Shown piece after piece: positions 1-33,995 of a stretch of DNA of 33,995 nt. The stretch comes from Flavobacteria bacterium MS024-2A. Its GTDB lineage: Bacteria > Bacteroidota > Bacteroidia > Flavobacteriales > Flavobacteriaceae. Positions within the stretch are counted from its first letter, which is position 1. The number at the start of each line of letters is the position of its first letter. The stretch lies in the NCBI GenBank assembly GCA_905181895.1, contig CAJJAB010000113.1, positions 1 through 33,995 on the forward strand. The letters are read 5' to 3'. The position numbers and the translations under genes are program-made. The notes below the pieces were generated by a model, which saw only the letters and a program-made list of their open reading frames with translations, ran no database searches and was not told the origin of the DNA.

Positions 1-1
1 T

Positions 2-1900
2 AAAGCAATTGCACCAACTTTTGGCGGTATTAATTTAGAAGATATTAAGTCTCCTGAGGCTTTTATAATTGAGCGCAGATTAAAGGAGGAATTAGATATT
101 CCAGTGATGCATGATGACCAACACGGAACTGCTATTATTTCTGCTGCTGCATTATTGAACGCTTTAGAGCTTGCTAACAAGAAAATTGAAGACATTAAAA
201 TCGTAGTTTCAGGTGCAGGAGCAGCAGCAATTTCGTGTACTAAGTTATATAGAGCTTTTGGTGTTAATGTTGAAAATGTTGTCATGTTAGATAGTAAAGG
301 AGTGATTCGTAAAGACCGCGAATCACTGAGTCAAGAGAAAATTGAATTTGCTACTTCTCGAAACATAAATACCCTTGAAGAAGCTATGATCGATTCTGAT
401 GTTTTTATAGGTTTGTCAAAGGCTAATGTTCTTTCAACGGACATGTTACTTTCAATGGCAAAAGAGCCTATAGTTTTTGCTATGGCTAATCCAAACCCAG
501 AAATTCAATATGATCTAGCTTGTAAAACAAGAGATGATATTATAATGGCTACAGGTAGATCTGATAATCCTAATCAAGTGAATAATGTATTGGGTTTTCC
601 TTTTATTTTTAGGGGTGCTCTAGATGTTCGTGCTACCACTATTAACGAAGCAATGAAAATGGCAGCTGTCAAAGCTCTAGCAGATTTAGCAAAAGAATCA
701 GTGCCAGAGCAAGTTAATTTGGTATACGGTGAAACTCGATTAAGTTTTGGGAAAGAATATATTATTCCTAAACCATTCGACCCAAGATTGATTACAACGG
801 TTCCAGTTGCTGTAGCTAGAGCTGCAATGGATTCTGGAGTTGCCCAAATACCCATTGAAGATTGGGATAGATATAAAGAAACTCTAGAAAATAGATTAGG
901 CAATAGTCAGAAAATGGTTCGTATTCTTCATGACCGTGCCAAAACTGATCCAAAACGGCTTGTATTTGCTGAGGCGGATCAAATGGATGTATTGAAAGCG
1001 GCTCAAATTGTTCAGGAGGAAGGGATTGCCAAGCCTATCTTGTTGGGAAATAAATCTGTAATCGATGATTTGCGAAAGGCAATTGATTTTGATGCTGATG
1101 TTGAAATTATTGATCCAAAAGATCAAAGTCACGACAAGCAACGTAAAATATATGCAAAGTTATTTTGGAAAGATCAAAAACGTAAAGGTTATACGCTCTA
1201 TGACACTGAAAGACTTATGTGGGAGCGAAATTATTTTGCTTCTATGATGGTTAAAAATGGTGATGCAGATGCAATGCTTTCTGGGTATTCTAGAAATTAT
1301 CGTTCAGTGGTTAAACCTATTTTAGAAACAATATCTAAGGCTAAAGGAGTAAGTAAGGTTGCAGCTACAAACTTAATGTTGACAAAGTCAGGTCCTTTGT
1401 TTTTGACCGACACGACAATAAATGTTGAACCCACTTCGAAAGAATTAGCAAAAATTGCTCAAATGACAAGTCATATGGCAGGTCTTTTTGGTATTGAGCC
1501 TGTTATCGCTCTATTGTCTTTTTCAAATTTTGGCTCTTCTCGCTTTAGTCAAGCAAAAAAAGTAACAGAAGCTGTTTCAATTTTGCACAGAAGTAATCCC
1601 AATTTAGTTGTTGATGGACCTATTCAGTCTGATTTTGCGATAAATAAAAATTTACTTAATAAAGTATTTCCTTTTTCCGTATTGAAAAATAAAAAGGTAA
1701 ATATTTTAGTTTTCCCAAACCTTGACGCTGCTAATATAACTTATAAGTTAATGAAGGAACTGAATGATGCCCTTTCTATAGGACCTATTTTGATGGGTCT
1801 AAGTGAGCCAATTCACGTTTTACAGTTGGGGGCTTCAGTAGATGAAATAGTAAATATGTCTGCTGTAGCAGTTATTGATGCTCAATCAAAAAACAAATAA
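2..1900 (+). CDS. maeB: NADP-dependent malic enzyme fused to phosphotransacetylase-like domain (5' end outside window)
   Basis: Oxidative decarboxylation of malate to pyruvate with NAD(P)H production. The reading frame is open from base 2 with no start codon needed, so the gene begins upstream; 632 codons are present. The visible start encodes the malic-enzyme core (APTFGGINLED, then MHDDQHGTA), followed by a nucleotide-binding GAGAAA motif at bases 212-229 and the family motif MATGRSDNPNQVNNVLGFP. From about base 940 to the end the protein resembles a phosphate acetyltransferase, beginning near KRLVFAEA. In MaeB-type enzymes this C-terminal domain is regulatory rather than catalytic (family knowledge). 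The family is usually about 750-770 residues, so roughly 120-140 residues are missing at the N-terminus. It ends 4 bases before ruvA and probably shares a transcript with it. Confidence 0.95.
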   Translation, partial: KAIAPTFGGINLEDIKSPEAFIIERRLKEELDIPVMHDDQHGTAIISAAALLNALELANKKIEDIKIVVSGAGAAAISCTKLYRAFGVNVENVVMLDSKGVIRKDRESLSQEKIEFATSRNINTLEEAMIDSDVFIGLSKANVLSTDMLLSMAKEPIVFAMANPNPEIQYDLACKTRDDIIMATGRSDNPNQVNNVLGFPFIFRGALDVRATTINEAMKMAAVKALADLAKESVPEQVNLVYGETRLSFGKEYIIPKPFDPRLITTVPVAVARAAMDSGVAQIPIEDWDRYKETLENRLGNSQKMVRILHDRAKTDPKRLVFAEADQMDVLKAAQIVQEEGIAKPILLGNKSVIDDLRKAIDFDADVEIIDPKDQSHDKQRKIYAKLFWKDQKRKGYTLYDTERLMWERNYFASMMVKNGDADAMLSGYSRNYRSVVKPILETISKAKGVSKVAATNLMLTKSGPLFLTDTTINVEPTSKELAKIAQMTSHMAGLFGIEPVIALLSFSNFGSSRFSQAKKVTEAVSILHRSNPNLVVDGPIQSDFAINKNLLNKVFPFSVLKNKKVNILVFPNLDAANITYKLMKELNDALSIGPILMGLSEPIHVLQLGASVDEIVNMSAVAVIDAQSKNK

Positions 1901-1904
1901 GACT

Positions 1905-2486
1905 ATGATTACACAAATTACAGGAAAATTAGTTGAAAAATCACCTACACAAGTAGTAATTGATTGTCAAGGAATTGGATATGAATTGAATATTTCTTTA
2001 CATACTTTTTCTCAATTAGGAGATGATGAGAATATAAAACTATTTACCCATCTTCAAATTCGTGAGGATTCTCACACTTTATTTGGGTTTTATACTCTTG
2101 TAGAACGTTCTGTTTTTAGACTTTTAATATCGGTTTCTGGAATTGGAGCAAGTATTGCACGAACAATGCTCTCATCACTTGAACCCCATCAAATTCAACG
2201 AGCAATAGTTACGGAAGATTTGAATACTATAAAATCAATAAAAGGTATCGGTTTAAAAACAGCTCAAAGAGTTTTAATTGAGCTAAAAGATAAAATGATG
2301 AATCTCTTTGATGGTGAAGAAATTCAGTCTTTTACTAACAATACAATCAAAGAAGAAGCGTTATCAGCATTAGAAGTTCTTGGTTATTCAAGAAAGCAAT
2401 CTGAAAAAATAGTAGATAACGCATTTCAGAGTGTTCCAGAGAGTTCTGTTGAAGAACTTATAAAGGTTGCTCTGAATAAATTATAA
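1905..2486 (+). CDS. ruvA: Holliday junction branch migration protein RuvA
   Basis: DNA-binding subunit that clamps four-way junctions and loads the RuvB motor during recombination and repair. At 193 residues it matches the usual family length. It starts MITQITGKLVEK as RuvA proteins do (OB-fold domain, about residues 1-62). The central helix-hairpin-helix region contains LISVSGIGASIAR and SIKGIGLKTAQR, and a C-terminal RuvB-contact domain follows (EEALSALEVLGYSRKQ). I chose the ATG at 1905. An in-frame ATG at 1875 would add ten residues not found in the family and would overlap maeB by 26 bases. ruvB is not in this window. The stop lies 7 bases before the sprA start, so co-transcription is likely. 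Confidence 0.95.
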   Translation: MITQITGKLVEKSPTQVVIDCQGIGYELNISLHTFSQLGDDENIKLFTHLQIREDSHTLFGFYTLVERSVFRLLISVSGIGASIARTMLSSLEPHQIQRAIVTEDLNTIKSIKGIGLKTAQRVLIELKDKMMNLFDGEEIQSFTNNTIKEEALSALEVLGYSRKQSEKIVDNAFQSVPESSVEELIKVALNKL

Positions 2487-2493
2487 AAAACCT

Positions 2494-5400
2494 TTGATTG
2501 AGAATAAACGATATGTAGTTTATAAATATTCCCAAGCTTTAATTCATATATTATTTTGGATATTATCTTCTTTTGGGGTCATTTTATCTCAAGAAAAAGC
2601 TCATGTTGGCGAAATTGCACTCCCAGATTCAAGTAGTATTTCTAAAAAATACACTTACGATTCTGAATCAGATCGGTATATATTTTCTAAAGAAATAGGA
2701 GGTTATTTAATTGGAATTCCCCTAATACTATCTATTAAAGAATATGAGGCTTTAGTCCTAAAAGAACAAATGCAAAATTATTTTAAAAAAAAGGTTCAAG
2801 CTTTAAGTGGTAAAGGTTTAGATATAGATGATACCCAGAAAAATTTACTTCCTGAATTATATGTAAACAACAAATTCTTTCAATCTATTTTTGGTAGTAA
2901 TGCTATTGATATATCGCCGCAAGGATCTATTGGGATTGACTTGGGATATCGTTATCAAAGAAATGATAATCCCATAACTTCTCCTGTAAATAGAAGATCT
3001 CCTGGATTTGAATTTGATCAACGGATTAGTTTAAGTTTATTGGGAAAAATTGGTGAGCGCCTTCAAATAACTGCTAATTACGACACTGAATCTACTTTCG
3101 ATTTTCAAAATCTTATTAAAATTGAATTTAACCCTCCCCAATTATCCGAATTAAAAGATGTAATCCCGGGTAAGATTGGTTCTAGAATCAATGATATTCA
3201 AGGAAAAGTAGGTAATATTAATTCTAAGATTGAAAATGTTAATGCCAAAGTTGAAGACATTCAAAATAAAATTGGAGAAGTTAAAAACACACTTAAACAA
3301 GCACGGCAAAGAATAGATCAATTAAAAAATAATATAAATCAACTCCCTAATAGTTCAGAAGAAGTTGGAAATAGAGTTGCGGACTATTTGAAGGGAAAAG
3401 TAACTGAGGATGCAATCATACAAAATATTGATATTGGAAATATTAGTTTGCCTTTAAATAGTAATTTAATTCAAGGAGCTCAAAGTCTTTTTGGAGTTCG
3501 AGCAGATTTAAAATTTGGGAACACAACCATTTCTGGAATTTTCTCTGAACAGCGTTCCCAATCTCAAAATATCACTTCACAGGGAGGAGGTAAATTAGAG
3601 GAATTCAGTTTATTTGCTTTAGACTATGAAGAAGATCGGCATTATTTTTTGAGTCAATATTTTAGAGATAACTATGATGCTTTTTTAGATACCTATCCTT
3701 ACATAAATTCACCTGTTCAAATTACTCGAATTGAAGTTTGGGTTACAAATAGAGGCTATCAAACCAATAATGTTAGAAATATTATTGCACTTCAAGATTT
3801 AGGAGAAGCCAATGCTGAAAACACAAAACTTGATGAGAGAGTTCCTGATTTTTTCACGGTATTAAACCCTGAATTTCCACCCAGTAATGATATTAACAGA
3901 TTGGATCCTGATGGGATAGGTTTTGGAGGAATTTTAACTAATGCCATTAGAGACATAGCAACGGTTAAAAATGGATTTGGATCTATTAAAACTACCGAAG
4001 GTTATGATTATGCTGTTTTGGAAAGCGCTCGAAAACTAAGTGATCAAGAGTATACTTTTCATCCTCAATTAGGTTACATTTCATTAAATCAACGCTTGAG
4101 TAACGATGAAATTCTGGGAGTATCTTTTCAATATACTTATTTAGGAAAAGTTTATCAAGTTGGTGAGTTCGCAAATGGAGATGTACCCGGTACTTCTTTA
4201 ATTCAGTCTAACGCTTCCCAACAAGCGCAACTAGCACCTGTAGTTCAAACCAATAATTTAGTGATCAAAATGCTTAAAAGTAGCTTGACCGACATACGTC
4301 AACCAATTTGGAACTTGATGATGAAAAACATATACAATACAGGAGCTTTTCAGCTTTCCCAAGAAGACTTTAAATTAAATATACTTTACACAGATCCTTC
4401 TCCAATTAATTACATGACTCCAGTAGATCCATCTATTTGGCCCGAAAACCTTAGCAAAGAAGTTTTATTAAACACAATGGATTTAGACCGTTTAAATGCC
4501 TATCAAGATTTAGTTCCTCAAGGAGACGGTTTTTTTGATTTTATTCCTGGGATTACAATTGACCCTCGTTATGGGCGAATTATATTTCCTAAAGCTGAGC
4601 CTTTTGGAGAATTTTTATTTAACCTATTAGATAATCCAGAATCGGGTAAAGAAGATTACGATATTGAGAGCACTTTTAATAAAAATCAAAAAAAATACGT
4701 TTTTAAAGAGTTGTATTCTTCAACAAAAGCCGCGGCACTCGAGTTTACCGAAAAAAATAAATTTCAATTAAAAGGACGTTATAAATCAGAAGGTGGAGAT
4801 GGCATCAATATTGGTGCTTTTAACGTACCTAGAGGTTCGGTTATAGTTACAGCAGGAGGGAGAGTTCTGCAAGAAGGTCTTGATTATACTGTAAATTATG
4901 AAATAGGACGTGTTAAAATTTTAGATGAGGGATTGAAAGCGTCAAATATTCCAATTGATATTTCTGTGGAAAATAACTCTTTTTTCAATCAACAAAATAA
5001 ACGTTTTTCAGGAATCAATCTCAATCATCGAATTACAGATAAAATTAATGTGGGAGGAACGCTTCTAAACCTGAGTGAAAATCCTCTAACCCAAAAAGCA
5101 AATTATGGAACTGAACCCGTAAATAATACGATGATGGGCTTCAATACCAATTTTTCTACTGAAATTCCATTTTTAACTCGTTTGGTTAACAAATATCCAA
5201 CTATCAAAACGAATATTCCTTCTCAAATTTCTTTTCGAGCAGAAGTGGCAAGTTTGGCAGCTCAAGATCCAAGAAATACCCAATTAAATGGTGAAACAAA
5301 TGTATATATAGATGATTTTGAAGGTGCACAAACTAATATTGATATTAAAGGCTATAATGCTTGGAATCTTTCAAGTGTCCCTGTAAATGATGTTATAGGA

Positions 5401-8400
5401 GCAAATGACGACGGCTTAAAAAGCGGATATGGAAGATCTAAACTAGCTTGGTATTCTATTGATCAAATCTTTTACTTTAGACCTCCGAACGGAATAAATA
5501 ATAACGATATATCTTCAAACGAAACACGGCGAATTTTCATTAATGAATTGTTTCCAGAACAAGATATTGTTCAAGGGACGCCAAGTACACTCCCAACATT
5601 TGATTTAGCCTATTATCCAGAAGAAAAAGGGCCATATAATAATTCTCCAAATGACCAATTTGGTAATAAAATAAAAAAGAATTGGGCGGGCATAATGCGC
5701 TCTTTAAATGCTACAAACTTTGAACAATCAAATGTAGAATTCATCGAATTTTGGTTATTGGATACATTTTCAAATAATGAATCTTCTTCAGACGATCTAG
5801 GTGAGTTAGTTTTTCATTTAGGGAATATATCGGAGGATGTTTTAAGAGATGGAAGAAAACAATTTGAAAATGGATTGCCTGGATCAACTGAACTTTCTCC
5901 AACTTATCAAACAGATTGGGGAAAAGTTCCTGCAAATCAATCGTTAGTATATGCTTTTAATTCTGTAGCAGAAGACCGTGATTTACAAGATGTTGGATTG
6001 GATGGATTAAATGATATTGAGGAACAATACATTTTCACTAATGGACCTATCAAAGATCCGGCTGGGGACAACTATCAATATTTTTTACAAGCAGAAGGTG
6101 GAATTCTAAATCGATATAAAAATTACAATGGATTGGAGGGGAATACTCCTGTTGCTTTTAGTGATTCTGATCGAGGTAATACTACAGAGCCAGATGCAGA
6201 AGATATTAACAGAGATCAAAGTATGAATACGATTGATAGTTATTTTGAATATCGTGTTCCTATTGCTAAAAATATGCAAGTAGGAAATCATCCATTTGTT
6301 ACTGATGTTCGAGAAAACATAAAAGTTAACGCACCTAATGGAGATGAATTAGTAGTTCGTTGGATACAGTTTAAAGTTCCAATTCAAAAAGATTATTATG
6401 AAAACACTTCATTCAACAATTATTTTAAGTCAGTAAACGCAATTAATGATTTAAGATCGATTCGATTTATGCGTATGGTTTTAAGTGGTTTTGAAGAAGA
6501 AGTTACCTTTCGGTTTGGCACTTTGGATTTAGTAAGGGGAGATTGGCGAAGATATAATAAAGCCTTAAATGAAGAGGTTTTAGTAAATGAAAATACTACC
6601 GTAGACATCAGTACAGTAAATATTTTGGAAAATGAAAATAGAATTCCTATTAATTATGTTTTACCTCCAGAGATAAGAAGAGAACAGATAAATAATAATA
6701 ATACAATAATAAGACAAAACGAACAGTCACTGGCATTTAGAGTTTGTGATCTACAGCCTTTGGATTCAAGAGGAATTTACAAAAACTTGAATCTTGACAT
6801 GCGTCAGTACAGTAAGTTGCGTATGTTTTTACATGCCGAGTCTCTTCCAGGTAATGAGCCGCTTCCAGGGGAGGGTTCGGAAGATGAATTTGATAAAAGA
6901 TTGGTTGCTTTTATTCGTTTGGGGACTGATTATCAAGATAATTATTATCAAATAGAGATCCCATTAAAACCCACTGAATATTCATCTGAGATTATAAATA
7001 GACTCACTGCAGAGGAGGTTTGGAACCCTGATTCAAATTCTCTGGAAGTTCCCATAGATCTTTTAGCTAAACTTAAAACGCTTGCAATTCAACAATTAGG
7101 ATTAGGAGAAACAATATATTTTGATGAAGAACTAAACTCAATAGAGGAATTTACGCCGATCAGCAGTCTACCTGGGGATAAAAAATATAAATTTTCAATT
7201 CGAGGAAATCCTTCTTTAGGAGACATAAGAACCTTGATGATAGGAGTTAAAAATCCCTCAACTAATTTAGGAGAATCTTTATGTGGTGAGGTTTGGTTTA
7301 ATGAATTAAGGATTTCTGGAATAGACAGTCAAGGGGGTTGGGCTGCGATTGGCGCTTTAGATGCTAATTTAGCTGATTTTGCTTCTTTTTCTGCATCAGG
7401 AAGGTATTCTACGATTGGTTTTGGGAGTATAGATCAGACTCCTAATCAAAGAGCAAGAGAGGATTTGCTGCAATATGATATAGTTTCTAATATTAACCTT
7501 GAACAACTTACCCCTTCCAAATGGGGGCTTCAAATACCTTTGAGTTTTGCAAGTGGAAAAACAATGATTACTCCAGAATATGATCCTTTTTATCAAGATT
7601 TAAAACTAGTTGATCGACTGGATACGGCAGAAAGAAAATCTCAACGTGATTCAATAAGAGATCAAGCAATTAACTATACAAGTAGAAAGAGTGTTAGTTT
7701 AATTGGAGTAAGAAAAAATAATTTAGGTGAAGATAAAAACTATTTTTACAGTCCAGAAAATTTTGATTTTTCCTATGCCTATAATGAATTGTTGCACAGA
7801 GATTATGAAATAGAAACTCAAGAAGAAATTAATTTATTATTGAGCGCTAATTATGGACATTCTTTCATTTCTAATCCCATTGAACCTTTTAAAAAAGCAA
7901 CTTTTTTTAATCGTAAAAAATACTGGCAGTGGCTTCAGAAAATTAACTTTAATCTTTTACCAAGCTCCCTCGAGGCATCAGCAAATATTAATAGAATTTT
8001 AAATAATCAGAAGTTTAGACAGGTATATTTAGAAGGAGTAGATGCGACGCTACAGCGGAGTTTACCCAATTTACAACAAAGAAACTTTTTGTTTGATTTT
8101 AACTATGCCTTTACTCATAATTTAAGTCGTTCGTTACGTGTAAATTTCAATGCAAATACAAGCAGTATAATTAGGCAACTGGATGCGATTGACTCTGGTT
8201 TGGTAAATCCTTTTATACCTTCAAAACAAATCTTATGGCAGGGATTACTCAATACAGGAGAACCAAATAATCATATTCAGTCCCTGGCTGTAAATTATAA
8301 ATTACCTTTTCAGCATCTCCCTTTTTTAAGTTTTATTGATGCAACTTACAATTATACCGGAAACTTCAATTGGATTAGAGGCTCCGAAGCACTATCACAG

Positions 8401-9945
8401 GTAAAAAATCAGGATGGTATCCCCCTAGGAATAGTAAATACTATTCAAAATAATAACACAAAAACCTTAACCGGAGCATTATCATTTGCAAAATTATATT
8501 CCATTTTGGGTTTAAAATCCAAGAGAAGTTCTTTCACACAAAAAATAAGAAATAGTATTCCTAAAGATTCTGTACCAAAATCAAAGAGTTCTTTCTTAAA
8601 GAAGGGCTTGACCCAATTAGTTGATGTATTGACAGCTGTAAAAAGAGTACAAGCCAGTTATAATGAAAACAATGGTTCTGTATTACCCGGTTATTTACCC
8701 TCAGTCGGTTTTGCAGGTGGGATGCGACCAACCTTGGGCTATACTTTTGGTAGTCAGGCAGATATCCGATATGAAGCAGCACGTCAAGGATGGTTAACAA
8801 GGTATCCAAATTTTAATCAACCTTTCACAAGTTTACATAGTAGCAAGTTTAAAGCATCTGCTCAGGTTGTTCCTCTAAAAAATTTAATTATTGATTTTAA
8901 TGCTGAGCGTGATTATTCCGAAAATAAACTTGAAAATTTTAAAGTAGAAGATCAAAATTATCTCCCTCAAAACTCAAGTTTGTTTGGTAATTTTGGAATG
9001 TCAACAATTTTGATTCAAACGACTTTTAGTAATTCTCGCGGTTCGTCAAGTTCAAATTTTGAAAAATTTAGGGATAACAGAAAAGTTATCGCAAACCGCT
9101 TGGCACAGAATAGTAATTATAGAAATCTAGTGAAGGATAATGATGGCTATCCCCTTGGCTTCGGGAGAAATCAACAAGGTGTTTTGATTCATTCGTTTCT
9201 AGCAGCATATTCGGGTTCTAGCCCAAAAAAAGTTTCGTTAAATCCAATTAGAAGTAACCCTTTACCCAATTGGAATATAAAATTCACAGGTCTTTCAGAA
9301 ATAAAAGCATTATCAAAAATCTTCAAACGTTTTTCAATAAATCATGCTTATCGAGCAAGTTATACCTTGACTAACTTTCAAAATAATTTTGATTTTAATA
9401 CTAATATTCCCGATCAATTAGATAAGTTAGGTAATTTAATTCCACAAAAATTATATTCTAATGTAAATTTAGTTGAGCAATTTAATCCCTTAGTTCGCAT
9501 TGATATTGAGATGAATAATTCATTTAAATTTTTAGCTGAGCTAAGAAAAGAAAGAGCCATCTCGTTAAGTCTTGACAATAATTTAATCACAGAATCAGCT
9601 GGTGATGAATACGTTATAGGAATGGGGTATAGAGTAAAAGATTTACGATTTAGAACTAGTTTTGGAGGCCGCCGGATTATTTTGAAGGGAGATTTAAACA
9701 TAAAAGCAGATGTCTCCTATCGAGATAATATTACTGTTTTAAGAAACTTGGAATACGATAACAACCAGGTGACTGCTGGACAACGTTTGGTAGCTATCAA
9801 ACTAACGGCCGACTACGCATTGACAAAAAATTTGATTGCCCAATTTTTTTATGATCATAATTTCTCAGAATTCGCAATTTCAACTGCCTTTCCGCAAACT
9901 AGTATTCGTTCAGGTTTTACAATTCGTTATAACTTTGGAAATTAA
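2494..9945 (+). CDS. sprA: Type IX secretion outer membrane translocon / gliding motility protein SprA (Sov)
   Basis: Giant outer membrane barrel through which type IX secretion substrates cross the outer membrane; in flavobacteria it is also needed for gliding (family knowledge). At 2483 residues it is close to known SprA proteins of about 2400. A signal peptide is visible (hydrophobic residues about 15-31, ending SQ at 32-33). Recognisable family stretches include IGIDLGYRYQRNDNP, LFGVRADLKFGNTT, NVEFIEFWLLDTF and AGQRLVAIKLTADY. The alternating-residue C-terminus ends GFTIRYNFGN, a typical barrel closing strand. Residues about 226-290 form a strongly heptad-like coiled coil. The only plausible start is the TTG at 2494, 7 bases after ruvA; the next in-frame ATG falls beyond the signal peptide. 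The gene fills about a fifth of the window and is intact. Confidence 0.95.
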   Translation: MIENKRYVVYKYSQALIHILFWILSSFGVILSQEKAHVGEIALPDSSSISKKYTYDSESDRYIFSKEIGGYLIGIPLILSIKEYEALVLKEQMQNYFKKKVQALSGKGLDIDDTQKNLLPELYVNNKFFQSIFGSNAIDISPQGSIGIDLGYRYQRNDNPITSPVNRRSPGFEFDQRISLSLLGKIGERLQITANYDTESTFDFQNLIKIEFNPPQLSELKDVIPGKIGSRINDIQGKVGNINSKIENVNAKVEDIQNKIGEVKNTLKQARQRIDQLKNNINQLPNSSEEVGNRVADYLKGKVTEDAIIQNIDIGNISLPLNSNLIQGAQSLFGVRADLKFGNTTISGIFSEQRSQSQNITSQGGGKLEEFSLFALDYEEDRHYFLSQYFRDNYDAFLDTYPYINSPVQITRIEVWVTNRGYQTNNVRNIIALQDLGEANAENTKLDERVPDFFTVLNPEFPPSNDINRLDPDGIGFGGILTNAIRDIATVKNGFGSIKTTEGYDYAVLESARKLSDQEYTFHPQLGYISLNQRLSNDEILGVSFQYTYLGKVYQVGEFANGDVPGTSLIQSNASQQAQLAPVVQTNNLVIKMLKSSLTDIRQPIWNLMMKNIYNTGAFQLSQEDFKLNILYTDPSPINYMTPVDPSIWPENLSKEVLLNTMDLDRLNAYQDLVPQGDGFFDFIPGITIDPRYGRIIFPKAEPFGEFLFNLLDNPESGKEDYDIESTFNKNQKKYVFKELYSSTKAAALEFTEKNKFQLKGRYKSEGGDGINIGAFNVPRGSVIVTAGGRVLQEGLDYTVNYEIGRVKILDEGLKASNIPIDISVENNSFFNQQNKRFSGINLNHRITDKINVGGTLLNLSENPLTQKANYGTEPVNNTMMGFNTNFSTEIPFLTRLVNKYPTIKTNIPSQISFRAEVASLAAQDPRNTQLNGETNVYIDDFEGAQTNIDIKGYNAWNLSSVPVNDVIGANDDGLKSGYGRSKLAWYSIDQIFYFRPPNGINNNDISSNETRRIFINELFPEQDIVQGTPSTLPTFDLAYYPEEKGPYNNSPNDQFGNKIKKNWAGIMRSLNATNFEQSNVEFIEFWLLDTFSNNESSSDDLGELVFHLGNISEDVLRDGRKQFENGLPGSTELSPTYQTDWGKVPANQSLVYAFNSVAEDRDLQDVGLDGLNDIEEQYIFTNGPIKDPAGDNYQYFLQAEGGILNRYKNYNGLEGNTPVAFSDSDRGNTTEPDAEDINRDQSMNTIDSYFEYRVPIAKNMQVGNHPFVTDVRENIKVNAPNGDELVVRWIQFKVPIQKDYYENTSFNNYFKSVNAINDLRSIRFMRMVLSGFEEEVTFRFGTLDLVRGDWRRYNKALNEEVLVNENTTVDISTVNILENENRIPINYVLPPEIRREQINNNNTIIRQNEQSLAFRVCDLQPLDSRGIYKNLNLDMRQYSKLRMFLHAESLPGNEPLPGEGSEDEFDKRLVAFIRLGTDYQDNYYQIEIPLKPTEYSSEIINRLTAEEVWNPDSNSLEVPIDLLAKLKTLAIQQLGLGETIYFDEELNSIEEFTPISSLPGDKKYKFSIRGNPSLGDIRTLMIGVKNPSTNLGESLCGEVWFNELRISGIDSQGGWAAIGALDANLADFASFSASGRYSTIGFGSIDQTPNQRAREDLLQYDIVSNINLEQLTPSKWGLQIPLSFASGKTMITPEYDPFYQDLKLVDRLDTAERKSQRDSIRDQAINYTSRKSVSLIGVRKNNLGEDKNYFYSPENFDFSYAYNELLHRDYEIETQEEINLLLSANYGHSFISNPIEPFKKATFFNRKKYWQWLQKINFNLLPSSLEASANINRILNNQKFRQVYLEGVDATLQRSLPNLQQRNFLFDFNYAFTHNLSRSLRVNFNANTSSIIRQLDAIDSGLVNPFIPSKQILWQGLLNTGEPNNHIQSLAVNYKLPFQHLPFLSFIDATYNYTGNFNWIRGSEALSQVKNQDGIPLGIVNTIQNNNTKTLTGALSFAKLYSILGLKSKRSSFTQKIRNSIPKDSVPKSKSSFLKKGLTQLVDVLTAVKRVQASYNENNGSVLPGYLPSVGFAGGMRPTLGYTFGSQADIRYEAARQGWLTRYPNFNQPFTSLHSSKFKASAQVVPLKNLIIDFNAERDYSENKLENFKVEDQNYLPQNSSLFGNFGMSTILIQTTFSNSRGSSSSNFEKFRDNRKVIANRLAQNSNYRNLVKDNDGYPLGFGRNQQGVLIHSFLAAYSGSSPKKVSLNPIRSNPLPNWNIKFTGLSEIKALSKIFKRFSINHAYRASYTLTNFQNNFDFNTNIPDQLDKLGNLIPQKLYSNVNLVEQFNPLVRIDIEMNNSFKFLAELRKERAISLSLDNNLITESAGDEYVIGMGYRVKDLRFRTSFGGRRIILKGDLNIKADVSYRDNITVLRNLEYDNNQVTAGQRLVAIKLTADYALTKNLIAQFFYDHNFSEFAISTAFPQTSIRSGFTIRYNFGN

Positions 9946-9947
9946 AA

Positions 9948-9980
9948 TTGTTTTTTCACAAAAGAAATCTTTTACATTTG
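9948..9980 (+). promoter_or_regulatory. Bacteroidota-type promoter for gcvH
   Basis: TTG at 9948-9950 and TACATTTG at 9973-9980, spaced by 22 bases, match the Bacteroidota consensus TTG...TAnnTTTG. The -7 box ends 21 bases before the gcvH ATG, in the 56-base gap after sprA. This suggests that gcvH-vanZ-tonB can be transcribed independently of sprA. Confidence 0.65.
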
Positions 9981-10001
9981 TCAAAATGAATTTTTCATAA
10001 A

Positions 10002-10382
10002 ATGAATGTACCTGTAGAATTAAAATACACCAAAGATCATGAGTGGATCAAAATTGAGGGAGACATAGCCACTGTTGGAATTACTGATTATGCTCAAGGT
10101 GAGTTAGGTGATATCGTATATGTGGAAGTAGAGACTTTAGACGAGACACTGGAGAAGGATGTTGTTTTTGGAACTGTTGAAGCTGTTAAAACTGTTTCTG
10201 ATTTGTTTATGCCCGTTTCAGGAGAAGTCATCGCTTTTAATAAAACTTTAGAGGACACCCCAGAAACTGTCAATGAAGATCCTTATGGAGCAGGTTGGAT
10301 GATTAAAGTGAAACTTAGTGATCCAGGGTCAATAGAAAATTTATTAGATGCTACAGCATATATTTCGTTGGTTACAGGCTAA
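10002..10382 (+). CDS. gcvH: Glycine cleavage system H protein
   Basis: Lipoyl-carrying shuttle of the glycine cleavage complex, which moves the aminomethyl group between the P, T and L proteins in the cytoplasm. The 126-residue length is normal. It opens with the family signature YTKDHEWI, and the lipoylation site is Lys63 in [11 protein letters not shown]. The conserved tail [14 protein letters not shown] is present. The ATG at 10002 follows a clear promoter. The 3' end overlaps the next gene by 35 bases. Genes for the P, T and L proteins are not here, so this is a stand-alone H-protein gene, as is common in this phylum. Confidence 0.96.
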
Positions 10383-10740
10383 TTATTTTTTTAAGGTATT
10401 TGCAGTATTAGCTACCTTCAGTGTGATTTATTTGAGCCTTAAACCTCCTGGTCAACAAATGACTTACTGGACTTTTCTAAATTTTAGACAAGATTTAGTT
10501 TTTCATTTTACCTGTTATTTTTTTCTTACAGGAATATATTTTGCAGCATTTTTTAAAAATACATCCGTTTTTAAAAAAGCCTTTTTTTTATCTTTTTCCG
10601 TCGGTTTTATTTTGGAGTTCATTCAGCTCATTTCAATATTCAATCGAACCTTTGACTTTAATGATTTATTAGCAAATTTAGCAGGGTCATGTCTTGGAAT
10701 TTTACTAATTCGACTTTTCTTTTCTTATTCTGTAAAGTAA
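10348..10740 (+). CDS. VanZ-like integral membrane protein
   Basis: Small membrane protein of 130 residues with about four hydrophobic helices (roughly residues 14-30, 50-68, 75-95 and 108-126). It carries VanZ-family hallmarks: LSLKPP after the first helix, [12 protein letters not shown] in the second, and [27 protein letters not shown] toward the end (two adjoining motifs). VanZ is named after a teicoplanin-resistance gene, but most family members have no known role and a resistance function should not be assumed. The ATG at 10348 overlaps gcvH by 35 bases in another frame. I see no alternative ATG, GTG or TTG in the next 20 codons that would keep the first helix whole, so this start is preferred. 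Confidence 0.82.
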
Positions 10741-10795
10741 TAGCTTGTTTTTATTCTATTTTTTTTTAGTTTAGCTATCTAAATAATGGTTTATT

Positions 10796-11503
10796 ATGCA
10801 ACCCAAAAAAAATGATAAAGCTGATTTAAGTAAAAACAGCAGCCTTTACTTTGTAATAGGTCTAGCTGTGGTTCTACTTATTTCATGGCAAGCAATCGAA
10901 TGGAAAACATACGACAAAGATCTTTATGGCTATGAAGCTTTAAATGTTGATGAAGACGATGATGAGGAAATCCCAATCACTGAGCAAATAAAAACACCAC
11001 CACCACCACCACCACCTCCACCTCCTGCTCCTGAGGTAATTGAAGTAGTAGAAGATGAAGAAGAAGTAGAAGAAACCGTTATCGAATCTACAGAAACTAA
11101 TGAAGAAGAAATTATAGAGATTGTTGAGGTAGAAGAAGAATACGAGGAAGTGGATGTTCCTTTTGCTGTAATTGAAGATGTGCCTATTTTTCCTGGTTGT
11201 GAGAAAGTTAAGAAATCAGAAAGAAGAGATTGTTTTCAAGAGAAAATGAATAAACATATTCGTAAAAATTTTAGATATCCTGAGATTGCACAAGAAATGG
11301 GAATTCAAGGTAGGGTGTATGTTAATTTTATCATTGCAAAAGATGGACAAATCACAAACATAAGAATGCGTGGACCTGATAAGAATTTGGAAAAAGAAGC
11401 CCAACGTATTATTTCTAAATTACCTAGTATGATACCCGGAAAGCAAAGGGGTAGACCTGTTCGTGTTCCTTTTAGTATTCCTATTACATTTAGATTACAA
11501 TAA
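10796..11503 (+). CDS. TonB-like energy transducer
   Basis: Couples the inner-membrane proton motive force to TonB-dependent outer membrane receptors. At 235 residues it has a short cytoplasmic N-terminus, one transmembrane helix (about residues 17-35), and a run of ten prolines after KT near residue 68. A strongly acidic linker of about 45 residues rich in Glu and Val follows, then a C-terminal TonB domain with the expected NFRYPEIAQEMGIQGRVYV and PFSIPITFRL. Two cysteines flank a short basic segment in FPGCEKVKKSERRDCF. No exbB or exbD gene is nearby, so its partner motor is encoded elsewhere. A strong terminator follows 24 bases after the stop, and the gene ends its transcription unit. Confidence 0.9.
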   Translation: MQPKKNDKADLSKNSSLYFVIGLAVVLLISWQAIEWKTYDKDLYGYEALNVDEDDDEEIPITEQIKTPPPPPPPPPPAPEVIEVVEDEEEVEETVIESTETNEEEIIEIVEVEEEYEEVDVPFAVIEDVPIFPGCEKVKKSERRDCFQEKMNKHIRKNFRYPEIAQEMGIQGRVYVNFIIAKDGQITNIRMRGPDKNLEKEAQRIISKLPSMIPGKQRGRPVRVPFSIPITFRLQ

Positions 11504-11527
11504 TATTACATCTTTATTAAGTACCCG

Positions 11528-11556
11528 AAAACCAGCGATAAGCTGGTTTTTGTCTT
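11528..11556 (+). terminator. Rho-independent terminator after tonB-like gene
   Basis: A perfect 9-base-pair stem (AAAACCAGC at 11528-11536 with GCTGGTTTT at 11542-11550) and a 5-base loop, followed by a T-rich stretch (TGTCTTTT). It sits 24 bases after the stop codon. Confidence 0.85.
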
Positions 11557-11773
11557 TTATAAGACAACTTATATATTGATAGAAGATCTAATTTGAATTA
11601 AACTTTAGAATGCTAAAATTCAATCAAAATGCATTGTTTCCAAATTATCAAGTATAATCTCTAGTAACCAAACTATAATTTACTTTCGTATAACCTGTAT
11701 TGTCTGCTTTTCAATCAAGAATATATTGATTAATTAAATAGTAAAATATTTTATATCTAAATAGGTGATTTGA

Positions 11774-11804
11774 TTGTCCATTGCCTAATTCTCAACTATC
11801 TTTG
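11774..11804 (+). promoter_or_regulatory. Bacteroidota-type promoter for the ctaB oxidase cluster
   Basis: TTG at 11774-11776 and TATCTTTG at 11797-11804, spaced by 20 bases, match the Bacteroidota consensus exactly. The -7 box ends 23 bases before the ctaB ATG, giving a short leader. Confidence 0.75.
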
Positions 11805-11827
11805 TAACCCGAGCGATGCAGATATAG

Positions 11828-12730
11828 ATGCCCCAAAATGATACCCTTACTCTAGCTAACTTTCAGCTAATCTTAAGTGATTTTTCTCAACTCACTAAGT
11901 TTAGATTGTCTGTGACAGTTGTTATTTCTTCAATTGCCGGATATTTTTTAGCCGTTGAAACTATAGATTACCCTACTTTGTTTTTGCTAATTGTTGGAGG
12001 ATATGCAATGGTTGGCGCTTCAAATACTTTTAATCAAGTTTTTGAAAAAGATTTAGATAAGTTAATGTTGCGTACGCAAAACCGCCCAATCCCTAAAGGG
12101 AGAATAAATCCCAATAGTGCCTTGTTCATTGGAGTAATTTTAACTCTAATAGGTGTAGGCGCATTATATGTTATCAACTTAAAAACAGCCTTTTTTGCAA
12201 GTTTATCTATTTTTATATATGCTTGTCTCTACACTCCATTGAAGCAAAAAACTTCATTATCTGTTTTTGTAGGAGCTTTTCCAGGCGCTATTCCCTTTAT
12301 GCTGGGTTGGGTTGCTGCAACAAATGAGTTCGGAATTGAACCGGGTGTATTATTTATGATTCAGTTTTTTTGGCAATTCCCCCACTTTTGGGCAATTGGA
12401 TGGCTAATGCATGATCAATACCAAGCAGCTGGATTTAAAATGTTGCCTTCGGGAGCACGTGACCATTCTACCGCTTTTCAAACGGTTTTTTATACTCTGT
12501 GGACTGTAGTGATTTCATTATTACCAGCTTTCCATAATACTGGTGCACTCTTTTTGTCATTATCCTCTGCTATTTTAGTAGGACTTTTGGGATTGTTTTT
12601 TTTGTTTTATGCCATAAGATTAATGTTTTTAAAAACAGATCAGGCTGCTCGATTTTTAATACGGGCAAGTATTATATACATCACAGGAGTACAATTAGTT
12701 TATGTATTGGATAAATTTTTGATACAATAA
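11828..12730 (+). CDS. ctaB: Protoheme IX farnesyltransferase (heme O synthase)
   Basis: Inner membrane prenyltransferase that attaches a farnesyl group to protoheme, making heme O, the precursor of heme A for aa3/caa3 oxidases. At 300 residues it has the usual multi-helix UbiA-family fold. The first aspartate-rich prenyl-diphosphate site appears as N69-QVFEKDLD77, followed by RTQNRPIPKGR. The second conserved region includes LYTPLKQKTS, GAFPGAIPFMLGW and the histidine-rich helix QFFWQFPHFWAIGWLMHDQY. It heads the oxidase cluster from its own promoter and is followed after 13 bases by a subunit-III gene, so its product likely feeds the oxidase assembled from the neighbouring genes. The name cyoE is also used. 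Confidence 0.95.
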   Translation: MPQNDTLTLANFQLILSDFSQLTKFRLSVTVVISSIAGYFLAVETIDYPTLFLLIVGGYAMVGASNTFNQVFEKDLDKLMLRTQNRPIPKGRINPNSALFIGVILTLIGVGALYVINLKTAFFASLSIFIYACLYTPLKQKTSLSVFVGAFPGAIPFMLGWVAATNEFGIEPGVLFMIQFFWQFPHFWAIGWLMHDQYQAAGFKMLPSGARDHSTAFQTVFYTLWTVVISLLPAFHNTGALFLSLSSAILVGLLGLFFLFYAIRLMFLKTDQAARFLIRASIIYITGVQLVYVLDKFLIQ

Positions 12731-12743
12731 AAAATATAAATAA

Positions 12744-13322
12744 ATGAATACAAACGACTCTTTAACGGTAAAAAATAATCGAGCAAAAAAAATGATGCTC
12801 TGGTTTGGAATGATAAGTATGAGTATGACTTTTGCAGGTTTAACCAGTGCCTATGTAGTTAGTAGTTCGAGATCAGATTGGATTCAACAAATTGAGCTGC
12901 CCTTTTCTTTCTCTCTAAGTACTTTACTTATTATTTTGAGTAGTGCAAGTTTTTATAGTGCACTAAAAATGATTCAATCTCAAAAAATAAAAGCTACTCA
13001 GTCATTACTCTTAATAACACTATTACTTGCAATTGGATTTATTTATTTTCAATTTCAAGGGTTTGGTGATATTATTGAAAAAGGTTATTATTTTACTGGA
13101 CCGGAAAGCTCTATAACTACATCCTATTTGTATGTTTTAGTTTTACTTCATTTGGTCCACTTAACGGCAGGCATAATTGTTGTTTTATTACTTTTTTTTA
13201 AGACTATGAGACAAAGTAATACTGATGGAAGTACCCTAGGATTTGAACTTGCCTTGACCTTTTGGCATTTTCTTGATTTTCTCTGGGTATATTTATTTTT
13301 ATTCGTTTCATTCTACGGTTAA
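12744..13322 (+). CDS. Cytochrome c oxidase subunit III, short form
   Basis: Heme-copper oxidase subunit III homologue of 192 residues with five predicted membrane helices. The start MMLWFGMISMSMTFAGLTSAYVV and the end ALTFWHFLDFLWVYLF bracket the fold, and the last is the diagnostic WHF-D-WV-L motif. A central LVLLHLVHLTAGIIVV matches the HGxHV-type helix of subunit III. It lacks the long insert of the next gene. Bacteroidota commonly encode two adjacent subunit-III proteins (family knowledge); which one sits in the mature complex cannot be told from sequence. It lies 13 bases after ctaB and 36 bases before the second copy. Confidence 0.9.
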   Translation: MNTNDSLTVKNNRAKKMMLWFGMISMSMTFAGLTSAYVVSSSRSDWIQQIELPFSFSLSTLLIILSSASFYSALKMIQSQKIKATQSLLLITLLLAIGFIYFQFQGFGDIIEKGYYFTGPESSITTSYLYVLVLLHLVHLTAGIIVVLLLFFKTMRQSNTDGSTLGFELALTFWHFLDFLWVYLFLFVSFYG

Positions 13323-13358
13323 AAATTAATAAATTTGCAAAGAATCTAATATGACACT

Positions 13359-14339
13359 ATGGAAGTTACTGTAAAAGCATCTGATGACGATAGCCAAGTT
13401 TGGGCTGGAGGTAATAAACCTCTAAACGCTAGCTATGGTAAAATGATGATGTGGTTTTTTATTGTTTCTGATGCCTTGACATTTACAGGTTTTCTTGTGT
13501 CCTATGGTTTTTCAAGATTTAAAAACATTAATTCTTGGCCCATTGCTGATGAAGTATTTACACACTTTCCTTTTTTACACGGTGTGGATGCTCCCATGTA
13601 TTATGTAGCTTTAATGACTTTTGTATTAATATTCTCATCTGTTACCATGGTATTGGCAGTAGACGCTGGTCATCATATGCAGAAGACTAAAGTGACTTTC
13701 TATATGTTATTGACCATTATTGGTGGTGCGATTTTTGTCGGATCTCAGGCTTGGGAATGGAAAAACTTTATTAAAGGAGAGTATGGTGCTTTGGAAACTA
13801 AAGGAGGTCAAATCCTTCAATTCGTAAATGCAGAAACTGGAAAGCGTGCAGCAATACAAGAATTTGCAGTTGGTATAGAAACTGATCGAACTACCCATCA
13901 GTCAAGTAATGGTATTTGGTATGAAAATGAAACAGCTTTACCGACAGTCTCTTTATTAGGAGTTAAAGAAGGATTTGTTTCTAATACTGATTTAGTGATT
14001 CGGACGGAACAATTAGATGAGAAAGGGCGAAAAAAAGTACTATCAAGAGAAGAGTCTTTAACTAAAATAGATGAGGCAATTTATGTTGTTGAGGGAGCAA
14101 ACCTTATTCGTAATGAATATGGAAATAGACTTTTTGCTGATTTCTTCTTCTTTATCACGGGATTTCATGGATTCCACGTTTTATCTGGAGTAGTTATAAA
14201 TATTATCATCTTTTTCAATGTCATTGTTGGAACTTATCAGCGCAGAGGACACTATGAAATGGTTGAAAAAGTTGGACTTTATTGGCACTTTGTTGATTTG
14301 GTTTGGGTATTTGTATTTACATTTTTCTATCTAGTTTAA
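13359..14339 (+). CDS. Cytochrome c oxidase subunit III, long form with soluble insert
   Basis: Second subunit-III homologue, 326 residues. The helices read as expected: MMMWFFIVSDALTFTGFLVSYG, a TM pair ending GSQAWEWKNFI, FADFFFFITGFHGFHVLSGV and finally YWHFVDLVWVFVFTFFYLV. Between WKNFI-KGEYG (about residue 138) and NRLFADF (about residue 252) lies a polar insert of about 110 residues absent from ordinary subunit III. It contains no obvious membrane helix or metal motif. The reading frame is unbroken, so this is an inserted domain rather than an artefact. The gene is 20 bases before the subunit-IV gene in the same cluster. Confidence 0.92.
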   Translation: MEVTVKASDDDSQVWAGGNKPLNASYGKMMMWFFIVSDALTFTGFLVSYGFSRFKNINSWPIADEVFTHFPFLHGVDAPMYYVALMTFVLIFSSVTMVLAVDAGHHMQKTKVTFYMLLTIIGGAIFVGSQAWEWKNFIKGEYGALETKGGQILQFVNAETGKRAAIQEFAVGIETDRTTHQSSNGIWYENETALPTVSLLGVKEGFVSNTDLVIRTEQLDEKGRKKVLSREESLTKIDEAIYVVEGANLIRNEYGNRLFADFFFFITGFHGFHVLSGVVINIIIFFNVIVGTYQRRGHYEMVEKVGLYWHFVDLVWVFVFTFFYLV

Positions 14340-14359
14340 CATAATTAAAAACAAATTAA

Positions 14360-14743
14360 ATGGCAGCAGAAGGGCATAAATTAGCCATCTTTAGAGGTTT
14401 ATTAAAATTTAAATCTAATCAGCAAAAAATTTGGGGAGTATTAATATTCCTTTCAATAGTAACAACTATTGAAGTTGCTTTGGGGATTATTAAACCTGAG
14501 ATATTGATGGGGAGTTTTCTTAGAATGAAAATTCTAAATTGGATTTTTATTATCCTTACCATAGTTAAAGCTTATTACATTGCCTGGGATTTCATGCACA
14601 TTAGAGATGAAAGAAGCGGATTTAAAAATGCGATAGTACTTCCGCTTATAATTTTAATTCCCTATTTAGCTTTTATTCTTTTGATTGAGGCTGATTATAT
14701 TTTTGATGTAATGAATGATGGATTTGTTTCTTGGAATTTTTAA
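14360..14743 (+). CDS. Cytochrome c oxidase subunit IV family protein
   Basis: A 127-residue protein with three membrane helices (about residues 23-41, 57-75 and 90-112). It belongs to the prokaryotic oxidase subunit-IV family, recognised by IWGVLIFLSIVTTIEVALGI, ILTIVKAYYIAWDFMHIRDE and the closing helix IILIPYLAFILLIEADY. In related oxidases this small subunit stabilises the complex near subunit III. It directly follows the long subunit-III gene and is followed by a hairpin with a T-run, so it may be the last gene of the structural part of the operon. Confidence 0.87.
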   Translation: MAAEGHKLAIFRGLLKFKSNQQKIWGVLIFLSIVTTIEVALGIIKPEILMGSFLRMKILNWIFIILTIVKAYYIAWDFMHIRDERSGFKNAIVLPLIILIPYLAFILLIEADYIFDVMNDGFVSWNF

Positions 14744-14764
14744 CACAAATAGTATTAAATAATT

Positions 14765-14790
14765 AAGTGGTTTTAAACCGCTTTTTTTTT
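14765..14790 (+). terminator. Terminator-like hairpin between subunit IV gene and Sco-like gene
   Basis: AAGTGG (14765-14770) pairs with CCGCTT (14778-14783) through one G-T wobble. The 7-base loop could zip further as TTT/AAA. Nine Ts follow the last C (14782-14790). This is a convincing intrinsic terminator by shape, but it ends only 5 bases before the next ATG (14796), so it may act as a partial terminator or attenuator for the Sco-like/sco genes. Confidence 0.7.
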
Positions 14791-14795
14791 GTATT

Positions 14796-15461
14796 ATGAA
14801 AAAGGAAGATTTATATAAGAAATTAGTATTAGGATTATTATTTGTATTTCCAATAGTAGTTTATCTTTTTTTTGCATCGGGAAAAAATAATTTTGCTAAA
14901 CTTCCTATTTTATCAAAAGGTGTTAATGAAATACTTGCCATTAAGTCTAATGTAGATAATAAATTAATGCTTAGAGATCATATAACTATATTGGGTTATT
15001 GGGGAGGGAGCCTTCAAAATAAGCAAGCCGAAGCTCTCAATCTAAATGAAAAAATCTACAAGCGTTTTTATGAGTTTGCAGATTTTCAATTTGTATTTTT
15101 TGTTAATCAAGATAGCTTGTCACAAGTAAATATTTTAAAAAGGACATTAAAAGAAGGGGTTGGAACGGACCTTTCCAAATGGAATTTTATTCCTGTATCT
15201 ACAGATGAAATTCAATCACATTTCAACTCGCTTCAAACCCCATTAAAACTTAGTCTAGAGGCAAGCTCACCGTACGTCTTTATAATCGATAAAGATTTAA
15301 ACTTAAGAGGAAGAAATGATGACGAAGATTCAGGAACTCTTTATGGTTTTGACGCTAGATCTGTTGCACAGATCAATAAAAAAATGATTGACGACGTCAA
15401 GGTGATCCTTGCGGAATATAGGCTAGCTTTAAAAATTTATAATACAAACCGTAAAAAGTAA
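14796..15461 (+). CDS. Membrane-anchored Sco/thioredoxin-like protein without cysteines
   Basis: 221 residues, of unknown function. The N-terminus carries one membrane anchor (about residues 10-27, LVLGLLFVFPIVVYLFFA) and the rest should face the periplasm. The pattern ITILGYWGG...FQFVFFV...SPYVFIIDKDLNLRGRNDD resembles the beta-strand layout of Sco/thioredoxin-fold proteins, where the last piece matches the strand before the copper-binding histidine. The protein has no cysteine anywhere, so the CxxxC copper/redox site is absent. It ends 5 bases before the canonical sco gene, which supports a related role in oxidase maturation, for example as a partner or chaperone. The fold assignment is inference; the lack of cysteine is seen directly. 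Confidence 0.7.
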   Translation: MKKEDLYKKLVLGLLFVFPIVVYLFFASGKNNFAKLPILSKGVNEILAIKSNVDNKLMLRDHITILGYWGGSLQNKQAEALNLNEKIYKRFYEFADFQFVFFVNQDSLSQVNILKRTLKEGVGTDLSKWNFIPVSTDEIQSHFNSLQTPLKLSLEASSPYVFIIDKDLNLRGRNDDEDSGTLYGFDARSVAQINKKMIDDVKVILAEYRLALKIYNTNRKK

Positions 15462-15466
15462 TTTAT

Positions 15467-16162
15467 ATGCCGAGTTTAAAATATGTGGGTCTTTTTTTGA
15501 TTATTATGATTTTTGGCATCTTATTTATTCCAAAAATAATTGAACGTATCAATTCAAACTCAATAATTGATAGTAGTCGAACTCAATCAGCTGCCCCTTT
15601 AAATTATATTATTTTAAACAATCAAACCAAGAAAGTACCTTCTTTTATATTTAAAAATCAAGACAGTCTCTTGATTTCTAACGAAGATTTTTTGGGGAAA
15701 GTTTATGTAGCAGAATTTTTCTTTACCTCATGTCCTAGTATTTGTCCAATAATGAATAAAAATTTGAAAACAATTGAATCTATCTACGGAATAAGATCCG
15801 ATTTTGGAATTGCTTCTTTTACAATTGATCCAGACCATGATACTCCATCTGTCTTAAAGAATTATGCTAATAATTATGAAGTTTTTTCTCAAAACTGGCA
15901 TTTTTTGACAGGCCAAAAAGAAGCTATATTTGAACTTGCAAATTCTGGATTTAATATATTTGCCTCTATAAATCCGAAAGTAGCTGGAGGTTTCGAACAT
16001 CAAGGCTATTTTGCCTTGATCGATAAAAAAGGCTTTATCCGTTCTCGTTCCGATCAATTTGGAAATCCTATTGTTTATTATATGGGACTTGATCAAGAAG
16101 GAGTGGAGGTTCAAGATGTTGATTTATTAATTGAGGATATAAAAAAATTATTGAATGAATAA
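15467..16162 (+). CDS. Sco1/SenC family copper-delivery protein
   Basis: Membrane-tethered thioredoxin-fold protein that helps insert copper into the CuA site of oxidase subunit II (family knowledge). At 231 residues it has an N-terminal anchor (about residues 7-24). The copper-binding CxxxC is Cys89 and Cys93 in FFTSCPSICPIMN, and the third ligand His178 is in FEHQGYFALID. The intermediate IDPDHDTPSVLKNYA is also diagnostic. All three metal ligands are present, so it should be functional, unlike the cysteine-free neighbour upstream. Its stop overlaps the DUF420 start by 8 bases (ATG at 16155), implying translational coupling. Confidence 0.95.
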   Translation: MPSLKYVGLFLIIMIFGILFIPKIIERINSNSIIDSSRTQSAAPLNYIILNNQTKKVPSFIFKNQDSLLISNEDFLGKVYVAEFFFTSCPSICPIMNKNLKTIESIYGIRSDFGIASFTIDPDHDTPSVLKNYANNYEVFSQNWHFLTGQKEAIFELANSGFNIFASINPKVAGGFEHQGYFALIDKKGFIRSRSDQFGNPIVYYMGLDQEGVEVQDVDLLIEDIKKLLNE

Positions 16163-16685
16163 TATCATGATAAATAAAGGTAAATACAACATTTATATAT
16201 GGATTGTTTCCATTGTAGTACCTGTGCTTGTTGCATTTCTTTTTACTGTTCGTATCCCGAATGTTGAACCTTTAAGTTTTTTGCCGCCAATATATGCGTC
16301 AATTAATGGGTTAACAGCCATATTTTTGATTATTGCTTTATGGGCAATTAAAAATAAAAAAATAGTGTTACACCAAGGCTTGATGAAAATCTCTATTGGA
16401 TTGTCTTTAGTTTTTCTTGTTATGTATGTTGCTTACCATATGACCTCTGACTCAACACCATATGGAGGTGAGGGATTTATGAGATATATTTATTTTTTTA
16501 TTTTAATTACCCATATCATCCTATCCATAGGGGTCATCCCAATGGTTTTAATTACTTATGTAAGGGCTATATCAAAACAATTTGCAAATCATAAAAAAAT
16601 TGCCCGCTATACTTTTCCAATATGGCTTTATATAGCTATTACCGGTGTAATTGTATATCTTATGATTTCACCTTACTATATTTAA
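16155..16685 (+). CDS. DUF420 family membrane protein, probable oxidase assembly factor
   Basis: Integral membrane protein of 176 residues with five predicted helices. DUF420-type features include FLPPIYASINGLTAIFLI, a helix with YVAYHMTSDSTPYGG and ILITHIILSIGVIPMVLITY, giving conserved histidines near the membrane surface. In Firmicutes a DUF420 protein (CtaM) is needed for heme-copper oxidase activity; a similar role here is inference from family and context. The ATG at 16155 overlaps the sco stop. A second ATG at 16167, just after that stop, is an equally possible start and would remove four residues. The next gene starts 1 base after this stop. Confidence 0.85.
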   Translation: MNNIMINKGKYNIYIWIVSIVVPVLVAFLFTVRIPNVEPLSFLPPIYASINGLTAIFLIIALWAIKNKKIVLHQGLMKISIGLSLVFLVMYVAYHMTSDSTPYGGEGFMRYIYFFILITHIILSIGVIPMVLITYVRAISKQFANHKKIARYTFPIWLYIAITGVIVYLMISPYYI

Positions 16686-16686
16686 T

Positions 16687-16902
16687 ATGAAATCTAAATT
16701 TTTATTTTCAGCCTTGTTGTTTATAATTTTCACTACTGATTTAGTTTATTCACAATGTTCTATGTGTAGAGCAGTACTTGAGTCCGAAGAAGGTCAAGTA
16801 ACAGCTAAAGGAATTAATAATGGAATTCTTTATCTTATGGCTATTCCTTATCTTTTAGTTGGAGTAGTTGGCTGGAAAGTTTTTCAGATATTAAAAAAAT
16901 AA
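16687..16902 (+). CDS. Small secreted/membrane protein with CxxC motif
   Basis: 71 residues, not named in my knowledge, but genes like it occur near oxidase maturation genes in this phylum. A signal peptide spans about residues 1-22 (ending VYSQ). The sequence right after it, CSMCRAVLESEEG, places a CxxC pair immediately behind the cleavage site. A C-terminal membrane helix follows (about residues 47-68, ILYLMAIPYLLVGVVGW). The mature protein would be a short membrane-tethered peptide with an exposed dithiol, suited to copper binding or redox exchange with Sco. It starts 1 base after the DUF420 stop and closes the cluster. Function is inferred from context only. Confidence 0.8.
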   Translation: MKSKFLFSALLFIIFTTDLVYSQCSMCRAVLESEEGQVTAKGINNGILYLMAIPYLLVGVVGWKVFQILKK

Positions 16903-16914
16903 TTTATACAAATC

Positions 16915-16944
16915 TTGTTTATAAAATAAACTAGTTTATATTTG
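16915..16944 (+). promoter_or_regulatory. Bacteroidota-type promoter for membrane protein/regulator/ABC exporter operon
   Basis: TTG at 16915-16917 and TATATTTG at 16937-16944, spaced by 19 bases, match the Bacteroidota consensus exactly. The ATG follows 14 bases after the -7 box, so the transcript would have a leader of only several bases. Confidence 0.78.
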
Positions 16945-16958
16945 TGTAAAATATAAGT

Positions 16959-17546
16959 ATGAATTCGTCTAAAGATCAAATTGAAGCAATATCAAGTGTA
17001 ATTAATAACACAAGAGAAAATTTAAAACCAATAAGTATTAATTTTATTTTTTGGGGCTGTTTAGTTATTGTAATGAGTTTGTTTCACATTGCTTTTGAAT
17101 CATTTATTCAAGCAACTCAATATTCAGCGACTTTATTTTGGACAGTTTTACCTTTAATTGGAATGATATTAACTATTTATTACAATATTAAGCACAGAAA
17201 GAAAATAGGATATGAAACTTATCTAAGTAGGGTTATAAAAATTATTTGGGGAGTGTTTAATTTAGCATGGATTTATATTATCGCTGTTTCTCTTACTTTA
17301 AATAATTTCCATCCAGTTCCTCCTATTTTATTTCTCTTGGGTCTTATATTAATTATTACTGGGATGATCATTAAATTTAAACCTATTACTCTGGGAGGAA
17401 TTTTTCTTATCACGTTTACATTCTATCTAAATTTTAACCCTGGAATTGATCTTCTAGTAGTCAATGTAGTTGGAGTTTTTTTAGGAATGTTATTGCCAGG
17501 GTTGGCACTTTTCTATTCTAAGCCCGATAATAAATCTGATGGATAA
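16959..17546 (+). CDS. Six-helix integral membrane protein of unknown function
   Basis: 195 residues, not recognised as a named family. After a polar N-terminal segment of about 25 residues (KDQIEAISSVINNTRENLKP) there are six hydrophobic helices, roughly at residues 27-48, 55-76, 91-113, 119-139, 142-160 and 163-186. A basic cytoplasmic loop NIKHRKKIGYETYLSRV sits between helices 2 and 3. It has its own good promoter and overlaps the winged-helix regulator by 8 bases, so the two are very likely produced together. It may be a membrane-bound sensor or partner of that regulator, or an accessory to the exporter downstream; nothing in the sequence decides between these. Confidence 0.75.
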   Translation: MNSSKDQIEAISSVINNTRENLKPISINFIFWGCLVIVMSLFHIAFESFIQATQYSATLFWTVLPLIGMILTIYYNIKHRKKIGYETYLSRVIKIIWGVFNLAWIYIIAVSLTLNNFHPVPPILFLLGLILIITGMIIKFKPITLGGIFLITFTFYLNFNPGIDLLVVNVVGVFLGMLLPGLALFYSKPDNKSDG

Positions 17547-17817
17547 ATTATTATTCAACCCAGTTAGATTAAAAATCTTGTCATCTCTAATTAACAATAG
17601 TCAATGTGATTTTAATCACCTAAAAAAGGTTACAGAAGCAACTCAAGGTAATTTGAGTATTCAACTTAAAAAATTAAAAGAAGAAAAATATATCCACATT
17701 GAAAAGAAATTCAGTAAAAATTACCCTAATACAACTTGTTCAATCACAAAGAAAGGCAAAATTAAATTTGAAGAATTTTTCATTAATTTAATTACACTTA
17801 AAGAGAATGGAAAATAG
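17539..17817 (+). CDS. Small winged-helix transcriptional regulator
   Basis: 92 residues, almost entirely one winged helix-turn-helix DNA-binding domain of the ArsR/PadR/MarR-like superfamily. NPVRLKILSSLINNSQCDFNHLK gives the first helices, and TQGNLSIQLKKLKEEKYI is the recognition helix with turn. CSITKKGKIKFEEF is the wing and the start of a dimerisation helix. Proteins of this shape (stand-alone HTH with TxGxLSxHLxxL-like pattern) are usually DNA-binding repressors or activators. It overlaps the upstream membrane-protein gene by 8 bases and lies 95 bases before the ABC ATPase, so it is a good candidate regulator of the exporter operon and of its own promoter at 16915. No metal- or ligand-binding motif is apparent. 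Confidence 0.85.
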   Translation: MDKLLFNPVRLKILSSLINNSQCDFNHLKKVTEATQGNLSIQLKKLKEEKYIHIEKKFSKNYPNTTCSITKKGKIKFEEFFINLITLKENGK

Positions 17818-17912
17818 AAATTATTTTTTGATGAACGATGTAACAATTAGCTGCTTATTAAGTCTAATTTTTAGCAATAAAAAAATTGATTCAATTTTAA
17901 CTAAAATAAACA

Positions 17913-18614
17913 ATGATTCAAATAAAAAATCTTTACAAATCATATAAAATGGGTACATCTTCTTTGCATGTTCTCAAGGGAATTGATTTGAATATTGAAG
18001 AGGGAGAACTTGTTGCCATAATGGGTTCATCAGGTTCTGGAAAATCTACCCTTTTAAACATCCTTGGAATGCTTGATGTTGCAGATAAAGGTGATTATAT
18101 TTTGGACAGTGTTCCCATAAAAAATCTGAATGAGACAAAGGCTGCTAAATACAGAAACAAATTTCTAGGATTTGTATTTCAGTCTTTTAATTTGATTAAT
18201 TATAAAACTGCTCTAGAGAATGTTTCTTTACCCCTATATTATCAAGGTATTAAAAGAAAAGAACGCCAAGAGTCGGCCTTAGATTATTTAGACCGAGTAG
18301 GTTTAAAAAATTGGGCAACTCATTTGCCAAGCGAACTTTCAGGTGGACAAAAGCAACGTGTTGCTATAGCAAGGGCAATGGCTTCAAAACCTAAAGTTTT
18401 ACTTGCAGATGAGCCTACAGGGGCACTAGACACTACAACATCCTATGAGGTTATGGATCTGATTCAGAAGATTAATCAAGAAGGGAAAACTATTCTAGTA
18501 GTTACTCACGAACCTGATATTGCTCAAATGTGTAAACGTATTGTTAAGCTAAAAGATGGGGTAATCATCGAAGACAAAAAAGTAAATCAAGTTTTAGCAT
18601 CATCTTATGTTTAA
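17913..18614 (+). CDS. MacB/LolD-type ABC transporter ATP-binding protein
   Basis: Cytoplasmic ATPase that powers the two permeases encoded immediately downstream. At 233 residues it is a single ATP-binding cassette. Walker A is GSSGSGKST (residues 38-46), the signature is LSGGQKQRVAIARA (about 141-154), Walker B is VLLADEPTGALD (about 159-170), and the switch histidine is in VVTHEP. The close resemblance to MacB/LolD/FtsE cassettes points to a type VII (mechanotransmission) ABC system rather than a classical importer. The 3' end overlaps the first permease by 8 bases. I see no convincing promoter in the 95-base gap before it, so transcription may continue from the regulator genes. Confidence 0.95.
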   Translation: MIQIKNLYKSYKMGTSSLHVLKGIDLNIEEGELVAIMGSSGSGKSTLLNILGMLDVADKGDYILDSVPIKNLNETKAAKYRNKFLGFVFQSFNLINYKTALENVSLPLYYQGIKRKERQESALDYLDRVGLKNWATHLPSELSGGQKQRVAIARAMASKPKVLLADEPTGALDTTTSYEVMDLIQKINQEGKTILVVTHEPDIAQMCKRIVKLKDGVIIEDKKVNQVLASSYV

Positions 18615-19836
18615 CAGAGATCGTTGGATAGAAATTTTTGAAACAATAAGTAAAAACAAACTAAGAACCTTCTTGTCTGGTTTTACTGTTGCTCTTGGAA
18701 TTTTCATCTTTGTGATACTATTTGGTCTTGGGAATGGTTTAAAAAACACCTTTCAAGAGTTTTTTTTAGATGATGCGGGGAATGCTATTTTTTTAAATTC
18801 AGGAAAAACTTCTAAACCTTACAAGGGATTTAAGGCAAATAGAAGAATCGAATTTGAAAATGATGATTTAAATGATATTAAAGAAAATTTTTCCTTTTTT
18901 TTAGAATATTTATCTCCCCGCATTGATAGAAATGCTACATCAAGCTATAAAAAAGAGAGTAATAATTATAATACAAGAGCCATATCACCTGGCCATCAGT
19001 TTATTGAGAAAACTATTTTGATGAAAGGAAGATATATTAACCAGTCTGATATTAAAGGCAAAAGGAAAAGTGCAGTTATTGGTAGACTTGTAGCGAAAGA
19101 TTTATTTAAAACTGAAAATCCAATTGGGAAATATATAGAATTAGGATCTACGACATTTAAAGTTGTTGGAGTTTTTCAAGATGAAGGAGGAGATAGGGAA
19201 GAACGCAATATTTATATTCCTTTTACCACAAGACAGCTTATTGAAAAAGGTAATGATAAACTAAATTCAATCGTAATGACCTACAGAAAAGAGTTAGGTC
19301 ACACAGGCGCAGTAGCATTTGAAAAGGTTTTAAAAAAATACTTTAAAGAGAAGAAATCTATCGATCCTAGTGATACTGAAGGAATTTATATTCAAAACCC
19401 AACAGATGATATTAAGCAAAGTCAGGACTTTGCTGTTGTACTTCAGTATATTGTAAGTTTGGTTGGACTTGGGACACTTATAGCTGGAATTATAGGCATA
19501 TCAAATATTATGGTTTTTGTTGTTAAGGAGCGAACCAAGGAATTAGGAATACGAAAAGCTTTGGGAGCAAGCCCTAGATCTGTAATTCAAATGATTCTTC
19601 AAGAGTCAATTTTTATAACAACTATTTCAGGCTATGTTGGATTATTTTTGGGAATCCTAGTTTTAGAAAATATTGGCTTAAACTTAGAGGAATATTTTAT
19701 TAAGAATCCTTATATAGATTTAGGAACCTCCTTATCGGCCACAATTATTTTAATTATTTTTGGAGCCATAGCGGGTTATATTCCTGCAAAACGCGCTTCA
19801 AGTATTAAACCCATAGTAGCCTTAAGAGATGAATAG
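18607..19836 (+). CDS. MacB/FtsX-type ABC permease, first copy
   Basis: Inner membrane permease of 409 residues with the MacB layout. There is one N-terminal helix after the amphipathic RDRWIEIFETISKNKLRTFL, then a large periplasmic domain (about residues 45-275). Three C-terminal helices contain the FtsX-domain motif IIGISNIMVFVVKERTKELGIRKALGASP and end with GYIPAKRASSIKPIVALRDE (two adjoining pieces). It overlaps both the ATPase and the second permease by 8 bases, so the three are translationally coupled. It is paralogous to the next gene and the two probably form a heterodimer. Unlike true MacB, the ATPase is encoded separately. Confidence 0.92.
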   Translation: MFNRDRWIEIFETISKNKLRTFLSGFTVALGIFIFVILFGLGNGLKNTFQEFFLDDAGNAIFLNSGKTSKPYKGFKANRRIEFENDDLNDIKENFSFFLEYLSPRIDRNATSSYKKESNNYNTRAISPGHQFIEKTILMKGRYINQSDIKGKRKSAVIGRLVAKDLFKTENPIGKYIELGSTTFKVVGVFQDEGGDREERNIYIPFTTRQLIEKGNDKLNSIVMTYRKELGHTGAVAFEKVLKKYFKEKKSIDPSDTEGIYIQNPTDDIKQSQDFAVVLQYIVSLVGLGTLIAGIIGISNIMVFVVKERTKELGIRKALGASPRSVIQMILQESIFITTISGYVGLFLGILVLENIGLNLEEYFIKNPYIDLGTSLSATIILIIFGAIAGYIPAKRASSIKPIVALRDE

Positions 19837-21103
19837 TTTAAAAGTAATATTTGATAGAGACACTTGGCAGGAAATTTTTGGATCAATTTCTAAAAATAAG
19901 ACTAGGACTATCATTACTGTGATTGGAGTTCTTTGGGGTATTTTTATTTACATTACCCTTTCAGGTGCAGCCAAAGGGTTGGATAATGGTTTTGAAAGAC
20001 AATTTGAAAATATTGCAAGGAATTCTATGTTTGTTTGGGCGCAGCAAACCAGCATACCTTATGATGGATTTAAAACTGGACGAAAGATCACATTAAAACT
20101 TTCGGATATTGATTATATTAAAAAACGCATTCCAGAAGTAGAGTTTATTGCACCAAGAAACGTTAGAGGTGTTTTTGATGGATCAGTTCCTTTGGTAGTT
20201 CGAAAAAATAAGTCAAGTAACTACAATGTCTATGGTGATTTTCCTGAATACTCCAAGATTGCAACAAAAAAGATTTACGAAGGAGGTCGTTTTATAAATG
20301 AAGAAGACATTAAATATACCCGAAAGGTCTGCGTAATTGGAGAAAGGACACAAACAGAACTTTTTGAAAAAGATGAAGATCCAATTGGACAATACATAAG
20401 AATTGATAATATTTACTTTCAGGTCATCGGAGTTCACAAGTTTATTGAAGGTGGGGGTTTTGATAATGATGGAGATATCTTAATTCCCTTTGAAACCTAC
20501 AGAAAAATATATAATACTGGGGATAGAGTTCAGTGGTTCACAATTGCTGCTTTCGATGATGCAGATGTCGTAGCGGTTGAAAAAGAAATCAAAGCAACAT
20601 TAAAGCGAATTCATAGAGTTTCTCCAGATGATGAGCGTGCTTTTGGTGGATTTAACTTAGGTGAAATTTTTAATAAAATAGTTGGCTTTTCTAAAGGAAT
20701 GACGCTATTATCCTTAATTGTTGGAATTGCAACAATTATAGCAGGTGTAATTGGAATTGGAAATATATTATTAATATCTGTAAAAGAAAGAACTAAAGAG
20801 TTAGGAGTAAGAAGAGCGTTAGGAGCTACACCAGCAGAAGTTAGAAATCAAATTATTTTAGAGTCTGTGTTTTTAACAATTATTGCTGGAATTATGGGGA
20901 TTATCCTTGGGGCTTTTGTTTTATTTGGCTTAAATATAGCTACACAAGACTTAGAAGATTTTCCATATACTAACCCTACTGTTCCTATTCCATTTATTGT
21001 GGGAGCCTTGTTTATTATGGTATCCCTTGGAACATTAATTGGACTCATTCCTGCACAACGTGCAGTAAGTATTAAACCCATTGACGCATTAAGAGAAGAA
21101 TAA
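19829..21103 (+). CDS. MacB/FtsX-type ABC permease, second copy
   Basis: Paralogue of the preceding permease, 424 residues with the same architecture: N-terminal RDTWQEIFGSISKNKTRTII, one helix, a periplasmic domain, then three helices around IGIGNILLISVKERTKELGVRRALGATP, ending QRAVSIKPIDALREE. Its periplasmic domain contains EGGRFINEEDIKYTRKVCVIG, matching the equivalent KGRYINQSDIKGKRKSAVIG region of the first copy. This points to tandem duplication followed by strong divergence. Its partner adaptor starts 23 bases downstream. The pair with the adaptor and the TolC-type gene makes a complete tripartite exporter; the substrate cannot be deduced. Confidence 0.92.
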   Translation: MNSLKVIFDRDTWQEIFGSISKNKTRTIITVIGVLWGIFIYITLSGAAKGLDNGFERQFENIARNSMFVWAQQTSIPYDGFKTGRKITLKLSDIDYIKKRIPEVEFIAPRNVRGVFDGSVPLVVRKNKSSNYNVYGDFPEYSKIATKKIYEGGRFINEEDIKYTRKVCVIGERTQTELFEKDEDPIGQYIRIDNIYFQVIGVHKFIEGGGFDNDGDILIPFETYRKIYNTGDRVQWFTIAAFDDADVVAVEKEIKATLKRIHRVSPDDERAFGGFNLGEIFNKIVGFSKGMTLLSLIVGIATIIAGVIGIGNILLISVKERTKELGVRRALGATPAEVRNQIILESVFLTIIAGIMGIILGAFVLFGLNIATQDLEDFPYTNPTVPIPFIVGALFIMVSLGTLIGLIPAQRAVSIKPIDALREE

Positions 21104-21126
21104 AATAAATTAATATAATTAATAAC

Positions 21127-22269
21127 ATGAAAATTTTAAAATACATAGGAATTACGCTTTTAATTGGTGGAGTTTTATTCGCCGCTGCTTATTTTATTAA
21201 AACAAATAGTAAGTCTGCTATTGAATATGAAACTCAAACAGCAATAATAACATCAATTGAGAATAAGACAGTTGTTACTGGAAAAGTAATTCCAGAAGAT
21301 GAAGTCGAGATTAAACCTCAAATTCAAGGGATTATTGAAACCCTCTTTGTTGAAGAAGGTGATCAAGTAAATACAGGTGACTTGTTAGCCAAAATAAAAG
21401 TAGTTCCTAATGAGCAAAGTTTGAATACTGCTGAAGGAAGATTAGCTAATTCAAAAATTGTATTGAAGAATGCTGAGATTGATTTCAAAAGAAACAAAGA
21501 CCTTTTTGATAAAGGAATAATATCTAAGCAGGATTTCGATAATATTCAATTACGCTATAATCAGTCAAAGCAAGATGTATCTAATGCAATTTCTGACTTA
21601 CAAATTATTCGCTTAGGATCAAAGGGAGGTGCTGCATCAGCTAACACTAATATACGAGCTACAGTTCCGGGGACAGTTTTAGAAATTCCTGTTGAAGAGG
21701 GTTTCCAAGTGATTGCCAGTAATAGTTTTAATGCTGGAACAACTATTGCAACAATAGCCGACCTTAATAAAATGATTTTTGAGGGAAAGGTAGATGAGGC
21801 TGAAGTAGGGAAATTAATAGTAGGAATGCCCTTGGAGGTTAATCTTGGTGCTATCGAAGATCAATCCTTAGAGGCCAAGTTAAAATTCATTGCTCCAAAA
21901 GGGAATGAGGAGCAAGGAGCTGTTCAATTCATTATTGAAGCAGATCTATTTATAAATGATTCAATTTTTGTAAGAGCTGGATATAGTGCTAATGCCTCAC
22001 TTATTTTAGAACGCAAAGAAAATGTAATGGCTATTTCAGAATCCCTATTGCAATTTGATCGCGAAACAGAAATACCATATGTTGAAGTTCAAGTCGCTGA
22101 CCAAAAATTTGAACGTAGAGATATTGAAATAGGATTGTCTGACGGTGTTAATGTTGAAGTGCTTTCAGGGCTTTCTCAGGAAGATCTGATCAAGGTATGG
22201 AATAAAACAGAGCCCATTAAAAAAGGTGACGATGACGAAGACGGTAATCGTAGACGCAGAAATAATTAA
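21127..22269 (+). CDS. Periplasmic adaptor (membrane fusion) protein of MacA/HlyD type
   Basis: Links the inner membrane permeases to the TolC-type channel. At 380 residues it has an N-terminal membrane helix (about residues 4-22). Next comes a barrel-sandwich half with GIIETLFVEEGDQVNTGDLL, then a coiled-coil hairpin (about residues 98-160, starting SLNTAEGRLANSKIVLKNAE). The second lipoyl half contains RATVPGTVLEIPVEEGFQV, and a beta-barrel domain follows. The C-terminus is an odd charged tail, GDDDEDGNRRRRNN, with an acidic block directly followed by arginines. Of the RND and MacA adaptor types, the gene context favours MacA. It lies 53 bases before the outer membrane channel gene. Confidence 0.92.
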   Translation: MKILKYIGITLLIGGVLFAAAYFIKTNSKSAIEYETQTAIITSIENKTVVTGKVIPEDEVEIKPQIQGIIETLFVEEGDQVNTGDLLAKIKVVPNEQSLNTAEGRLANSKIVLKNAEIDFKRNKDLFDKGIISKQDFDNIQLRYNQSKQDVSNAISDLQIIRLGSKGGAASANTNIRATVPGTVLEIPVEEGFQVIASNSFNAGTTIATIADLNKMIFEGKVDEAEVGKLIVGMPLEVNLGAIEDQSLEAKLKFIAPKGNEEQGAVQFIIEADLFINDSIFVRAGYSANASLILERKENVMAISESLLQFDRETEIPYVEVQVADQKFERRDIEIGLSDGVNVEVLSGLSQEDLIKVWNKTEPIKKGDDDEDGNRRRRNN

Positions 22270-22322
22270 TAATATACATTAAGCTCTTTTAGTAAAGAAA
22301 TGCTAAAAAATAATAAAGAAAC

Positions 22323-23732
22323 ATGAAAAAAACCTTAAGCTTTTTAATTTCTCTATCGACCTTCCTTATTTCCGCTCAAGTAAAAGAATATACCTTGGAA
22401 GAGTGTGTAATGATTGCCCTTGAGAAAAACATCAGTATTCAACAATCTGAATTGGATTTAGAGGGTGCAGATATTGATAGGGCAGACGCCTTCGGTAACT
22501 TCCTTCCACGTATAAACGCTCAATCTCAACATATCTGGAATAATGGTTTAAGTCAAAATATTACAAATGGTTTAATTGAAAATTTAACCACCCAGTTTTC
22601 TTCTTTTGGAGGGAATATTGGTGTTACTCTTTTTAGTGGAAAACAAAACATTAACCAACTAGCTCGTGCTAATTTGAATATCATTTCAAGACAGTACCAG
22701 TTGGATGATATGAAAGATGATATTAGTCTTTTTGTTGCAAATTCTTATTTACAAGTAATGTTTAATAAGGAGTTAGAACAGGTACAACGCTATCAGTTAG
22801 AATTAGCGCAACAAGAGTTGGAGCGAACTCAAATAAGAATTAATGCTGGGGTTCAAACCAAAGTAGAGATCTATGAAATTGAAGCAAATTTAGCTTCTCA
22901 AGAGCAAGCTTTGGTTCAAGCTGAGAATTCTTATCGCCTTTCTCGAATTAGTTTAGCACAGCTACTTTTAATTACAGATTACGAAAACTTTGATATAGCT
23001 CAGGTAGATTATGACGTCCCATTTTCTCAAATTCTTTTAGAAAACCCAAAAAAAATCTATGAAAAAGCTCTTACAATTAGAAATGATATTAAAGTGGGAG
23101 CAACAAATATAGAGATTGCTAAAAAAGATATTGATTTAGTAAAAGGGGCTTTATTGCCGTCACTTTCTGCTTTTTTTAATTATAACACACGTATTTCTTA
23201 CACCGATCGTTTTATTGAAACAGGAAACTTAATTGAAACCCCTATTGGAGTGGTTAAAGAAAATGGTTCTCTAGTTGTTACTCAATTTCCTGAGAGAGAA
23301 ATTACGGGCCCACAATCTTTTGGAGATCAGTTTACTCAAAACGATGGGCAAAGTTATGGTTTGTCCTTAAACATTCCAATTTTCAATGGATTGTCCGTAA
23401 AAAATAATATAAAAAGAAGAAAGTTAAACTTAAAGCGTACTGAAAATCTTTTTGAGCAAACCAAGCTAGATCTTGAAAACACAATAAATCAAGCTTATAA
23501 TAACGCAGAGGGAGCTTACAAATTCTATGAAGCATCTAAGAAAACATTAATAGCAAGAAGTGAAGCTTATTTAATTGCTGAACAACGTTTTGAATTAGGA
23601 GTGATGAATTCTTACGATTATATTCAAGCTAAACAACGATATGAAATTTCAGCTTCTGATAATGTTAGAGCTAAATTTGATTATATTTTTAAGTTAAAAG
23701 TTCTTGAATTTTATTTTGGTCTAAAACTATAA
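22323..23732 (+). CDS. TolC-family outer membrane efflux protein
   Basis: Outer membrane channel-tunnel component, 469 residues, about the usual size. A signal peptide is visible at residues 1-19 (ending LISAQ). The mature protein starts with the typical YTLEECVMIALEKNISIQQSE and shows the internal duplication of TolC proteins. Each half has long alternating helices, such as QELERTQIRINAGVQTKVEIYE in the first and EAYLIAEQRFELGVMNSYDYIQAK in the second (each given as adjoining pieces). Being last in the cluster, it completes an exporter of ATPase, two permeases, adaptor and channel. A weak AT-rich hairpin follows the stop, but I do not call a terminator. Confidence 0.93.
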   Translation: MKKTLSFLISLSTFLISAQVKEYTLEECVMIALEKNISIQQSELDLEGADIDRADAFGNFLPRINAQSQHIWNNGLSQNITNGLIENLTTQFSSFGGNIGVTLFSGKQNINQLARANLNIISRQYQLDDMKDDISLFVANSYLQVMFNKELEQVQRYQLELAQQELERTQIRINAGVQTKVEIYEIEANLASQEQALVQAENSYRLSRISLAQLLLITDYENFDIAQVDYDVPFSQILLENPKKIYEKALTIRNDIKVGATNIEIAKKDIDLVKGALLPSLSAFFNYNTRISYTDRFIETGNLIETPIGVVKENGSLVVTQFPEREITGPQSFGDQFTQNDGQSYGLSLNIPIFNGLSVKNNIKRRKLNLKRTENLFEQTKLDLENTINQAYNNAEGAYKFYEASKKTLIARSEAYLIAEQRFELGVMNSYDYIQAKQRYEISASDNVRAKFDYIFKLKVLEFYFGLKL

Positions 23733-23821
23733 ATTAAAACCTAATCTTAAAATTAGTTATTTCATTTTTTCTTTCCCTAATTACAAATAGTTATAATCTT
23801 TATAAGAATGTTTTTATTCTG

Positions 23822-23855
23822 TTGAATTAGAATCAATAGCATTTATTTACTTTTG
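23822..23855 (+). promoter_or_regulatory. Bacteroidota-type promoter for tsaB
   Basis: TTG at 23822-23824 and TACTTTTG at 23848-23855, spaced by 23 bases (upper end of the usual range). The -7 box ends 18 bases before the ATG at 23874. The box covers a TTG that could otherwise be read as an upstream start, which decides the start in favour of the ATG. Confidence 0.62.
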
Positions 23856-23873
23856 CATTATCCATTAAAGTAT

Positions 23874-24551
23874 ATGGCATATATTCTACATATTGATACC
23901 ACAACCAAAAAATGTTCGGTAGCTCTTGCTTTAAATGGCGAGTTATGTTCTGAAAAGGAGCTTCTTTCAGACACTTTTAGTCATAGCGAAAAATTACATG
24001 TTTTTATTAAAGAAGTATTAAATAAGGGCGGAATTGAAGCGAACCAATTAGAGGCTGTCGCGATTAGCAAAGGTCCAGGATCCTTTACAGGCCTACGTAT
24101 TGGTGTTGCAGCGGCAAAAGGGCTTTGTTTTGCATTAGACATTCCTTTGATAGCAATTAACACTTTAGAAGTTATGGTTCAGCCTTGTTCGGTGTCAACA
24201 CATACCTTTATCATTCCAATGCTAGACGCAAGGCGTATGGAAGTTTATACCGCTGTTTTTGATTCTGATAAAAATTGTGTAGATAAAACTTCGTCTATGG
24301 TTTTATCAGAAGTCTCTTTTCAAAATATAGTTGGAGATGAACCTTGCTTAATTATAGGGGATGGTGCCACTAAATTCAAAAACCTTCATCCTAAAATAAA
24401 TGCTTTTTTTACTGAGGAAGTTGTTTATCCTTCTGCCAGTGAAATGTTTTCATTGGCTCTAGAACGTTTTAAAAATTTAGAGTTTGAATCTTTGGCCTAC
24501 TTTGAACCTTTTTATTTAAAAGATTTTCATTCAACACCTTCAAAAAAATAA
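23874..24551 (+). CDS. tsaB: tRNA threonylcarbamoyladenosine biosynthesis protein TsaB
   Basis: Works with TsaD and TsaE to add the threonylcarbamoyl group at A37 of ANN-decoding tRNAs. At 225 residues it has the usual length. It opens YILHIDTTTKKCSVAL, an actin/ASKHA-fold phosphate loop region, and carries the family signature ISKGPGSFTGLRIGVAAAKG (residues 64-83). The TsaB-typical MLDARRMEVYTAVF follows in the middle. I start at the ATG 23874. A TTG at 23853 in frame would add seven unrelated residues and would lie inside the promoter -7 box, so it cannot be transcribed from that promoter. The stop lies 2 bases from the stop of the convergent nfu gene. Confidence 0.94.
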   Translation: MAYILHIDTTTKKCSVALALNGELCSEKELLSDTFSHSEKLHVFIKEVLNKGGIEANQLEAVAISKGPGSFTGLRIGVAAAKGLCFALDIPLIAINTLEVMVQPCSVSTHTFIIPMLDARRMEVYTAVFDSDKNCVDKTSSMVLSEVSFQNIVGDEPCLIIGDGATKFKNLHPKINAFFTEEVVYPSASEMFSLALERFKNLEFESLAYFEPFYLKDFHSTPSKK

Positions 24552-24553
24552 GT

Positions 24554-25444
24554 TTATCCGTTTACGGCAACAACATTTTCAATCTTACCGGGCATCATTT
24601 CTTTAAGCATCGTCTCTATGCCATTTTTAAGTGTAAATGTTGATGAGGGACAGCCACTACACGCGCCCTGTAAAATAACTTTAACTTCTTTTTCAGCTTC
24701 ATCGTAAGAATCAAACATGATATTACCACCATCTGACGCAACTGCAGGTTTTATATATTCATCTAAAATAGAAACGATTTGCTGCTCCGTTGAATTTAAA
24801 TCAACTAAAGTTTGATTTTCTTTATTAATCTCGATCGAGATAGGAGCTTCACTTAATATGACATTTCCATCTTCTATAAAAGCACGAATAAATTCACGAA
24901 CCTCCATTACTACGTCTTCCCATTCCGATATTTCAAATTTGGTAATAGAAACATAATTAGCATCCAGGAAGACTTCTTTTACAAATGGAAGATGAAATAA
25001 CTCTTTAGCTAAGGGAGCATTTTTAGCCTCATCAATGTTTTTAAATTCAACACTATGGGTAACAAGTGGTTTGTTAGCTACAAATTTCATTACAGAAGGG
25101 TTTGGGGTACTCTCTGCATAAACACTTACTGGAATTTTTTCATTTCGTTGGACTTCAAGCACTAAACCCCCTTCATTCAGGTAAGATTGAAGCTGCTCTT
25201 TTACTTCTTCAATTACTTCTCCCCATTCGAGTATATCAAATCTTTCAACAGTAATGGTTGTTTCTGAAAGGCTTACTGACTTAACGAAGGGCAAATAAAA
25301 TAACTGCTGAATTAAAGGAGCCCCTTTAGCCTCATCAATATTTTTAAAGTGAGCTATTTCTTTTGGACCAATTACATGATCAACCTCAAAGTGTGCCCAA
25401 TGATCTCCTTTTTTTGATTTTGCTGTAAGTTTAAAAATCTTCAT
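24554..25444 (-). CDS. Nfu/NifU-type iron-sulfur cluster scaffold with duplicated N-terminal domain
   Basis: Carrier that delivers Fe-S clusters to client proteins. 296 residues in three parts. Two tandem Nfu N-terminal domains (about residues 1-95 and 105-200) share FKNIDEAKxAPL and LPFVK motifs. A C-terminal NifU domain carries the cluster-binding CxxC as Cys262 and Cys265 in GACSGCPSSTFTLKNGIE. A doubled N-domain is frequent in this phylum's Nfu proteins (family knowledge), so it is probably genuine rather than an assembly error. It faces tsaB tail to tail with only 2 bases between stops and is divergent from the gamma carbonic anhydrase gene. The ATG is at 25442-25444. Confidence 0.92.
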   Translation of the reverse strand: MKIFKLTAKSKKGDHWAHFEVDHVIGPKEIAHFKNIDEAKGAPLIQQLFYLPFVKSVSLSETTITVERFDILEWGEVIEEVKEQLQSYLNEGGLVLEVQRNEKIPVSVYAESTPNPSVMKFVANKPLVTHSVEFKNIDEAKNAPLAKELFHLPFVKEVFLDANYVSITKFEISEWEDVVMEVREFIRAFIEDGNVILSEAPISIEINKENQTLVDLNSTEQQIVSILDEYIKPAVASDGGNIMFDSYDEAEKEVKVILQGACSGCPSSTFTLKNGIETMLKEMMPGKIENVVAVNG

Positions 25445-25452
25445 CTTTTTTT

Positions 25453-25487
25453 CAAAAATAATGAAAGCATTGAGATTTATAGCTCAA
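25453..25487 (-). promoter_or_regulatory. Possible promoter for the nfu gene
   Basis: On the minus strand TATTTTTG (25460-25453) matches the -7 consensus exactly, 8 bases before the ATG. The nearest TTG (25487-25485) is 24 bases away, slightly outside the usual range, so the assignment is tentative. Confidence 0.42.
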
Positions 25488-25541
25488 AATCAAAGAGATA
25501 TTTATGCCAAATCTTTTTGTATTTTGGAGTAAACAAATATT

Positions 25542-26051
25542 ATGCTGATAAAGACAGTTCGTGGTTTCACTCCATCTTTTGGAGAAAGATGTTTCATTGC
25601 TGAAAATGCAACATTAATTGGAGATCTTATTATGGGAAATGATTGTTCTATATGGTATCAGGCTGTTATTCGTGGTGATGTCAATACTATTAGAATAGGT
25701 AATGAAGTTAATGTTCAAGATGGTGCTGTCATTCATGCTACATATAAAACAGCACCTACCATTATTGGGAATAAAGTCTCTATTGGTCATAATGCTATTG
25801 TACATGGATGTACTATTGGAGATAATGTTTTAGTAGGCATGGGAAGTATTATAATGGATCACTCTATAGTGGGAAGTAATAGTATTATCGCTGCGGGTGC
25901 TGTAGTAATAAAAAACACAATCATTTCTCCTGGGTCAATTTATGCCGGTATTCCAGCACAAAGAATTAAAAAGATAGATCCAAATCTACATGGAAATGAA
26001 ATTAAGCGAATAGCTCAAAATTATTTAAAGTATGCTTCTTGGTTTAAATAA
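25542..26051 (+). CDS. Gamma-class carbonic anhydrase family protein (PaaY/YrdA-like)
   Basis: Left-handed parallel beta-helix trimer. The metal ligands in the archetype correspond to His65, His83 and His88 here (VIHATYK and IGHNAIVHG, with the five-residue spacing of Cam). Arg44, Asp46, Gln59 and Asp60, conserved around the active site, are also present (IRGDVNTI, VQDGAV). At 169 residues it is the usual short form without the proton-shuttle loop of Cam. Many such short members have uncertain carbonic anhydrase activity, so the true substrate is open. Hexapeptide repeats (I-G-x-x-x-x) run through the protein. The gene stands alone, transcribed rightward from a shared 97-base gap with nfu, and ends at a strong terminator. 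Confidence 0.9.
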   Translation: MLIKTVRGFTPSFGERCFIAENATLIGDLIMGNDCSIWYQAVIRGDVNTIRIGNEVNVQDGAVIHATYKTAPTIIGNKVSIGHNAIVHGCTIGDNVLVGMGSIIMDHSIVGSNSIIAAGAVVIKNTIISPGSIYAGIPAQRIKKIDPNLHGNEIKRIAQNYLKYASWFK

Positions 26052-26055
26052 GGCC

Positions 26056-26087
26056 AAAAAAAAACTACCTTATAGGTAGCTTTTTTT
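26056..26087. terminator. Bidirectional intrinsic terminator
   Basis: CTACC (26065-26069) pairs with GGTAG (26075-26079) around a 5-base loop. Seven Ts follow at 26081-26087 on the plus strand and nine As precede at 26056-26064, giving a T-run on the minus strand. It therefore serves both the carbonic anhydrase gene and the convergent ompH operon. Confidence 0.85.
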
Positions 26088-26103
26088 GATATTATTCATT
26101 AGA

Positions 26104-26610
26104 CTAAAAACCTAATTCAGTTTTTACATCTGATTTTAAATTTTTGCCTAGAGCAGAAATAACGCTTCCTCCTGGGCTTGAATCTAAAACATAATCAAAT
26201 CCTTGAATTCCTGCAACTTTTTCAATAGCTACACGTGCTTTTTCATAAAGAGGGCGCATCATTTCAGCAGATCGCTTTTGAAGTTCTTGCGAAGCAGTTT
26301 CTCTAAATTCTTGAATACGTTGTTGCATCTCTTGTAATTCAATTTGACGTTGCTGATTAATTAATTCAGTTTGATTCTGCGCATCACCCTGGTAGTTTTG
26401 TGCTTTAGTTTGGAATTCTTTAACAGAAGTTTCCATTTCATTAGCATATTGATCTTCAAGTTTTTTGAGTTCTTTTTGAGCTGCAATAACTTCAGGCATT
26501 TCACTGATTAATTCTTGTGTATTAATATGTGCTACATTAGATTGTGCCATAACATTTAATGGTGCAACTAATAATAATAAGCTAACAATAAGTTTGGTTA
26601 AATGTTTCAT
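26104..26610 (-). CDS. OmpH/Skp-family periplasmic chaperone, short copy
   Basis: Holds unfolded outer membrane proteins during transit through the periplasm. At 168 residues it has a signal peptide at about residues 1-22 (ending VMAQ). It then has the Skp layout: strand-start VAHINTQELI, a long helical arm (about residues 38-115) rich in Gln, Glu and Lys with coiled-coil pattern, and a closing body segment FDYVLDSSPGGSVIS. It lies 17 bases downstream of its longer paralogue and is last in the envelope operon, just before the bidirectional terminator. In related genomes two such genes follow bamA, as here. Confidence 0.93.
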   Translation of the reverse strand: MKHLTKLIVSLLLLVAPLNVMAQSNVAHINTQELISEMPEVIAAQKELKKLEDQYANEMETSVKEFQTKAQNYQGDAQNQTELINQQRQIELQEMQQRIQEFRETASQELQKRSAEMMRPLYEKARVAIEKVAGIQGFDYVLDSSPGGSVISALGKNLKSDVKTELGF

Positions 26611-26627
26611 AAAGTGAGATGTAAATA

Positions 26628-27224
26628 TTAATTTTTTGAGGTTGATATTTTAGTTTTTATAGCCTCCAGTTTATTCTTTTTATTTTGAATTCGTTGTTGT
26701 CTGTTTATTCTTTTAATAACTAGGTCGCTAATATCGTAATTTTTTGCGGAATATAACATAGTTACATTCGAAGATCGATCAAAAATAAAATCATATTTTT
26801 TTTCTTCCGCAATCAGTTTTACAATACTCATCACTTGATCCTGAACAGGTTGAATTAATTTAGATCGTTGAATTATCATATCACCAAAAGGGCCAAATCG
26901 TTTTTCTTGGAGGTTCACAATTCCAGAAGCAAAATCTTGTATTTCTAACTCTCTATCTTTAATTAATTCAGTGGTAAGTAAAATTCGTTCTGTATTTAAC
27001 TGATCCTGATCCTGTTTTAATTGAATTTTTTTAAGTTCAATTTCTTTTTTCCATACAGCTATATTTTTATCTAAAAGACGACTTGCTTCCTTATATTCTG
27101 TAACACTTTCTAAGATTATATTCATATCTATATAACCTACTCGAGTACCTCTTTGAGCATTAACTTTAATACTCATTAAAATAAGAATATTAAAAAAAAA
27201 GATCTTACGAAGGTTTATTTTCAT
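26628..27224 (-). CDS. OmpH/Skp-family periplasmic chaperone, long copy
   Basis: Second Skp-type chaperone, 198 residues. A signal peptide spans about residues 1-23 (ending VNAQ), followed by TRVGYIDMNIILE, the Skp start. The coiled-coil arms run about residues 43-115, with EEKKYDFIFDRSSNVTMLYSAK as the body segment (two adjoining pieces). It is longer than its neighbour by a lysine- and arginine-rich tail (about residues 165-198, RINRQQRIQNKKNKLEAIK). The gene starts 66 bases after the bamA stop; no promoter match is seen there. The two copies are clearly diverged, so they may serve different clients. Confidence 0.92.
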   Translation of the reverse strand: MKINLRKIFFFNILILMSIKVNAQRGTRVGYIDMNIILESVTEYKEASRLLDKNIAVWKKEIELKKIQLKQDQDQLNTERILLTTELIKDRELEIQDFASGIVNLQEKRFGPFGDMIIQRSKLIQPVQDQVMSIVKLIAEEKKYDFIFDRSSNVTMLYSAKNYDISDLVIKRINRQQRIQNKKNKLEAIKTKISTSKN

Positions 27225-27290
27225 AATTATTATAACGTAAACTTATTTAACTTATTTTAAGAATACTAGATTATAAGTTTATTAAATTCA

Positions 27291-29822
27291 TTAAAAACGT
27301 TGTCCTATAATAAAATGGGTTTCCCATCCATTAGAAGTATTTAAATTTTCATTTGCGTTGTCAAATCCATAGCCAAAGTCAATTCCAAGGAGGCCAAATG
27401 CTGGCATAAATATTCGAACACCGACTCCTGCAGAACGTTTGGAATTAAAAGGATCAAAATCTCTAAAGCTGTCATAACCATTACCAGCTTCTAAAAAGCT
27501 AAGTGCATAAATTGAAGCACTTGGTTTTAATGTAATAGGATAACGCAGCTCTAAGGAAAATTTATTATAAAGAACAGAACCATCGTTACCTGACAATGAT
27601 TGGTTTGGATATCCTCTCAATGCAATTGTTTCTCTTCCGTCAAGAGCATAGCTAACCATACCATCCCCCCCTAAGAAGAATCTTTCAAAAGGAATGTTTC
27701 CCCTACTTTGATTATATGCACCTATAAATCCAAAATCAGCTTGAGTTTTTAGTATTAATTTTTCGTAAATTGGAGTATACCAGGTTCCGTTGAACTTAAT
27801 TTTATAAAACTCTAACCACTTGAATTTTTCTTGATCTATTTGAGCAATTAAAGGATTTCCATTATCATCTTGAAATTCAGGAAGATCTCCCAAATTATCA
27901 TAGTCTGTTCCTGTGAAAAGAGAGTAAGGCGGGGTAAATTTTCCTGTGATATTAAATGAAGAACCTCCTGTTGGGAAAATAGGATTAACACGTGTATTAT
28001 TTCTAGAAAGACTTATTGTGTAAGCTAAGTTATTTGCTTGCCCATCTCCAAAAGTGAATAGTCCAGTGTAATAGTTATTTAGGTTGTAGTATTGATAAGA
28101 TATCGACTGAGACAGTTGAAAAAAATCATCCGGAATTGTAAGGCGTTTGGCTAATCCAAATGTGAGACCACTAATTTGAAAAGACTGGCTCTTATCTGCT
28201 AACCCAGTAAAGTAATCATAACGGTATTGTATAGTATGTTGAAGTGAGGTAGAAAACTGAACGGGTTGCTGACCACCTAGCCACGGTTCAGCAAAATTAA
28301 AACTATATGTACTATAAAATTGACTGGCCTGAAGTCTTAGGCCTAAATTTTGACCATCACCCATAGGTAGAGGTTTGTATGCTTTTTTATCAAAAATATT
28401 ACGCATTGAAAAGTTGTTAAACGATAAGCCTAAAGTTCCAATAAAACCTCCTTGACCGTATCCCCCTTGTAATTCTATCTGACTGGCACCTGATTCAACT
28501 AAGTCAAAGCGAACATCAATTGTCCCAGCATTTTGATCTACATTTTCCATTTGAGGGTTGATTTGCTCGGCATCAAAAAAACCAAGTTGACCTAGTTCCC
28601 TTACAGTTCTCACCAATTTGTCCTTACTGTAAAGATCGCCGGGCTTCGCTCTCATTTCACGATAAATTACATGGTCATTTGTTTTGGAATTTCCTTCCAC
28701 TACAATTTTATTAAAGTTGGCTAATTTTCCTTCTGTAATTCTAATTTCAAAATTGATAGTATCATTTATGGCACTAACTTCAACAGCATTGATATTAGAA
28801 AATAAATATCCATTATTTTGATATAAGTTGGTGATATCATTTCCATCAGGTTTAGAGTTATCGGCAATCCGTTTTTTAAGTAAAACACCATTATATACAT
28901 CTCCTTTTTTTAAACCTAGGATTCTTTGGAGTACTGAATTGGAATAAATTGTATTTCCAATAAATTCAATGTCACCAAAATAATATTTATTTCCTTCTTC
29001 TAAATCTAGATTTAAATTAAGGTTACTTAGGTCATCTTCATTTTGGATCAAGGTATCGGAGAGAATACGTGCATCGCGATATCCTTCCTCTTTATAAAAA
29101 TCGATCAATTTGGCGAGATCTTCTTTAAAATCCTTCTCTATAAATTTTGATTTTTTCCAAAAGCGTATCGATTTTTTATGTTTTGTATTTTTAAATTTGG
29201 ACTGTAATTTTTTGTCAGTAAAAACCTCGTTACCATCAAAAAGAATATCTTGAATTTTAACTCTGGGTCCTTTATCAATATTTACAACCATTTTAAAGGC
29301 ATTTCCTTCAACAGTGTCTTTAATGGTGTTTAGGACTACCTTGGTGTTTAAAAAGCCGTCTTTTTTGTATTTGTTTTGAATATAATTTTGAGTGTTGGTT
29401 AAGAAACTTTCTGAAAGTTTTTTTCCGACAGTTAGCTCAGTGTCAGTTAGAATTGATTCTTTTCGACCTTTTTTAATCCCATTGATTTTTACATCTGAAA
29501 GGGTAGGAAGTTCTTCAATTTCTATTTCAACTGTAATCCTATTACCAATAACTCTGGCAACATAAAGATTGATATCACTAAATAATTCTAGTCCCCAAAG
29601 TTTTTTGATTAAACCACTAATTTCTTCACCAGGAACTGTTAATTCTTGCTCTTTTCGTAATCCACTGTAGGAGATTACAGTTTGAGCATTGTAGGTTTTA
29701 AGACCCGAAACAATTATAGAATCCAGTACATAGGTTCTCCCTTTCTTGAAGTTATCTGTCTGGGCATTTATGATTCCTACCATGAGGAATAATAATCCAA
29801 CAAATAAAAATTTGTATCTCAT
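27291..29822 (-). CDS. bamA: Outer membrane barrel assembly factor BamA (Omp85)
   Basis: Central protein that folds and inserts outer membrane barrels. 843 residues: a signal peptide (MRYKFLFVGLLFLMVGIINAQ, ends about residue 21), five POTRA-type repeats (about residues 27-430, for example KNIKINGIK- and GNSKTNDHVIYREM-like segments) and a C-terminal barrel containing the Omp85 motif RGYPNQSLSG and the terminal strand FIIGQRF. I chose the ATG at 29820-29822. An in-frame ATG 33 bases upstream would put eleven polar residues before the signal peptide and overlap uppS by 32 bases. The chosen start leaves a 1-base gap. It sits between uppS and two Skp genes, the standard order in this phylum. Confidence 0.95.
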   Translation of the reverse strand: MRYKFLFVGLLFLMVGIINAQTDNFKKGRTYVLDSIIVSGLKTYNAQTVISYSGLRKEQELTVPGEEISGLIKKLWGLELFSDINLYVARVIGNRITVEIEIEELPTLSDVKINGIKKGRKESILTDTELTVGKKLSESFLTNTQNYIQNKYKKDGFLNTKVVLNTIKDTVEGNAFKMVVNIDKGPRVKIQDILFDGNEVFTDKKLQSKFKNTKHKKSIRFWKKSKFIEKDFKEDLAKLIDFYKEEGYRDARILSDTLIQNEDDLSNLNLNLDLEEGNKYYFGDIEFIGNTIYSNSVLQRILGLKKGDVYNGVLLKKRIADNSKPDGNDITNLYQNNGYLFSNINAVEVSAINDTINFEIRITEGKLANFNKIVVEGNSKTNDHVIYREMRAKPGDLYSKDKLVRTVRELGQLGFFDAEQINPQMENVDQNAGTIDVRFDLVESGASQIELQGGYGQGGFIGTLGLSFNNFSMRNIFDKKAYKPLPMGDGQNLGLRLQASQFYSTYSFNFAEPWLGGQQPVQFSTSLQHTIQYRYDYFTGLADKSQSFQISGLTFGLAKRLTIPDDFFQLSQSISYQYYNLNNYYTGLFTFGDGQANNLAYTISLSRNNTRVNPIFPTGGSSFNITGKFTPPYSLFTGTDYDNLGDLPEFQDDNGNPLIAQIDQEKFKWLEFYKIKFNGTWYTPIYEKLILKTQADFGFIGAYNQSRGNIPFERFFLGGDGMVSYALDGRETIALRGYPNQSLSGNDGSVLYNKFSLELRYPITLKPSASIYALSFLEAGNGYDSFRDFDPFNSKRSAGVGVRIFMPAFGLLGIDFGYGFDNANENLNTSNGWETHFIIGQRF

Positions 29823-29823
29823 T

Positions 29824-30543
29824 TTATGTTGTGAGTTGTTTACTCGTTTTTCCAAATCGTCTTTCTCTTTTACAGAAGTTTATTAATGCTTTGTTTAGAT
29901 CTTTTTTTGAAAAATCAGGCCATAGTGTTTTAGTAAAGTATAGTTCAGCATAAGCTATTTGCCATAACAAAAAATTACTTATTCTTTTTTCACCGCTGGT
30001 TCGTATTAGTAAATCTACAGGTGGTAAATAACGAGAGTAAAGATGCTCATTAATCGTGGACTGGTCAACTTTTTCAGGGGAAATTATACTATTTTTAACT
30101 TTATTAGCAATCATTTTTATTGCTTGTGTGAGTTCTTCTTTTGCCCCATAGTTAAGTGCGAGAGTTAGGGTCAGACCTGAATTTTTTTCTGTTTTCTTCA
30201 TAACATAAATTAATTCCTCTTTCACTAAATTTGGAAGTCCATCAAGATCACCGATAGCCTTTAATTTAATGTTATTTTTGATCAATCGATCAAATTCTTT
30301 TTTAAGGGTGCTGACAAGAAGCCGCATTAAAACGCCAACTTCATCTTCTGGACGACTCCAATTTTCAGTTGAAAAGGTGAAAAGCGTCAAATACTTTATT
30401 TCTTTAAGAGCAGCCTCTTCAATCACCCCTCTGACTGCCGAAGCACCTTTTTTATGACCCAATACTCGCTGTTTACCTCTTTGGGTTGCCCAACGACCGT
30501 TTCCATCCATTATAATAGCGACATGTTGCGGTAATTTGTTCAT
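29824..30543 (-). CDS. uppS: Undecaprenyl diphosphate synthase (di-trans,poly-cis isoprenyl transferase)
   Basis: Makes the C55 lipid carrier for peptidoglycan and O-antigen units by adding isopentenyl groups in cis. At 239 residues it is the normal length. The catalytic Asp13 lies in IIMDGNGRWATQRG (residues 10-23), and FSTENWSRP and LIRTSGEKRISNFLLWQ are the other two conserved regions. WQIAYAELYFTKTLWPDF closes the active site. The gene abuts porG (stop at 30544-30546, ATG at 30541-30543) with no gap, and ends 1 base before the bamA start. Confidence 0.96.
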   Translation of the reverse strand: MNKLPQHVAIIMDGNGRWATQRGKQRVLGHKKGASAVRGVIEEAALKEIKYLTLFTFSTENWSRPEDEVGVLMRLLVSTLKKEFDRLIKNNIKLKAIGDLDGLPNLVKEELIYVMKKTEKNSGLTLTLALNYGAKEELTQAIKMIANKVKNSIISPEKVDQSTINEHLYSRYLPPVDLLIRTSGEKRISNFLLWQIAYAELYFTKTLWPDFSKKDLNKALINFCKRERRFGKTSKQLTT

Positions 30544-31266
30544 TTATTCTTTGCAATAACATGGAAGATCGCCAAAGGTAAATGAAATTGTCAAACCCGT
30601 AAAAATATACCAGTCATTATTCGTAATATTTCCAAATTTATATTCTTGAATATCTTCAAATTCATTTCCTGGATTACTTCCATCTAAATTATCAGTTAAT
30701 GTATAACGAGCTCCCATCTCAAAGGCAAGAACAAAAATTGGGTTGGGATTTATCTTAAAACCGAAAATTAAAGGAAAGGCTATATTTTCATCAGTACCAT
30801 AATTATTATAAGTAGCAGGAGTATTAGACCCATTTGGAGTAAGGTAAAATTGGTTGTATCTGAAATAACTAACTCCATAAAAAATGTAGGGAGTAAAACT
30901 TAAAGTCTCATCATGTAAATTAAAAGCAAAAAAATTTATTTCTATACCTACCATTGCTTCTTGGATGCTATTATCGAGTTTATATGATCTTCGAAAGCGA
31001 TTTAGGTCATTATTTCTGTATTCATTTTCCACTAATTTTGTAAAAGTAAATCCAGCTCGAAGAGAGTAACGGTCAGTAGCATTCCATTTATAAGTCAATC
31101 CAAGTGCTGGTGAATTTGGATTTATATATTTATCAGTCCCTATGTCTCCAATATAGTTGCTAGCTCCAATAAAAGCTCCTACTTCATGATATTGAGCTGT
31201 TAAAGCTATCACAAAAAAATAGAAAAAAATAGTAAAGAATAATTTGTGTAATTTAAACTTAATCAT
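30544..31266 (-). CDS. porG: PorG-like outer membrane barrel (DUF6089 family), type IX secretion
   Basis: 240 residues with a signal peptide (about residues 1-25, ending LTAQ) and alternating strands typical of a small outer membrane barrel. Recognisable starts are EVGAFIGASNYIGDIG and SLRAGFTFTKLVE, with a late strand WYIFTGLTISFTFG. In Porphyromonas gingivalis the PorG protein anchors the PorK/PorN ring of the type IX system and its gene precedes uppS-bamA-ompH-ompH; the same order here supports the name (knowledge plus context). Two cysteines sit near the C-terminus (LPCYCKE). An unusual 40-base hairpin lies 1 base upstream of the ATG (31264-31266). If not PorG, it is a general DUF6089 barrel. 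Confidence 0.8.
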   Translation of the reverse strand: MIKFKLHKLFFTIFFYFFVIALTAQYHEVGAFIGASNYIGDIGTDKYINPNSPALGLTYKWNATDRYSLRAGFTFTKLVENEYRNNDLNRFRRSYKLDNSIQEAMVGIEINFFAFNLHDETLSFTPYIFYGVSYFRYNQFYLTPNGSNTPATYNNYGTDENIAFPLIFGFKINPNPIFVLAFEMGARYTLTDNLDGSNPGNEFEDIQEYKFGNITNNDWYIFTGLTISFTFGDLPCYCKE

Positions 31267-31267
31267 G

Positions 31268-31307
31268 AATGTTTATACGCAAGGATTACTTGCATTATAT
31301 AAACATT
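31268..31307 (-). promoter_or_regulatory. Long imperfect hairpin in the porG leader
   Basis: Outer arms AATGTTTATA (31268-31277) and TATAAACATT (31298-31307) are perfect 10-base complements. Inner arms GCAAG (31279-31283) and CTTGC (31289-31293) are perfect 5-base complements with a 5-base loop. The only unpaired bases in between are one C on one side and ATTA on the other. The structure ends 1 base before the porG ATG and starts 12 bases after the nadK stop. No T-run follows in the porG direction, so it is not a terminator for nadK. Confidence 0.7.
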
Positions 31308-31319
31308 AAAACGCCTTTT

Positions 31320-32201
31320 TTATTGTGTATTTCTTGAGTCTTGTCCCCAAAAAAGTTTTTCTCGAAGTGTATCGAAAAAAAAGGCTCCTTCTAATTGAAC
31401 GGTTTGAATTGAAAAAGCAGCTTTTTTCAAATAAATATCATTACCATTTTCAATGGTCAAAATTCTTGAGTCTAAAGACAACAAGTGGTTTTTATCTCTT
31501 CCGTCAACAGATATTTTAATAGCTGTAGAATCAGTTACAATCAGTGGCCGCATATTAATATTATGAGGGGCTATTGGATTTAAAATCCAACAAGCGGAAT
31601 CAGGAGACACTATAGGACCTCCGTTACTTAATGAATATCCCGTCGAACCTGTTGGGGTAGAAACGATAAGGCCATCAGCCCAATAGGTGGTAAGATGTTT
31701 TCCATCCAATTCAGCTTTAATACTCAACATGGATGTAGTATTTTTTCTATTAATACTAACTTCATTAAGAGCAAAACCAATTTTCTCAAGAGCACTAATT
31801 GTATTTTTTGTACTCACTTCAAGCAACGAACGTTTAATGAATGTGTATTTCTTTTTAAAAAACAAATCTAAGCCTTCGGCTAATACATCACGATGGAGTG
31901 AGGTCAAAAAGCCTAGTCTTCCGGTGTTGATTCCAAAAATTGGAATTTTAGAATCACGAACTATTGTTATGGATCTCAAAAGAGTCCCATCTCCACCAAT
32001 TGAAAAGAGAAAATCAATATTAGAAGCAAGGATTTCATCATCACTGAAGTAAGAAATACCCTCTTGCTCAGCACTCATATATTTCTTGAGTCTATTAACT
32101 AACGATATATTATGTTGATGGGATTCCAAATAGGCAATTACTGTTCTTATATAAGTCAGTGTTTCGGGAGAAAAAAATGCGCTATAGATCGCTATATTCA
32201 T
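31320..32201 (-). CDS. nadK: NAD kinase
   Basis: Phosphorylates NAD to NADP in the cytoplasm. 293 residues from the chosen ATG. GGDGT at residues 69-73 is the catalytic diacylglycerol-kinase-like motif. It is followed by IPIFGINTGRLGFLTSL, the NE motif in FALNEVSINR, and STPTGSTGYSLSNGGPIV, the family's nucleotide site. I start at 32199-32201, giving MNIAIYSAFF as in related proteins. An ATG at 32226-32228 adds nine residues but falls within the -7 box at 32226-32233 and cannot be part of that transcript. It heads the leftward envelope operon. Confidence 0.94.
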   Translation of the reverse strand: MNIAIYSAFFSPETLTYIRTVIAYLESHQHNISLVNRLKKYMSAEQEGISYFSDDEILASNIDFLFSIGGDGTLLRSITIVRDSKIPIFGINTGRLGFLTSLHRDVLAEGLDLFFKKKYTFIKRSLLEVSTKNTISALEKIGFALNEVSINRKNTTSMLSIKAELDGKHLTTYWADGLIVSTPTGSTGYSLSNGGPIVSPDSACWILNPIAPHNINMRPLIVTDSTAIKISVDGRDKNHLLSLDSRILTIENGNDIYLKKAAFSIQTVQLEGAFFFDTLREKLFWGQDSRNTQ

Positions 32202-32225
32202 AGAAATATACTTGTGGTAAATGTA

Positions 32226-32233
32226 CAAAAGTA
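32226..32233 (-). promoter_or_regulatory. Promoter -7 element for nadK operon
   Basis: On the minus strand TACTTTTG (32233-32226) matches TAnnTTTG exactly, 24 bases before the chosen nadK ATG. No TTG is found at 17-23 bases upstream, so only the -7 half is supported. Confidence 0.45.
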
Positions 32234-32333
32234 GAAATAATCACAATAGGTCAGTTTAAAAAATGTACAAGTCAATAAATAAATCCATTTTTATTGAAAG
32301 GTATTCTGTAAAGCTCTTATTTTTACAATAAAA

Positions 32334-33050
32334 ATGACTTTACTGAGCGTTAACATTAATAAAGTTGCTACACTTCGCAATGCTAGAGGCGGAAATATCC
32401 CAAATTTATTAGAGGTTACAAAAGATTTGCAGAGATTTGGAGCACAGGGAATTACAATACATCCTCGTCCGGACCAACGGCATATTCGTTATGAAGATGC
32501 TTTCGCCCTCTCAGAAGGATTAACTAAAGAATTTAATATTGAAGGGAATCCTATTCCTAAGTTTATTGAAATGGTTTTAGATATCAAGCCCGATCAAGTT
32601 ACTTTAGTACCAGATGGGAATGATGTTTTAACTTCAAATGCAGGATGGGATACATCAAAAAATATAAAGTTTTTAACTCCTATTATAAAAGTGTTTAAAG
32701 ATGCTGGAATTCGTACTTCTATTTTTGTGGATCCCGATATCGAAATGATTGAAGGCGCACTGAATTTAGGATCAGATCGAATTGAGTTATATACCGAGGC
32801 ATACGCAACTAATTATCAGAAAGATCCCGACAAAGCAATCGCACCTTATATTGCTGCAGCAAATAAAGCTAATGAAATTGGATTAGGGATCAATGCAGGT
32901 CACGATTTAAATCTGGATAATATTGCTTTTTTCGCTAAAAATATTCCAGGACTACTTGAAGTGTCAATTGGACATGCTTTGATGTGTGAGAGTCTTTATT
33001 TAGGATTTGAAAATGTAATTCCTATGTATCTTCAACGTTTATCCTCTTGA
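32334..33050 (+). CDS. pdxJ: Pyridoxine 5'-phosphate synthase
   Basis: Last step of de novo vitamin B6 synthesis: condenses 1-deoxyxylulose 5-phosphate with 3-amino-2-oxopropyl phosphate. It has 238 residues in a TIM barrel. Family markers are LLSVNINKVATLRNARGG at the N-terminus, ITIHPRPDQRHI, QVTLVPDGNDVLTSNAGWD and the C-terminal GINAGHDLNLDN and EVSIGHALMCESLY phosphate-binding region. The expected alternative partner PdxA is not in this window. It overlaps the next gene by 4 bases (TTGA), so the two are translationally coupled. It is divergent from nadK across a 132-base gap. Confidence 0.96.
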   Translation: MTLLSVNINKVATLRNARGGNIPNLLEVTKDLQRFGAQGITIHPRPDQRHIRYEDAFALSEGLTKEFNIEGNPIPKFIEMVLDIKPDQVTLVPDGNDVLTSNAGWDTSKNIKFLTPIIKVFKDAGIRTSIFVDPDIEMIEGALNLGSDRIELYTEAYATNYQKDPDKAIAPYIAAANKANEIGLGINAGHDLNLDNIAFFAKNIPGLLEVSIGHALMCESLYLGFENVIPMYLQRLSS

Positions 33051-33823
33051 ATATATTACACAGTAACATTATTGGTGACCATGGAAAGGATTTAATAATT
33101 CTTCATGGATTTTTGGGAATGGGAGATAATTGGAAAACACATGCCAAGCAATGGTGCTCTTTGGGCTATCGAGTTCATTTGATTGATCAGCGCAATCATG
33201 GAAAAAGTTTTTGGAGCCCTGATTTTACCTATTCAATTTTAGCTAAGGATATAATTAATTATTGTAATTATCATCAATTAGAAAGAGTTTTAGCATTGGG
33301 ACATTCTATGGGAGGAAAAACTTTAATGCGTCTAGCTTCTGATTTCCCCAAATATATTAAAGCTTTTATAATAGCAGATATTGCTCCAAAAACCTATAGT
33401 CCAAATCACCAAGAGATTTTAAATGGATTAAGTCATTTTGATTTTACTCAAATTAAGACACGTATTGATGCTGACAATTCTTTATCGAATTACATAAAGG
33501 ATCAAGGGATAAGAATGTTTTTATTGAAAAACTTATATTGGGAAAGTAAAGGAAAGTTGGCTCTTCGATTAAATATTGAAGTATTGAAAAACGCGAATGA
33601 ATTAATAGGGGAGGGATTGCCACTTAATGCTAAATCAACTCATCAGTGTCTATTTATTAAAGGGGAAAAATCAGATTATATTTTAAAAAAAGATACTTCA
33701 ATTATTAAGCATCATTTCCCTAATGCAGAGCAAATAACAGTTCCAAATGCAGGACATTGGCTCCATGCAGAGAACCCCTCTTTCTTTTTTGAGGTGGTCA
33801 CAGAGTGGTTGCAAAAACAGTAA
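33047..33823 (+). CDS. Alpha/beta-fold hydrolase (YbfF-like)
   Basis: 258 residues with a complete alpha/beta hydrolase fold. The oxyanion strand ILHGFLGMGDNW, the family signature IDQRNHGKS, the nucleophile elbow GHSMGG (Ser in the centre), IADIAPKTYSPNH and the catalytic histidine near the C-terminus in AGHWLHAENP are all visible. The pattern resembles the esterase YbfF group rather than a haloalkane dehalogenase, but the substrate is unknown. The start is a TTG at 33047 overlapping the pdxJ stop; it keeps the short N-terminal strand NILHSNIIG expected of the family. Coupling with pdxJ suggests co-expression, not necessarily a shared pathway. Confidence 0.92.
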   Translation: MNILHSNIIGDHGKDLIILHGFLGMGDNWKTHAKQWCSLGYRVHLIDQRNHGKSFWSPDFTYSILAKDIINYCNYHQLERVLALGHSMGGKTLMRLASDFPKYIKAFIIADIAPKTYSPNHQEILNGLSHFDFTQIKTRIDADNSLSNYIKDQGIRMFLLKNLYWESKGKLALRLNIEVLKNANELIGEGLPLNAKSTHQCLFIKGEKSDYILKKDTSIIKHHFPNAEQITVPNAGHWLHAENPSFFFEVVTEWLQKQ

Positions 33824-33914
33824 TATTTTAACACTATTCTTTTAAAATGTGATATTTATTGTAACATTCGGTGATACGATTTACATGTCCTACATTTACA
33901 ATGAAATTAAAAAA

Positions 33915-33995
33915 ATGAAAGCTATTATTCGCACTGCTATTGCTTCAGACAGTTCAGCTATTTTATCGTTAATCAAAGAATTAGCTCTTTTTGAA
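33915..33995 (+). CDS. GNAT family N-acetyltransferase (partial, runs off window)
   Basis: Only the first 27 codons are present, MKAIIRTAIASDSSAILSLI continuing KELALFE. The (I)IRxAxxxDxxxILxLIxELAxFE pattern is typical of GNAT acetyltransferases such as the diamine acetyltransferase group. No active-site part is included, so the substrate is unknown. The ATG at 33915 is preceded by 91 bases after the hydrolase gene. A weak -7-like TACATTTA at 33891 has no suitable TTG upstream. Confidence 0.75.
   Translation, partial: MKAIIRTAIASDSSAILSLIKELALFE

Follow-up and report, generated by a model that had tools for sequence, protein, structure and literature searches.

A predicted bipartite control element before porG in Flavobacteriaceae, with one half folded into a start-codon hairpin in a small lineage

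The gap between nadK and porG in Flavobacteriaceae carries what looks like a transcription signal for porG, a bipartite DNA element of the form CAATA(A/T)-N15-GTT, and in the window (the whole stretch of 33,995 nucleotides analysed here) the second half of this element is also the outer 5' arm of a 40-base hairpin that ends just short of the porG start codon. The original prediction described the hairpin and missed that its nadK-proximal arm is half of a family-wide element. As judged from the sequences compared, the assignment of a porG control element is well supported, and the full hairpin is a feature of one small lineage; what is conserved across the family is the bipartite DNA signal that gives one of the two arms. 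For the hairpin we propose a possible RNA-level role; it may equally be little more than a by-product of the element.

The window is one contig of a 1.28 Mb assembly that is 64% complete. On its minus strand, nadK is followed by porG, uppS and then a gene that is putatively BamA-like, judging by size and position (Table 1). Of the comparison set, 35 of the 37 other congeneric genomes hold nadK, and porG adjoins it in nearly all of those. An earlier start for porG is excluded by the in-frame TAA upstream of the annotated ATG, the base at -3 is T rather than the favourable A, and nadK has a promoter-like TACTTTTG box of its own shortly before its ATG. A 10-codon open reading frame also runs through the hairpin (31263-31295, minus strand; ATG CAA GTA ATC CTT GCG TAT AAA CAT TCA TGA) and overlaps the porG start through a final ATGA; the closest relatives have GTG or TTG as the first codon of this frame, which is probably there by chance, since the second codon of porG starts with A. 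Elsewhere in the window, a 2483-residue open reading frame (2494-9945, plus strand) is a putative SprA by its size and neighbourhood, in which case the window would carry two type IX secretion genes. Its strongest short hairpin (11527-11568, -18.3 kcal/mol) lies just downstream of an open reading frame with a proline-rich stretch and looks like a terminator.

Table 1. Features of the nadK-porG region, in coordinates of the window
Feature	Position	Strand	Basis
uppS	29824-30543	-	domain/profile search
porG (T9SS PorG, DUF6089)	30544-31266	-	NF052316, 221 bits (cut-off 130); PF19573
porG start codon	31264-31266	-	in-frame TAA 9 nt upstream; signal peptide, then PorG
40-base hairpin	31268-31307	-	sequence; one base short of the porG ATG
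Hairpin outer 10-bp stem	31298-31307 x 31268-31277	-	perfect pairing
Hairpin inner 5-bp stem	31289-31293 x 31279-31283	-	perfect pairing
Inner stem-loop GCAAG-TAATC-CTTGC	31279-31293	-	fold; clade pairing
Conserved bipartite element (ACAATAA, 15 nt, GTTTATA)	31298-31326	-	conserved register and spacing
CAATAA half-site (last Gln codon and stop of nadK)	31320-31325	-	27/27 identical
GTT half-site core, 15 nt after CAATAA	31302-31304	-	27/27 in genus
nadK (NAD kinase)	31320-32201	-	NF002521, 349 bits

The first half of the element overlaps the nadK stop codon, and its register is invariant in 27 representative gaps of the window's genus and in all 35 gaps read. Across these, the columns spell ACAATAA, 8 bases, TTTT, 2 free bases, (G/T)GTT and mostly WNTA, with no insertions or deletions, and the wobble A of the codon before CAATAA is conserved although the encoded amino acid varies. 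In 29 congeners, whole-genome pattern searches find a single occurrence of the element in each genome, in every case at porG; profile scanning of 0.83 Mb of congeneric DNA agrees with a single-copy element, and no enrichment at other sites was found that would mark it as a general promoter in the genus. A dif-like recombination site was considered because the element is single-copy, and was rejected; in single-contig genomes the element lies anywhere from about 0.18 to 0.95 of the contig, with no clustering opposite the origin, on the assumption that the records start there. The two extra codons that hold the CAATAA half-site also alter the protein, such that NadK ends in RN-(T/V/I)-Q in the window's genus (31320-31328, minus strand) and usually in RN in other Flavobacteriaceae.

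The same signal extends through the family. Among 102 Flavobacteriaceae gaps, mostly one per genus and with the window's own included, the exact N15 spacing between CAATA(A/T) and GTT occurs in 95, where shuffling predicts 0.3, and no other spacing occurs more than 4 times. The aligned family consensus reads RRCAATAAAW-N6-T-AAAW-N-CTGTTWAWC; a strict version matches 12 times in 24 genomes from other genera, with 11 of these matches at porG, and a family profile trained without the window's genus has its best window match at 31327-31298. In the family the element stands about 98 nt (mostly 93-105) before the porG ATG, even where nadK is up to 172 nt away. As the distance to porG is kept and that to nadK is not, the element belongs to porG at the DNA level, as a predicted promoter or regulator site. 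One genus, probably Flavobacterium (L137-L142, L148, L149 and L155), has porG gaps of 168-173 nt without CAATAA-N15-GTT; these share TACGA...CGTT and a TTTAAC-N16-CGT nearer the ATG. Some family gaps (L250, L262, L277 and others) have a second palindrome-like stretch, for example ACAATTTGnnTCAAATTG, about 35-55 nt after the element start, and perfect palindrome arms of at least 7 occur in 16% of family gaps against 1.5% of shuffles; the inner stem of the window lies in a similar place.

How did the element come to lie so near the start codon in the window? TAnnTTTG is the sigma-A promoter box of Bacteroidota. It stands 15-40 nt (about 25) before the porG ATG in 79 of the 102 family gaps, and among the others several are near-variants of the box or mis-called starts. 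The 35 congeneric gaps contain none, although elsewhere in genomes of the genus such boxes concentrate 12-36 nt upstream of first genes. Read from these sequences, the window's genus has lost the sigma-A region of its porG gap. The gap has shrunk to 47-69 nt, with the element now 53-75 nt from the ATG, and the box loss and shorter gap together have placed the element near the start codon, where its GTT half has become the hairpin's outer 5' arm. A search for E. coli-type promoters gave no excess over shuffles.

The hairpin itself is as originally described, two nested perfect inverted repeats of 10 and 5 base pairs. Read 5' to 3' on the minus strand, its 5' half consists of AATGTTTATA (31307-31298), ATTA, GCAAG (31293-31289) and the loop TAATC, and its 3' half of CTTGC (31283-31279), G and TATAAACATT (31277-31268), followed by base 31267 and then the ATG; its foot is 12 nt from the nadK stop, which ends at 31320. 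The absence of a T-run in the porG direction, likewise part of the original prediction, is borne out; no terminator-like site is present at the hairpin, and an intrinsic terminator is ruled out. A dispersed repeat is ruled out as well, the hairpin being single-copy in its own genome. The folding energy of the 42-mer as RNA is -13.3 kcal/mol (z -6.1), which none of 200 shuffles matched, and the hairpin is still present in the minimum-free-energy and centroid structures when folded in a 120-nt context. Its context z-scores are modest by comparison (-1.3 to -1.8) because the 42-mer was picked for its hairpin. The inner stem alone folds at -5.5 kcal/mol. Perfect 10-bp inverted repeats with a spacer of at most 25 occur at one other place in the 34-kb window, a T/A-rich repeat at 10549-10578, and among 748 leaders from 0.83 Mb of congeneric DNA that of porG is the most stable truly non-coding one, the few that fold better all being mis-called starts inside coding sequence.

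Conservation of the pairing is uneven. The comparison genomes include many metagenome assemblies, in which each open frame was taken to start at its first ATG; related sequences remain non-independent even with cluster representatives used where possible. In the 35 gaps of the genus the stretch right after nadK is conserved and the remainder is variable, and in many lineages that stretch can pair with the bases before the ATG, with partner sequences that differ. Of the 35, the window's 45-nt leader is the most stable. Over 19 gap clusters, the leaders of the genus fold at a mean of -7.06 kcal/mol against a background of -3.43 (p 9e-7), with a shuffle z of -1.41 against -0.12 (p 1e-4), and when 3' arms are swapped among clusters the 5' arms pair less well than with their own (permutation p 0.0009). 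Long stems between the post-nadK arm and the pre-ATG bases occur in L006, in the near relative L007 and, independently, in L022/L024/L025 and L027/L028. The expectation that pairing would be conserved in relatives holds for the inner stem, which is kept in the closest clade (alignment A1, with 96% of cells paired), and in part for the outer stem, which is full in L006, partial in L003 and broken in L004/L005. The compensatory changes also anticipated did not appear above control in the test for a covariation-conserved structured cis-regulatory RNA; clade covariation is at shuffle level (119 of 500 shuffles), and the RNAalifold covariation term is unfavourable (+1.68). The outer stem in L003 and L004 is no better than with randomly placed substitutions (0.34 and 0.27; 0.04 in a third relative). 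Of the several structure tests run, only some were positive. The outer stem is absent from other Flavobacteriaceae genera, where leaders are weakly structured (mean -2.65 kcal/mol), and a MAFFT alignment of gaps over distant genera was uninformative. L123, which belongs to a different family within the order, has a 57-nt nadK-porG gap that can fold over its whole length to the porG ATG (-15.2 kcal/mol) and has a TATATTTG box inside; this is apparently a second, independent case of the same layout.

The reading that we tentatively prefer, at somewhat short of an even chance, is that the element starts porG transcription within the gap and that the full hairpin weakens initiation on RNA read through from nadK. 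The nadK-porG gap would then be a transcription-control region for porG with the hairpin laid over it, and the element would drive or control a start at about 31290-31295. RNA begun there would carry the small inner stem at its 5' end, lack the outer arm and leave the start region open; read-through RNA would contain both outer arms, form the complete hairpin, which reaches to the ATG, and initiate poorly. PorG output would in this way follow its own control element and not nadK transcription. In F. psychrophilum a start specific to the PG0189 (PorG) homologue has been mapped and attributed to an ECF-type motif (PMC9723704), which shows that transcription of porG can begin separately from that of nadK. 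In addition, initiation in F. johnsoniae does not use Shine-Dalgarno pairing and responds to structure around the start codon (PMC6847099); where Bacteroidota ribosomes favour an unstructured start, the hairpin RNA should be at a disadvantage. The original suggestion that the hairpin could limit ribosome entry finds modelled support for read-through RNA in the window, where the cost to open the start region is predicted to be 6.9 kcal/mol against 1.3 for RNA begun at the inferred gap start. This penalty exceeds or nearly exceeds controls in the window, L006 and L022/L025/L028; over the 19 gap clusters of the genus it is not above arm-shuffled controls (p 0.51). A larger claim is that a dedicated, essentially single-copy promoter or operator, CAATAAA-N13-TGTTTA, controls porG and the following genes family-wide through some factor that reads it, and that in one genus, which lost the sigma-A promoter, it has been folded into a start-blocking hairpin such that PorG is made from self-started mRNA alone. 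Taken whole, we regard that as rather unlikely.

Nearly as likely as start control by the hairpin, given that few lineages keep the structure, is that the hairpin is a by-product; this, too, has a substantial chance just under even. Here the element simply gives an AT-rich arm, loss of the sigma-A region moved that arm near the ATG, and the bases before the ATG complement it by chance in this species, so that the DNA element, perhaps with the inner stem, would alone matter. The loss or change of the stem in close relatives L004/L005, the lack of significant clade covariation, a read-through penalty that is not general over the genus and the weak leaders of other genera all fit this account. 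It is less comfortable with the long stems that L022/L024/L025, L027/L028, L006 and L007 also make from the same arm, with the arm-swap permutation and with genus leader structure above background.

The other explanations have much less in their favour. Translational coupling, in which the ribosome ending nadK opens the hairpin or is handed over the looped-out gap to porG, has models reviewed in PMC12548453 and some geometry in its favour, the stem lying 12 nt past the nadK stop and 1 nt short of the ATG, with an arm register to the nadK stop that is fixed in the genus. That register is better explained by the DNA element, as the family element keeps its distance to porG and not to nadK; moreover, structure right after an upstream stop correlates negatively with coupling (PMC12548453), and the nadK stop-to-porG start distance varies over the full 47-69 nt in the genus, all of which makes coupling quite improbable. 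A two-fold DNA operator, as the original prediction allowed, with a dimeric regulator binding the entire inverted repeat, would account for the perfect 10-bp arms in DNA, and a different palindrome-like stretch does occur further downstream in the gaps of other genera, but conservation of one arm only, a varying arm-to-arm distance and relatives that pair partly by G-U, breaking the DNA symmetry, render it slightly less probable still. The least probable account is another RNA-level site, be it a processing site, a 5' stabiliser, a transcription attenuator or an RNA thermometer. The inner stem, kept in the clade, would indeed sit at the 5' end of gap-started RNA; against this, no U-run follows the stem, an Rfam covariance-model search at the hairpin found no relevant family, and the sequence of loop and stem is not conserved past the clade.

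Why might this matter? PorG heads a gene set that spans type IX secretion, undecaprenyl synthesis and outer-membrane assembly, and the deeply conserved element before it offers a way into the question of how Flavobacteriaceae regulate the amounts of these envelope proteins. A narrow literature search, limited to open papers, found no prior report of a bipartite porG control element. Should the hairpin work as we propose, porG would exemplify, in cells whose initiation does not use Shine-Dalgarno pairing, a start site that is usable only in mRNA begun at its own control element.

Among known promoters, the predicted element matches closely neither TAnnTTTG, which most Flavobacteriaceae porG gaps have and the window's genus lacks, nor the published description of the CGT box of SM6. 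The latter, an ECF-type promoter of F. psychrophilum, serves the gene of the PG0189 (PorG) homologue as well as gldN and porU (PMC9723704). SM6 is thus a multi-gene motif with a CGT box, whereas CAATAA-N15-GTT is essentially single-copy, does not recur at several type IX secretion genes and has no conserved C before GTT. An ACAATA-N15-CGTTT match does precede a gldN-family gene in some Flavobacterium; genome-wide in Flavobacterium, however, it does not outnumber the reversed control pattern, and by this loose test the identity of element and SM6 is not supported. For the hairpin, the closest systems are sigG of Bacillus subtilis, in which a large leader hairpin is proposed to block read-through RNA only (PMC5942855), and I-TevI of phage T4 (also e and soc), in which a hairpin blocks read-through RNA only (PMC2988022). 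The sigG stem of more than 20 bp is served by sporulation sigma factors, and the 10 + 5 bp of porG by a putative control element; on the side of likeness, sigG belongs to a cell and follows an upstream operon, and its own transcript retains a small hairpin. T4 I-TevI has a phage late promoter and experimentally studied Shine-Dalgarno sequestration, while porG has no Shine-Dalgarno sequence and is known from sequence alone. In the phage a promoter lies at the hairpin, such that a long upstream RNA hides the ribosome site and a local RNA lacks one arm and stays open; the proposed porG layout would be alike, with the conserved bipartite element overlapping the arm, and in our folds of the longer RNA the corresponding stem joining upstream sequence to the start region is present.
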